This document shows positions 1 to 53,102 of a stretch of 53,102 nt of DNA, in pieces. The DNA lies in NCBI GenBank assembly GCA_021299035.1, contig JAJTGD010000026.1, positions 1 to 53,102 on the forward strand, written 5' to 3'. Under the pieces are notes generated by a model. The model had not been told where the DNA came from. It saw only the letters and a program-made list of their open reading frames with translations, and searched no databases. How positions within the stretch are numbered: the stretch's first letter is position 1; each line of letters starts with the position of its first letter. Source of the stretch: Oxalobacteraceae bacterium. GTDB lineage: Bacteria > Pseudomonadota > Gammaproteobacteria > Burkholderiales > Burkholderiaceae_D. The translations under genes and the position numbers were made by a program.

Positions 1-462
1 CCCGCACGCTATGCGCAGTGGTTGGACGAATTGCGTGAGCCACCGAAGATGCGCAGCTACCCCGACACCGGCGCCGTGGCCGAGAGACTGAGCAAGACCA
101 ACCCGCGGCTCACGCCTGAGCGAGCAGCGTTTCTGGCGCCGCATTGGGCTGCGCAGCATCCAGACGGCGAGTGGCATGTGCAAGGCGACCCTAGGCACAA
201 AATTGTCAGCGCCAACTTGTACCGTACCGAAGAGGTACTCGCCTGCTGGCAGCAAATTACGGCACCTGTGTTGTGGGTCGAGGCTGAACACACCGACGTG
301 TGGCGGTGGATGGGGCCAAGGGCCGAAGTACGTGCCGAGATCGACCGGCGCATGCAGGTCATTCCTGATGTCACCGCAGCACTCATCAAAGACGCAGGAC
401 ACATGCTGCACCATGATCAGCCCGAGGCGCTGGCAAGTTTGATCGAGGATTTCCTCGACTGA
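1..462 (+). CDS. Alpha/beta hydrolase, C-terminal part (5' truncated)
   Basis: The reading frame is open from base 1 to a TGA at 460-462, so the gene begins before the window and only about 153 C-terminal residues are seen. The end has the look of an alpha/beta-hydrolase fold: a strand reading APVLWVEAEHTD, which normally carries the acid-side turn, then AGHMLHHDQPE, where the first His fits the catalytic histidine, then a final helix ALASLIEDFLD. The nucleophile elbow lies outside the window, so substrate and reaction cannot be told. The downstream neighbour begins 75 bases later on the same strand. Family is fairly sure, function unknown. Confidence 0.8.
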   Translation, partial: PARYAQWLDELREPPKMRSYPDTGAVAERLSKTNPRLTPERAAFLAPHWAAQHPDGEWHVQGDPRHKIVSANLYRTEEVLACWQQITAPVLWVEAEHTDVWRWMGPRAEVRAEIDRRMQVIPDVTAALIKDAGHMLHHDQPEALASLIEDFLD

Positions 463-537
463 GCGCATGCGCACGGCGATCCTGCGTCGGGCGTACAATC
501 ACCACTTGATTGCCTCATACCCCACCCAAGTTTCTCC

Positions 538-1368
538 ATGCTAAACGCAGATCTGCACTGCCACTCGATCGTGTCGGATGGCACCCTCACGCCTGCTGCG
601 CTGGCGCAGCGCGCCAAAGCGAATGGCGTCGATCTGTGGGCATTGACCGACCATGATGAACTCGACGGCATTGCAGAGGCGCGCCGTGCGGCCGACGCCG
701 TCGGGCTGAGATTTATTGCCGGTGTCGAGATATCAATCACCTGGTCGGGCAAGACGGTACACATCGTGGGTCTCGGTGTTGATGAGCATAACCCCGAGCT
801 GCGCGCCGGACTGGCCTCGGTACGTGGAGGGCGTGAAAGCCGCGGACGCGAGATTGCAGAGGATTTGGCGCGCGCCGGTATCCACGGGGCCTTTGAGGGC
901 GCCATGCAGCATGCCGGTAACCCCGAGATGCTGGGCCGCACCCACTTCGCGCGATTTTTGGTCGAGAGCGGCGTGCGACCCACCGTTGCCGATGTTTTCA
1001 AGCATTACTTGGTCGAAGGTAAGCCCGGCTTTGTGCCGCATCGCTGGGGCGCGCTGGAGCAGGCAGTCGGGTGGATACGCGGGGCGGGTGGCCGCGCGGT
1101 GATTGCACATCCCGCACGCTATGCGTTAACCGAATTGCAACGCGACGCCTTGATCGACGCCTTCAAAGAGTCCGGCGGTGAGGGGATTGAGGTCGTTACC
1201 GGTAGTCACACCCCTGAAGAATATGACAGCTTCGCTCGGGTGGCGCGGCGGGCCGGCCTGCTGGCCTCGCGCGGCTCGGACTTCCACGGCGTGACGGAAT
1301 CGGGCGCGGACCTTGGCTCGTTGCCACCGCTGCCGTCTGATCTCAAGCCGGTTTGGCATGATTGGTGA
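538..1368 (+). CDS. rnm: PHP-domain phosphatase (RNase AM / 3',5'-nucleoside bisphosphate phosphatase type)
   Basis: A 276-residue PHP-domain metalloenzyme. The metal ligands are visible in order: HCHS (His7, His9), TDHD (residues 37-40), GVEIS (Glu64), IAHPARY and, near the end, SDFHG. Relatives are E. coli YciV (RNase AM) and a Chromobacterium enzyme that hydrolyses 3',5'-nucleoside bisphosphates; both use a trinuclear metal site. Length matches these families. It is likely cytoplasmic, in nucleotide salvage or 5' trimming of rRNA. A TACAAT box at 493-498 could be its -10. The yciO homologue lies two genes downstream; yciV and yciO are also neighbours in E. coli, which supports the call. 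The exact substrate is inferred from the family. Confidence 0.85.
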   Translation: MLNADLHCHSIVSDGTLTPAALAQRAKANGVDLWALTDHDELDGIAEARRAADAVGLRFIAGVEISITWSGKTVHIVGLGVDEHNPELRAGLASVRGGRESRGREIAEDLARAGIHGAFEGAMQHAGNPEMLGRTHFARFLVESGVRPTVADVFKHYLVEGKPGFVPHRWGALEQAVGWIRGAGGRAVIAHPARYALTELQRDALIDAFKESGGEGIEVVTGSHTPEEYDSFARVARRAGLLASRGSDFHGVTESGADLGSLPPLPSDLKPVWHDW

Positions 1369-1412
1369 GGAATTCTCTGTTCAGCCCGCAAAAAAACTTC
1401 GGCTTAAACTGA

Positions 1413-1441
1413 GTTGAATTCCTGCTTAGGCGTCGCCACAT
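1413..1441 (+). promoter_or_regulatory. Possible heat-shock (RpoH-type) promoter of htpX
   Basis: GTTGAA at 1413-1418 is followed after 17 bases by CCACAT at 1436-1441. This is a degenerate match to the sigma-32 pattern CTTGAA-N13-17-CCCCAT, 60 bases before the htpX start. htpX is heat-shock induced in other proteobacteria, which makes the match worth noting, but it is weak. Confidence 0.3.
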
Positions 1442-1500
1442 CAGGCAACACGTAGCCATAATTGCTTTGATTTCACTGAGTCCTCTTCGGAGACCATCCT

Positions 1501-2370
1501 ATGAAAAGAATTCTGTTGTTCGTACTGACCAACGTCGCGGTGATCGCGGTCATGTCGATCGTTTTGTCGGTGCTGGGTGTTGATCGTTTCCTGACCTCCC
1601 AGGGCCTTAACGTGGGCAGCTTGCTGGTGTTCTCACTGGTAGTGGGCTTCACCGGCGCCATCTTCTCGCTCCTGATCAGCAAGCCGATGGCCAAGTGGAG
1701 CACGGGCGCTACCGTGATCGAGCATCCGCAAAACGAGACCGAGCGCTGGCTGCTCGATACCGTGCGTCGGCTCGCCGATCGCGCTGGCATTGGCATGCCG
1801 GAGGTTGCGGTCTATGAGGGTGAGCCGAATGCTTTCGCTACCGGCGCTTTCCGCAATGAGGCCTTGGTTGCGGTATCGACCGGGCTGCTGATGAACATGA
1901 CCCGCGACGAGGTCGAGGCCGTACTCGGTCACGAGGTGGCACATATTGCGAATGGCGATATGGTGACCATGACGCTGATCCAAGGTGTCACCAACACCTT
2001 CGTGGTTTTCCTGTCGCGTATTGTCGGCTATGTGGTTGATCGCGCACTGTCGCGCAACGATGAGAGCACGGGCGGTATTGGCTACATGGTGACTGTGATT
2101 GTTTGCCAAATCATCTTCGGGCTGCTTGCTTCCATGATCGTGGCGTGGTTCTCACGTCAGCGAGAATTCCGTGCTGACGCCGGCGCTGCGCTACTGATGG
2201 GCAATCGGCAGCCGATGATCAATGCCTTACACCGCCTTAGCACCTTGCACGAGGCGGCTTTGCCGCAGTCGGTGGCTGCGCTGGGTATCAATCACTCGAC
2301 CGGTTTCTTTGAGCTATTCTCTACCCATCCGCCCCTTCAGGAGCGCATTGCAGCGCTGCAGCGCGGCTAA
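1501..2370 (+). CDS. htpX: Membrane zinc metalloprotease HtpX
   Basis: A 289-residue M48-family protease, near the E. coli length of 293. Two N-terminal membrane helices (about residues 3-25 and 37-59) precede the catalytic motif HEVAH (residues 144-148). A second hydrophobic pair spans roughly 155-180 and 190-218, and the EFRAD motif after it supplies the third zinc-ligand glutamate. HtpX sits in the inner membrane with its active site facing the cytoplasm and, together with FtsH, degrades misfolded membrane proteins. The ATG at 1501 gives the standard [11 protein letters not shown] start. A hairpin terminator follows within 25 bases of the stop. Confidence 0.97.
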
Positions 2371-2392
2371 CCCCGGCTGCATCAGCACCCCG

Positions 2393-2427
2393 AAGCGACA
2401 GCCTGATACGCTGTCGCTTTTGTTTTG
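2393..2427 (+). terminator. Intrinsic terminator after htpX
   Basis: A perfect 10-bp stem, AAGCGACAGC (2393-2402) with GCTGTCGCTT (2410-2419), has a 7-base loop and is followed by TTTTGTTTTG. It ends htpX transcription. It stops only 5 bases before the yciO start codon, so the U-tract occupies the place where a ribosome binding site would be. Confidence 0.85.
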
Positions 2428-2432
2428 TTCTT

Positions 2433-3053
2433 ATGACCCAATACTTTCAAATTCACCCGGATAACCCGCAACCGCGTCTGATCCGGCAGGCTGCGGAGAT
2501 CATTGACGGTGGTGGGATCGTCGCCTTGCCCACCGACTCCAGCTACGCATTGGTATGCCGCCTTGATGACAAGGATGCAGTTGATCGGCTACGCCGTATT
2601 CGCGGCGTCGACGAGAAACATCACCTGACACTGCTATGTCGTGATCTGTCGGAGATCGCCAACTATGCGCGTGTCGACAACAAGCAGTACCGCTTGCTGA
2701 AAGCTGCCACGCCCGGGCCATTTACCTTCATTCTGGAGGCGACGCGCGAAGTGCCGCGTCGGCTGTCACATCCATCGCGTAAAACCATCGGTCTGCGGGT
2801 ACCAGAAAACACCATTGCACAGTCGCTGCTCGAGCAACTGAGTCAAGCGCTGATTGGGACCACACTCATCCCGGCCGGCAGCGACACACCGTTGAATGAT
2901 CCTGATGAAATTCGGGACAGCCTTCAGCGACAGGTAGAGCTGGTGATTGATGGCGGTAGTTGCGGCTTGGAGCCGACCACCGTGGTTGATCTGACAGGCG
3001 ATAGCCCGGTGGTATTGCGCAGGGGACGGGGAGATGTCTCGCTGTTTGCGTAG
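2433..3053 (+). CDS. yciO: YciO-type Sua5/YrdC-domain protein
   Basis: This 206-residue protein is the same length as E. coli YciO and starts alike (MTQYFQIHPDNPQPRL), so the ATG at 2433 is secure. It has the YrdC RNA-binding fold: GGIVALPTDSSYAL for the nucleotide-binding N-terminus, KTIGLRVP in the middle and PTTVVDL near the end. YrdC/Sua5 enzymes make threonylcarbamoyl-AMP for tRNA t6A37; the YciO branch is a paralogue whose physiological role is less clear, so synthase activity is only an inference. No Shine-Dalgarno is visible because a terminator U-tract lies directly upstream. Confidence 0.93.
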   Translation: MTQYFQIHPDNPQPRLIRQAAEIIDGGGIVALPTDSSYALVCRLDDKDAVDRLRRIRGVDEKHHLTLLCRDLSEIANYARVDNKQYRLLKAATPGPFTFILEATREVPRRLSHPSRKTIGLRVPENTIAQSLLEQLSQALIGTTLIPAGSDTPLNDPDEIRDSLQRQVELVIDGGSCGLEPTTVVDLTGDSPVVLRRGRGDVSLFA

Positions 3054-3109
3054 TCGCCAGACCGGCATGGGGCACAGAATCGCGAGAGCGCTCTGATAGA
3101 ATCCCGTTG

Positions 3110-3766
3110 ATGAGCGACACCATTCAGACCATTGCGGTCTATGCATTGCCGATTCTTTTTGCAATTACGCTGCATGAGGCGGCGCATGCGTACGCTGCGC
3201 GGTTTTTCGGCGATCTGACGGCCTACTCGCAAGGCCGGATGAGTCTGAACCCGGCCAAGCACATTGATCCCATCGGTACCATCGTGCTACCGCTGATACT
3301 TGCCTTGGTCCAAAGCCCGTTTATTTTCGGCTATGCCAAGCCGGTACCCGTTGATTTCTCGCGTCTCAATCACCCCAAACGCGACATGCTCTGGGTCGCA
3401 CTGGCTGGCCCCGCGGCCAACCTGTTCATGGCGCTCGGTTGGATGATTCTTTATTTCGTGCTGTACGGCGCCTCGTTGCAGGAAGAGTATTTTTTCCGGG
3501 TTGCCGAGGCGGGCATCGTAGTGAATCTGGTCCTGTTTGCGTTTAACTTGTTTCCACTGCCGCCGCTGGATGGTGGCCGAATTCTGACCAGTTTGCTGCC
3601 GATGCGCTATGCATTCAAGTTCGCCCGTCTCGAGCCTTACGGGTTTTTCATCGTGCTGGCACTCGCCATGCTGAATCTTTTGAAGTTCTGGATGATCCCG
3701 GTGGTTGCAGCGGCGAATGGCTTGCTTTCCGTATTGGTCGCCCCCCTAAAATTTCTCGTCACCTGA
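3110..3766 (+). CDS. Site-2 protease family (M50) membrane metalloprotease
   Basis: A 218-residue polytopic membrane protein. The zinc motif HEAAH is at residues 22-26 inside the first hydrophobic segment. The second M50 motif, NLFPLPPLDGGRIL, supplies the aspartate ligand later on. No PDZ domain is present, which is typical of this short branch widespread in proteobacteria and of unknown substrate. The ATG at 3110 is preferred over the in-frame TTG three bases earlier. A TAGAAT box at 3097-3102 lies only 7 bases before the start and no Shine-Dalgarno is seen. trpS follows after 6 bases and may be co-transcribed. Confidence 0.9.
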   Translation: MSDTIQTIAVYALPILFAITLHEAAHAYAARFFGDLTAYSQGRMSLNPAKHIDPIGTIVLPLILALVQSPFIFGYAKPVPVDFSRLNHPKRDMLWVALAGPAANLFMALGWMILYFVLYGASLQEEYFFRVAEAGIVVNLVLFAFNLFPLPPLDGGRILTSLLPMRYAFKFARLEPYGFFIVLALAMLNLLKFWMIPVVAAANGLLSVLVAPLKFLVT

Positions 3767-3772
3767 TACGCC

Positions 3773-4975
3773 ATGTACCCTGATCGTGTTGTCTCTGGAA
3801 TGCGTCCCACCGGTGCGATGCACCTTGGCCACTATCATGGCGCGCTTAAAAACTGGGTGAGGCTGCAGTCCGAGCATCCTTGCTTGTTTTTTGTCGCCGA
3901 CTGGCATGCGCTGACCACCCACTACGACGACCCGTCCATTATCGAAAGTAGTACCTGGGATATGGTGATCGATTGGCTCGCCGCCGGTATCGATCCATCC
4001 CAAGCCACGATTTTTATCCAATCAAAAGTGCCTGAGCACGCAGAGTTGCATCTGTTGCTCTCGATGTCGACACCCTTGGGTTGGTTGGAGCGAGTGCCGA
4101 CCTACAAAGATCAACAAGAAAAGCTGACCGATCGCGATCTCGCCACTTACGGCTTCCTCGGTTATCCCTTGCTGCAAGCGGCCGACGTGCTGATTTACCG
4201 TGCCAGTATGGTGCCGGTAGGTGAAGATCAGGTGCCGCATATCGAAATGATGCGCGAGATTGCGCGTCGTTTTAACTACTTGTACGGTCGCGAGAAAGAC
4301 TTCGAGCAGAAGGCGCAAGAAGCGGTGAAGAAGCTAGGTTCCAAGCGCGCCAAACTCTACAACGAGTTGCGCTCTGAATTTCAGGAAAAGGGCAATGACG
4401 ATTCGCTCGCACAGGCCAAGGCCATGCTCGATGATGCGCAGAATCTTTCCATGATTGATCGCGAGCGCTTGTTCGGTTACTTGGAAGGTAGTCGCAAGCT
4501 GATTCTGGTCGAACCACAGGCGCTTTTGACAGAGGCTTCGCGTTTGCCGGGTCTCGATGGACAGAAAATGTCCAAGAGCTATGGCAACACCATTGCGCTA
4601 CGCGACGATAGCGATACCATCACCAAAAAAATCCGCACCATGCCAACCGATCCGGCACGCGTTCGTCGCACTGATCCAGGTAATCCGGATAAATGTCCTG
4701 TCTGGATGTTTCATCAGGTTTACTCTGATCAGAAAACACAGGACTGGGTGGTGCAGGGATGCAAAACTGCGGGTATCGGTTGCATCGAGTGCAAGCAGCC
4801 TGTGATCGATGGCATCCTCAAGGAGCAAGAGCCCATGCGTGAGCGGGCCCAGCAATATCTGGATGATCCGTCCTTGGTACGTGCCATCGTTGCGGATGGA
4901 TGTGATCAGGCGCGCAAACTGGCACAAGAGACCATGCGCGATGTGCGCGAAGAAATGGGTCTGTCGTACAGCTGA
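3773..4975 (+). CDS. trpS: Tryptophan--tRNA ligase
   Basis: A class I aminoacyl-tRNA synthetase of 400 residues that charges tRNA-Trp. The HIGH-type motif reads HLGH (residues 17-20) and the KMSKS loop is exact at 265-269 after GLDGQ. It is longer than the E. coli enzyme (334); extra residues between about 170 and 225 form a charged, probably helical insert. Long TrpS forms are known in betaproteobacteria. The gene starts 6 bases after the M50 protease gene, and its TGA overlaps the ATG of the next gene (TGATG), indicating an operon with translational coupling. Confidence 0.97.
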   Translation: MYPDRVVSGMRPTGAMHLGHYHGALKNWVRLQSEHPCLFFVADWHALTTHYDDPSIIESSTWDMVIDWLAAGIDPSQATIFIQSKVPEHAELHLLLSMSTPLGWLERVPTYKDQQEKLTDRDLATYGFLGYPLLQAADVLIYRASMVPVGEDQVPHIEMMREIARRFNYLYGREKDFEQKAQEAVKKLGSKRAKLYNELRSEFQEKGNDDSLAQAKAMLDDAQNLSMIDRERLFGYLEGSRKLILVEPQALLTEASRLPGLDGQKMSKSYGNTIALRDDSDTITKKIRTMPTDPARVRRTDPGNPDKCPVWMFHQVYSDQKTQDWVVQGCKTAGIGCIECKQPVIDGILKEQEPMRERAQQYLDDPSLVRAIVADGCDQARKLAQETMRDVREEMGLSYS

Positions 4976-5544
4976 TGGCGCATAGCTCACCCGACGCTTC
5001 ACCTTGGGTGAGTCGTTTCGCGTCACTGATTCCCCAGGGCAGAACACTCGATCTTGCGTGCGGAAGCGGACGTCACTCGCGACTACTGTTGGCGTTGGGC
5101 CATTCCGTGCTGGCCATTGATCGCGATGCTGCAGCGCTTGAATCCTTAGTTGACACGGGTATCGAGACAAAACAATTCGATTTGGAACACGAAGGTGCCG
5201 ATCAGGTATCCGGTTGGCCGCTATCGCCATCGTCCTATAGCGGCGTGGTGGTGACGAATTACCTGCACCGCCCTCTGATGGATGCACTGCTGGCCTCGGT
5301 GGTGCCTGGTGGCGTGCTCATCTATGAAACTTTTGCGCAAGGTAATGGACAATTTGGCAAGCCGGCGAATCCGGATTTCTTGCTCGCGTCGGGCGAGCTG
5401 CTGGATAGGGTTTGCCGGGCCGGCGGCTGGCATGTGATCGCCTTTGAGGACGGTTATGTCAGCACCCCAAAACCGGCCATGATTCAGCGCATTTGCGCGC
5501 GTCGAGGTGGCCCGGAGCTAGGGCCGGTCGATGTTGCAATTTGA
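4975..5544 (+). CDS. Class I SAM-dependent methyltransferase
   Basis: A 189-residue protein with a clear SAM-binding motif I, TLDLACGSGRHSRLLLALG (about residues 24-42), followed by an acidic motif II ending AIDRD. Later strands read VVVTNYLHRP and GGVLIYETFAQGN, giving a Rossmann-type methyltransferase without an added substrate domain. It resembles small TehB-like enzymes; the substrate cannot be read from sequence. Its ATG overlaps the stop of trpS by one base, so it is probably translated from the trpS message. Family is sure, role unknown. Confidence 0.85.
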   Translation: MAHSSPDASPWVSRFASLIPQGRTLDLACGSGRHSRLLLALGHSVLAIDRDAAALESLVDTGIETKQFDLEHEGADQVSGWPLSPSSYSGVVVTNYLHRPLMDALLASVVPGGVLIYETFAQGNGQFGKPANPDFLLASGELLDRVCRAGGWHVIAFEDGYVSTPKPAMIQRICARRGGPELGPVDVAI

Positions 5545-5617
5545 AACCTCATTATCCGACCCCCGGCAGTACTGATCCGATACAATTCACCTTTTGCTTC
5601 TCGGCCATACATCAACC

Positions 5618-6496
5618 ATGATCCAAGGCAGCATTGTCGCAATCGTGACGCCAATGTTCGAGGATGGCAGCCTCGATTTTCAAAGCTTGAAGGCGCTACT
5701 TGATTGGCACATCGCCGAAGGTACCGACGCGATTGTCATTGTCGGCACCACAGGTGAATCACCAACCGTCACAGTCGAAGAACATTGTGAGTTGATCAAG
5801 GTCGCGATCGAACATGTCGCCGGCCGCATTCCGGTGATCGCTGGCACCGGCGGTAACTCAACATCAGAAGCCATCGAACTTACGGCGTATGCCAAGCAGG
5901 CCGGTGCTGATGCTTCCTTGCAGGTGGTGCCTTACTACAACCGCCCGACACAAGACGGTATGGTGCAGCACTTCACACGCATCGCTGAGTCGGTGGATTT
6001 GCCAGTCATTCTGTATAACGTGCCCGGACGCACTGTTGCCGACATGAGTAACGACACCATCGTCCGACTGTCATCCGTACCAGGTATTGTGGGTGTTAAG
6101 GATGCGACCGGCAACATCGCGCGCGGTACCGAACTACTGCGTGCCGTGCCGAAATCGTTCGCGGTCTACTCGGGTGATGATGCGACCGCGATGGCGCTCA
6201 TGTTCTGCGGTGGTAAAGGAAATATCTCGGTCACTGCCAACGTGGCGCCACGCGCGATGCATGAACTTTGTGTTGCAGCGATGGCAGGTCAGGTGGCAGA
6301 GGCTGTCGCCATCAATGACAAACTAATCCCGCTACATAACCGGCTATTTGTCGAGCCAAATCCAGTGCCTGTGAAATGGGCACTACAGCAGATGGGGCGT
6401 ATTCAGAGCGGCATACGATTACCGCTGGTGCCGCTTGGTGCGGCTAGCCATGAATCGCTGCGCAGTGCGCTGCGCGAATCCGGCGTTCTGAACTGA
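5618..6496 (+). CDS. dapA: 4-hydroxy-tetrahydrodipicolinate synthase
   Basis: DapA condenses pyruvate with aspartate semialdehyde, the first committed step of the lysine/diaminopimelate branch. With the ATG at 5618 the protein is 292 residues, exactly the E. coli length, and active-site numbering matches: Thr44/Thr45 in GTTGES, Tyr107 in PYYNRP, Tyr133, Arg138 in NVPGR, and the Schiff-base Lys161 in GVKDATGN. A longer in-frame TTG start at 5594 was rejected. A TACAAT box at 5581-5586 is a likely -10. bamC follows after 33 bases, the same arrangement as dapA-bamC in E. coli. Confidence 0.97.
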
Positions 6497-6529
6497 CGCC
6501 ATCACACTCAATATTTTCTTGGTACCAAA

Positions 6530-7696
6530 ATGAACCCTGTATTCAAAACACAACGCTTCTGTTCGCACATTGTTCTGCTGTGCTTGTTCGCGGCGATGGC
6601 CGGCTGCAGCAGCGTGAGCGACATGCTCGAGCCCGAGAAAATTGATTACAAGAGTGCGGCGAAACCTGGCAATAAAAGCAAGCTAGAAGTGCCGCCCGAT
6701 CTAAGCCCTCCGCGTGCAAACAACGCTTACAGTATTGAGAATAATCGTGGCACAGCGACCGCTTCGGAGTACAGCGCACGACAGCCGAATGTCGCCGCAA
6801 GACCAGCAGCGACGGCGCCTGATGGCACAGTCGCACCGGTGGCAGTCTCTGGTATGCGCATCGAGCGCGACGGCAAACAGCGCTGGCTGGTAGCCAAGGA
6901 GGCGCCAGAAGTCCTCTGGCCGAAAATTAAGGATTTCTGGCAAGAGAGTGGATTCCTGATCGCTATCGAAAATCCACAGGCGGGGCTAATGGAGACCGAT
7001 TGGGCTGAGAACCGCGCCAAGATTCCTCAGGACTTCATCCGCAACTCTATAGGTAAAGTACTTGATTCTCTTTACTCGACGGGCGAGCGGGATAAGTTCC
7101 GCACGCGGCTTGAGCCACGCGCGGACGGTGGTACTGAGGTTTACATCAGCCACCGCGGAGCGGAGGAAAAGGTCACTGGGCAACCATTCAACCAGTCGAC
7201 GGTTTGGACAGCTCGACCATCTGATCCTGAATTGGAGGCCGAGTTTTTGCGTCGACTGATGACTGCCATGGGTGCTGATCCTAAAGTCGCAGGGGCGGCT
7301 GTGAAGGATGCCAAGCCAGTATCATCAGAGCGAGCGCGAATATCCAAAGACGGCAGTCAGGTCGAAATCGAAGAGGGCTTTGACCGCGCTTGGCGCCGTG
7401 TTGGTCTGGCACTGGACCGGGTTGGCTTCACTGTCGAAGATCGTGATCGTGCGCGAGGCCTGTACTTTGTGCGTTATGTGGATCAAGGTGACGACGCCAA
7501 GAACAAATCAGAGCCTGGTTTCTTTGCCCGCATGTTCCGTTCGAAGAATGACAAGTCTGATGCTTTGCGTTATCAGATACGTGTTGAAGGTGAAGATTCG
7601 CGCAGTAAAGTCTCGGTCCAGAATGATAAAGGCGCGATCGCAAGCGACCCTAACGCCAAGCGGATTCTCTCCCTGCTTAACGAGCAACTGAAATAA
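6530..7696 (+). CDS. bamC: Outer membrane assembly lipoprotein BamC
   Basis: A 388-residue lipoprotein of the NlpB/BamC family, an accessory part of the BAM complex that inserts beta-barrel proteins into the outer membrane. The signal peptide ends in a lipobox AMAGC with Cys26 as the lipidated residue. A long unstructured stretch (about 27-100, Pro/Ala-rich) follows, as in E. coli BamC, where it contacts BamD. Two alpha/beta domains follow: about 105-245 (starting with KQRWLVAKEAPEVLWP) and about 270-388. The position right after dapA supports the call. It is somewhat longer than the E. coli protein (344). Confidence 0.92.
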   Translation: MNPVFKTQRFCSHIVLLCLFAAMAGCSSVSDMLEPEKIDYKSAAKPGNKSKLEVPPDLSPPRANNAYSIENNRGTATASEYSARQPNVAARPAATAPDGTVAPVAVSGMRIERDGKQRWLVAKEAPEVLWPKIKDFWQESGFLIAIENPQAGLMETDWAENRAKIPQDFIRNSIGKVLDSLYSTGERDKFRTRLEPRADGGTEVYISHRGAEEKVTGQPFNQSTVWTARPSDPELEAEFLRRLMTAMGADPKVAGAAVKDAKPVSSERARISKDGSQVEIEEGFDRAWRRVGLALDRVGFTVEDRDRARGLYFVRYVDQGDDAKNKSEPGFFARMFRSKNDKSDALRYQIRVEGEDSRSKVSVQNDKGAIASDPNAKRILSLLNEQLK

Positions 7697-7728
7697 ACCA
7701 TGCCTTGCCCGACCGCTTGGGGCGGGGC

Positions 7729-8520
7729 GTGAAGTTTGCCAGTGTCGGTAGCGGGAGCGAGGGTAATGCGCTCCTGATCTCGGCCACCTCCGGCACCACG
7801 ACGACCCATGTCATGCTGGACTGCGGTTTTGGTCCACGCGAGCTATCCCGTCGTTTCAATCGGCTCGATATGTCACCCGACCAGCTGGCGGGTATTGTGG
7901 TTACGCATGAGCACTCCGACCACCTGGGCGGTGTATTTCAGGTCGCGCGGCAATATAAAGTCCCGGTATGGTTAACCCACGGCAGCTTTGAAAGCGCGTC
8001 AAAAGACGAGGCTGTCGGTGTCGACGTTCATATTTGCCGGGATGGCGAACCATTTGATGTTGGCGATCTCGAGATTCGTCCGTACACGGTCCCGCATGAT
8101 GCGCGTGAACCGGTTCAATACACGGCTTCCGACGGTCGCTTCAAGCTGGGTGTGCTGACCGATGTCGGTCACGCGACGCAGCACCTGATCTCCGCACTCG
8201 CGGGCTGTGATGCCTTGCTGCTTGAGTTCAATCACGATTCCGAGATGCTGGCGCGGTCCGGTTACCCGGCCTGGCTTAAATCGCGAATCTCTGGCCCGTA
8301 TGGCCATCTATCGAACAAGTCGGCCGCAGGCATCTTGCGCGACGTGGATAAGACCAAGCTCCACACCTTGATCGCGGCACACCTATCGCAGCGGAACAAT
8401 ACCCCCGAGCTGGTGCGCGCAGCGATTGAGCCGGAAATTGCGGGGGAGGATATCGCACTGCTGGTGGCGGATCAGCATACCGGCTCGGAGTGGATCGCTT
8501 GTGACGGGCGGCGTGGCTAG
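7729..8520 (+). CDS. MBL-fold metallohydrolase
   Basis: A metallo-beta-lactamase-fold hydrolase of 263 residues if started at GTG 7729 (VKFASVGSGSEGN), which fits the usual start of this family; a TTG at 7705 would add eight residues. The metal motif THEHSDH gives His60, His62, Asp64 and His65. Further ligands are probably in VPHDA, LLLEFNHD and AAHLSQRNN. It belongs to a group including YycJ-type enzymes; these are proposed nucleases or phosphodiesterases, but the substrate is not established. It lies 32 bases after bamC and may be in the same operon. Confidence 0.85.
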   Translation: MKFASVGSGSEGNALLISATSGTTTTHVMLDCGFGPRELSRRFNRLDMSPDQLAGIVVTHEHSDHLGGVFQVARQYKVPVWLTHGSFESASKDEAVGVDVHICRDGEPFDVGDLEIRPYTVPHDAREPVQYTASDGRFKLGVLTDVGHATQHLISALAGCDALLLEFNHDSEMLARSGYPAWLKSRISGPYGHLSNKSAAGILRDVDKTKLHTLIAAHLSQRNNTPELVRAAIEPEIAGEDIALLVADQHTGSEWIACDGRRG

Positions 8521-8544
8521 AAGCCCTTGATACAAGATGGCTTG

Positions 8545-8630
8545 AACATTGCCATCGCATCCTAAAACATCGCCGCAACATCGCTCAAACACTGCTACAG
8601 CATCGCTAAAGCATTGCGGATACATCGCTT
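8545..8630 (+). repeat. Degenerate tandem repeat, four units of 21-23 bp
   Basis: Four head-to-tail units (8545-8565, 8566-8588, 8589-8609, 8610-8630) share the pattern aacattgc...catcgctaa. Every unit contains a (c)at(t/c)gc box near its start and a second catcgc box near its end. No coding frame explains it. It lies between the MBL hydrolase stop and a terminator, so it is transcribed as 3' UTR if at all. Confidence 0.6.
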
Positions 8631-8661
8631 GTAGGGTGGCTGATATCTTGCCACCGGCAAC

Positions 8662-8690
8662 AAAAAAGCCGCCCTGGGGCGGCTTTTTTA
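8662..8690. terminator. Bidirectional intrinsic terminator
   Basis: AAAAAAGCCGCC, loop CTGG region, then GGCGGCTTTTTT form a strong hairpin with A- and U-tracts on both sides. It can end the plus-strand operon from dapA/bamC and the minus-strand small lipoprotein gene, which converge here. Confidence 0.9.
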
Positions 8691-8732
8691 TCGACGCACC
8701 GACGGATCGGTGTGTTCGTCAGCAACGAGAGA

Positions 8733-8927
8733 TTACTTCTTCTCTTCTGCAGCTGGTGCGTCAGCTTTCGGTGCTTCTGCAGCAGGAGCGTCAGCCTTTG
8801 GTGCTTCTGCAGCTGGAGCTTCAGCCTTAGGTGCCTCAGCAGGTGCAGGAGCAGCAGCTTCCTCTTTCTTGCCGCAAGCGGCCAGTGCCAGTGCCAGCAG
8901 GGAAGCGATCAGCAACGATTTTTTCAT
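8733..8927 (-). CDS. Small Ala/Pro/Lys-rich repeat lipoprotein
   Basis: A 64-residue protein with a textbook lipoprotein signal: MKKSLLIASLLALALAAC with Cys18 as lipidation site. The mature part is almost only Ala, Pro, Glu, Lys and Asp: GKKEE, then three near-identical 10-residue units of the type EAPKADAPAA, then EEKK. It has no fold signature and is probably an extended, flexible chain anchored to a membrane. Similar small lipoproteins are common in betaproteobacteria but have no known function. A good promoter (9070-9099) and a 136-base leader precede it, so it is likely well expressed as a single-gene transcript. Confidence 0.85.
   Translation of the reverse strand: MKKSLLIASLLALALAACGKKEEAAAPAPAEAPKAEAPAAEAPKADAPAAEAPKADAPAAEEKK
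8746..8835 (-). repeat. Three 30-bp coding tandem repeats
   Basis: Units 8746-8775, 8776-8805 and 8806-8835 are near-identical at DNA level and encode the 10-residue repeats of the small lipoprotein. Copy number may vary between strains by slippage. Confidence 0.85.
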
Positions 8928-8974
8928 GGTTATCCTTCAGGTGAGAATGAAAAGTGATTCGAAAAGCGAGTTTA

Positions 8975-8992
8975 ATAACTACCGGTAGTTAT
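8975..8992. promoter_or_regulatory. Perfect 18-bp palindrome in lipoprotein leader
   Basis: ATAACTACCGGTAGTTAT is fully self-complementary. It lies 48-65 bases upstream of the lipoprotein start codon, inside the predicted leader. It looks like a binding site for a dimeric regulator; as RNA it would have no loop, so a hairpin role is less likely. Confidence 0.5.
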
Positions 8993-9069
8993 CGCACTTT
9001 CAGGTTGCCCTGTCGAAAAGACACTGCCTAATTGCGCACTGCCGCATCGACAAAACTTCCTAAACGGAA

Positions 9070-9099
9070 ATTATACCGGTGTTGTTGAAGGGCTTGCAA
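9070..9099 (-). promoter_or_regulatory. Sigma-70 promoter of the small lipoprotein gene
   Basis: On the minus strand, TTGCAA (9099-9094) and TATAAT (9075-9070) are separated by 18 bases. The transcript should start near 9063, giving a leader of about 136 bases before the ATG at 8927. The 230-base gap between roxA and the lipoprotein gene holds this promoter and the palindrome and nothing else I can see. Confidence 0.7.
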
Positions 9100-9158
9100 G
9101 TGATTTTGGGCGTACTTGACGTAGGTTCAGGCCATTTGCCCGCATGAAACCGTCTATC

Positions 9159-10280
9159 TCAGAGGAATCTGATCCAACCCTGCTGGTACCAGTCGTAAAG
9201 CGTCTCCACCAAGTCATCAGATCCCGCGTTGGCCGAGCCAGCTACCAATGCGCGATTATCGGCTAATCCCTGCAAAATCAGCCTATCTGCGCCACCCGCC
9301 TGCAAGGATTCACCGTTAATAAAAATATATTTGTCGCGGTACAGCATGCGGCTCTGCCGGCTTAATCGCAGTCCTTTGCTGGCTACGGCAGCACTGAAGC
9401 GCGCCAACGAGAGCGGTCGCTCAACCGGCGTAAACCAGACCGACGGTTTTGGTTCCGAGAGGTGCTCACCCAAAAAAATCACTACATCTTGAGCGCGGCC
9501 GCCGAGCTTACCCAACTGCTGGCGTGCCTGTTTCAGCATATCGTTTCCAAGCCGAGCCGGATGCGCATTCGGGGTCAGTTGACTGTCTTGGTAGCGTCCG
9601 CGCAGATCTACTTGCTCAGCCAAAAATCCCAGATAAGACTCACCGAGTTCTTGCCAAGTGGGTGCGCGGAAGCCGATTGAGTAGGTCATGCACTCGCCCT
9701 CGGCAACGCCCTCATGCGCCCACTGCGGCGGCAAGTAGAGCATGTCGCCAGGCTCCAGCAGATATTCGGTGGTCGGCGCAAAGTTGCGCAGCAACTTGAG
9801 CGGCACCCCGTCAATCAGGGAATGATCACGCTGCCGGCCGATGCGCCAGCGTCTGCAGCCCTCGGCCTGCAGCAGGAAAACATCGTACGAGTCTAGGTGA
9901 GCGCCGACGCCGCCGGTGTCGGTGGCGTAGCTGATCATCAAATCGTCCAGCCGTGCGTCGGGAATGAAGCGAAACTGGCTGAGCAAATCATCGGCGCCAT
10001 CATCATGCAAGTTCACGCCCTGAACCAGCACGGTCCATCCCTTGCGATTCGTCGGGGGCAGCGATGCCAGGGGCCCATGGCTTAGCTTCCATTGCGAACC
10101 AAAGTGTGTGATCAGCCGCGACTCAACCTCTTCGCGGGCGGTCAGCGCAAACAAAGCATCGCGCGACAGCACCGGCTTGAATCCGGGGATCGCTTGACGG
10201 ATTAGTACGGGTTTCTTCTGCCAATAGTCGCGCAAAAACTCGCGGGGTGTCAGATCGCCAAGTACGTTGTTAACTTTCAT
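9159..10280 (-). CDS. roxA: JmjC/cupin ribosomal oxygenase (50S L16 arginine hydroxylase type)
   Basis: A 373-residue 2-oxoglutarate/Fe(II) oxygenase, the same length as E. coli YcfD (RoxA), which hydroxylates an arginine of ribosomal protein uL16. The iron ligands are visible: His128-x-Asp130 in GAHLDSYDVF and His189 in PPQWAHEGV, close to H125/D127/H187 of YcfD. The core cupin is followed by a helical dimerisation region and a winged-helix C-terminus. A perfect -10 TATAAT (10292-10287, minus) lies 6 bases before the ATG with no Shine-Dalgarno, suggesting a leaderless transcript. slyD is transcribed divergently. Confidence 0.92.
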   Translation of the reverse strand: MKVNNVLGDLTPREFLRDYWQKKPVLIRQAIPGFKPVLSRDALFALTAREEVESRLITHFGSQWKLSHGPLASLPPTNRKGWTVLVQGVNLHDDGADDLLSQFRFIPDARLDDLMISYATDTGGVGAHLDSYDVFLLQAEGCRRWRIGRQRDHSLIDGVPLKLLRNFAPTTEYLLEPGDMLYLPPQWAHEGVAEGECMTYSIGFRAPTWQELGESYLGFLAEQVDLRGRYQDSQLTPNAHPARLGNDMLKQARQQLGKLGGRAQDVVIFLGEHLSEPKPSVWFTPVERPLSLARFSAAVASKGLRLSRQSRMLYRDKYIFINGESLQAGGADRLILQGLADNRALVAGSANAGSDDLVETLYDWYQQGWIRFL

Positions 10281-10344
10281 GCACCGATTATATCGGCGCT
10301 TACCAAGCTAAGGCATGGTCTGGTCGCGCCTTGGAGCGCCCCCT

Positions 10345-10350
10345 TATAAT
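10345..10350 (+). promoter_or_regulatory. -10 box of slyD
   Basis: TATAAT lies 27 bases before the slyD start codon. No convincing -35 is found at 16-18 bases upstream, so only the -10 is called. Confidence 0.5.
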
Positions 10351-10377
10351 GTACGCTGGCTTACTGAGAGGATGAGC

Positions 10378-10911
10378 ATGAACATTTCTAAGGATACGGT
10401 CGTTACGTTGCACTATAAGTTGTCCGATGCGCAGGGTAACCTGATCGAAGAGAGTAGTGAGCCGATGGTTTATCTGCACGGCGGCTATAACAACACGCTG
10501 CCGAAGATTGAAGAAGCGCTGGAAGGCAAGGCTGTCGGCGAGCACATCTCGGTACAGGTAGAACCGGCCGATGGTTTTGGTGAATATGACGCCGATTTGG
10601 TCAAGGTCGAGCCGCGCACTTTGTTTCCGGCAGAGCTTGAGGTTGGCATGCAGTTCGAAGGCTCGCCAGATGATGTGCCGAATGCAGAAATGCGTCTGTT
10701 CACCGTGACAGACATTGCTGATGGCAAAGTCGTATTGGATGGTAATCATCCACTCGCAGGCATGGCACTACGCTTTGCTTTGAATGTGGTTGAGGTACGC
10801 AAAGCCGCCGAAGAAGAAATCGCCCACGGCCATGTACACGGTCCGCACGGTCATCATCACCATGACGATGATGATGATGGCGATCAATTCCGCAGCATAC
10901 AGTTGCAATAA
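10378..10911 (+). CDS. slyD: FKBP-type peptidyl-prolyl isomerase SlyD
   Basis: With the ATG at 10378 (GAGAGG six bases upstream) the protein has 177 residues. It combines a split FKBP domain (MNISKDTVVTLHYKLSDAQG, later NHPLAGMALRF) with the inserted chaperone flap (about 70-130). The C-terminus is His-rich (HGHVHGPHGHHHH) and then Asp-rich, the metal-binding tail that in E. coli SlyD binds Ni(II) and helps hydrogenase maturation. It acts in the cytoplasm as prolyl isomerase and folding helper. It converges with mutS; the stop codons of both genes lie in the arms of one hairpin. Confidence 0.95.
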   Translation: MNISKDTVVTLHYKLSDAQGNLIEESSEPMVYLHGGYNNTLPKIEEALEGKAVGEHISVQVEPADGFGEYDADLVKVEPRTLFPAELEVGMQFEGSPDDVPNAEMRLFTVTDIADGKVVLDGNHPLAGMALRFALNVVEVRKAAEEEIAHGHVHGPHGHHHHDDDDDGDQFRSIQLQ

Positions 10912-10949
10912 GCCAGTGCCGCGCCGCGTGACGCGGTAGCGGCTTATTG
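10906..10949. terminator. Shared hairpin containing slyD and mutS stop codons
   Basis: CAATAAGCC (10906-10914) pairs perfectly with GGCTTATTG (10941-10949), and inside it CCGCG-TGA-CGCGG (10924-10936) forms a second stem. The slyD TAA is in the left arm and the mutS stop (as TTA on plus) is in the right arm. There is no long U-tract, so termination may be partly Rho- or convergence-dependent. Confidence 0.6.
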
Positions 10950-13622
10950 ATCGGCGTTTGAATCGTCGGCGAGACGTTTTAGCCGATAGAGTGCGTCGAG
11001 TGCATCGCGCGGACTGAGTTGATCAGGGTCGATCTCGGCTAGCGCGTTGAGTAGCATGTCATTCGGCTGAGTCTCATCAGGCATGACGCTGCTCGCTGGC
11101 GAATCAGGTTCCGGCGCGGATACTATGGATTCCATCGAGAACAGATCGAACTGCCCCTCGGATCGCGTCGACTGTGCCTCGAGTAACGCGAGGTGCCGAC
11201 GCGCTGCCCGAATCACTGTGGTTGGTACGCCTGCCAACTGCGCTACCTGCAGACCATAGCTTTGCGACGCCGGGCCTTCTTGTACTGCGTGTAGAAACAC
11301 GATGCGGTCTTTATGTTCAACCGCTGACAAATGCACATTGGCACAGTCCAGATGTCGCTGAGGTAGTTGCGTCAGTTCGAAATAATGCGTTGCAAAGAGT
11401 GTGAAGCAGCGCGTCTCCTGCAATAGCGCGGTTGCGATCGCCCATGCAAGAGCCAGCCCATCAAAGGTTGATGTGCCGCGGCCGACCTCATCCATCAGCA
11501 CCAGTGATCGCTCGCTGGCGCCATTCAGGATGGCAGCAGATTCCATCATCTCGACCATAAAGGTGGAATGACCACTGGCGAGATCATCGGCGGCACCAAT
11601 GCGCGTAAAAATTCGGTCGATGGGGCCAATACGTGCCTCGAGTGCTGGCACATAGCTACCCATGTAAGCGAGCAATGTAATCAGTGCTAGTTGCCGCATA
11701 TAGGTTGATTTGCCACCCATATTCGGACCCGTGATGAGCAGTAGTCGTCGACCTGTCGTCAGCTGACAATCGTTGGCAATAAAGCGCTCTATCACCGTCT
11801 CGACGACCGGATGGCGCCCTTGCGCGATGTGAATGCCGGCCTGTTCTACCAACTGCGGTTTGCACCATTGATGGCGCGCTGCATGTGTGGCTAGCGACAC
11901 CAACACATCAAGCAGCGATACCGCTTGCGCGACACGCTGTAATTCGCTGATGTGCACTGCCAAGGCTTGCAAGACTTCGTCGTACAGAAGCTTTTCGCGA
12001 GTGAGGGCGCGATCTTGTGCCGACAAAGCTTTGTCTTCGAAGGCTTTCAGTTCCGGCGTGATATAGCGCTCGGCATTTTTGAGTGTTTGACGGCGGCGGT
12101 AATCGTCGGGAACCTTCGCCACCTGACCATGCGTGACCTCGATATAGAAGCCGTGCACCTTGTTGTATTCCACCCGCAGGTTGGTAATGCCTGTGCGTTC
12201 ACGTTCGCGCGTCTCCAGATCAACCAAAAACTGGCCGGCGTTTTCGGAGAGGCCGCGTAATTCATCAAGCTCGGTATCGTATCCCTGCGCGATCACGCCA
12301 CCGTCCCGAATCATCGCCGCTGGCTCTGGCGCAATCGCACGTTCAAGCAATGCTAGCGATCCATCGGGCGTTGCGAGTGATGTGCGCGTTTGGTCGATCA
12401 GGCCAGGAATCGCCAGCGAAGTCGCTGCGCTTAACGCTTGCTGTAATGCGGGGAGTTGTTGCAAGCCACCGCGCAGTGCTGACAGGTCTCTTGGGCGCGC
12501 TGAGAGCAGGGCGATGCGCGTGCTGATGCGCTCGATGTCAGGCACGCTGGTCAGCAGCTCGGTCAGCGTCTCCGAGACGTTTGCTTGAATCAAGAATTCG
12601 ATGGCACTGTGGCGCGACTGCGCGGTGGTCTGATCGCGTGGCGCATGATGCAGCCAATGACGCAGCAAGCGCGATCCCATCGCCGTGCGGCAGTGATCCA
12701 ATAACGAGAACAAGGTCGGCGAGGCGGTGTCACTACCCCGCAAGGGCTCAGTCAGCTCCAGATTGCGTCGAGTCGCCGCATCGATACCAATGAACTCATC
12801 TTCGCGTTCCACCTGCAAGCTTGTGACATGCTTTAACTGCTTGCCTTGAGTGTTGCGTGCGTAAAGCAGCAGCGCGCCGGCGGCGCCAATCGCTGCCTCC
12901 AGCGCATCCGCGCCATAGCCCGCCAGCGTGACCACGCCGAGTTGCTCACACAATGCTTTGCGTGCGGCAGGAATTTCGAAATGCCAATCGGCGACTTGGG
13001 TCGGACGCGGATGATTGAATTGATTCAGCAGGTCGGCGGTACGCGTATCCACCAAAATCTCTGCGGGTGCGATACGCTCAAGTTCATGCCGTAGCCGAGA
13101 AGGCAGATTGCGCTCATCCATCGCCAGCTCGGTAAGCCGCAGACGCCCGCTGGACAGGGACAGCCATGCCAATCCCAACACAACACCTTTCCGGTGCTGG
13201 AACACATTCAGCGCAAGCAGAGGGCGCTCGGTTTTTTCGGGTAACAGCTCGGCATCGGTCAGTGTGCCGGGGGTGACAATGCGCTGTACCTTTCGTTCGA
13301 CAGGGCCTTTGCTAGTAGCAGGATCGCCGATTTGCTCACAGATCGCGACCGACTCGCCGAGCTTCACCAGCTTGGCAAGGTATTGATCGGCCGCGTGGTA
13401 AGGCACACCGGCCATCTTGATCGCTTGCCCGGCCGATGCACCGCGTTGCGTTAGCGTGATGCCGAGTAGACGCGCAGCACGCTCGGCATCTTCAAAGAAC
13501 AACTCATAGAAATCGCCCATCCGGTAGAACAGCATCAGGTCCGGGTAGTCGGCCTTGATGCGCAGATACTGCTGCATCATCGGCGTGTGCTTGTCGGCAC
13601 TGATCCGGTCGGAGGCATTCAT
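10944..13622 (-). CDS. mutS: DNA mismatch repair protein MutS
   Basis: An 892-residue MutS1 protein (E. coli 853). The mismatch-reading Phe-x-Glu motif is in GDFYE (Phe38, Glu40). The ATPase has the Walker A motif GPNMGGKS at 632-639 and the MutS signature [18 protein letters not shown] further on. All usual regions are present: N-terminal mismatch domain, connector, core/lever, clamp, ATPase and a C-terminal tail for dimer-tetramer contact. It recognises mispairs and small loops and recruits MutL. It stands alone on the minus strand, with the rhlE terminator just upstream. Confidence 0.98.
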
Positions 13623-13637
13623 AAATTCAGCATCAAG

Positions 13638-13672
13638 AAAAGAACAGGCCGATCGATGGTCGGCCTGTTCTT
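13638..13672 (-). terminator. Intrinsic terminator of rhlE
   Basis: A perfect 13-bp stem, AAGAACAGGCCGA (13640-13652) with TCGGCCTGTTCTT (13660-13672), has a 7-base loop. On the minus strand it is followed by a U-rich run (TTTTCTTG), about 60 bases after the rhlE stop. Confidence 0.85.
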
Positions 13673-13728
13673 GGGCATGTTAGCCGTACAATTTAGCACA
13701 GCCCGCACGCTAATTTCGTGAGAATGAC

Positions 13729-15066
13729 TTAGCGCTCGCCGCTACGCTGCTTGCGGCTCTGCGAATTGGCAGCTGAGCGATTCATTAGCGCCGAGCCGCG
13801 TTGAGCGGGTCGAGGCCCACCGGCGGCAGGCCGTGGTGCTGTAGCTGCCTTATTGGGCTGATTGCTACGCGGAGAATTGTTGCGCCGAGCGCCGGGCTGA
13901 CTGCGCAGCTGTATGGGTTGAGGTTTGGCGCTGGGATCCGGCTCGAAGCCCGCGATCACCTCGCGTGGAATCTCGCGCTTGATGAAGCGCTCGATATCGC
14001 GCAACAGGTCACGCTCATCGACGCACACCAACGATACAGCTTCGCCGGTAGCGCCCGCGCGGCCGGTGCGGCCGATGCGGTGCACATAGTCTTCAGGTAC
14101 GTTCGGCAGATCGAAATTAACCACATACGGTAACTGGTCGATATCAATCCCACGCGCTGCGATATCAGTAGCCACCAAGGCCTGCAGCTTGCCGCTCTTG
14201 AATTCGGATAAAGCGCGTGTCCGTGCTGCCTGGCTCTTATTGCCGTGGATCGCCATGGCGCTAATGCCCGATTTGCCAAGCTGCTCGGCGAGTCGGTTCG
14301 CACCATGTTTGGTACGTGTGAAGACCAGCACCTGAAACCAGTTATGTTCAGTGATCAGGTGAGCAAGTAGTTGATGCTTCTTGTCGCGATCGACCGGGTG
14401 AATTTTCTGCCCAATGACTTCGACAGTCGAGTTGCGGCGTGCCACCTCAATCGTTTGCGGCTGATTCAGCAAGCTATCGGCGAGTGCTTTGATCTCATCG
14501 GCAAACGTCGCCGAGAACAGCAGATTTTGTCGCTTCGGCGGCAGGGCGGCCAGCACCTTGCGGATGTCGCGGATGAAGCCCATATCCAGCATACGATCGG
14601 CCTCATCCAGCACCAGAATTTCTACTGCTGACAGGTTAAGGGCTCCTTGCTGCATCAGATCAAGCAGTCGGCCCGGTGTGGCCACCAGAATGTCTACGCC
14701 ACGCGAGAGCTTCTGGATTTGCGGGTTGATATTCACGCCGCCAAACACCACCTCAGACGATAGCTTCAAGTATTTGCCATAGGTGACAACACTCTCGTTA
14801 ACTTGTGCGGCGAGTTCGCGGGTTGGTGCGAGCACCAATGCGCGTATATGTCGCGGTGCGGGGCGTTTGCCACCGTTAAGACGTTGCAGCATCGGCAGCG
14901 TGAAGCCGGCTGTTTTGCCGGTGCCGGTCTGAGCGCCAGCGAGCAGATCCCCACCTTTGAGTACAGCAGGGATCGCTTGCGCTTGGATAGGGGTAGGTTG
15001 GGTGTAGCCGTGTTCTGTGACGGCGCGCACAAGTGGTTCGGCCAAGCCGAGTTCAGCAAAAGACAT
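13729..15066 (-). CDS. rhlE: DEAD-box RNA helicase, RhlE type
   Basis: A 445-residue DEAD-box helicase that unwinds RNA in ribosome assembly or mRNA turnover. Motifs in order: Q-motif in [21 protein letters not shown] (I), PTRELA (Ia), [11 protein letters not shown] (II), SATF (III), ARGIDI (V) and [10 protein letters not shown] (VI). The C-terminal 70 residues are basic, Arg/Pro/Asn/Ala-rich and disordered, as in RhlE and RhlB relatives, and probably bind RNA. The ATG at 15066 (MSFAELGL) is preferred over a TTG ten codons upstream. RhlE rather than SrmB or DbpA is judged from the start and tail; moderate certainty. Confidence 0.9.
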
Positions 15067-15247
15067 AGGAAATGAAAATAGTCGAACCGCCGCCAAGATA
15101 GGCGCCAGTCAAGGGCTCGAGGGGATAAATCGGAGGGGCGGCAAGGAGACTGGAACTGTCGCCGCGGCCGCATTGTAACAGCTAAGGTCCTATCTCGTTA
15201 AGCCTCTGCTATTGTTGGGTGCCCTTGCTGTACGTCGTGACCGTCTT

Positions 15248-16039
15248 TTATGCAAAGGGTGATAGCACTGCGAGCATCTGCGCAAACACCTTGGGTGATG
15301 CGGCAATCACATCGCCAGTGTCGAAATAATCGGTTTCGCCGGAGAAGCCGGTGACGATGCCACCCGCCTCACTGACCAGTAGTGCACCGGCGGCCATATC
15401 CCAAGGTTTCAGTTTCTTCTCGAAAAATCCGTCGAGGCGACCCGCTGCAACGTAGGCCAGATCAAGTGCAGCCGACCCGGGGCGACGCAGGCCGGCGGAT
15501 TTTTCAGTCATGAGTTTGAACATCTTCAAATACGCATCCAAACCAGAGAGGTCACTGTACGGGAAACCGGTACCGATGAGCGCGTCAGCAAGTTTGTCGC
15601 GCTTGGCCACCCGGATGCGCTTGTTATTCATGAAGGCGCCATCGCCCTTGCTGGCGGTGAATAGCTCATTACGATTTGGGTCGTAGATAACGGCTTGTGT
15701 GATCTGGCCACGCTGCCTGAGCGCGATGGAGACCGCATACTGCGGAAAGCCGTGGATGAAGTTGGTGGTGCCGTCGAGCGGATCAATGATCCAGACGTTT
15801 TCGGCGTTACTCTCCGCCGCTTTCGAGACACCGGACTCTTCAGCAATGAAGCCATGATCTGGGTAGGCTTGCTGCAACACCTCAATGATGGCTTGCTCGG
15901 CCGCCTGATCGACTTCGCTGACGAAATCGTTCGGCCCCTTGCGCGTGACACGTACCTGATCGAGATCGAATGAGGCACGGTTGATGATGGTGGCGGCACG
16001 ACGCGCGGCTTTCACCGCGGTGTTGAGCATGGGTTGCAT
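15248..16039 (-). CDS. suhB: Inositol-1-monophosphatase family protein SuhB
   Basis: A 263-residue Mg-dependent phosphatase. Metal ligands: Glu67/Glu68 in AEESG, Asp86 and Asp89 in [12 protein letters not shown], and the later Asp in PWDMAAG. In E. coli SuhB is also a Nus factor in rRNA transcription antitermination, and the same double role is plausible here. It is divergent from trmJ, with 79 bases between the start codons. In gammaproteobacteria suhB and trmJ are also neighbours in divergent orientation, which supports both names. Confidence 0.93.
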
Positions 16040-16118
16040 GGTGGTTCCGTTAGAATCCGGCGTCAGAGAAAAGGAGCAGCGATGCGCACTATTGTAAATG
16101 AAGTCAACTTAAGCCCCG

Positions 16119-16871
16119 ATGGCGAATACTTTCGAGCGTATCCGTTTTGTGCTGGTCGAGACCAGTCACCCCGGAAATGTCGGCTCTACCGCGCGCGCGA
16201 TGAAAACCATGGGGTTTTCCGATTTGGTGTTGGTGAATCCGCGCGACTCTGATGCCCTGGGGCATAGTGAGGCGATCGCGCTTGCCAGCGGCGCTGCGGA
16301 TGTGCTTGCTGCCGCGCGTATTGTTCCAACGCTTGACGAGGCGCTGGCGGGTTGTAACTTTAGCGTCGCGCTGTCCGCGCGCCCGCGCGAGTTTTCGCCG
16401 CCCTTATTCGAGCCGCGTCAAATGGCAGAGCACCTCGCTGCAGACACTTCATTGAGGACGGCGCTGGTATTCGGTAGTGAGCGTTACGGCCTGTCGAATG
16501 AGCAGGTGAGCAAATGCAGCGCGCTGGTCAGCGTACCCGCCAACCCGGACTACTCATCGCTGAATTTATCGCAGGCGGTTCAAGTGCTCGCCTATGAGTG
16601 CCGTATGGCCGCACTCGGTGATATTCGCAGTGATAGCACCATCGGATTTCGCGGTGAGCGAGCCAGTGCAGAACAGGTTGAAGGCATGTTCACGCATCTT
16701 GAAAAAGCCTTAGTCGAGATTGATTTCTTGGATGCGGATAATCCCAAGAAGCTGATGCCGCGTCTGCGCAGGTTATTCGCGCGGGCTCAGCTGGAGACTG
16801 AGGAGGTGAATATCCTGCGCGGGATTGCGACGCAGTTGATTTCCAAGCGTCAGAGAATACGAAGAGACTGA
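16119..16871 (+). CDS. trmJ: tRNA (cytidine/uridine-2'-O-)-methyltransferase TrmJ
   Basis: A 250-residue SPOUT-class methyltransferase that 2'-O-methylates position 32 of several tRNAs. The N-terminal half has the family start FERIRFVLVETSHPGNVGSTARAMK split into recognisable blocks (ETSHPGNVGS, ARAMKTMGF). The SAM knot motifs are ALVFGSERYGLS and SSLNLSQAVQVLAYE. The C-terminal helical extension (about 175-250) is the usual dimer/tRNA region. A start at ATG 16119 gives the expected length. It is divergent from suhB. Confidence 0.95.
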   Translation: MANTFERIRFVLVETSHPGNVGSTARAMKTMGFSDLVLVNPRDSDALGHSEAIALASGAADVLAAARIVPTLDEALAGCNFSVALSARPREFSPPLFEPRQMAEHLAADTSLRTALVFGSERYGLSNEQVSKCSALVSVPANPDYSSLNLSQAVQVLAYECRMAALGDIRSDSTIGFRGERASAEQVEGMFTHLEKALVEIDFLDADNPKKLMPRLRRLFARAQLETEEVNILRGIATQLISKRQRIRRD

Positions 16872-16946
16872 AGTCGCTTGATCTCTCAGCCGTTTGGCAT
16901 CCAGCATGCCGCTTGGCCAAACGCGACTTGGGTCAACGCTAACTCG

Positions 16947-17615
16947 TTAACCCCACGCCCGCAGTAGTCCGACCGCCAAACCTTCCAGCGCAAACTCATG
17001 CCGACCAGGCTCGACGCGAATCATCTCGAAATCCGGGTTTTCAGGCAGTAGTTCGATAGCGCTGCCATTACGACGAAAACGTTTAACGGTGACCTCATCA
17101 TCCACCCGAGCGACAACGATCTGGCCATCGCGCGCAGACTCCGCTTTCTTGACCGCGAGCAGATCGCCATCCAGGATGCCAGCGTCGCGCATCGACATGC
17201 CGCGCACTTTCAACAAGTAGTCAGGGCGTGCGGTGAAAAGCGCCGGGTCGACGTTGTAGTTGGCGGTCACATGCTCCTGCGCCAAGATGGGGGAGCCTGC
17301 CGCAACCCGACCCACCAATGGCAATGAAAACTGCGCCAGATCTGGGTGGGGTAGGGACATTTGACCGATACCGAATCGGGACAAACGAGCGCCATCTGCC
17401 AGCCGCTCCAGCAGGCGAATGCCGCGCGATGCGCCCGGTGTGATCTCGATGGCCCCCTTGCGGGCAAGTGCCTGCAGGTGTTCCTCAGCCGCATTCGCAG
17501 ACCGGAAACCCAATGTTTGTGCGATCTCGGCACGGGTGGGGGGGAAGCCGGTGTTCTCGATCGCTTCGCGGATAAGCACGAGGATCTGTTCTTGCCTGGC
17601 GGTGAGTTTATTCAT
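16947..17615 (-). CDS. lexA: SOS regulator LexA
   Basis: A 222-residue LexA repressor/protease. The winged helix (about 1-70, [15 protein letters not shown]) is followed by the self-cleavage site Ala106-Gly107 in VAAGSP and the catalytic Ser141 (GMSMRD) and Lys178 (VTVKRF). These lie exactly 22 residues later than in E. coli (A84-G85, S119, K156), so the linker carries a 22-residue insertion. The ATG at 17615 is chosen over a TTG two codons upstream. A perfect LexA box is 35 bases upstream, showing autoregulation. RecA-stimulated cleavage relieves repression after DNA damage. Confidence 0.97.
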
Positions 17616-17649
17616 TGACAACCTTTGCGGTGCTGGTTGAATACACAGC

Positions 17650-17665
17650 CTGTAGTTTTATACAG
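17650..17665. promoter_or_regulatory. LexA (SOS) box upstream of lexA
   Basis: CTGTAGTTTTATACAG matches the consensus CTGT-N8-ACAG exactly. It is centred about 42 bases before the lexA start codon. Confidence 0.93.
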
Positions 17666-17721
17666 CGCTCACAAAATTGCAAGCTTTTTGTGCGGAGAAG
17701 TCCGCTAACCCGCTGTCTCGA

Positions 17722-17750
17722 TTGAGTTTTCGTCAGGAAAGGGTTATCAT
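17722..17750 (+). promoter_or_regulatory. Sigma-70 promoter of the rpsF operon
   Basis: TTGAGT (17722-17727) and TATCAT (17745-17750) are separated by the ideal 17 bases. Transcription should start near 17757, giving a leader of about 70 bases before rpsF. Confidence 0.7.
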
Positions 17751-17766
17751 CTTGGGCTTTCCTCTT

Positions 17767-17794
17767 CCCACACTCGTCCTGACGCCGGGGTGGG
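17767..17794 (+). promoter_or_regulatory. Possible S6:S18-binding leader hairpin
   Basis: CCCAC (17767-17771) pairs with GTGGG (17790-17794), an inner CGT/ACG stem closes the loop, and the 3' side of the internal bulge contains CCG (17785-17787). The known S6:S18 autoregulatory motif in rpsF leaders is a hairpin with a conserved CCG in a bulge. Position (about 33 bases before rpsF) and shape fit, but no alignment was done. Confidence 0.4.
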
Positions 17795-17826
17795 CGATTT
17801 TTACAATCCGACCACAAGGAGATTCA

Positions 17827-18195
17827 ATGCGTCACTATGAAATAGTTTTTATTGTCCATCCGGACCAAAGCGAGCAAGTGCCCGCGATGATCGAGCGCTA
17901 CAAGACTTTGGTTTCAGGTCGCGGCGGCAAGGTTCACCGCGTCGAGGACTGGGGTCGTCGTCAGATGGCCTACATGATCCAGAAGCTCGCCAAGGCGCAC
18001 TATGTGTGCATGAACATCGAGTGCGACGGTGAAACACTGGCCGAACTCGAGACGGGCTTCAAGTTCAATGATGCCGTGCTGCGTCACCTGACCGTTCGCA
18101 TGAAGAAGGCAGAAACCGCGCCTTCGCCGATCATGAAGAGCGTTCAGAAAGAAGATGCTGCCAAGGCAGCGCGCGCAGAGGCACCCGCAGCCTGA
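17827..18195 (+). CDS. rpsF: 30S ribosomal protein bS6
   Basis: With ATG 17827, preceded by AAGGAG, the protein has 122 residues and the canonical start [18 protein letters not shown]. It binds bS18 on the platform of the 30S subunit. The C-terminal tail after about residue 95 is Ala/Lys/Glu-rich and probably disordered. It heads the rpsF-priB-rpsR-rplI operon; priB starts 9 bases after its stop. Confidence 0.98.
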
Positions 18196-18203
18196 TCGGC
18201 GCT

Positions 18204-18518
18204 GTGTCCTTGACCGAGCGAGGAGAAAACCACTTTCAGTGCATCGCGACCTTAGCCGAGCGTGAAGTTAAGCGCTACACACCGGCTGGTATTCCGATTG
18301 TCGCAGCAAAACTGCTGCATGTATCGGAGCAGGTCGAGGCAAGCACCCGGCGGCAAGTCGAATTCGAAGTTGCGGTCATCGCAGCCGGAGAAATCGCTGA
18401 CCAACTGGAGCGCATTGAGATGGGAAAAATGTTCAGATTCAGTGGCTTTATGGCCCGCAAGAATCGCAACAGCAGATCCCTGGTTTTTCATCTTTCGGCG
18501 ATTGAAACCATTTATTGA
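18204..18518 (+). CDS. priB: Primosomal replication protein PriB
   Basis: A 104-residue single-domain OB-fold protein in the classic place between rpsF and rpsR. The core matches Pri[10 protein letters not shown] aligns with KVSPSGIP of E. coli, followed by an OB-barrel region and [20 protein letters not shown]. PriB stabilises PriA on forked DNA and helps reload DnaB after fork collapse. The start is the GTG at 18204, which is the first in-frame start giving the expected N-terminal strand; a TTG two codons on is also possible. dnaB lies two genes downstream. Confidence 0.9.
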
Positions 18519-18535
18519 ATACAGGAGCCAACGTC

Positions 18536-18820
18536 ATGGCATTTGGCAAAAAGTTCGACAAGAGCAAGCTCAAAGAAAAACGTAAGCAACAAAACCCGCT
18601 GTTTAAGCGCAAGAAGTTTTGCCGCTTCACCGTAGCGAAGGTGGAGCAGGTGGACTACAAGGATGTCGACACGCTGAAGGACTTCATCCAGGAAAACGGC
18701 AAGATCATGCCGGCGCGACTGACCGGTACACGCGCGCATTACCAACGCCAAGTAGATACCGCGATCAAACGCGCTCGCTACCTTGCGCTGCTGCCGTACA
18801 CCGATCTGCACAACGCTTGA
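18536..18820 (+). CDS. rpsR: 30S ribosomal protein bS18
   Basis: A 94-residue bS18, a partner of bS6. The start [11 protein letters not shown] at ATG 18536 has AGGAG nine bases upstream and is preferred over an upstream in-frame ATG that would add seven residues. The conserved core reads [15 protein letters not shown] and [17 protein letters not shown]-terminal Lys-rich tail contacts 16S rRNA. Confidence 0.97.
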
Positions 18821-18854
18821 TAAGCGCTGACTGACGAAATACCTGGAGAACGAT

Positions 18855-19301
18855 ATGCAAGTCATTTTGCTCGAAAAAGTGGCGCACCTGGGCAACCTGG
18901 GTGACGTCGTACGCGTCAAGGACGGTTACGGTCGTAACTTCCTTATCCCTCAACGTATCGCGCGCCGTGCAACCGCAGAGGCGATTGCCGAGTTCGAAGC
19001 AAAGCGCGCCGATCTCGAAAAGGCAGCTGCAGAAAGACTGTCGGCGGCACAAGCTCAATCCGAAAAACTGGGCGGTTTGCGCGTTCCAGTTTCGCAGAAA
19101 GCGGGTGTTGACGGTCGCTTGTTCGGCTCTGTTACCAACCACGATATTTCCGAGGCTCTTGGCAAACAAGGCTTCACCGTGGACAAGTCACAGATCCGGA
19201 TGCCAAACGGCCCATTGAAAGCAGTCGGCGAATATCCACTTTCGGTGTCGCTGCATACCGATGTGATTGCTGAGGTGGTGGTCGTGGTGACAGGCGAGTA
19301 A
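18855..19301 (+). CDS. rplI: 50S ribosomal protein bL9
   Basis: A 148-residue bL9 (E. coli 149). The N-terminal RNA-binding domain ([19 protein letters not shown]) is joined by the long connecting helix (about 40-75) to the C-terminal domain ending [16 protein letters not shown]. It is the last gene of the operon and is followed by a strong terminator. Confidence 0.98.
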
Positions 19302-19327
19302 GCCTGGCGGCGCTAAAACGGGACGCG

Positions 19328-19353
19328 AAAAACCGCCTTCGGGCGGTTTTTTT
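19328..19353 (+). terminator. Intrinsic terminator of the rpsF-rplI operon
   Basis: AAAAACCGCC (19328-19337), loop TTCG, and GGCGGTTTTT (19342-19351) form a 10-bp stem closed by a stable tetraloop and followed by T residues. Confidence 0.93.
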
Positions 19354-19411
19354 ATTGGCATTGGCATTTCTATTGGCATTTACATCGGAATTTGCTTTTG
19401 CTTTTGCTTCT
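19353..19411. repeat. Low-complexity repeat before dnaB
   Basis: The words ATTGGCATT (three times, some overlapping) and then TTTGCTTTTGCTTTTGCTTC form two adjoining simple repeats. They lie in the 193-base gap between the rplI terminator and dnaB. No function is evident; slippage could make the length variable. Confidence 0.55.
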
Positions 19412-19481
19412 AACAATCGACCGCTTTCGACAATAACATTCAAGCTTATCAATGTTGAAATTTTTGCTTGATGGTAAGCGG

Positions 19482-19487
19482 TATAAT
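19482..19487 (+). promoter_or_regulatory. -10 box of dnaB
   Basis: A perfect TATAAT lies 8 bases before the dnaB ATG. The best -35 (TTGAAA, 19455-19460) is 21 bases away, longer than usual. Transcription would start at or next to the start codon. Confidence 0.5.
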
Positions 19488-19495
19488 GCGAGGCT

Positions 19496-20884
19496 ATGAA
19501 CGACCGTTCTGATCCCCAACTCGACTCCCTCCGCGTGCCCCCTCATTCGATTGAGGCGGAGCAATCCGTCTTGGGTGGTTTGCTGTTGGATAACGCGGCC
19601 TATGATCGTGTCATTGATCTGGTCAGTGCCGAAGATTTTTATCGCTTCGACCACCGCCTGATCTTCCAAAGCATCACCAAGTTGGTGGCCGGGAGCAAGC
19701 CAGCCGATGTCATCACCGTGTTTGAGTCGCTGTCCGTGATTGGTAAAGCGGAAGAGGTGGGTGGTCTCGCCTACTTGAACGCGCTGGCTCAGAATACGCC
19801 GTCGGCCGCCAACATCCGACGTTATGCCGAGATTGTGCGCGACCGCGGCGTGCTGCGTAAGTTGATCACTGTCTCCGATGAAATCGCCGGCGACGCTTTT
19901 AATCCGCAGGGCAAAGAAGTCAAGCAGATGCTTGACGCCGCCGAATCAAAAATTTTTGCCATCGCCGAAGAGGGTGCGCGTGGCGCGGTGGGCTTTGTCG
20001 ATATTCAGCCCTTACTTGCGCGTGTGGTCGAACGTATCGATGAGTTGTTCAGCCGCGATGGCGCCAATGACATCACGGGTGTACCCACTGGGATGATGGA
20101 TCTGGACCGTATGACCTCCGGCTTGCAGCAAGGCGATCTGATTATCGTTGCCGGTCGTCCTTCGATGGGTAAGACGGCATTTTCAGTGAACATTGGCGAG
20201 AATGTCGCGATAGAGAGTGGTTTGCCAGTAGCCATCTTCTCGATGGAAATGGGCGGAACCCAACTCGCGATGCGTATGCTGGGCTCGGTGGGTCGGATTG
20301 ATCAGCAGCGATTGAAAACAGGCCGTCTGAATGAGGAAGACTGGCCAAAGCTCACGCATGCCATTCAAAAAATGAATGATGCGCAAATCTATATTGATGA
20401 AACGCCTGCGCTATCGTCGATTGAACTGCGCTCGCGCTCACGGCGTCTAGCCAGAAAATGCGGCCAGCTTGGGCTCATCATCGTCGATTACTTACAGCTG
20501 ATGTCAGCCAACTCACCCGGAGAAAACCGGGCCACTGAGATATCGGAAATTTCCCGAAATCTGAAAAGCTTGGCTAAAGAATTGAATTGCCCGGTGATTG
20601 CTTTGTCGCAGCTCAACCGCTCTCTGGAGCAACGACCCAATCGCCGACCTGTCATGTCTGATCTGAGAGAATCTGGCGCGATTGAGCAGGATGCTGATCT
20701 TATTTTGTTTATTTACCGGGATGAGGTTTATAACCCGGATTCGCCGGATAAGGGCACCGCAGAAATCATCATCGGCAAGCAGCGTAACGGCCCGATTGGC
20801 CAGGTTCGTATGACCTTTCTGGGCCAGTTTACGAAATTTGAAAATTACACCGGTGCATCCAGCAGCTATGGCGCTGGTGATTAA
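19496..20884 (+). CDS. dnaB: Replicative DNA helicase DnaB
   Basis: A 462-residue hexameric helicase that unwinds DNA at the replication fork and recruits DnaG. The N-terminal domain begins RVPPHSIEAEQSVLGGLLLD (about residues 14-33). The RecA-like domain has Walker A AGRPSMGKTAF, Walker B LIIVDYLQLM and the arginine-finger region SDLRESGAIEQDAD. No intein is present. It follows the rpsF-priB-rpsR-rplI operon but is separated by a terminator, with its own -10 box next to the start. Confidence 0.98.
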   Translation: MNDRSDPQLDSLRVPPHSIEAEQSVLGGLLLDNAAYDRVIDLVSAEDFYRFDHRLIFQSITKLVAGSKPADVITVFESLSVIGKAEEVGGLAYLNALAQNTPSAANIRRYAEIVRDRGVLRKLITVSDEIAGDAFNPQGKEVKQMLDAAESKIFAIAEEGARGAVGFVDIQPLLARVVERIDELFSRDGANDITGVPTGMMDLDRMTSGLQQGDLIIVAGRPSMGKTAFSVNIGENVAIESGLPVAIFSMEMGGTQLAMRMLGSVGRIDQQRLKTGRLNEEDWPKLTHAIQKMNDAQIYIDETPALSSIELRSRSRRLARKCGQLGLIIVDYLQLMSANSPGENRATEISEISRNLKSLAKELNCPVIALSQLNRSLEQRPNRRPVMSDLRESGAIEQDADLILFIYRDEVYNPDSPDKGTAEIIIGKQRNGPIGQVRMTFLGQFTKFENYTGASSSYGAGD

Positions 20885-20934
20885 TCGGGTGGCAAAAATA
20901 AGTTGTTAGTCTCTGCAGGGGGAAGGAGAGCAAG

Positions 20935-21561
20935 ATGTTCGGGCGATTGATGCCGACTGAAGACAGGTTTTTTGACTATTTCATCCAGCACGGAGAACTG
21001 TGCGTCAGAGGTGGCAAGGAGATGGTCGCGTTGATGACCAACTTCGACGATCTCGAGCACCGTGTGCATGCCATCGAATCGATCGAGAAGCAGGCCGACA
21101 AAATTACCTACGCAGCGCTCGATCTGCTGCACAAGACATTCATAACGCCGATAGATCGCGAGGACATTCACAAGCTGATCACCAGCATGGATGACATCCT
21201 CGATCTGATGGAAGACGCGGCACAGACAATATCTCTGTATGACATCAAGGCGATTACGCCGGAAGCCAAGCGTCTCGCCGAGCTGAGCCAGGCCTGCTGT
21301 GAGAAGGTGCTGGCCGCCGTTTCACTGCTGAATAGGATGGACAATGCGAGTGAGATTCTCGCGATTTGTTCCGAGATTGATCGTCTCGAATCCGATGCCG
21401 ATCATGTGATGCGCGCTGCCATGTCCAAGTTGTTCCGTGAGGAGCCCGACGTTCGTAACCTGATCAAGTTGAAAGCGATTTATGAAATCCTCGAGAGCGT
21501 GACTGATCGTTGCGAGGATGTCGCCAACATTGTCGAGGGCATTATTGTCGAGAACGCCTGA
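20935..21561 (+). CDS. DUF47 family (PhoU-like) accessory protein
   Basis: A 208-residue all-helical protein of the DUF47/PhoU-like family, with repeated acidic helices (ESIEKQADKITY, TSMDDILDLMEDA, DRLESDADHVM) that in PhoU relatives bind metal clusters. Such genes nearly always sit next to a Pit transporter, as here (36 bases upstream of it). A role in control or assembly of Pit phosphate uptake is inferred. GGGGGAAGGAG-like purine-rich sequence precedes the ATG. Confidence 0.88.
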   Translation: MFGRLMPTEDRFFDYFIQHGELCVRGGKEMVALMTNFDDLEHRVHAIESIEKQADKITYAALDLLHKTFITPIDREDIHKLITSMDDILDLMEDAAQTISLYDIKAITPEAKRLAELSQACCEKVLAAVSLLNRMDNASEILAICSEIDRLESDADHVMRAAMSKLFREEPDVRNLIKLKAIYEILESVTDRCEDVANIVEGIIVENA

Positions 21562-21597
21562 TCCGGCTTACCCGAATCATCTCGCATCAATCGATCC

Positions 21598-22608
21598 ATG
21601 CAGACCCTCAATATCAGCCTGTACACGCTGGCGCTGTTAGTCATGCTGGCACTGCTGTTCGATTTCATGAACGGCTTCCACGATGCAGCGAATGCGATTG
21701 CCACCGTAGTCTCTACCGGCGTCCTCAAGCCCCATCAGGCTGTCGTGTTGGCCGCTTTCTTCAATTTCATCGCCATCGCCGTGTTTCAGTTGAGTGTGGC
21801 CACGACCGTCGGCAAGGGTACGATCGAGCCATCCATTGTTGATCACTACGTCGTCTTCGGCGCACTGGTCGGCGCCATCACATGGAATCTACTGACCTGG
21901 TATTACGGCATTCCCTCATCATCGTCGCACGCGCTGATCGGTGGCTTGGTCGGCGCAGCAGTCGCGAAAGGTGGAACCAGCGCGCTGATCGCCTCCGGAC
22001 TCATTAAGACAATTACGTTCATTGTTTTGTCGCCGACGCTGGGCTTTCTTTTCGGGTCCTTGATGATGTTGCTGGTGTCTTGGCTGTTCGTGCGTAGTCA
22101 TCCGCAACGTATCGATAAGTGGTTCCGACGCATGCAATTAGTTTCTGCGTCGATGTATAGCTTGGGCCACGGCGGCAATGATGCGCAAAAAACTATGGGC
22201 ATCATCTGGATGCTACTGATCGCTGCAGGGATGGTAGCTGCTGAGGATGCAAGTCCACCGACTTGGGTGATCGTGAGTTGCTACCTCGCCATTAGTGTCG
22301 GCACCTTGTTTGGTGGATGGCGTATTGTGAAAACCATGGGTCAGCGAATCACTAAGCTCAGACCAGTCGGGGGCTTCTGCGCCGAGACAGGCGGCGCGAT
22401 GACGTTATTCATGGCAACGGCGCTGGGCATTCCGGTGTCGACCACACACACCATCACTGGCGCCATCGTTGGTGTGGGCTCATCGCACAAAATGTCAGCA
22501 GTGCGCTGGGGCATCGCGGGCAACATCGTATGGGCGTGGGTGTTTACGATCCCTGCCTCGGCTTTTGTGGCTGCTATTGCTTGGTGGGTAGGGCGCCAAA
22601 TTCTGTAA
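21598..22608 (+). CDS. pit: Low-affinity inorganic phosphate transporter (Pit family)
   Basis: A 336-residue polytopic inner-membrane transporter. It carries both copies of the PiT signature: DFMNGFHDAANAIATVVSTG near the N-terminus and GHGGNDAQKTMGI in the second half, each with an Asn-Asp/Ala motif that lines the ion path. Around ten membrane helices are visible with a short central loop (RSHPQRIDKWFRR). It imports metal-phosphate with protons. Shorter than E. coli PitA (499) but normal for the DUF47-paired type. It converges with the phoH-family gene. Confidence 0.93.
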   Translation: MQTLNISLYTLALLVMLALLFDFMNGFHDAANAIATVVSTGVLKPHQAVVLAAFFNFIAIAVFQLSVATTVGKGTIEPSIVDHYVVFGALVGAITWNLLTWYYGIPSSSSHALIGGLVGAAVAKGGTSALIASGLIKTITFIVLSPTLGFLFGSLMMLLVSWLFVRSHPQRIDKWFRRMQLVSASMYSLGHGGNDAQKTMGIIWMLLIAAGMVAAEDASPPTWVIVSCYLAISVGTLFGGWRIVKTMGQRITKLRPVGGFCAETGGAMTLFMATALGIPVSTTHTITGAIVGVGSSHKMSAVRWGIAGNIVWAWVFTIPASAFVAAIAWWVGRQIL

Positions 22609-22638
22609 ACGCGCCAAGGAAATGAGCGTAGCTGTCTT

Positions 22639-24267
22639 TCAGAGCACCTCACTCGCGTGATCCGCCAACCGGGATCGTTCGCCACGCGCAAGCGTCACAT
22701 GCCCACTGTGTGACCAACCTTTGAATCTATCAACCACATAGGTCAAGCCGCTCGAGCCCTCGGTGAGGTAAGGCGTATCGATCTGCGCGATATTGCCCAA
22801 GCAGACGATCTTGGTGCCGGGGCCGGCACGTGTCACCAACGTCTTCACTTGTTTCGGCGTCAGGTTCTGAGCTTCATCGATGATCAGGTACTTGTTGACG
22901 AAGGTACGACCGCGCATGAAGTTGAGCGATTTGATCTTGATCCGCGAGCGAATCAATTCCTGCGTCGCTGCACGTCCCCACTCACCAGCGTCTGAATCCG
23001 ATTTGTTGAGGACTTCCAGGTTATCGTCGAACGCGCCCATCCAGGGCCCCATTTTTTCTTCTTCGGTACCTGGCAAGAAGCCGATATCTTCGCCAACGGG
23101 TACGGTGACGCGGGTCACGATAATCTCGTTATAGACCTTCGACTCCAACACTTGTGCCAAACCTGCAGCGAGTGCGAGCAAGGTCTTGCCGGTACCAGCT
23201 TGTCCGAGCAGAGTAACAAAGTCGCACTCGGGATCCATCAGCAGGTTGAGCGCGAAATTTTGCTCGCGGTTACGAGCGGTGATACCCCAGACATTGTTTC
23301 TGCTATGACCGTAATCGCGCAGGGTACGCAGGACGGCGGTCTTACCGTTGATCTGTACCACCTGACCATTGAACGGCGCCTCTCCATTTTTGGGTTCGGT
23401 GTAGACAAATTGGTTTACCAGCATCGCCGGCACTATAGGACCAGTGACTCGGTAATAGGTTGTGCTAAACCCGTGACGGTTTTCTTGCCACGACTCCATG
23501 CCCTTGCCGTGCTTGACCCAGAAATCGTCGGGCAGCTGCAGGATGCCACCATAGAGCAAGTCGGTGTCTTCAAGCACATGGTCGTTGAAGTACTCTTCAG
23601 CCGGCAGGCCGAGCGCACGCGCTTTGATCCGCATGTTGATGTCTTTCGACACCAGTACCACCGGACGCCCCTGCTGGGATTGCAGCGCGCGCACGACACC
23701 TAGAATCTGGTTATCTGCCTTACCCTCGGGAAGGCCCTCAGGCAGCGCCCAGTTCTGCAACTTGGTCTGGAAATACAAACGGCCACCAGCATCTTTGTTG
23801 CCCAACTTACTGAGCGGGATGCCGCTATCAATCGCACCCTCAGACACGTCGGCTACCAGCGCATCCAGCGAGCGCGACACTTGACGGGCGTTACGAGCGA
23901 CCTCGGACATCCCCTTTTTGTGGTTATCTAACTCTTCCAGGGTGATCATCGGCAGATAGACATCGTGTTCCTCGAAACGGAACAGTGAGGTCGGGTCATG
24001 CATCAGTACATTAGTGTCGAGTACGAACAGCTTAGTGATGCCGCGCTTGTCGGCGAGTTTGCTGGTCTGTGATTTACCGGCGCTATCCGACCGTGCTTTG
24101 CGCTCGGCGGGTTTTTCAGCGGCAGGCAACTCGGTCTTGGCCTTCGCCACCGGTGTGTTACTCACCAGCGCGATCGCTGGTCGGACGGTTCTGCCTTTTT
24201 CTGCCTTCGGGTAATCAGCCTGAGAGAGTAATGCTGCGGGTTTGCTGGGCATTTTAGGCAGTGGCAT
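22639..24267 (-). CDS. PhoH-family ATPase with N-terminal PIN domain
   Basis: A 542-residue PIN-PhoH protein. After a disordered, Ala/Lys-rich start (1-75) comes a PIN nuclease-like domain with FVLDTNVLMHDP (Asp84) and an acidic ITLEELDNHKKG (Glu111/Glu112). The PhoH domain has Walker A GQAGTGKT at 355-362 and Walker B IIDEAQNL. PhoH2 proteins of this build have RNA helicase and RNase activity in mycobacteria; the role in betaproteobacteria is not fixed. Its position beside Pit may be chance, since the two genes converge. Family sure, function inferred. Confidence 0.92.
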   Translation of the reverse strand: MPLPKMPSKPAALLSQADYPKAEKGRTVRPAIALVSNTPVAKAKTELPAAEKPAERKARSDSAGKSQTSKLADKRGITKLFVLDTNVLMHDPTSLFRFEEHDVYLPMITLEELDNHKKGMSEVARNARQVSRSLDALVADVSEGAIDSGIPLSKLGNKDAGGRLYFQTKLQNWALPEGLPEGKADNQILGVVRALQSQQGRPVVLVSKDINMRIKARALGLPAEEYFNDHVLEDTDLLYGGILQLPDDFWVKHGKGMESWQENRHGFSTTYYRVTGPIVPAMLVNQFVYTEPKNGEAPFNGQVVQINGKTAVLRTLRDYGHSRNNVWGITARNREQNFALNLLMDPECDFVTLLGQAGTGKTLLALAAGLAQVLESKVYNEIIVTRVTVPVGEDIGFLPGTEEEKMGPWMGAFDDNLEVLNKSDSDAGEWGRAATQELIRSRIKIKSLNFMRGRTFVNKYLIIDEAQNLTPKQVKTLVTRAGPGTKIVCLGNIAQIDTPYLTEGSSGLTYVVDRFKGWSHSGHVTLARGERSRLADHASEVL

Positions 24268-24324
24268 CAGAACCTCTTTCTGAAAATAGACGCTGGAAAA
24301 TAACCGGTGGTATTTGAATACCGT

Positions 24325-24382
24325 CCGGAAAAAAAGAAAGGCTGTTCAAGCCGAAGGTGAGTCACCTTCTTCTCAAACAGCC
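24325..24382 (-). terminator. Nested-hairpin intrinsic terminator of bcp
   Basis: An outer stem GGCTGTT (24340-24346)/AACAGCC (24376-24382) encloses an inner palindrome GAAGGTGA-G-TCACCTTC (24353-24369). On the minus strand the outer stem runs into TTTCTTTTTTTCC, a good U-tract. It separates bcp from the PhoH-family gene. Confidence 0.85.
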
Positions 24383-24424
24383 GCTTTTGTAAATACTTTA
24401 TAAGTTTCAATGGCTTAGATAATC

Positions 24425-24901
24425 TCAGCCGAGTCCCTCGATGAATTCAAGCACCTCATCAACATGACCCGGAACTTTCACTCCACGCCATTCTTTCACT
24501 ATTTTGCCGTCAGCGTCAATCACGAATGTAGAGCGCTCAACGCCACGAACTTTTTTGCCGTACAAAGATTTCATGACGATGACATCAAACATGGTGCAAA
24601 CTTTTTCATCGCTATCTGAAATCAACTCGAAAGGTAGTCCGAGTTTTCCCTTGAAGCCATCGTGCGAGCGCAAGCTATCGCGACTGATACCGAAGATTTC
24701 GGCGCCTGCACGGGTGAAGCGGTCGTGCAGATCGCGGAATTGCAGGCTCTCGGCCGTGCAGCCGGGGGTGTTGTCCTTCGGGTAGAAATACAAAACTACT
24801 TTTTTGCCCCGGTGCTCGGACAGGCGAAAGCCATCGCCGCCCGTCATTTCAGCGGTGAAATCCGGCACGGTCATGTTCAGGATGGAGGGACGGTCGTTCA
24901 T
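24425..24901 (-). CDS. bcp: Thioredoxin-dependent thiol peroxidase (Bcp/PrxQ)
   Basis: A 158-residue peroxiredoxin. The peroxidatic Cys48 is in the conserved PKDNTPGCT loop. The Cys five residues on, used as resolving Cys in E. coli Bcp, is replaced here by Leu (CTAESL); the only other cysteine is in EKVCTMFD near residue 97, so the enzyme is either 1-Cys or resolves through that residue. It reduces H2O2 and organic peroxides in the cytoplasm. It lies 9 bases upstream-adjacent to the Mth938-like gene on the same strand, suggesting one transcript. Confidence 0.95.
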   Translation of the reverse strand: MNDRPSILNMTVPDFTAEMTGGDGFRLSEHRGKKVVLYFYPKDNTPGCTAESLQFRDLHDRFTRAGAEIFGISRDSLRSHDGFKGKLGLPFELISDSDEKVCTMFDVIVMKSLYGKKVRGVERSTFVIDADGKIVKEWRGVKVPGHVDEVLEFIEGLG

Positions 24902-24910
24902 GAATACCCT

Positions 24911-25300
24911 TTACGTCATTAGTTCTGTTGGCCGCATGATCAAAGCCAGTGCCACCTTGCGACCCTCGGTCATCAAGATGTTATAAGTCCGACATGCTGC
25001 CTGATTGTCCATGCATTCCACCCCGATACCGCGCTTCAGAAGTCCGGTCATCAGTCGGGGGTGGGCGAATCTCTGCTTCTTTCCGGTCCCAAGAATAAGC
25101 AGATCGGGCGAATGCGCCGCGATCGCTTCCAGATCGCTGGCTTCCAAGGCCTCGAAAGACTTCACTGGCCAGGCCATGGGCGCGATCTCTGGCAAGACGA
25201 TCAGGCTGTAATCAAAACGGATCGCATTGATCTCGATCCAGTCATCGTCGTAGCCGGTGACCGTCTGGTATTGCTGGGTCGATGTGACGTGAAGCTTCAT
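24911..25300 (-). CDS. Mth938-like domain protein
   Basis: A 129-residue protein of the Mth938/NDUFAF3 fold family. It starts MKLHVTSTQQYQTVTGYDDD and contains LLILGTGKKQRF and GIGVECMDNQAACRTYNIL, both typical blocks. The human relative NDUFAF3 is a complex I assembly factor; the bacterial function is unknown. The ATG at 25300 is chosen because it matches the family start; an earlier TTG would add 21 residues. No clear Shine-Dalgarno precedes it. Divergent from alaA. Confidence 0.85.
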   Translation of the reverse strand: MKLHVTSTQQYQTVTGYDDDWIEINAIRFDYSLIVLPEIAPMAWPVKSFEALEASDLEAIAAHSPDLLILGTGKKQRFAHPRLMTGLLKRGIGVECMDNQAACRTYNILMTEGRKVALALIMRPTELMT

Positions 25301-25426
25301 GGCAGGGTGGATTTTATCCCGAACCCAAGTATCTGCATGGAAAAACGAGCCAACTTGGGGCAAAATGGCTGTTTACCGTCCGGCAGCGCAGTCGCCCGGC
25401 CGGTCCATTCCCTTGAAGAGTCGGCA

Positions 25427-26653
25427 GTGAAAACAATTCAGAAATCCCTCAAGTTGGCAGACGTCTGCTACGACATCCGCGGACCGGTGCTGGAGAAAGC
25501 CCGCCAGATGGAGGAAGAGGGCCACAAGATCATCAAGCTCAACATCGGCAATCTGGCGCCCTTTGGCTTTGACGCGCCCGAAGAGATTGTGCAGGACATG
25601 ATCCGCAACATGGGCAATGCAGCGGGCTACACCGACTCCAAGGGTTTGTTCGCACCGCGCAAGGCGATTATGCAGTACTGCCAGGAAAAGAAAATCGCCG
25701 GTGTCTCGATCGACGATATCTATCTGGGCAACGGTGCGTCCGAATTGATCGTCATGAGCATGAATGCCTTGCTGAATAGTGGTGACGAGGTGCTGGTGCC
25801 GGCGCCCGACTACCCATTATGGACGGCTGCAGTCAGTCTCTCGGGTGGTAACCCTGTGCATTACCTGTGCGATGAGCAGGCCAGCTGGTATCCCGATATT
25901 GACGATATCAAGCGCAAGATCACGCCGAACACACGCGCGATCGTCGTTATCAACCCAAATAACCCGACAGGTGCGCTGTACCCCACCGAGGTCCTGCAGC
26001 AAATTGTTGAACTCGCGCGCCAGAACGAGCTGATTATATTTGCCGATGAGATTTACGATCGCGTTCTATACGACGGCAATACCCATACCTCAATCGCTTC
26101 GCTGGCAGATGACGTGCTCTTCATTACCCTCAACGGGCTCTCAAAAAATTATCGCTCCTGCGGCTACCGCGCTGGGTGGATGATCGTCTCGGGAGAAAAA
26201 CGTCTGGCGAAGGACTACATCGAGGGCCTGAACATGCTGGCGTCGATGCGGCTATGTGCCAATGTGCCCGGCCAGTTCGCAATCCAGACCGCACTCGGCG
26301 GCTACCAAAGCATCAATGATCTGGTGGCGCCACAAGGTCGCTTAACCCGACAGCGCGATTTGGCTCACAAGCTGTTGACCGAGATTCCGGGCGTCACCTG
26401 CGTCAAGCCAAAGTCAGCGCTGTATATGTTTCCCCGCCTGGACCCGAAGATTTATCCGATCGAGAACGATCAGCAGTTCGCCTACGATCTGTTAGCCGAG
26501 GAGCGTGTGCTGATTGTGCAGGGGACAGGGTTTAATTGGCCGAAACCGGATCATTTCCGCGTTGTGTTCTTGCCGAACGTCGATGATCTCGAAGTCGCTT
26601 TTGGCCGTATCGTTCATTTTCTAGACGGCTACCGTCGGCGCCACGCGCGCTAG
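25427..26653 (+). CDS. alaA: Glutamate-pyruvate aminotransferase AlaA
   Basis: A 408-residue PLP aminotransferase, very like E. coli AlaA (405): the start KSLKLADVCYDIRGPVLEKA, LNIGNLAPFGFDAPEE, PAPDYPLWTAAVSLS and the C-terminal VQGTGFNWPKPDHFR all correspond. The PLP lysine is in NGLSKNYRS and the phosphate-binding Arg in AGWMI context. It makes alanine from pyruvate and glutamate. The start is GTG 25427 (GAAGAG upstream); the open frame runs 122 codons further upstream but that part is antisense to the Mth938-like gene. hom follows after 11 bases, so the two are probably one operon. Confidence 0.95.
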   Translation: MKTIQKSLKLADVCYDIRGPVLEKARQMEEEGHKIIKLNIGNLAPFGFDAPEEIVQDMIRNMGNAAGYTDSKGLFAPRKAIMQYCQEKKIAGVSIDDIYLGNGASELIVMSMNALLNSGDEVLVPAPDYPLWTAAVSLSGGNPVHYLCDEQASWYPDIDDIKRKITPNTRAIVVINPNNPTGALYPTEVLQQIVELARQNELIIFADEIYDRVLYDGNTHTSIASLADDVLFITLNGLSKNYRSCGYRAGWMIVSGEKRLAKDYIEGLNMLASMRLCANVPGQFAIQTALGGYQSINDLVAPQGRLTRQRDLAHKLLTEIPGVTCVKPKSALYMFPRLDPKIYPIENDQQFAYDLLAEERVLIVQGTGFNWPKPDHFRVVFLPNVDDLEVAFGRIVHFLDGYRRRHAR

Positions 26654-26664
26654 AGGGCCATGAC

Positions 26665-27990
26665 ATGAAAGCATCTGTGATGAAACCGATCAGAGTCGGC
26701 ATACTGGGTATTGGTACCGTAGGTAGCGGCACCTTCAACGTATTGCGTCGTAATCAGGAAGAGATACGGCGTCGAGCGGGCAGGGCGATCGAGGTAGTGA
26801 TGGTGGCTGATCTGGATACCGAGCGCGCCAGGCAGGTCACCGGTGGCTCTGTTGAGATCGTGAGCGATGCGCGGCTGGTTGTTGCTCATCCCGACATCGA
26901 TATCGTGATCGAATTGATCGGTGGCGATGGTATCGCCCGTGAACTGATGATGACGGCGATCGCCAATGGCAAGCATGTCGTGACGGCGAACAAGGCACTG
27001 TTGGCCAAGCACGGTACTGAAATCTTTCGCGCCGCTGAAGAAAAAGGGGTGATGGTCGCCTTCGAGGCGGCTGTCGCGGGGGGTATTCCGATCATCAAAG
27101 CGCTGCGTGAGGGCTTGACTGCGAATCGCATACAGTGGATCGCCGGCATCATTAACGGCACCACCAACTTCATCTTGTCCGAGATGCGCGACAAAGGTCT
27201 CGACTTCGATGTCGTGCTGAAGCAGGCCCAAGCACTTGGTTATGCCGAAGCCGATCCGACCTTTGATATCGAAGGTGTCGACGCGGCGCACAAGGCAACC
27301 ATCATGTCCGCCATCGCTTTCGGGGTGCCGGTGCAGTTTGACAAGGCTCATGTCGAGGGCATTACCAAGCTGTCAGCAACCGACATCCGGTACGCCGAGC
27401 AACTCGGCTATCGAATCAAACTGCTCGGCATTGCACGTCGTGTCGAGGCCGGGATTGAGTTGCGAGTGCACCCCACGCTGATCCCGGCGACTCGACTGAT
27501 TGCCAATGTCGAGGGCGCCATGAACGCGGTACTGGTACAAGGCGATGCGGTAGGCGCGACACTCTACTACGGCAAAGGCGCTGGTTCAGAGCCCACCGCA
27601 TCTGCGGTGATCGCCGATCTGGTAGATATCACCCGCCTTGCCACTGCCGATCCTGAGCACCGGGTGCCCTACCTGGCCTTCCAGTCGAATCAGATGGCAG
27701 ATACGCCGATTCTTCCGATGTCGGAAGTCACCACCAGCTACTATCTACGAATGCGGGTCGCAGACAAACCGGGCGTGCTGGCTGACGTGACCCGGATCCT
27801 GGCAGATGCCTCGATCTCAATCGATGCCATGCTGCAGAAAGAAGCAGGTGAGGGCGAGACCCAAACCGACTTGATTATCCTGACGCATGAAACGAAAGAG
27901 AAGCAAGTCAACCGCGCCATCGATGCAATCGAAGACCTGAGCACAGTCGCTGGTAAAGTCCATAGGATCCGGCTTGAGCACCTCGGTTGA
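26665..27990 (+). CDS. hom: Homoserine dehydrogenase
   Basis: A 441-residue monofunctional homoserine dehydrogenase with a C-terminal ACT domain. The NAD(P)-binding start reads VGILGIGTVGSGT; the middle has IAGIINGTTNFILSEM and ALGYAEADPTFDIEGVDAAHK, the catalytic and substrate motifs. The ACT domain (about 350-435, MRVADKPGVLADVT) probably mediates threonine feedback. It reduces aspartate semialdehyde to homoserine for threonine and methionine. GAGGG precedes ATG 26665. In related bacteria alaA-hom-thrC are adjacent; here thrC is 3.3 kb downstream, split off by the secretion-like genes. Confidence 0.97.
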   Translation: MKASVMKPIRVGILGIGTVGSGTFNVLRRNQEEIRRRAGRAIEVVMVADLDTERARQVTGGSVEIVSDARLVVAHPDIDIVIELIGGDGIARELMMTAIANGKHVVTANKALLAKHGTEIFRAAEEKGVMVAFEAAVAGGIPIIKALREGLTANRIQWIAGIINGTTNFILSEMRDKGLDFDVVLKQAQALGYAEADPTFDIEGVDAAHKATIMSAIAFGVPVQFDKAHVEGITKLSATDIRYAEQLGYRIKLLGIARRVEAGIELRVHPTLIPATRLIANVEGAMNAVLVQGDAVGATLYYGKGAGSEPTASAVIADLVDITRLATADPEHRVPYLAFQSNQMADTPILPMSEVTTSYYLRMRVADKPGVLADVTRILADASISIDAMLQKEAGEGETQTDLIILTHETKEKQVNRAIDAIEDLSTVAGKVHRIRLEHLG

Positions 27991-28011
27991 TGTGACGAGC
28001 CAGTCAGCGAC

Positions 28012-28254
28012 TCAACCAATTTTTGCTGCGACGCCTTTCAGTGAATCAGACATTTCTTTAATAATGTTGGCGAAAGTCGTCGCAGTCACCGTATACCGGG
28101 CAATCAGATACTGCAAACGAAGTAACTGAGCGGTCGTCACCTCGCTGCCATCGTTGATGGCGCCAAGCTCTGTTCGTAATAAATCTTCGTTATCCCGCAT
28201 CTTCGGGTCAATTTTTTCGTAGATATTCTTCAGTCCGGTACTGGGCAGTGACAT
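28012..28254 (-). CDS. Type III secretion needle-like protein (SctF candidate)
   Basis: An 80-residue, mostly helical protein: two helices joined by a short turn around IARYTVT, with size and pattern of the YscF/PrgI/MxiH needle family (80-84 residues). The stretch LLRLQYLIARYTVTATTFANI resembles the LLAEYQ-x-LSEYNLYRNAQ block of needle proteins, and the C-terminus is amphipathic. Inner-rod SctI proteins look similar, so this alternative stays open. GGAGGA precedes the ATG. It is the last gene of a minus-strand run after the sctD-like and EscE-like genes, the same order as yscD-yscE-yscF, which favours SctF. Confidence 0.65.
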   Translation of the reverse strand: MSLPSTGLKNIYEKIDPKMRDNEDLLRTELGAINDGSEVTTAQLLRLQYLIARYTVTATTFANIIKEMSDSLKGVAAKIG

Positions 28255-28287
28255 GATTTCCTCCGTTGGGTGATGGGTGTTGACGAA

Positions 28288-28578
28288 TCAATGACGATCG
28301 TCTTGGCGTCCTGCGTGATATAGCTGCATCGCCAGGGCTGCAGCCTGTACCGCTTGTCGTGCTGCACTTAGCTGTCTGTGCTGCTCACTTGGTTTCATTT
28401 CACGGCCCTGTTGCTCAAGTCGACGTTCGAGTCGAGCAAGCGTGTCGTCTATCCTCTTGGGTAGTGACTCAGCATTTTTTTCAGAATCCTTACTTCCGTC
28501 CAAATAATGCGCCAAATCGGCGACCATATCGTCGGTAACGTCGACATAGTCGGTAGATTGGTTCATGTTTGCATTCAT
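28288..28578 (-). CDS. Small coiled-coil protein, EscE/YscE-like needle co-chaperone candidate
   Basis: A 96-residue acidic protein with ATG 28578 (AAAGG seven bases upstream). The first 45 residues are polar and probably flexible. The rest forms two helices: DTLARLERRLEQQG and QHRQLSAARQAVQAAALAMQLYHAG. The second half resembles YscE, a 66-residue co-chaperone that with YscG keeps the needle subunit monomeric. Its place between the sctD-like and sctF-like genes equals that of yscE. The similarity is in pattern only, so the call is tentative. The downstream sctF-like gene starts 33 bases later. Confidence 0.5.
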   Translation of the reverse strand: MNANMNQSTDYVDVTDDMVADLAHYLDGSKDSEKNAESLPKRIDDTLARLERRLEQQGREMKPSEQHRQLSAARQAVQAAALAMQLYHAGRQDDRH

Positions 28579-28597
28579 GGTCGAACCTTTCAATCAT

Positions 28598-29968
28598 TCA
28601 TCGAGGTAATCGATAACGAAGCGTGCCATCAAAAATAACCTCATCATCCCGAATGGCAGTGATGGTGTGGCCATTGGCTTCGCCACCCACGCCAAGTCGT
28701 TGGCCGGTGTCAGTAATAACAAAAGGCATCGCACCACTGACGACAGTTTGAATATTGATTGGAGGACGTTTTTGCTGCACAGTGATCATGGCGCGGATAG
28801 GCAATAGTTGACCGAACTCTTCATCAAACTGAACTAGTAGTTTTTCCCAGCGTCGTAATTCCTCCTCGGTCAGACTGCCTCGTACCGTAAATTCGGGTTG
28901 CTTCGACAAAATCTGAAATTTTTTTGATAGGTCAGCAACGTTCAGTCGATCAGAAAGCAGTGAGGGTAACTCCTCAGTGGTTTGAAGTGATGCATCAACA
29001 CTTCTCAGTCCGGGCACTACCGATCGTAAGTTTTCAAGTAGCTCATCTCGTGCTACTTTCGAAACCACAACGCCACGAAGGTTGGGTACGCCATTTTTCA
29101 GATCGACTATCTGCACCATGGCGCGCGTGCCTTCTTGGCGGTACTTTTGTACCACCGTAGTTGCACTTTCCAGCATCGCATCATCTTGGTAAATCTGAGT
29201 GACCGCTGTGTTGTCATATTTGCGAATCAGCATCTGCATGCGATTAGCCATGGCTTTATCGCTTGCATAGGCAGTCACTTGAAGTACGCCACCATTTCGG
29301 GAAGTCACTCGTATTTCTCGGCCAGGGAAAGCCTCGGTCAGGCGCTCACTAAGCGTGCCACTAGCGTTGGACTCAGTGTTTTGTGCGACAAGCTCGTTGT
29401 CACTATGCGCAGGCTGATTGACCAGCCATAAAGCGCCAGCAATACCAAGAACAGCAATGGTGGCGAGTCCGGTCAACGAGAAAATCAGTACGCGCCTTGC
29501 CCGTGCACGTTGCGATATGAGATCGGTCTCTTCTTGCGTAAGTGGCGCTTCATGAAACGTTGCCGCTGAGGTTTCCGCTACCGCGGGTGATGCTGGCGCA
29601 GGACTCGGTTGGGGAATCAGCGCCTCAGTCGATGGCCATGGTGCATCCACCTCGTCGATACTGATCCAGATGCCACCCAGTTCCACCGGCATGCCGAGCG
29701 CGAGTGGGGCATCCTCAGAAATCGGACTGCCATGCGCATCGAGCACACCACCATCAACAGGGCTAATGGATGCCAGATCACCGTCGATTTTGAGTTTCGC
29801 GTGCGTGCCCTTCAATCGTGGGCCAGCGAGCATCACATCGCATTCATCGTCGGTACCGAGCAGATACTCACCGACAGAGAGAGTCAGGCGGCTACCAGAT
29901 TGCGGGCCATGTAGCACCCGCAATTCCAGTTGAGGCAGCAAAGTCTCTAGATGTGGCTCAATTTTCAT
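28598..29968 (-). CDS. sctD: Type III secretion inner-membrane ring protein SctD
   Basis: A 456-residue bitopic membrane protein with the SctD build: a cytoplasmic FHA-like domain (about 12-108, GPQSGSRLTL, GEYLLGTDDECDVML), a Pro/Ala linker, one membrane helix (159-183, after the basic RARARR) and a periplasmic part with ring-building/BON-like modules (about 205-390). In YscD/CdsD this protein forms the outer of the two inner-membrane rings. GGAGG precedes the ATG. The gene is visibly AT-richer than hom and thrC around it, which suggests transfer. It reads away from the STAS gene, with 69 bases between starts. Confidence 0.82.
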   Translation of the reverse strand: MKIEPHLETLLPQLELRVLHGPQSGSRLTLSVGEYLLGTDDECDVMLAGPRLKGTHAKLKIDGDLASISPVDGGVLDAHGSPISEDAPLALGMPVELGGIWISIDEVDAPWPSTEALIPQPSPAPASPAVAETSAATFHEAPLTQEETDLISQRARARRVLIFSLTGLATIAVLGIAGALWLVNQPAHSDNELVAQNTESNASGTLSERLTEAFPGREIRVTSRNGGVLQVTAYASDKAMANRMQMLIRKYDNTAVTQIYQDDAMLESATTVVQKYRQEGTRAMVQIVDLKNGVPNLRGVVVSKVARDELLENLRSVVPGLRSVDASLQTTEELPSLLSDRLNVADLSKKFQILSKQPEFTVRGSLTEEELRRWEKLLVQFDEEFGQLLPIRAMITVQQKRPPINIQTVVSGAMPFVITDTGQRLGVGGEANGHTITAIRDDEVIFDGTLRYRLPR

Positions 29969-30037
29969 AAGCCTCCAGCAAGAACTTTCGTCTTTGACAC
30001 GCTACAATCCCGGAAACAATGAAAATTCTTTATTTGC

Positions 30038-30400
30038 ATGCACATACAATCTGAATCGCATGGCACCCTCTTCGTTGTACGACCCGAGGGTGACATCAGT
30101 AACGCGGCGGCGACAGAACTCGATGAACTGCTCGAGGCAGCCATTGATGATGGCGCGCGACTCATGGTGTTTGACTGCACCGGGCTCTCGCATATTTCCA
30201 GTGATGGTTTGCGGGTATTGCTGAAGACTCTACGCCGCTTGCGTGATACCGACGGTCGGGCCGTGCTGGCTGCAACGGGTGACAAGGTTCGTAGTGTTCT
30301 CGAGGTAAGCGGCCTGATGGCACTGATTGAAGAATACGATTCCCCTGAAGCCGCTGTCGCCGCGCTGACCGGCGGGCACGGCCATCCGAACGCGCACTGA
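30038..30400 (+). CDS. STAS-domain protein (anti-sigma factor antagonist type)
   Basis: A 120-residue single STAS domain. The start LFVVRPEGDISNAAATELDELL and the motif FDCTGLSHISSDGLRVLL (about 45-62) fit SpoIIAA/RsbV-like anti-anti-sigma factors. In SpoIIAA the motif is DSSG and its second Ser is phosphorylated; here the aligned residue is Asp56 (ISSDG), so normal kinase control may be lost or bypassed. Ser54 and Ser55 remain beside it. No anti-sigma kinase is adjacent. A TACAAT box (30003-30008) may be its -10. It is divergent from sctD and converges with the sigma-like gene. Confidence 0.85.
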   Translation: MHIQSESHGTLFVVRPEGDISNAAATELDELLEAAIDDGARLMVFDCTGLSHISSDGLRVLLKTLRRLRDTDGRAVLAATGDKVRSVLEVSGLMALIEEYDSPEAAVAALTGGHGHPNAH

Positions 30401-30443
30401 CCCTGGCGGTCGTTTTCCACAGAAACATGGCGATCCGCCCAGT

Positions 30444-30971
30444 TCACAGTTCGACCCTCGCAAGCGGTTGGATATTGACCTCCGGCGTTAACTCCTGATA
30501 CGAGAGTACCGGCAACTCGTACAAGTCTTGTTCTATCATCTTGCGCAAATAATTTCTCACCATGTTCATCGCGATTCCAAACAGCCAGGTAGATAGTTTC
30601 GAATCACCGCGGAAAGTGGCAATCGTTCGGGCCGCTTCAGCAAAGGCTTGCTGCGTGATATCCGCCGCATCATCTGGATGATCGATGTACTTGATCACAA
30701 AGCGGTAGAGCCGCCGCTGATGTTGAGCGATCAATTCTCTGAACAAAGCCTCCTGATTTAGCTGAAATGGTGCCAGTTCGGGAGAGGACTCGAGGACAGA
30801 GGGTTTGGATGGAGAAGCAACTGGTTCTGGCTGAACTTCGGTGTCGATCTCTGCGGAGTTTTCATCCAACGCAAATTCGTCCGGTTCCTCTTGGTCTTCA
30901 TTGTTAAAAAGATCGAAGTAGAAAACTGACTCGGCTTGTGCGTCGATTGTCTCGGTTTGAATCTCGTTCAT
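30444..30971 (-). CDS. Sigma-70 region 2 protein lacking region 4 (ECF-like, truncated)
   Basis: A 175-residue protein from ATG 30971 (AAGGAG eight bases upstream). Residues 1-70 are strongly acidic and disordered. Residues 76-144 are a clear ECF-type region 2: [34 protein letters not shown], then [24 protein letters not shown]. After it only about 30 residues follow before the stop; there is no region 4 helix-turn-helix for -35 binding. The next 44 bases lead to the end of the convergent STAS gene, so no region 4 follows in another frame. It could be a functional region-2-only regulator, an anti-sigma decoy or a decayed sigma factor. Confidence 0.75.
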
Positions 30972-31091
30972 TGGCAAGCTCCTTCGCGCGGGTGATCGGC
31001 CGTCAATCCCATGAGTCGGATGTCTTAGCTGATGCCTCAGGTAACCACCCGAACGAGACGTCAGAATTGGCGTATTGCCTGAGAGAAAATT

Positions 31092-31113
31092 TGCCAAATC
31101 GAATTTTTTGGCA
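31092..31113. promoter_or_regulatory. Inverted repeat upstream of the sigma-like gene
   Basis: TGCCAAA (31092-31098) and TTTGGCA (31107-31113) are perfect 7-bp arms with an 8-base spacer, about 120 bases before the sigma-like start. The rest of the 350-base gap to thrC is non-coding and AT-rich. A regulator binding site is possible. Confidence 0.4.
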
Positions 31114-31286
31114 GTGAATTCCTCAAAAAATGCGCAAACTACCTAATTCGTGGGATTGACAGGCGGAGCGTAGGTTGGCAGGGAAAGTGAGCAAATTGAC
31201 ATGCCAAAAGAACCACCCTTAATGCGAAAAAGTCATTTCTTAGGGTAGGGCGGTATCCGATTTACCTGAGGAAATAGGTGGGCTCG

Positions 31287-31292
31287 TATAAT
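31287..31292 (+). promoter_or_regulatory. -10 box of thrC
   Basis: TATAAT lies 31 bases before the thrC ATG, without a clear -35. A second possible promoter is upstream: TTGACA (31196-31201), 16 bases, CTTAAT (31218-31223). Which is used cannot be told from sequence. Confidence 0.5.
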
Positions 31293-31323
31293 TGAAGGCT
31301 TTGATCCGTTGAAACCACGCGCA

Positions 31324-32784
31324 ATGCGTTACTTGTCGACTCGAGGCCACCCCTCCACCCCCGGTTTTTCTGACATCCTGCTTGGCGGCCTTGCCCCGGA
31401 CGGCGGTCTGTATCTGCCCGAGCGTTATCCGCAAGTATCTGGGCAAGAGCTAGACGCCTGGCGCAAGCTACCCTATGCGGCACTGGCGGCGGAGGTGCTG
31501 AAAAAATTTGCTACCGACATCCCACCCGCTGATATTGAAGCGCTGACTGCCAAGACCTACACGGCAGCGGTTTACTGCAATGGCCGCCGCGATGAGGATG
31601 CCAGCCAGATCACACCGCTTCGCCTGCTGGAGCAAAATGCGGGTCGGCGCTTGCTCCTGCAGTCGCTGTCGAATGGTCCGACGCTCGCGTTCAAAGACAT
31701 GGCGATGCAATTGCTCGGCAACTTGTTCGAGTACACATTGAAGCGTCAGGCAGTTGAGCTGAATATTTTCGGTGCTACCTCCGGTGACACCGGTAGCGCC
31801 GCCGAATACGCCATGCGTGGCAAGCAGGGAATTCGGGTGTTCATGCTGTCGCCGCATCTGAAGATGAGTTCGTTCCAGACGTCGCAGATGTTCAGTCTGC
31901 AAGACCCGAATATTTTCAATATTGCGGTCAATGGCGTGTTCGATGACTGCCAAGACATGGTAAAGGCAGTGTCGAATGATCTTGATTTCAAAGCCAGGCA
32001 AAAAATCGGTACGGTCAACTCGATCAACTGGGCGCGTGTCGTCGCTCAGGTCATTTACTACTTCCGTGGCTACCTGGCCGCGACGCAGCATAATCAGCAG
32101 CAGGTCTCTTTCACCGTACCGTCCGGTAACTTCGGCAATATCTGCGCTGGCCATATTGCGCGCATGATGGGTCTGCCAATTCGCAAGCTGATTGTTGCGA
32201 CCAACGAAAACGATGTACTGCATGAGTTTTTCCAAACCGGCAGTTACCGTGTACGTAAATCTTCAGAGACGCTGCATACGAGTAGCCCAAGTATGGATAT
32301 CAGCAAGGCCTCGAACTTCGAGCGTTTTGTCTACGACCTGCTTGGGGGCGATGCAGCGCGGGTTGCCGCGCTGTTCAAGAAAGTCGAGACCCATGGCGGT
32401 TTTGATTTATCGGGTCGCGCTGGCAGTGATGGTGATGAGTTTTCGCGTGTAGATCAATTTGGCTTTGCTTCTGGCAAGTCCACTCACACAGATCGATTGA
32501 ATACGATTCGCGACGCAGATGCGCGCTACCAGATCACGATCGATACACATACCGCTGATGGCGTGAAGGTCGCGCGTGAGTACTGGGAGCCTGAGGTACC
32601 CATGATCGTGCTGGAGACCGCTTTGCCGGCGAAATTCAATGAGACCATCCGTGAGGCATTGGGCCGTGATGCCGAGCGCCCGGCAGGCTTTGAGCATATT
32701 GAATCACTGCCGCAGCGTTTTGATGTCATGGCACCCGATGTCGCCGAAATCAAGCGCTATATCGCGCAGCATACGGGTCTCTGA
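31324..32784 (+). CDS. thrC: Threonine synthase
   Basis: A 486-residue PLP enzyme of the long (class II, fungal/proteobacterial) threonine synthase type, converting phosphohomoserine to threonine. It starts MRYLSTRG at ATG 31324, the typical family start. The PLP lysine is Lys124 in PTLAFKDMAMQLLG; the pyridoxal ring/phosphate motifs are ATSGDTGSAA and VPSGNFGNICAG. It completes the hom-thrC pathway interrupted by the secretion-like genes upstream. moeA follows 43 bases later. Confidence 0.97.
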   Translation: MRYLSTRGHPSTPGFSDILLGGLAPDGGLYLPERYPQVSGQELDAWRKLPYAALAAEVLKKFATDIPPADIEALTAKTYTAAVYCNGRRDEDASQITPLRLLEQNAGRRLLLQSLSNGPTLAFKDMAMQLLGNLFEYTLKRQAVELNIFGATSGDTGSAAEYAMRGKQGIRVFMLSPHLKMSSFQTSQMFSLQDPNIFNIAVNGVFDDCQDMVKAVSNDLDFKARQKIGTVNSINWARVVAQVIYYFRGYLAATQHNQQQVSFTVPSGNFGNICAGHIARMMGLPIRKLIVATNENDVLHEFFQTGSYRVRKSSETLHTSSPSMDISKASNFERFVYDLLGGDAARVAALFKKVETHGGFDLSGRAGSDGDEFSRVDQFGFASGKSTHTDRLNTIRDADARYQITIDTHTADGVKVAREYWEPEVPMIVLETALPAKFNETIREALGRDAERPAGFEHIESLPQRFDVMAPDVAEIKRYIAQHTGL

Positions 32785-32827
32785 TCTGAAGTTACAATCG
32801 TCGCCGAGACAAAATTAAAGCAAAATA

Positions 32828-34015
32828 ATGACGACGAAACAGCCCATGTTGAGCGTGCAAGAAGCGCTCGATTTTCTGTTGCAATCCGCACGCGTGGTAG
32901 AGGGCACCGAACTGTTGCCAACGCTTGATGCTACCGGTCGAGTGCTCGCTGCTGATCAACAATCTCAGCTCGATGTGCCGCCGATGGACAACACCCAGAT
33001 GGACGGCTACGCCGTGCGCGCAAGCGATTGTGAGTCTGGCGCGGCCACGCTGCTCGTCTCGCAGCGTATACCGGCAGGTCATGTCGGTACGCTCCTGCAG
33101 CCGGGTACTGCTGCGCGTATCTTCACCGGTGCGCTGATTCCCGACGGTGCCGATGCGGTGGTCATGCAAGAGCAATGCGCCTACGACGAAGCCTCAGGCA
33201 AGGTCACGGTTCAGCACTCGCCGCGTTCCGGTGAATGGGTACGTCGACGTGGTGAAGATATTCGTGCGGGTAGTACGATCTTGGCGCGCGGTACCCGCTT
33301 GCGTGCGCAGGAGCTAGGGCTAGCCGCATCGGTGGGCCTAGCGTCTTTGCCAGTGTATCGTCGGCTGAAGGTTGGGGTGTTCTTTACGGGTGATGAACTC
33401 ACCATGCCGGGTGAACCGCTGAAGCCAGGTGCTATCTACAATTCAAACCGTTTCATGCTGCGCGGACTGCTCCAGCAGTTAGGTTGCGATATTGTCGATC
33501 TGGGCAACGTGCCCGATTCACGCGAGGCGACGCGCGCAGCGTTGCGCGAAGCAGCTGCCGGTAACGATCTGATCATCACATCGGGCGGCGTCTCGGTCGG
33601 CGAAGAGGATCATGTCAAGCCCGCAGTTGAGGCGGAGGGCATGCTCAACCTCTGGCAAATCGCGATTAAACCCGGCAAGCCGCTGGCATTTGGTGAGGTG
33701 CGGCGTTCGGTGCAATCGACACCGGCTTTCTTCATTGGGCTTCCCGGTAACCCAGTCTCGAGTTTCATTACTTTCCTGATTTTCGTCCGTCCGTTTATTC
33801 ATGCATTACAAGGTGCACAGCCCAGGCCACCGCAGCGCTACCCGATGCGGGCCGACTTTGCATGGGACAAGCCCGACCGGCGCAATGAGTTCTTGCGCGC
33901 GCGCGTGAACGAAGCGGGGGGGCTTGCGCTGTTTCCGATCGACAATCCGCCCGGACAGGCAATCAAGCCCGGTGATACCGTACACTTCATCCCGTTTTCC
34001 GAACTGCTCAACTAG
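32828..34015 (+). CDS. moeA: Molybdopterin molybdotransferase MoeA
   Basis: A 395-residue MoeA that inserts molybdate into adenylylated molybdopterin. Recognisable motifs: PPMDNTQMDGYAVRASD at the N-terminal domain junction, FTGALIPDGADAVVMQEQ, VGVFFTGDEL, SGGVSVGEEDHVK and GLPGNPVS in the MogA-like domain. A TACAAT box near 32793 may be its -10, 28 bases upstream of a likely start. It heads a moeA-moaD-moaE group; moaD begins 1 base after its stop. Confidence 0.95.
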   Translation: MTTKQPMLSVQEALDFLLQSARVVEGTELLPTLDATGRVLAADQQSQLDVPPMDNTQMDGYAVRASDCESGAATLLVSQRIPAGHVGTLLQPGTAARIFTGALIPDGADAVVMQEQCAYDEASGKVTVQHSPRSGEWVRRRGEDIRAGSTILARGTRLRAQELGLAASVGLASLPVYRRLKVGVFFTGDELTMPGEPLKPGAIYNSNRFMLRGLLQQLGCDIVDLGNVPDSREATRAALREAAAGNDLIITSGGVSVGEEDHVKPAVEAEGMLNLWQIAIKPGKPLAFGEVRRSVQSTPAFFIGLPGNPVSSFITFLIFVRPFIHALQGAQPRPPQRYPMRADFAWDKPDRRNEFLRARVNEAGGLALFPIDNPPGQAIKPGDTVHFIPFSELLN

Positions 34016-34016
34016 C

Positions 34017-34274
34017 ATGCAGATTCAACTCAAATTTTTTGCAAGCCTGCGCGAAGCACTGGGTACCAGTGGCGAATCAATCACGCTACCGACCGACGTC
34101 AAAACCGCCGGCCAGGTTCGAGAGTTCCTGCGCGCACGTGGTGGTGTCTGGGCCGAGGCATTGGCCGACGGCAGGGCGCTACGTATCGCCTTCAATCAAC
34201 AAATGGCAGACGCCGCGACCCCGCTGAGCGAGGGCTGTGAGCTCGCTTTCTTTCCGCCGGTGACCGGCGGCTGA
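34017..34274 (+). CDS. moaD: Molybdopterin synthase sulfur carrier subunit MoaD
   Basis: An 85-residue ubiquitin-fold protein ending in the diagnostic Gly-Gly (PPVTGG), whose C-terminus is converted to a thiocarboxylate and donates sulfur to precursor Z. ATG 34017 sits directly after the moeA stop, so translation is likely coupled. The start MQIQLKFFASLREALG is typical. moaE follows after 16 bases. Confidence 0.96.
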   Translation: MQIQLKFFASLREALGTSGESITLPTDVKTAGQVREFLRARGGVWAEALADGRALRIAFNQQMADAATPLSEGCELAFFPPVTGG

Positions 34275-34290
34275 TACCAGGCTAGTCAAC

Positions 34291-34749
34291 ATGACAGTAC
34301 GCGTCCAAACTGAAGACTTTGATCTCACTACCGAGATAGGGCAGTTGCGCATGCACACGCCCAAGGTCGGCGCGGTAGTCAGTTTTATCGGTACGGTGCG
34401 TGACTTGAACGAGGGCGAGCATGTCGCCGAGATGGAACTCGAGCACTACCCCGGCATGACCGAAAAAGCGCTTCAGGACATTGTTGATCAGGCCAAATCG
34501 CGCTGGGACTTGTTCGATGCGCTGGTGATTCACCGCGTCGGACCCATGAAGCCGCTCGATCAGATCGTGCTGGTGGCGGTGACCTCGGCACATCGTGGAG
34601 AGGCTTTCGATGCCTGCGAGTTCATTATCGATTACCTCAAGACCCAAGCACCTTTCTGGAAGAAAGAACAGACGCCTTCCGGCGCGCGCTGGGTTGATGC
34701 GCGTGTCTCGGACGACGAGGCAATGGCGAAATGGGATCCATCCCGCTAA
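34291..34749 (+). CDS. moaE: Molybdopterin synthase catalytic subunit MoaE
   Basis: A 152-residue MoaE, the large subunit of MPT synthase, which binds two MoaD subunits and converts cPMP to molybdopterin. Conserved blocks are GAVVSFIGTVRD, ELEHYPGMTEKAL, IHRVGPM and the catalytic Lys-rich FWKKEQTPSGARWVDA. Its 3' end overlaps the start of crcB by 19 bases. Confidence 0.96.
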   Translation: MTVRVQTEDFDLTTEIGQLRMHTPKVGAVVSFIGTVRDLNEGEHVAEMELEHYPGMTEKALQDIVDQAKSRWDLFDALVIHRVGPMKPLDQIVLVAVTSAHRGEAFDACEFIIDYLKTQAPFWKKEQTPSGARWVDARVSDDEAMAKWDPSR

Positions 34750-35120
34750 GTCTCGCTTCCATCGCAGTCGGCGCCACCTTGGGTGCTTGGCTGCGTTGGG
34801 GACTCTCGCTCTGGTTGAACGCGCGTCTTGCCACCCTGCCGCTGGGCACGCTGGCGGCTAACTTGATCGGTGCCTACTTAATCGGGCTCGCGGTTGGCTT
34901 TTTCAACGACTGGCCGCAGCTCTCACCCGAATGGCGCTTGCTCGCCATTACCGGGTTTCTCGGCGGGCTGACCACGTTTTCCACCTTCTCGGCTGAAGCG
35001 GTGGCATTGCTGCAGCAACGCGACTACCTGGCCGTCATGCTGCACACCGGCATGCATTTGCTGGGTTCGGTAGCGCTTTGCATCGCGGGTTTGGCAACCT
35101 GGCGTTGGCTGAGCGCATGA
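34731..35120 (+). CDS. crcB: Fluoride exporter CrcB/FluC
   Basis: A 129-residue small membrane protein with four hydrophobic helices and the Fluc signature GFLGGLTTFSTFSAE. It works as a dual-topology dimer that lets fluoride leave the cell. The start overlaps the end of moaE by 19 bases, so translation is coupled to the molybdopterin genes. No fluoride riboswitch was seen, consistent with its internal operon position. Confidence 0.95.
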   Translation: MGSIPLSLASIAVGATLGAWLRWGLSLWLNARLATLPLGTLAANLIGAYLIGLAVGFFNDWPQLSPEWRLLAITGFLGGLTTFSTFSAEAVALLQQRDYLAVMLHTGMHLLGSVALCIAGLATWRWLSA

Positions 35121-35136
35121 ATGGTGCAGGTATTGC

Positions 35137-35163
35137 CTTGAATTTCAGACCGTGGCCCCAATA
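35137..35163 (+). promoter_or_regulatory. RpoH (sigma-32) promoter of clpB
   Basis: CTTGAA (35137-35142), 13 bases, CCCCAATA (35156-35163) is close to the heat-shock consensus CTTGAA-N13-17-CCCCATNT. It lies 38 bases before the clpB start codon. Confidence 0.8.
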
Positions 35164-35200
35164 ATTCATGTCATTGCCATGATCCTCCGGAGCCCTTGAC

Positions 35201-37783
35201 ATGCGTGTCGACAAGTTCACCACCAAATTACAGGAAGCGCTGTCCGATGCCCAAAGCCTGGCCGTCGGCAATGACAACCAATACATCGACCCAGTCCACA
35301 TGCTGGCTGCACTGCTCAATCAGGACGATGGTGGCAGTCGCTCGCTCCTGCAGCGTGCCGGTGTAAATGTTGGTGGGCTCGTCAATGCGCTGAAATCTTC
35401 GCTCGAACGACTGCCCAAAGTGAGTGGTAGCGGCGGTGAGGTACAGGTTGGTCGCGAGATGGCGGCGCTGCTCAACCTGTCTGACAAAGAAGCGCAGAAG
35501 CACGGCGATCAATTTATCGCCAGCGAGATGGTGTTGCTGGCGCTGTGCGATGACAAATCGGATGCCGGTCGTGTCGCACGCGAAAACGGCTTGAACCGCA
35601 AAGCGCTCGAAGCGGCGATTCAAGCGGTACGTGGCGGGCAACATGTGAATTCCCAAGAAGCAGAAGGGCAGCGCGAGGCACTCAAGAAGTACACCATGGA
35701 TCTGACCGAGCGTGCGCGACAAGGCAAGCTCGATCCCGTGATCGGTCGTGATGATGAAATCCGACGCGCCATTCAAGTGCTGCAGCGTCGCAGCAAAAAC
35801 AATCCAGTACTCATTGGTGAGCCAGGTGTGGGCAAGACTGCGATCGTCGAAGGTCTTGCACAGCGTATCGTCAATGGTGAAGTACCCGATAGTTTAAAAA
35901 ACAAGCGCGTGCTCTCGCTCGATATGGCGTCCTTGCTCGCGGGTGCGAAATATCGTGGTGAGTTTGAAGAGCGTCTGAAGACGGTCTTGAAAGAATTGGC
36001 GCAGGATGAAGGGCAGACCATTCTCTTCATCGACGAAATTCATACCATGGTCGGCGCTGGTAAAGCCGAAGGTGCGATGGATGCCGGCAACATGTTGAAA
36101 CCGGCCTTGGCGCGCGGCGAGCTGCATTGCGTTGGCGCGACGACGCTGGATGAGTACCGCAAGTACATCGAGAAAGACGCAGCGCTCGAGCGCCGCTTCC
36201 AAAAAATTCTGGTCGATGAGCCCAGTGTTGAGGCCACCATTGCCATTCTGCGTGGTCTGCAGGAGAAATACGAAGTACACCATGGTGTTGATATCACCGA
36301 CCCAGCGATTGTCGCCGCCGCCGAGCTATCACATCGTTACATTACCGATCGGTTCTTGCCTGACAAGGCCATCGATCTGATTGATGAGGCAGCATCGAAA
36401 ATAAAAATTGAAATCGACTCCAAACCCGAGGTGATGGACAAACTCGACCGTCGCCTGATTCAGCTGAAGATTGAACGTGAGGCGGTCAAGAAAGAGAAAG
36501 ACGAGGCTTCACAAAAGCGCCTTGGCTTGATTGAAGAAGAGATCATCAAGCTCGAGCGTGAGTACGCCGACCTTGAGGAAGTGTGGAAAGCCGAGAAGGC
36601 GGGCGTACAGGGTAGCCAACAGATCAAGGAAGAGATCGAGCGTCTGCGACTACAAATGGAAGAGGCGCGCCGCAAAGGCGACTGGCAGAAAATGTCCGAG
36701 CTGCAGTACGGCCGTATGCCTGAGCTAGAGGCCAAGTTGAAGCAGGCCGACAAGGGTGAGCAAGACACGGGTAAGCCCAAGCTGCTGCGTACCCAAGTGG
36801 GTGCCGAAGAAATTGCCGAGGTTGTGTCGCGCGCAACCGGTATTCCGGTTTCGAAAATGATGCAAGGCGAGCGTGACAAACTGCTGCATATGGAAGACGA
36901 ATTGCACAAGCGGGTGGTCGGCCAGCACGAAGCGATCACCGCGGTCTCGGATGCGATTCGTCGCTCGCGTGCAGGCCTATCAGATCCGCATCGCCCTTAT
37001 GGCTCATTCATGTTCCTGGGGCCCACGGGTGTCGGTAAAACCGAGCTGACCAAGGCACTCGCCGCCTTTTTATTCGATACCGAAGAGGCACTGGTTCGTA
37101 TCGACATGAGCGAGTTCATGGAGAAGCACTCGGTGGCACGATTGATTGGTGCGCCGCCGGGCTATGTCGGCTATGAAGAGGGTGGCTACCTGACCGAGGC
37201 GGTGCGTCGCAAGCCGTATAGCGTGATTCTGCTCGACGAAATAGAAAAGGCGCATCCGGATGTATTTAATGTGCTGTTACAGGTGCTCGATGATGGCCGG
37301 ATGACCGATGGCCAGGGACGCACGGTCGACTTCAAGAACACGGTGATCGTGATGACCTCGAATCTGGGTTCGCACAAGATACAGTCCATGGAAGACAGCG
37401 ATCCCCAACTCATTAAACTTGCGGTGATGGCCGAGGTACGCGGACACTTCCGGCCGGAGTTCATCAACCGTGTTGATGAGCTGGTCGTGTTCCATGCACT
37501 GGATGACAAACAGATTGGCGCGATTGCCAGAATACAGCTAAACACTTTGCAGCAGCGCCTGGGCAAAATGGAGATTGGTTTGACGATTAGTGACGCCGCA
37601 CTACACAAGTTAGCCGAGGCAGGTTTTGATCCAGTGTACGGGGCTCGTCCGCTCAAACGCGCGATTCAGCAGCAGGTGGAGAACCCGTTGTCGAAGGCGA
37701 TACTCGAGGGGCGGTTTGGTCCCAAGGACACGGTCGAGATCGACGTCGCCGGTTCAGAGCTGGGGTTCAGGAAGCGGGTATGA
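35201..37783 (+). CDS. clpB: ATP-dependent disaggregase ClpB
   Basis: An 860-residue Hsp100 chaperone (E. coli 857) that works with DnaK to pull apart aggregates. N-terminal Clp repeat domain (1-145), NBD1 with Walker A GEPGVGKT at 206-213 and [10 protein letters not shown], the long middle coiled coil (about 400-530, rich in Lys/Glu), NBD2 with GPTGVGKT and [14 protein letters not shown], and the C-terminal D2-small domain ([11 protein letters not shown]). Pore-loop tyrosines are in [10 protein letters not shown] and [10 protein letters not shown] heat-shock promoter precedes it. Confidence 0.98.
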
Positions 37784-37807
37784 GCGCCAGCCCCTGCAGC
37801 AGCGGTG

Positions 37808-39004
37808 TCAGAGATCCGGCGTGAACTGGATGTTCACGCTGGGCGATCCGACGAACTTAGGATTGATGACACCTTGCTCCATATCGGATCTCAGAAGCTT
37901 GATCGCTACCGAGCACTTAATCGCGTAGTTATCGGGTCCCACGGGGGCTTCCGGACCCCGGCTAGTCTTGATGGGAATTGAGGTGGTGCCATCGGTCAAT
38001 TCAGTGCCGCCGCGGTAATAATCCAGAGTGACGATGATGCTGCCGGTCCCGGGACTTATTCCTGGAATATCCCTGAAACCGTATTTAACTGATTCGGCAG
38101 GACGGCTGTCGGAAGATGCGTTTCTAAACACGCTGTGCTTATCCCATAAGGTAGCTCGCAGTTCGTTGAATTGGGCTGCCAAAGCTCGTTGCCCCACAAC
38201 GGTTGTTAATACTTTTAATACGTTCTGATTTTCTACTTCCTGATCGCCTTTCGCGAGTTTCCGGAAGTTTTTTTCAATTCCAATCGCCCTGTCCTCCGGT
38301 TTGCCTTTGCCGCAACAAAACTCATCTGCCGACGATGGAGAGTGGAAGCTGAAGTCAGCGCGCTCGAAATCCTTTCGTGTCTGCAGGTGTATACCGTCTG
38401 CACCCATTTGCTTCTCATCGTTCAGGTCGGCCTCCAGCGAGGTGAATCCCTCCAGGATCTTATCCCGCGATGCTTTAGAAAACGATTGGGACTGTTTCAA
38501 TACGCCGGTATTATTGAAAATTTCGAGAAGTTTCGTGGGTAGTAATGTCTCCAGACGGTCTAGGAAGTCGCTGTCCGGATTCGTGAGCAGTAATTTCTTG
38601 AGACGGTCTAGGAAGCCGCTGTCCGGACGGTATAACTTGGTGGTCGCTTTACGCATCACCTCGGCCCCAACCTGGCGTAGGTTGCCACGATCAATCGCCT
38701 TCTGAATGTGGCGCAGCTCGACCTTGTTCGTGACGACCTGCAGGCATCGCTCGCGCGTGGCTCCAGTGGCACTGACTAACTGATCCGTCATTTTTTCCCG
38801 GATCACCCTGGCGACTGATAAATCCTTACGCACGAAGATTTGAAAAAAATGGCTGGGAGTATCTCGGTGACTCGTATTTTGTGGGCCGAGAAAAATATTC
38901 CCTGCCGAGTCGCGTAAGGCCTGCCTATTTTCTTCCGCCGCCCTGTCCAGCAAAGATATCGCAGTCGCCAAGCTTTGCTGATTGGTCCGGCTCTGAATGG
39001 ACAT
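37808..39004 (-). CDS. Unrecognised 398-residue protein, candidate secreted effector
   Basis: I do not recognise a family. The ATG at 39004 is chosen because GAGG stands six to seven bases before it; an upstream ATG at 39076 would add 24 residues. The N-terminus (MSIQSRTNQQSLATAIS) is rich in Ser, Thr and Gln with no signal peptide or membrane helix. Residues 127-142 and 143-158 are a 16-residue tandem repeat (PDSGFLDRLKKLLLTN / PDSDFLDRLETLLPTK). The last 100 residues look beta-rich (GSIIVTLDYYRGG, AIKCSVAIKLL, VNIQFTPDL). It is AT-richer than clpB and rraA beside it, a sign of transfer. A type III effector is a guess, prompted by the sct-like genes 8 kb away. Confidence 0.75.
   Translation of the reverse strand: MSIQSRTNQQSLATAISLLDRAAEENRQALRDSAGNIFLGPQNTSHRDTPSHFFQIFVRKDLSVARVIREKMTDQLVSATGATRERCLQVVTNKVELRHIQKAIDRGNLRQVGAEVMRKATTKLYRPDSGFLDRLKKLLLTNPDSDFLDRLETLLPTKLLEIFNNTGVLKQSQSFSKASRDKILEGFTSLEADLNDEKQMGADGIHLQTRKDFERADFSFHSPSSADEFCCGKGKPEDRAIGIEKNFRKLAKGDQEVENQNVLKVLTTVVGQRALAAQFNELRATLWDKHSVFRNASSDSRPAESVKYGFRDIPGISPGTGSIIVTLDYYRGGTELTDGTTSIPIKTSRGPEAPVGPDNYAIKCSVAIKLLRSDMEQGVINPKFVGSPSVNIQFTPDL
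38539..38627 (-). repeat. 48-bp tandem duplication inside the unknown gene
   Basis: Copies 38539-38579 and 38587-38627 are nearly identical at a 48-base period (the core AGACGGTCTAGGAAG-CGCTG is shared with one base change). They encode the 16-residue protein repeat. Confidence 0.8.
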
Positions 39005-39103
39005 AGCTTGCCTCGATAGTTGATTTTCTCTGTCTGTGCTTTTTTCGAAACATTTGTTCTGATGTGGTACTTTCAAATCAAGCTAACTCTAATTTCAGGA
39101 ACC

Positions 39104-39598
39104 ATGCTACTGCTGACCTCTGACCTCTGCGACGCCCATGAAGAGAAGCTGACGAACGGAACCGTGCAGGTGCTGCCGCCAGTCTTCAAGACATTCGGCA
39201 AGCACATCCGCTTCGCCGGGCCCGCACGTACGCTGAAAGTGTTCGAAGACAACGTACTAGTGCGTGCCACATTGGAGACGCCGGGCGAGGGTGGTGTGCT
39301 GGTGGTTGATGGTGGCGGCAGTCTTCGTTGCGCGCTGGTCGGCGGCAACCTCGGCGTGCTCGCACAAAACAATGGCTGGGCCGGCATCATCGTCTATGGC
39401 TGCGTGCGTGATAGCGAAGAATTGAATCAGTGCAACATCGGTATTCGGGCGCTGGCAACCCACCCAAGGCGAAGTATTCGCAAAGGTGTGGGCGAACAAG
39501 ATCTCGCGGTGGATATTGCTGGCGTGATGGTGCGCCCGGGCAATTGGGTGTATGTCGATGCGGATGGCATTCTGGTCTCCCACCTGCCGCTCAGCTGA
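39104..39598 (+). CDS. rraA: RraA family protein (RNase E activity regulator / aldolase fold)
   Basis: A 164-residue RraA-family protein with the start [12 protein letters not shown], the diagnostic [20 protein letters not shown] and the loop [18 protein letters not shown]. coli RraA (161) binds RNase E and inhibits it; close homologues in other bacteria are HMG/CHA aldolases using the conserved Arg and Asp seen in this loop. Either activity is possible. ATG 39104 has AGGA three bases upstream. The 100 bases before it are AT-rich and shared with the divergent unknown gene. Confidence 0.88.
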
Positions 39599-39662
39599 CC
39601 AGACGAGCGTTCCCCGTACCGCGTTCCCCGGCGCTTCCAAATTGCGGCATCAATTTTTCATA

Positions 39663-39734
39663 ATGCGGAAAAATAACGGTGCGTGGCAGCAGAGTTTTCT
39701 TTCGCGGTAAGAAACTGAATTCCGCATCGCGAAA
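39663..39734. promoter_or_regulatory. Two interleaved inverted repeats upstream of aceA
   Basis: ATGCGGAA (39663-39670)/TTCCGCAT (39720-39727) and TTTCGCG (39700-39706)/CGCGAAA (39728-39734) are perfect arms in the 286-base gap between rraA and aceA. They could be binding sites for a regulator of the glyoxylate bypass; no named regulator can be assigned. Confidence 0.4.
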
Positions 39735-39782
39735 CGAAGCTCACAAGTTATTGATTAGTAACAAATAAAATTTAATCCTCTG

Positions 39783-39794
39783 TCTTATATAAGA
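39783..39794. promoter_or_regulatory. 12-bp palindrome in the aceA upstream region
   Basis: TCTTATATAAGA is fully self-complementary and lies 91-102 bases before the aceA start. It may overlap a -10 (TATATA) of the aceA promoter, placing an operator on the promoter itself. Confidence 0.35.
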
Positions 39795-39884
39795 CCTTGT
39801 TGCCTCGCAAAAATCGGCCTACTATCTCTCCAACGGTGGAATTGTTTTTTCTACTTACTGACGCTAACTCTCGGAGGGAACATC

Positions 39885-41180
39885 ATGGCAACTCGTGAAC
39901 AACAGGCTCAGGCACTGGCAAAGGACTGGGCAGAAAACTCGCGCTGGAAGGGCATTAAGCGCAACTACACCGCAGAAGACGTGGTACGTCTGCGTGGCTC
40001 GGTTCAAGTCGAGCACACACTCGCCAAGCGCGGTTCCGAGAAGCTTTGGAGCCTGATGCACACCGAACCGTTCGTCAACGCGCTGGGCGCGCTGACTGGC
40101 AACCAGGCCATGCAGCAAGTGAAAGCAGGCTTGAAAGCGATTTACCTGTCGGGCTGGCAGGTCGCTGGTGACGCCAACTTGGCCGGCGAGATGTATCCGG
40201 ACCAGTCGCTGTACCCCGCCAACTCGGTACCGATGGTGGTCAAGCGCATCAACAACACGCTGACCCGCGCCGATCAAATTCAATGGTCCGAGGGCAAGGA
40301 CGACATCGATTTCTTCGCACCGATCGTCGCTGATGCCGAAGCAGGCTTTGGTGGTGTACTGAACGCATTTGAACTAATGAAGGCCATGATCGAAGCAGGC
40401 GCTTCCGGCGTTCACTTCGAAGATCAGCTTGCTTCGGTCAAGAAGTGCGGCCACATGGGCGGCAAAGTTCTGGTACCGAGCCGCGAGGCGGTTGAGAAGC
40501 TGAACGCTGCTCGCTTGGCAGCCGATATGATGGGTACCCCGACCATTCTGGTGGCGCGTACCGATGCAGAGGCCGCTGATTTGCTGACGTCGGATGTCGA
40601 CGACAACGACAAACCATTCTGCACCGGCGAGCGCACTGTCGAGGGCTTCTACAAGACCAAGCCAGGTATTGAACAAGCCATTTCGCGTGGTCTGGCGTAT
40701 GCGCCTTATGCAGATCTGGTGTGGTGCGAGACCGGCAAGCCGGACCTTGCATTTGCCAAGAAATTCGCCGAAGCGATTCATGCCAAGTTCCCAGGCAAGC
40801 TACTGTCATACAACTGCTCGCCATCGTTCAACTGGAAGAAGAATCTGGACGACGCTACGATCGCAAAATTCCAGAAAGAGTTGGGCGCAATGGGTTACAA
40901 GTTCCAGTTCATCACGCTGGCAGGTTTCCATGCACTGAACTACTCCATGTTCAACCTGGCGCATGGCTATGCACGCAATCAGATGTCCGCCTTCGTTGAG
41001 CTGCAAGAAGCAGAATTCGCCGCCGCCGACCGTGGCTTCACCGCAGTCAAGCACCAGCGTGAAGTGGGTACCGGTTACTTCGACGCAGTGACGCAGACGA
41101 TTCAGCAGGGTCAGTCCTCGACTACCGCGCTGCATGGTTCGACAGAGGATGAGCAGTTCTTCGAGCGCAAAGTCGCCTGA
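39885..41180 (+). CDS. aceA: Isocitrate lyase
   Basis: A 431-residue isocitrate lyase, splitting isocitrate into succinate and glyoxylate at the entry of the glyoxylate bypass. The catalytic loop KKCGHMGGK is at 186-194 with nucleophile Cys188. Metal and substrate motifs [13 protein letters not shown] and YNCSPSFNW are present. GGAGGG stands eight bases before the ATG, a strong ribosome site fitting high expression on acetate or fatty acids. No malate synthase gene is adjacent. The long upstream region suggests regulated transcription. Confidence 0.97.
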
Positions 41181-41192
41181 TAACCTGTCCCG

Positions 41193-41399
41193 CTAGGCCG
41201 CTAGCGGTGTTGGCAGCACCTTGTCGTACGTCTTGTACTGTCTGCGGTGCTGCCGCCTAGCCATCGGCCCAGCGAACCAGGTTTTGGGTCTAAAGCGCGA
41301 AACGCGTTGAGACTCAGCTAACGATCAACACCATGGGCGCTTCTCACAAGGAGGCTGTCCCGTGAGGGAAGACCAGTCGCACTGACTGGTCTTTTTTTT
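41193..41399 (+). ncRNA. Structured RNA candidate downstream of aceA
   Basis: Between the aceA stop and the terminator lies a 190-base stretch with strong structure: CTAGGC (41193-41198)/GCCTAG (41255-41260) enclosing GGCAGCACC (41212-41220)/GGTGCTGCC (41246-41254), with a small CCGCTAGCGG palindrome between the arms. A further stem CTCAC/GTGAG (41343-41347/41362-41366) exposes AAGGAGG in its loop. It ends in a perfect terminator. It may be a long 3' UTR or a small RNA processed from it; no Rfam family was recognised. Confidence 0.4.
41370..41399 (+). terminator. Intrinsic terminator of aceA
   Basis: AGACCAGTC (41370-41378), loop GCACT, GACTGGTCT (41384-41392), followed by a run of T. The remaining 165 bases to rlmJ contain no gene that I can see. 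Confidence 0.93.
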
Positions 41400-41564
41400 C
41401 GTGGGGTTGAAAACCAGAGGAACGTCGCCTGTTCCGCTAAAATCTGTCCATATCGACCAGTCTCAACGAGCGGGCACGCGCCGCGCTTCTCGAGTTTCAT
41501 TGTCACTTGTGTGGGGTCCAAGCGAATCGTTTGGTATCACCACATCCACCGAAGATACCCGCTC

Positions 41565-42473
41565 ATGTTTAGTTACCGTCATGGTTTTCACGCTGGGAAT
41601 CACGCCGATGTGCTGAAGCATACGGTGCTGATACAGCTGCTGGCGTATCTGAACCAGAAGCCCACGCCCTACATGGTGATTGATACCCACGCGGGTGCTG
41701 GCTTGTATCAGCTCGATAGCGACTATGCGAACAAGAGCGGGGAGGCAAGCGACGGTATCGCCAAGCTTTGGGAGCGCAAAGATTTACCGCCTGCTATCGC
41801 TGAGTATGTCGCTCTGGTGCGGGCGATGAATCCTGCAGGTAAGTTGCGTCACTATCCCGGCTCGCCGTTTATTGCTGAGCAATGTATGCGTAGTGAAGAC
41901 CGGTTGCGTTTATTTGAGCTGCACAGCACAGACGCCAAGCTCTTGCTTGAGAACGTGCGCAAGCTGGAGGCGCATGCGGCTGCGAATGGCATAAAGCATC
42001 GCGGTAAACGTATCGCGGCCGAGCGCACCGATGGCTTTGCGGCGCTCAAAGCCTTGCTGCCGCCACCGTCACGGCGTGGCTTGGTACTGATCGATCCACC
42101 GTATGAAAACAAAGATGATTACCGCAAGGTCAAGCTGGCATTGGAAGACGCACAAAAACGCTTCGCCTCGGGAACCTATGCGGTGTGGTATCCGGTGCTG
42201 TCGCGTCTCGACTCGCAGCAACTGCCCGAGCGCTTAAAGCGTGGTGCGCAGTCTGACTGGCTACAAGTGACGCTCTCTGTGGGTGCTGCCGCAGATGCAG
42301 ACGGCCGGGGCTTGAATGCCAGCGGGATGTTTATTCTCAATCCGCCCTGGACCTTGGAGGCAACGCTGCGCGAGTGCTTGCCTTGGCTGACGCAGACGTT
42401 GGCGCGTGAGCGCTCTGCACAATTTATGCTGACCACAGGTAGTGCCGCTAAACCGATTAAGGTGAGTGAGTGA
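41565..42473 (+). CDS. rlmJ: 23S rRNA (adenine-2030-N6)-methyltransferase RlmJ
   Basis: A 302-residue rRNA methyltransferase. The N-terminus MFSYRHGFHAGNHADVLKH is the family hallmark, so ATG 41565 is secure; the open frame upstream is not coding. The SAM site includes DTHAGAG and the catalytic motif is DPPYE, as in N6-adenine methyltransferases. In E. coli it modifies A2030 of 23S rRNA. Its TGA overlaps the GTG start of greB, so the two are coupled. Confidence 0.95.
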   Translation: MFSYRHGFHAGNHADVLKHTVLIQLLAYLNQKPTPYMVIDTHAGAGLYQLDSDYANKSGEASDGIAKLWERKDLPPAIAEYVALVRAMNPAGKLRHYPGSPFIAEQCMRSEDRLRLFELHSTDAKLLLENVRKLEAHAAANGIKHRGKRIAAERTDGFAALKALLPPPSRRGLVLIDPPYENKDDYRKVKLALEDAQKRFASGTYAVWYPVLSRLDSQQLPERLKRGAQSDWLQVTLSVGAAADADGRGLNASGMFILNPPWTLEATLRECLPWLTQTLARERSAQFMLTTGSAAKPIKVSE

Positions 42474-43027
42474 ACAAGGCCTTCGTCAAGGAGTCCGATG
42501 CCGATGACGAGGATGACATTGGCAGATTGCCACCGATTCCACCCGGCGCAAAGAATTACATCACGCCGCAAGGCTACCAGCGCATCCGACAAGAGCTGTT
42601 GCAACTGATTGATGTTGAGCGGCCTGAGGTGGTACGCGTGGTGCACTGGGCAGCGTCGAACGGCGACCGCTCAGAGAATGGTGACTACATCTACGGCAAG
42701 CGTCGGCTACGCGAGATTGATCGTCGAATTCGATTTCTCACCAAGCGTCTCGATCTAGCAGAAGTGGTCGACCCCAGCGTGCACCATGGCAGCGACCAGG
42801 TGTTCTTTGGTGCTACCGTCACCTATGTGAATGTAGCAGGCGACGAGCAAACCATCAGCATCGTTGGTATCGACGAGCTTGACCCGCTCAATGGCAAGAT
42901 CAGCTGGGTATCGCCCGTGGCGCGTGCGCTCACCAAAGCGCGTGAGGGCGATGTCATCACGCTGCGTACACCGGCAGGCGATGACGAGCTTGAGATCGTC
43001 CGTGTTGAATACCCCTTACCCGGCTAA
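42470..43027 (+). CDS. greB: Transcription elongation factor GreB
   Basis: A 185-residue GreA/GreB protein. The N-terminal coiled coil carries the acidic tip in NGDRSENGDYIYGKRRLREID, which enters the RNA polymerase secondary channel and stimulates cleavage of backtracked RNA. The KRRLREID wording and basic patch favour GreB over GreA. A 27-residue acidic extension (DADDEDD) precedes the usual start. Start is GTG 42470 overlapping the rlmJ stop. Confidence 0.93.
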   Translation: MNKAFVKESDADDEDDIGRLPPIPPGAKNYITPQGYQRIRQELLQLIDVERPEVVRVVHWAASNGDRSENGDYIYGKRRLREIDRRIRFLTKRLDLAEVVDPSVHHGSDQVFFGATVTYVNVAGDEQTISIVGIDELDPLNGKISWVSPVARALTKAREGDVITLRTPAGDDELEIVRVEYPLPG

Positions 43028-43041
43028 CGTACAATTCCCGC

Positions 43042-44391
43042 ATGTCTATTGTTTACTCAACGCTGAACCATCCGCTGCGTGTGCCGCTGGCGGCTGAGAT
43101 TCACTCGCGGCCCCCGGTTCGGCTGGAAGCGCCGGAGGCGATTACCCATCTCGCGGTCCATGGCCGCAATGAGCCTCGCGCGCCGGGTGACAGGTTGGGG
43201 ATGCAGTCAGCGCTATTGGCAGATTTCTGCGCCCGGTTTGGGGTGCCAGCACCCGCCGGCAACGCCAAGTATTTCTTTCATGATTTCGGGCGCTTCCGCT
43301 TGAAGTGGGAGTGCCATACCGAATTCGCCAGCTTCACCGTGGTCAATGCGACCTCATCACCACTCGCAGGGGCGACACCGTTTGCACGTATGCCGTCGAG
43401 CGAGCTGCCGGAGGACTGGTTGCTATCGCTGCAAGGGCGCTTACTTGTCGCCACCCACATCCTGCTCGATAACGCGACTGCTTCGGCCGAAGATCTTGCG
43501 CCGCAGATGCGCCAACTGTTTGACACCAATGCGATCGTCGGCAGCGGTGCCTCGCAAGCGGCGCAGGTCTGGACTGACTTTCGGATACATGCCGATGGTT
43601 TTGCGCGCTTTGTGGTGCTCGATGCGGGTTTGAAGGGCATGCAGGCAGGACGTCTGGTACAGCGCTTGTTGGAGATCGAGACCTATCGCGTGATGGCCTT
43701 GCTTGGCCTGCCGATGGCGCAGCAGGCAGCGCCTGTGCTTAACGATATCGAGGCTGAGCTGGCCTCGGTTACCCGTGAAATGGTCGCCAGCCATAAGCCT
43801 GGACGCAGCGAAGAAGAGGGCATGCAGGATGAGCAAGACCTGCTACAGCAGATCACGCTACTCGCATCTCGGCTTGAGCAGTTATCGGTCGATGACAGTT
43901 ATCGTTTTTCTGCTTCGCAGGCTTATTTCGGTTTGGTGATGGCACGTATCCACGAGCTACGTGAGCAGCGTGTTGAGGGTGTGCCAACTATTGAAGAATT
44001 CATGCAGCGCCGACTCACACCGGCCATGAATACCTGCACCGCCACTGCGCATCGTCAGGAGGTACTGGCAGAACGTATCGCCAACACCAACTCGCTGCTA
44101 CGTACCCGTGTCGGCATCCGTCAGGAGCGGCAGAACAGTCAGATTCTGGAATCCATGAATACACGCGCTGCGCAGCAACTGAGATTGCAGCAAGCGGTGG
44201 AGGGTCTGTCCGTCGCGGCGATCTCTTACTACTTGGTGGGCTTGCTCGGCTACCTTTTGAAAGGTGCCAAAGCCGCTGGCTTACCGGTCAACACTGATCT
44301 GGCGACCGGTGTAGCGGTGCCGGTACTGGCGGTCGTAGTCTGGATGGGTTTACGCGCGCTGCGACGCAAGTTTCAGAGCCCAGCGCGCTAG
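43042..44391 (+). CDS. DUF3422 family membrane protein
   Basis: A 449-residue protein of the DUF3422 family, common in proteobacteria and without known function. The N-terminal half is a soluble domain (HPLRVPLAAEIHSRPP, FHDFGRFRLKWECHTEFASF); the middle is helical and charged, and the end has two membrane helices (about 395-412 and 420-440) before a basic tail. A TACAAT box 7 bases before the ATG, with TTGAAT 19 bases further up, and the lack of a Shine-Dalgarno suggest a leaderless message. It converges with spoT. Confidence 0.88.
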   Translation: MSIVYSTLNHPLRVPLAAEIHSRPPVRLEAPEAITHLAVHGRNEPRAPGDRLGMQSALLADFCARFGVPAPAGNAKYFFHDFGRFRLKWECHTEFASFTVVNATSSPLAGATPFARMPSSELPEDWLLSLQGRLLVATHILLDNATASAEDLAPQMRQLFDTNAIVGSGASQAAQVWTDFRIHADGFARFVVLDAGLKGMQAGRLVQRLLEIETYRVMALLGLPMAQQAAPVLNDIEAELASVTREMVASHKPGRSEEEGMQDEQDLLQQITLLASRLEQLSVDDSYRFSASQAYFGLVMARIHELREQRVEGVPTIEEFMQRRLTPAMNTCTATAHRQEVLAERIANTNSLLRTRVGIRQERQNSQILESMNTRAAQQLRLQQAVEGLSVAAISYYLVGLLGYLLKGAKAAGLPVNTDLATGVAVPVLAVVVWMGLRALRRKFQSPAR

Positions 44392-44479
44392 AGAGGGGTG
44401 CTTGCGTTAGCAAGTTCCTGCCACGCTTCAGGAAGGGTATCGCAAAGGCCAATCGGTCACCGATCGATGCGGCAGTCGC

Positions 44480-46738
44480 TTATCCCTTGTCCCGCAAAAT
44501 CCGGGCAACCCCGCGCACCTGCCTTACATTCCGCATCAAGCGCGCCAGATGAATCCGGTCTTCTACTTGCACGGTAAAGCGTAGTTCGGTCAGTGGTCCT
44601 TCTCGTCGGCCTTCATCCATACCGACGTGCACAATATTCGAGTCGGATTCATTGATCTGTGCGGCCAGTCGAGCCAGCAGACCTTTTTCGTCGGCTACCA
44701 ACACGCTGATGCGGCAGTTAGAACGACTTGAATAATCCTCAGCCCATGACACATCGATCCATCGGCCAGGGTCTTTGGCACGTGAGCGACGCGCGAGCTC
44801 GCAATCGCTGGTATGCACGACGAGCATCTGATCACGGCGTAGATTACCGGCGAGTAGGTCGCCCGGGATGGGCGAGCAGCAGTGCGCAAATTGCACCGAG
44901 GAGGAGGGCTCTTTGCCACTGATCGTGACTGGCTTGATTTTATGTTCGGGTACGGCGCCCGTCTGTGTGACCGAGTCGGCGACGGGTGTTTCCATTAGCC
45001 CTTGAATGTGACGCGCTACCAGCGTCGCCAGTCGGCGGCCGGTACCGATATCGGCATTAATATCAGCCATGGATTTAGCACCGGTGTCACCCACCAGCTT
45101 GTCGCAGATTGCCGGTGGCACACTACCGGGTAGTTCCAGCGAGATCAGAGCCTGCTCCAGCAGCAACTCGCCCACTTCAATCGCCTGCTCACGATTCATT
45201 GAGCGTAAGTGATGCCGGATTGCTGAACGCGCGCGGCCGGTACGCACAAAGGACAACCAGTTCGGTGTGGGCTGCGCGTCGTCGGAGACATCAATCGCGA
45301 CGATGTCGCCATTGTGCAGTTCAGTTTTTAGGGGCGCGGGTTCATGGTTGATCTTGGCCGACACTGCGTGGTCACCAATGTCAGTATGAATCGTGTACGC
45401 AAAGTCCAGCGCAGTCGCGCCGCGCGGCAGCGCGATGATGGTCGATTTCGGTGTAAAGACGTAGACCGAATCCGGGAACAGATCCACTTTGACATGCTCA
45501 AGAAACTCGGACGGATCACCCGTCTGATACTGGATATCGAGCAGCGACTGTAGCCAAGCATGGGTACGATGCTGCAGATCGGTCAGCGTTGTATCCTGAT
45601 TTTTATACAACCAATGCGCCGCCACACCCGACTCGGCGACATGGTTCATCTCAGCGGTACGAATCTGGAACTCGACTGGCGTGCCATAGGGGCCGATCAG
45701 CGTGGTGTGTAGCGACTGGTAGCCATTCATTTTGGGGATGGCGATATAGTCTTTGAACTTGCCCGGCATCGGTTTGAAGAGCGCATGCAGCACACCCAGC
45801 GCGACATAACACTGCTCAAAACTGTCGACCACCACGCGGAAACCGTACACATCCAGCACCTGAGAAAAACTCAGGTGCTTGTTGCGCATCTTGCGATAGA
45901 TACCGTACAAGGTTTTCTCGCGGCCAGCGATCGAAGCTTCAATACCTGCCTTTGCAAGGGAGGATTTGACGGATTCGAGAATCTTCCCAACCAACTCGCG
46001 CCGGTTACCGCGTGCTGAGCGAATCGCTTTGGCGATGGTTCGTTGGCGCAGCGGGTAGAGATATGAAAAAGCCAGATCCTGCAGCTCACGGTACAGATTG
46101 TTCAGCCCCAGACGGTGGGCGATCGGTACATAGACGTCCATCGTCTCACGCGCGATCCGGCGGCGCTTGTCGGCACTCATCGCGCTGAGCGTACGCATGT
46201 TGTGCAGGCGATCTGCCAGTTTCACGAGGATCACGCGGACATCGCGCGCCATCGCCAGCAGCATCTTGCGGAAATTCTCTGCCTGATGCTCCGCCTGACT
46301 CTGAAACTCCAGCTTGTCGAGTTTAGAGAGGCCATCGACCAGCGACGCCACCGGCGCGCCAAAGCGCTCGATCAGTTCGTCTTTGAGGACATCCTGATCT
46401 TCCATGACGTCATGCAACAACGCGGCCATGATCGCTTGCGCATCGAGTTTCCACTCGGCGCAGATTTCGGCCACGGCAATCGGATGCGAGATGTAAGGGT
46501 CACCAGAGCGCCGAACTTGACCGAGATGCATCTCGTCAGCGAAGCGGTAGGCATCCTTGATGGTTTTGAGTTCGGCCGCGGACAGGTACTCGGCTAAACG
46601 GTTGTTCAGCTGCGTCACAGAGGCAACGCGCACCGTTACGGGTGCGTTGGTCTCGGTCGCGGGTGTTACATCAGCGGGCGCGGCGGTGGGAGCCTTGCGG
46701 GAAGGCGAAGCGCTCGGGTCAATGGCGGTCGGAGGCAT
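44480..46738 (-). CDS. spoT: Bifunctional (p)ppGpp synthetase/hydrolase SpoT
   Basis: A 752-residue RelA/SpoT homologue. The hydrolase HD domain is intact (HDVMED at 109-114, upstream ISHP), and the synthetase domain has GKFKDYIAIPKMNGYQSLHT and EFQIRTAEMNHVAESG, so both activities are expected. TGS (about 430-490, VYVFTPKSTIIALPRGAT) and a C-terminal ACT domain follow. It sets the level of the stringent-response alarmone. rpoZ is directly upstream, the usual gmk-rpoZ-spoT order. A further RelA is not in this window. Confidence 0.96.
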   Translation of the reverse strand: MPPTAIDPSASPSRKAPTAAPADVTPATETNAPVTVRVASVTQLNNRLAEYLSAAELKTIKDAYRFADEMHLGQVRRSGDPYISHPIAVAEICAEWKLDAQAIMAALLHDVMEDQDVLKDELIERFGAPVASLVDGLSKLDKLEFQSQAEHQAENFRKMLLAMARDVRVILVKLADRLHNMRTLSAMSADKRRRIARETMDVYVPIAHRLGLNNLYRELQDLAFSYLYPLRQRTIAKAIRSARGNRRELVGKILESVKSSLAKAGIEASIAGREKTLYGIYRKMRNKHLSFSQVLDVYGFRVVVDSFEQCYVALGVLHALFKPMPGKFKDYIAIPKMNGYQSLHTTLIGPYGTPVEFQIRTAEMNHVAESGVAAHWLYKNQDTTLTDLQHRTHAWLQSLLDIQYQTGDPSEFLEHVKVDLFPDSVYVFTPKSTIIALPRGATALDFAYTIHTDIGDHAVSAKINHEPAPLKTELHNGDIVAIDVSDDAQPTPNWLSFVRTGRARSAIRHHLRSMNREQAIEVGELLLEQALISLELPGSVPPAICDKLVGDTGAKSMADINADIGTGRRLATLVARHIQGLMETPVADSVTQTGAVPEHKIKPVTISGKEPSSSVQFAHCCSPIPGDLLAGNLRRDQMLVVHTSDCELARRSRAKDPGRWIDVSWAEDYSSRSNCRISVLVADEKGLLARLAAQINESDSNIVHVGMDEGRREGPLTELRFTVQVEDRIHLARLMRNVRQVRGVARILRDKG

Positions 46739-46769
46739 TGCTGTTCCGGCCCATATAGGGTTCGCCGTT

Positions 46770-46973
46770 TTAGGTGGGGACTTTCTTCAGCATCTCGATG
46801 CCAACGTGACCGGCGGCGATTTCGCGCAGCGCAGTGACCGTGGCCTTGTCATCGCTATCTACCTTCGGCGTGTGGCCTTGAGCCAGCATACGCGCACGGT
46901 AAGTAGCAGCGAGACAGAGCTGAAACCGGTTGGGAATTCTTTTCAGGCAGTCTTCAACGGTGATACGTGCCAT
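46770..46973 (-). CDS. rpoZ: RNA polymerase omega subunit
   Basis: A 67-residue omega subunit starting [23 protein letters not shown], typical of the family, with the conserved [11 protein letters not shown] block. It helps assemble RNA polymerase and takes part in ppGpp binding at the beta'-omega interface in E. coli. It lies between gmk and spoT on the same strand, linking transcription and the stringent response in one operon. Confidence 0.96.
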
Positions 46974-47000
46974 GGGTTCTCCGGTAGTGAAACGAGCTAT

Positions 47001-47645
47001 TCAGGTTTGGATGCCGAATCCGGCAAAGAGATCACCGAATCTTGCGGCCTGCTGCCCGAAACGGCAGCGACTTGCGCGTGCGATACCGACCAGCTGGGAC
47101 AGCGCGGCATCAAAATTTTCATTGATAATAACATAGTCGAATTCAGTCGCATGGCCGATCTCTCCAGCGGCATTTTGCACTCGGCGAGCAATCACCTCGT
47201 CGCTATCTTGGGCCCGTTGCTTTAGCCGCTGCTCAAGGGCTCCGATGGATGGCGGCAGAATGAATATTCCCACCGCATCCGGAAACTGTCGCCGTACTTG
47301 TTGTGCGCCTTGCCAGTCAATTTCCAGCAACACATCACGGCCAGCTTGAGTGTGTTCCTCGATCAGTCGCTTTGATGTGCCGTAGAAATTACCATGCACC
47401 TGTGCAGACTCAAGGAACTCAGCTTTCGCCTGTCGTTCGAGGAATTCTGCCTCGCTAATGAAAAAATACTCTCGGCCATGCTGCTCGCCCGGACGCGGTG
47501 CGCGGGTGGTAAACGAGACCGACAGCACAATATCGGTCTCCTGCGCGAGCAACGCATTCACCAGCGATGATTTACCGGCACCGGAAGGAGCCGCCACAAT
47601 CAATACACTGCCGGCATTAGCGTGGGAAGCGCTCATCATTGTCAT
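47001..47645 (-). CDS. gmk: Guanylate kinase
   Basis: A 214-residue guanylate kinase (GMP to GDP). The P-loop is APSGAGKSSLV; the GMP-binding region has SFTTRAPRPGEQHGREYFF; the lid is in RRVQNAAGEI. Its start overlaps the end of yicC by four bases (ATGA), so translation is coupled. The enzyme feeds GDP/GTP for both RNA synthesis and ppGpp made by spoT two genes downstream. Confidence 0.97.
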   Translation of the reverse strand: MTMMSASHANAGSVLIVAAPSGAGKSSLVNALLAQETDIVLSVSFTTRAPRPGEQHGREYFFISEAEFLERQAKAEFLESAQVHGNFYGTSKRLIEEHTQAGRDVLLEIDWQGAQQVRRQFPDAVGIFILPPSIGALEQRLKQRAQDSDEVIARRVQNAAGEIGHATEFDYVIINENFDAALSQLVGIARASRCRFGQQAARFGDLFAGFGIQT

Positions 47646-48544
47646 TCGAGGTTCTGAACCTGCTCGCGCATTTGCTCGATCAGCAACTTCATCTGCATCG
47701 ACGCATCCGATAAGGCCTTGACGGCTGCTTTCGAGCCCAGGGTGTTCGCTTCGCGGTTGAGTTCTTGCATCATGAAGTCCAGGCGCTTGCCGACCTGGCC
47801 GCCTTTTTTGAGAATCTCGCGGGTCTCGGTGAGGTGCCCGGACAAACGGGTCAATTCTTCGGCCACATCGACACGAATCCCGTACAGCGTGACCTCTTGC
47901 CGGATACGCTCATGCATGTCTTCGCTGGATACTGCAGGTTTGGCATCGCCAGTCGCCAGCCCCATGGCTTCCTGCAAACGATCAATCGCCTTCTGCCTGA
48001 ACTGCTCGACTGCCGCCGGCACCAGCGGCGTTATGCGCGCAACAATGGCTTCAATTTCGTCGATACGCGATAGCAGCATGGTCATCAGTGCTGCACCTTC
48101 ACGCTGCCGCGATTCTATAAATGCCTCCAGCGCGACCTTCAGCGTTGCCTGCACATCGCCTTGCAAGCTATCTTGGGATAGCTCGGCCTCATGCAACACG
48201 CCGGGCCAGCGCAATAACTCATTCACCGACAGCGGGCGTGCTTCCGGGAAGCGTGTCAGCACTGATTGCTGCGCGGACTGTAGTGCGGACAACAGCTCAT
48301 CATTGGCCGCCAAGCTTGCGGTGCGCTCCTTGCGTCCGAAGGAAAGCCTGCATTCCACCTTGCCGCGTGACACGCGCGCCGAGATGGCTTCGCGCAGCAT
48401 CGGTTCGAGCATGCGCAAATCGTCGTTGATTCGGAATTGCAGGTCCAGAAAGCGTGAATTCACACTCCTGATCTCCAGCGTGATGCTGCCTGCGTCGCTA
48501 TCGCGGTTGCTGACCGCGTAACCGGTCATACTACTGATTGTCAA
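47642..48544 (-). CDS. yicC: YicC family endoribonuclease
   Basis: A 300-residue YicC-family protein. The start TISSMTGYAVSNRD and the C-terminal LDFMMQELNREANTLGSKA are the family's conserved ends; E. coli YicC is 287 residues and has endoribonuclease activity on small RNAs. It is the first gene of the minus-strand yicC-gmk-rpoZ-spoT run and is divergent from the Ser/Thr kinase gene, with 79 bases between starts. Confidence 0.93.
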   Translation of the reverse strand: MTISSMTGYAVSNRDSDAGSITLEIRSVNSRFLDLQFRINDDLRMLEPMLREAISARVSRGKVECRLSFGRKERTASLAANDELLSALQSAQQSVLTRFPEARPLSVNELLRWPGVLHEAELSQDSLQGDVQATLKVALEAFIESRQREGAALMTMLLSRIDEIEAIVARITPLVPAAVEQFRQKAIDRLQEAMGLATGDAKPAVSSEDMHERIRQEVTLYGIRVDVAEELTRLSGHLTETREILKKGGQVGKRLDFMMQELNREANTLGSKAAVKALSDASMQMKLLIEQMREQVQNLE

Positions 48545-48623
48545 ATCCCACCCCTGTCTTTACAAAAAGGCAATTCATCCACACAATCGCGCCCCTGGGA
48601 ATAGCGCACAGCAAGAAAATCGG

Positions 48624-49583
48624 ATGGCCGCTCAACATAACGCAGCTCTGCCCGAGGGTTTGGAACTCGGCGGATACCGGATTGTAAAGAAGATTGCTGT
48701 AGGTGGCTTCAGCATTGTGTATCACGCCATCGACGAAAACGGCCATGATGTCGCGGTGAAAGAGTATTTACCCGCTGCGCTGGCAAAACGCAGCCATGGT
48801 CAGCTCGCACCGGTGGTCGCGTCTGAGCATGCCGAGTTATTTCGGCTGGGCATGAAATTCTTCTTCGACGAAGGCCGTGCGCTCGCGGCCATTACGCACC
48901 CGAACGTAGTGCGCGTGCTGAATTTTTTCAGGGCGCACGACACCGTCTACATGGTCATGGGCTATGAGCAAGGCCGCTCGCTACATGAGCACATTGCGCG
49001 GCGTAAGCAGAAGGGCGTCAAGCCATTGGTCTCGGAGCGATCGATCCGAATCGCCTTCGCCCAAATCATGGATGCCTTGCGCGAGGTGCATACCCACAAG
49101 CTACTGCATCTGGATCTGAAACCGGCCAATATTTATCTGCGAAGCGATGGCACCCCGATCTTGCTGGATTTCGGTGCAGCACGACAAACCTTGCATGCAG
49201 ATCTATCCAACTTGCATCCCATGTACACCCCAGGCTTTGCAGCGCCAGAGCTGCATGCCAAACGCGAGTTAGGGCCCTGGACCGATATCTACAGCATCGG
49301 AGCGTCGATTTTTTGCTGCATGCTCGGCACACCGCCGCAGTCATCGATTGAGCGCAAGCGCGACGACCATATGGAAACCTATTTTCGCGAACTTGAGCGC
49401 TTGTATTCGAAAGAGCTGATTGCTCTGGTGCGCTGGAGTCTTGCGCTTGACCCCTTAAAGCGCCCACAAAGTGTTTACGCGCTGCAGAAAATGATGCGAC
49501 CCGCAGAGCAACACACTGAGTCATCTGCAGATGCCACCAGCCCACCCAGCTTGCTCTCACGGTTTCGACGTGTGATTCGGTAA
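48624..49583 (+). CDS. Cytoplasmic Hanks-type Ser/Thr protein kinase
   Basis: A 319-residue kinase with a full catalytic set: glycine loop VGGFSIVY (26-33), Lys46 in VAVKEYLP, catalytic HLDLKPAN (Asp164), DFG (182-184) and the activation-segment end GFAAPELHA. No membrane helix or extracellular sensor is present, so it is probably cytosolic. The PP2C phosphatase gene starts 2 bases after its stop, forming a classic kinase/phosphatase pair. Substrates are unknown. This pair next to yicC and rph occurs in Burkholderiales. Confidence 0.93.
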   Translation: MAAQHNAALPEGLELGGYRIVKKIAVGGFSIVYHAIDENGHDVAVKEYLPAALAKRSHGQLAPVVASEHAELFRLGMKFFFDEGRALAAITHPNVVRVLNFFRAHDTVYMVMGYEQGRSLHEHIARRKQKGVKPLVSERSIRIAFAQIMDALREVHTHKLLHLDLKPANIYLRSDGTPILLDFGAARQTLHADLSNLHPMYTPGFAAPELHAKRELGPWTDIYSIGASIFCCMLGTPPQSSIERKRDDHMETYFRELERLYSKELIALVRWSLALDPLKRPQSVYALQKMMRPAEQHTESSADATSPPSLLSRFRRVIR

Positions 49584-49585
49584 CC

Positions 49586-50410
49586 ATGCGCTTCGCTATC
49601 TATCAAGACAGCCATATCGGCGGTCGTGCCAGCAATCAGGATCGTATGGGCTACTGCTTCACACGCGAAGCCTTGCTGATGCTATTGGCCGATGGCATGG
49701 GTGGCCATCAAAATGGTGAAATCGCGGCGGCACTCACACTGCAAACTATGGGTGCACTTTTTCGTGAGCGAGCGACGCCGGATATCAGCGATCCCTCTGT
49801 CATGCTGGATGAGTTGATCTATGCCGCGCACCAGTCGCTATTAGCGTATCGGGCCATGCACCGCTTACCGGACACACCCCGTACCACCATCGTGGCCTGT
49901 CTGGTGCAGCATGGCCAGGCCTGGTGGGCGCACTGTGGGGATTCACGGCTGTACTGGCTGCGTGGCGGTCGCATACTCTCGCGCACCGTCGATCACTCCC
50001 ATATCGAGCGACTGGTCGCACTGGGCCGCGTGTCGCCACATGAACGCGCTAACCATCCCGAGCGCAACAAGCTCTACAACTGCGTGGGCGCGCCGACACT
50101 GCCGCAGATAGACAAAGCGCCCCCGGCACGGCTGCAATCCGGCGATCAGCTGCTGCTGTGCTCGGACGGCTTGTGGTCGTCCATCCGAGAGCATGAGCTG
50201 GCCTACCGATTATCTGTGGCCCCGCTCGAGCAATCGGTACCCGAGCTGGTGCGGCAGGCGGCGCATGCGGGTGGCAAAACCGGCGATAATGTCACCGCAC
50301 TAGCTGTGACCTGGCTGGATGATCTTCACGATCCCGGCGAAAGCTCTCTGATGACCGATGCGCTGCCGAACGATCGCGTGATTACGAGTATTCATCCATC
50401 GGGTAGCTAG
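49586..50410 (+). CDS. PP2C-family protein phosphatase
   Basis: A 274-residue PPM phosphatase needing Mn/Mg. Motifs: SNQDR (17-20), [12 protein letters not shown] (36-40 DGMGG metal site), [23 protein letters not shown] and the final GDNVTALAV with an Asp ligand. It probably removes phosphates placed by the kinase encoded just upstream. The last 30 residues are extra and without motif. rph follows after 28 bases. Confidence 0.94.
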
Positions 50411-50438
50411 CCTAATTTTCAGCATTCTCGAGGAACCC

Positions 50439-51176
50439 GTGGCAAACACTCACATAACGCGCCCCAGCGGGCGTGACGCGCACGCCTTGCGCGAGGTAAG
50501 TATCACCCGGCACTACACCCGCCATGCCGAAGGCTCGGTGCTGGTGGCGTTTGGCGATACACGCGTGCTATGCACCGCCAGTATTGACGATAAAGTGCCG
50601 CCGTTTTTGCGCGGGCAGGGTAAAGGTTGGCTGACAGCGGAGTACGGCATGCTGCCACGCTCAACGCACACGCGTATGGATCGCGAGGCAGCCAAAGGTA
50701 AACAGTCCGGGCGCACGCAAGAGATACAGCGCTTGATCGGTCGCTCACTACGCGCTGCGTTCGACCTGGAAGCATTTGGCGAACGCACCTTGCAACTAGA
50801 CTGCGATGTGATCCAAGCCGATGGCGGTACGCGCACTGCAGCCATCACCGGCGCCATGGTCGCCGCCTACGATGCGTTTACCACCTTAGTGCAACGAGAT
50901 GCGATTCCGGCGATTCCGCTCAAGCATTTTGTGGCGGCGATATCCGTCGGCGTGTATCAAGGTGTGCCCGTACTGGATCTTGACTACATCGAAGACTCTG
51001 GCTGTGACACCGACATGAACGTGGTGATGAACGACGCGGGACACTACATCGAGCTTCAGGGCACTGCCGAGGGTGACGCATTCGACCGTGCCACCATGAA
51101 TCAGCTGATGGATTTGGCCGAGTCAGGCATACAAACGCTGATCGCGCGGCAGAAGACAGCACTCGGTCTGGCATGA
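50439..51176 (+). CDS. rph: Ribonuclease PH
   Basis: A 245-residue phosphorolytic 3'-5' exoribonuclease for tRNA 3' trimming. Conserved blocks are [31 protein letters not shown] and [22 protein letters not shown]. The start is GTG 50439 with GAGGA upstream. Its TGA overlaps the rdgB ATG by four bases. Confidence 0.97.
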
Positions 51177-51757
51177 CGCAATCGCTGGTGCTCGCATCGA
51201 ATAATGCTGGCAAGCTAGCCGAGTTTGCGCAGCTGCTGGCGCCGCTCGGCTTTGCAATCAAGTCGCAGCGCGAGCTCGATATCCCTGAGGCAGAAGAGCC
51301 CTTCGGTACCTTTGTCGAGAATGCGCTTGCCAAAGCGCGTCATGCATCACAGTTATCAGGCCTTCCCGCACTTGCAGATGATTCCGGCATCTGCGTTCCC
51401 GCGCTGGATGGTGCACCCGGTGTACATTCTGCGCGCTACGCGGGCGAGCCGCGCTCAGACGCGGCCAACAACGCCAAACTAGTCCACGACATCGCAGCAC
51501 ACGACGACAAATCAGCCTACTACTACTGTGTTTTGGTGATGGTGCGGCATGCGGAAGACCCACAGCCCATTATTGCTGATGGTGTATGGCATGGCCAATT
51601 AATCGAGCAGCCGCGCGGGCAGGGGGGGTTTGGCTATGACCCGTATTTCTTTTTACCGAGCCTTGATAAAACTGCTGCAGAGTTATCGGCAGAAGAAAAA
51701 AATCGGCTTTCACATCGTGGCCAAGCGCTACGCGCATTGATCAACAAGCTCTCATGA
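51173..51757 (+). CDS. rdgB: XTP/dITP pyrophosphatase RdgB
   Basis: A 194-residue HAM1/RdgB house-cleaning enzyme that hydrolyses dITP, ITP and XTP so they are not built into DNA or RNA. Motifs: [37 protein letters not shown] and [11 protein letters not shown]. It is translationally coupled to rph before and hemW after (ATGA overlaps). Confidence 0.97.
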
Positions 51758-52977
51758 TCCCGATTCATACCGAGGCATTGCAGAGCGTGCCGCGTCGTGT
51801 GGTCGAGACGTATCTCAAGCCCGGTATTTTGAATCTCGCGGCGCTGCCACCGCTATCTCTGTATGTGCATTACCCGTGGTGTATGCGCAAATGTCCTTAC
51901 TGCGATTTCAATTCGCATGAGGCGAATGGTGAGATACCCGAGCGTGAGTATCTTGATGCACTGCGCGCCGATCTGGAGCAGTCGCTGCCACTGATCTGGG
52001 GCAGAAAAATCATCAGCATTTTTATCGGTGGCGGCACGCCGAGCTTGTTGAGCGAGCTGGGGCTGGATAGGCTGCTATCAGATATCCGCACCTTGCTGCC
52101 ACTGGATGCGGCGGCAGAGATCACGATGGAAGCGAACCCCGGTACCGTCGAAGTCACGCGCTTTAAAAGTTATGTCGCCAGCGGTGTGAACCGTTTCTCG
52201 TTAGGCATACAAAGCTTCAATAGCGAACACCTACAGGCCCTTGGGCGGATACATAATGCTGACGAGGCGCGTCGTGCTGTCGATGCCGCACTGACTTGCA
52301 CCGACAATGTAAATCTTGATCTCATGTACGCACTGCCTTCACAGTCTGTTGAGCAGGCGCTTGAAGATGTAGAGACGGCACTTCAGTTTCAGCCCACGCA
52401 TCTATCGCTTTACCATCTGACGATGGAGCCGAATACCGTATTCGCGAAGTACCCGCCCGCGTTGCCCGACGACGATACCAGCGCGACAATGCAGCAGCAG
52501 ATTCAGCAGCGTATGGCTGCAGCGGGGTTTGAGCATTACGAGGTATCGGCCTTCGCAAAGCCCGGTCGCCGGGCGCGCCACAACCTGAATTATTGGGAAT
52601 TTGGTGATTATTTGGGCATAGGCGCTGGGGCCCATTCAAAGCTGTCTTTCCCGCACCGGATCATCCGACAAGCCCGCTTCAAGCAGCCCGCAAGTTATCT
52701 GCAGCACGCAAGCGCCGGCAAAGTTATTCAGGACGAGCACGAGATCGAGCGTGAATCCTTGGGCTTTGAGTTCATGCTGAATGCCTTGCGACTGACCGAG
52801 GGTGTACCAAGCCGCCTCTTCATTGAGCGCACGGGCCAGTCCACCCAGATCATCGAACCTGCCTTGCAGCGCGCCGAGGCGAAGGGGCTGATTCAAGCGG
52901 ACCATCAGCGCATCCAACCCACCGAGTTGGGGCAGCGCTTCTTGAATGATCTGCAGCAGATGTTCCTGCCTGATTGA
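51754..52977 (+). CDS. hemW: Radical SAM heme chaperone HemW
   Basis: A 407-residue radical SAM protein. The cluster motif is C-x3-C-x2-C (Cys43, Cys47, Cys50 in WCMRKCPYC), followed by the HemW/HemN-like FIGGGTPSLL and RFSLGIQSFN. An N-terminal extension of about 30 residues precedes PPLSLYVHYPWC; Burkholderiales homologues have the same. HemW passes heme to membrane enzymes and is not a true coproporphyrinogen oxidase. It is the last gene of the rph-rdgB-hemW run. Confidence 0.95.
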   Translation: MIPIHTEALQSVPRRVVETYLKPGILNLAALPPLSLYVHYPWCMRKCPYCDFNSHEANGEIPEREYLDALRADLEQSLPLIWGRKIISIFIGGGTPSLLSELGLDRLLSDIRTLLPLDAAAEITMEANPGTVEVTRFKSYVASGVNRFSLGIQSFNSEHLQALGRIHNADEARRAVDAALTCTDNVNLDLMYALPSQSVEQALEDVETALQFQPTHLSLYHLTMEPNTVFAKYPPALPDDDTSATMQQQIQQRMAAAGFEHYEVSAFAKPGRRARHNLNYWEFGDYLGIGAGAHSKLSFPHRIIRQARFKQPASYLQHASAGKVIQDEHEIERESLGFEFMLNALRLTEGVPSRLFIERTGQSTQIIEPALQRAEAKGLIQADHQRIQPTELGQRFLNDLQQMFLPD

Positions 52978-53006
52978 AAATTGCGGTGAGGACCAACTGG
53001 CTTGGG

Positions 53007-53012
53007 TATAAT
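53007..53012 (+). promoter_or_regulatory. -10 box of the tRNA-Ser gene
   Basis: TATAAT stands 18 bases before the tRNA 5' end. A poor -35 candidate (TTGCGG, 52981-52986) is 20 bases away. Confidence 0.55.
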
Positions 53013-53030
53013 TCGCGTCGTTGTTTCCGG

Positions 53031-53102
53031 GGAAGCGTGGCCGAGTGGTTTAAGGCACCGGTCTTGAAAACCGGCGAGGGTTTGCGCCCTCCGTGAGTTC
53101 GA
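53031..53102 (+). tRNA. tRNA-Ser(UGA), 3' truncated by window end
   Basis: The acceptor 5' strand GGAAGCG, a D arm GCC...GGC, anticodon stem CCGGT/ACCGG with loop CTTGAAA (anticodon TGA at 53065-53067), and a long variable arm (GAGGG...CCCTC) identify a type II serine tRNA. The window ends inside the T arm (GTTCGA). Confidence 0.95.

What the first reader, a model, noticed from the sequence alone, without database searches (positions are those of the whole stretch)
28012..30971. Isolated type III secretion sctD-(escE-like)-sctF module with STAS and sigma-like regulators
Three minus-strand genes have the build and order of yscD-yscE-yscF, yet no ATPase, export gate, secretin or other apparatus gene is present within 25 kb. 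They split the hom-thrC pathway genes, are AT-richer than both sides, and are flanked by an anti-anti-sigma protein and a sigma region 2 protein. This looks like an acquired, split or minimal secretion locus with its own partner-switching control, rather than a standard island.
Basis: partly seen in the sequence, partly recalled or inferred. Interest (0 to 1): 0.85.

Follow-up and report, generated by a model that had tools for sequence, protein, structure and literature searches.

The report
Collapsed short form of injectisome island
In a genus of uncultured, mostly freshwater bacteria, a 30-kilobase molecular-syringe gene island occurs either whole or collapsed, and the collapsed copies join the same two genes at the same codon; this window holds a collapsed copy whose leftover genes are, surprisingly, still intact.

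Summary
The genome has no SctV, SctN or SctC above cut-off. But this is not a minimal or split acquired system. A near relative (G016) carries a complete Ysc-type T3SS at the same hom-thrC site, about 29.5 kb longer. The "sigma region 2 protein" is the 5' part of that island's ECF sigma gene fused in frame to the last 34 codons of sctV: one internal deletion. Ten of 21 genomes of this unnamed Oxalobacteraceae genus carry the fusion, all at the same codon; an eleventh joins that same sigma codon to the SctF tail. Fusion genomes are interleaved with full-island genomes (7 losses on both trees if loss is irreversible; 6 if one weak node is wrong). Yet sctD/E/F, STAS and the fusion are open and under purifying selection, and in two assemblies a contig stops at, or one base before, the junction. 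Best reading: the short allele of a long-lived short/long T3SS dimorphism. One origin plus recombination, or repeated precise excision, is unresolved; no recombinase, clear DNA site or reciprocal junction was found.

The parts
28012..28254 (-). sctF, needle subunit (80 aa)
   Evidence: PF09392 E 1.2e-5, under the cut-off; 11 of 11 aligned SctF proteins match; 98.75% identical to SctF of the complete island in G016
28288..28593 (-). sctE, EscE/YscE-like needle co-chaperone (101 aa)
   Evidence: profile of 14 relatives matches EscE/YscE chains, E 6.5e-7; PF08988 in 5 of 14; model pLDDT 72.9 ranks EscE chains 2, 3 and 5 but with E about 2
28598..29968 (-). sctD, inner membrane ring protein (456 aa)
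   Evidence: TIGR02500 117.6 bits, cut-off 86
30038..30400 (+). STAS-domain protein, divergent from sctD
   Evidence: PF01740 E 9.9e-16; TIGR00377 67 bits, cut-off 53.45; same place in 14 genomes
30444..30548 (-). last 34 codons and stop of sctV, fused to the sigma gene
   Evidence: TIGR01399 positions 641-677 of 677; DNA aligns to the sctV 3' end of G016
30549..30551 (-). junction: Tyr codon TAT present in both parent genes (3 bp of microhomology)
30549..30971 (-). 5' part of the ECF sigma gene, acidic N-terminus plus region 2; region 4 is lost (ORF is open from 31097)
   Evidence: PF04542 E 4.2e-14; 97% identical over residues 1-186 to the 286-aa sigma of G016
26665..27990 (+). hom, left flank (not part of the island)
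   Evidence: Pfam
31309..32784 (+). thrC, right flank (not part of the island)
   Evidence: Pfam

Best explanation
The locus is the short (S) allele of a Ysc-type T3SS island that sits between hom and thrC in this genus and occurs in a long (L) and a short form. SHOWN by comparison: L carries sctF-sctE-sctD, STAS, sctV, yscX, translocator-like, sctI, sctJ, sctK, sctL, sctN, yscO, sctQ, sctR, sctC and other genes, and a full ECF sigma gene at the thrC end. S lacks everything between the sigma gene's Tyr codon at the end of region 2 and the matching Tyr codon 35 residues from the end of sctV, which leaves one open fusion gene. INFERRED: a cell with S cannot build an injectisome (no export gate, ATPase or secretin), and because the sigma factor has lost region 4 the island's own activator is off, so S is a cost-free OFF state. 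S does not decay because both forms persist in these lineages: the flanking genes keep returning to an L background, through recombination with L cells or through renewed loss from L. How S arises is not settled: one old deletion spread and kept by homologous recombination, or repeated deletion at one point.
For: Complete island at the same site in G016, whose hom and thrC are 99.5% and 97% identical to ours. Fusion DNA matches sigma up to AATTAT and sctV from TAT on. Fusion in 10 of 21 genus genomes, full SctV above cut-off in 4 of 21, never both; SctC and SctN above cut-off in 0 of 10 S genomes. Same codon in 10 of 10. S and L interleave: 7 S clades without L on both trees. Sigma and sctV parts on either side of the junction follow species, not S/L state (p 0.26 to 0.81). 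Purifying selection in four S-S pairs: sctD dN/dS 0.08 to 0.20; tail 0, 2, 0 and 6.5 non-synonymous changes against 2, 14, 9 and 23.5 synonymous; S branches no more relaxed than L branches in two S/L pairs. Contig C33 of G020 ends exactly at the junction and C62 of G019 one base before it, each overlapping the fusion contig by 121 and 114 identical bases, as expected if the assembly graph forks there.
Against: No reads were seen; both forms in one sample is inferred from contig ends, and the other branch is not in either bin. There is no matching contig break on the sctV-tail side, which a plain S/L mixture with identical tails should give. The G000-G016 tail differs more at synonymous sites (dS 0.58) than sctD (0.15), sigma (0.08) or hom (0.11), and 30365-30464 is only 70% identical: the right side of the junction looks older or imported there, but in the G018-G002 pair the tail is less diverged than its neighbours. 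All genus genomes seem to be metagenome bins (titles). Purifying selection would also fit an S module with a job of its own.
Confidence: 0.6

Rival explanations
1. Repeated precise excision: a site-specific process joins the sigma gene's region 2 end to a Tyr codon in sctV (in G014, to sctF), in each lineage anew and perhaps reversibly, in the manner of developmentally excised elements that interrupt sigma genes.
For: Same sigma codon in 11 of 11 fusions, with two different partners (sctV in 10, sctF in G014). Interleaving implies 7 S events plus one F event under irreversible loss. The first codon after the junction follows the clade (Leu in G000, G016, G001, G009; Met or Ile in the others), also between S and L. 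Microhomology is only 3 bp, while 57 of 7200 in-frame pairs tested in G016 have 5 bp or more, so plain microhomology would not choose this point each time.
Against: No recombinase among the 30 G016 island proteins scanned (SctS, SctT, SctU not scanned). Synonymous sites left of the junction are as free as elsewhere in the gene (relative entropy 0.81 against 0.82 to 0.86, 18 sequences), though those of the first 10 codons on the sigma right side are somewhat lower (0.57 against 0.72, only 7 sequences). Reciprocal junction in 0 of 21 genomes. No SctV relative found in IMG/VR.
Confidence: 0.2
2. The short module works by itself: SctD, SctE, SctF and STAS, with the sigma2-SctV-tail protein as a regulator or decoy, keep a function without an injectisome, perhaps using the flagellar export gate.
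For: All island genes seen in S genomes are open: sctD in 10 of 10 (some cut by contig ends), sctE and sctF in 9 of 10 (G018's contig stops before them), STAS in 10 of 10; selection as, including the tail; a flagellar cluster is present.
Against: No known role of needle and ring proteins without gate, ATPase and secretin. G014 has lost sctD and sctE. The tail is kept as SctV sequence, which fits return to L better than a new role. The AlphaFold model of the fusion is uninformative (pLDDT 45.9).
Confidence: 0.1
3. Ordinary recent decay: independent T3SS losses too young for the leftovers to have decayed.
For: Deletion of costly secretion systems is common; S branches in the two S/L sister pairs are short.
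Against: Independent losses would not share one codon; S-S pairs with synonymous divergence of about 0.4 to 1 keep open genes at low dN/dS.
Confidence: 0.08
4. Assembly artefact.
For: All genus genomes seem to be metagenome bins; contigs often end inside sctD (G001, G002, G013).
Against: Ten genomes with sequences diverged by species, deposited under many different isolate names, share the join, in frame; the window's contig crosses it with 30 kb and 22 kb on its two sides.
Confidence: 0.02

Closest known systems
Complete Ysc-type T3SS islands of Oxalobacteraceae (G016 here; Noviherbaspirillum suwonense, N. pedocola, Paucimonas, Lacisediminimonas and Herminiimonas records)
   Same: Orthologous genes; a full-length relative of the same ECF sigma factor lies beside sctL-sctK-sctJ in the non-genus records
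   Different: They are complete where seen; none of the non-genus loci reaches the SctV tail in the match
Bordetella bsc/btr T3SS
   Same: ECF sigma BtrS, STAS protein BtrV, and a gene cluster running from bcrD (SctV) to bscF (passages of PMC7498569)
   Different: Bordetella has BtrU and BtrW and no collapse of the island; here no kinase or phosphatase was found in the island
Pseudomonas viridiflava S-PAI / T-PAI presence/absence polymorphism
   Same: Long-lived T3SS island polymorphism in one bacterium (passages of the review PMC8659605; Araki et al. 2006 itself not read)
   Different: There each strain has one of two working islands; here one form lacks the apparatus and carries a fixed in-frame scar
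sigK/skin element of Bacillus subtilis (recalled, no call)
   Same: A large DNA segment bounded inside a sigma factor gene, joined precisely
   Different: There excision makes the sigma gene whole by a known recombinase; here the join truncates sigma and no recombinase was found

Membership tests
SctD (inner membrane ring protein) | TIGR02500 over curated cut-off | tested here: met
   117.6 bits against 86
SctF (needle) | PF09392 or TIGR02105 over curated cut-off | tested here: not met
   25.8 against 29.4 and 15.2 against 41.7; identity rests on E 1.2e-5, 11 of 11 relatives matching PF09392 and gene order; no PDB match for the profile at E<=0.01
SctE/YscE/EscE (co-chaperone) | sequence match to PF08988 or to solved EscE/YscE | tested here: inconclusive
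   window protein alone none; 5 of 14 relatives match PF08988; family profile to EscE E 6.5e-7; Foldseek E about 2
Working non-flagellar T3SS | SctV, SctN and SctC encoded in the genome | tested here: not met
   none over cut-off in G000, a bin 95% complete; SctJ, R, S, T, U not searched genome-wide
ECF sigma factor | regions 2 and 4 | tested here: not met
   region 2 present (PF04542); region 4 replaced by the SctV tail; full in 7 of 21 genus genomes
Partner-switching module (Rsb/Btr type) | STAS protein with HATPase kinase and PP2C-type phosphatase | tested here: inconclusive
   STAS met; no kinase or phosphatase among 30 G016 island proteins; genome not searched
Site-specifically excised element | recurrent exact junction | tested here: met
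   same sigma codon in 11 of 11 fusions
Site-specifically excised element | recombinase gene in the element | tested here: not met
   none among 30 proteins of the G016 island
Site-specifically excised element | DNA site conserved beyond the protein code | tested here: inconclusive
   no excess synonymous conservation left of the junction or in the tail; a lower value in 10 codons on the sigma right side from 7 sequences
Site-specifically excised element | reciprocal (circle) junction | tested here: not met
   0 of 21 genomes, up to 2 mismatches; reads not available
Island presence/absence polymorphism | both alleles at one site in one population | tested here: inconclusive
   same site in sister species; contig ends at the junction in G019 and G020; no reads

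The most novel reading that the evidence does not exclude
Cells of this genus remove their injectisome island precisely and repeatedly: about 30 kb is cut from the end of sigma region 2 to a fixed Tyr codon near the end of sctV, which at one stroke removes the secretion apparatus and disables its sigma factor, perhaps reversibly and as a bet-hedging switch.
Probability: 0.2. Interest if true: 0.85.

Novelty: new variant of a known kind. Interest (0 to 1): 0.6.

Why it matters
Secretion-system loss is usually seen as scattered decay. Here a whole genus shows either a complete island or a collapsed one with a single scar, and the leftovers are kept by selection. That makes a testable case for a T3SS ON/OFF dimorphism in uncultured bacteria, and for how a presence/absence allele can cross speciation events. 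It also warns annotators that sctD-sctF neighbours, or a 'sigma region 2 protein', can be the stub of an island that relatives carry whole.

Tried and rejected
Rejected: (1) a minimal or acquired secretion system: a close relative has the whole island at this site. (2) A T3SS elsewhere in the genome: SctV hits are FlhA of a flagellar cluster, SctN hit is below cut-off, SctC hits are below cut-off. (3) Partner switching: no kinase or phosphatase in the island proteins scanned. (4) T3SS core as a free or viral element: no SctV relative in IMG/VR; best plasmid SctV matches are under 60% identity. Led nowhere: AlphaFold of the fusion (pLDDT 45.9); Foldseek of SctE, 0 matches at E<=0.001; PDB search with the SctF profile, none; DNA similarity of the locus to plasmids, only hom and thrC regions as far as the listing shows; paper searches for such a locus (PMC subset only) listed nothing that described it in the titles and abstract starts shown; this is not proof that none is in print.
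Full report
What is there. The three minus-strand genes are sctF, sctE and sctD, with a STAS gene divergent from sctD. The 'sigma region 2 protein' on the minus strand matches Sigma70_r2 and, over its last residues, the extreme C-terminus of SctV (TIGR01399 positions 641-677 of 677). The own genome (2.58 Mb, 80 contigs, 95% complete) has no other SctV-like gene than a frameshift-split FlhA inside a flagellar cluster on C18, and no SctC or SctN above cut-off.

Where it comes from. Of 56 genomes searched (own genus, family, order), 16 have a SctD match: 15 of the 21 genus members and one other. In the genus, where contigs reach, the locus lies between hom and thrC. G016, whose Hom and ThrC are 99.5% and 97% identical to ours, has at this site a complete Ysc-type T3SS: SctF, E, D, STAS, SctV, YscX, TPR chaperone-like proteins, SseC-like translocator, SctI, J, K, L, CesT-type chaperones, TyeA, SctN, YscO, SctQ, SctR, SctC, a GNAT-domain protein, and a 286-aa ECF sigma factor next to thrC (labels SctT, SctU and YscY are by place and homology, not by a model). 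The fusion gene of the window aligns with that sigma gene up to AATTAT and with the sctV 3' end from TAT on; by the coordinates about 29.5 kb is missing between. The short form is therefore a deletion from the long form. Full-length relatives of the sigma factor beside T3SS genes in other Oxalobacteraceae agree with that direction.

The same join in ten genomes. TIGR01399 over the 21 genus genomes gives full SctV above cut-off in 4 (G002, G008, G012, G016) and the bare tail in 10 (G000, G001, G003, G004, G006, G009, G017, G018, G019, G020), never both. A full sigma gene is present in 7 (G002, G005, G007, G008, G010, G012, G016; the stop codons flagged for G005 and G012 lie before the likely start). 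In all ten fusions the join follows the same Tyr codon...MNMVRNY then [LMI]RK[ML]IEQDLYEL. In G014 the same sigma codon is joined in frame to the SctF C-terminus (QMARYTVTATVFSAIIKEVSDSLK...), and sctD and sctE are gone. G011 is counted as long by its SctN alone; G013 and G015 cannot be scored.

Phylogeny. A gyrB+parE+hom+thrC tree and a gyrB+parE tree place G000 (S) beside G016 (L), G018 (S) beside G002 (L), and G003+G004 (S) near G011 and G008 (L). With loss irreversible, both trees need 7 S events and one for G014; Fitch parsimony gives 7 changes (G013 and G015 left out). The node that separates G006 from G019 has support 33 in the first tree; were they sisters the count would be 6. Several deep nodes are also weak (41 to 66). 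On either side of the junction, sequences follow species: S-versus-L excess distance is near zero (p 0.26 to 0.81, 17 sequences left, 14 right).

Selection. In four S-S pairs sctD has dN/dS 0.08 to 0.20 (dS saturated in one), STAS 0.05 to 0.11 in three (dS saturated in the fourth), sctE 0.18 to 0.31, sctF 0.13 to 0.41 in three; sigma region 2 has 0.01 to 0.04 where dS can be computed; the tail has 0, 2, 0 and 6.5 non-synonymous against 2, 14, 9 and 23.5 synonymous changes. In two S/L sister pairs, changes placed on the S branch are no more often non-synonymous than on the L branch (sctD 5:10 against 4:13 with 29 unplaced, and 10:31 against 11:17). Island genes in S genomes are open: sctD and STAS 10 of 10, sctE and sctF 9 of 10, G018's contig ending before them.

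Hints of both forms in one sample. Among the ends of 22 fetched loci three exact overlaps were found: G002 C37/C39 inside sctD (119 bases), G020 C33/C121 (121) and G019 C62/C52 (114). C33 ends exactly at the junction, C62 one base before it. A fork in the assembly graph at the junction is the natural reading. The other branch is not in the bins, and there is no matching break on the tail side, so what the other branch is (L, or another fusion) is not known.

Mechanism of loss. Microhomology at the join is 3 bp; of 7200 in-frame pairs tested in G016, 431 have 3 or more and 57 have 5 or more, so the point is not the best one for slippage. Synonymous sites left of the junction are ordinary (0.81 against 0.82 to 0.86), the tail likewise; on the sigma right side the first 10 codons are lower than the average (0.57 against 0.72, 7 sequences), a weak sign for a DNA site that I do not weigh much. 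No recombinase among 30 island proteins, no reciprocal junction in 21 genomes. One old deletion that recombination has re-embedded in each species' flanks up to the heterology boundary would need no enzyme; G014, with the same sigma codon but another partner, speaks for a site-bound process. I leave this open.

How it works. Inferred: the long form makes a Ysc-type injectisome under its own ECF sigma; the short form has neither gate, ATPase, secretin nor a complete sigma and so is OFF. In Bordetella, BtrS and BtrV are an ECF sigma and a STAS protein of the same kind of system (passages of PMC7498569). A dimorphism of T3SS islands is on record for Pseudomonas viridiflava (passages of PMC8659605). 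Selection on the leftovers is explained if they keep returning to the long background. Whether S has a job of its own is untested.

Noticed in passing
G000:C18; L024 10417-12403: The own genome's flhA is split in two ORFs by an apparent frameshift (assembly error or real); FlhA is in two pieces in G009 too.
   Followed up: no
L042 17183-19318 (G016): A 711-aa protein with a GNAT acetyltransferase domain follows sctC; relatives stand at the same place in Noviherbaspirillum and Paucimonas islands. Conserved but unexplained.
   Followed up: partly
L052 about 5653-6189 (G014): Sigma region 2 fused to the SctF C-terminal half at the same sigma codon, with sctD, sctE and STAS gone: a further reduced form.
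   Followed up: partly
G007:C105 and C22; C108 and C51: Two full FlhA-like genes and two flagellar-type ATPases below the T3SS cut-offs: perhaps a second flagellar system.
   Followed up: no
L023 7781-10138: A 785-aa ORF with an HEIGHALGLSH metalloprotease-like motif (recalled) upstream of the flagellar cluster.
   Followed up: no
window 30401-30443: Between the STAS and fusion stops lie only 43 bases; the 100-base bin 30365-30464 is just 70% identical to G016 while most bins of the locus are 90% or more.
   Followed up: no
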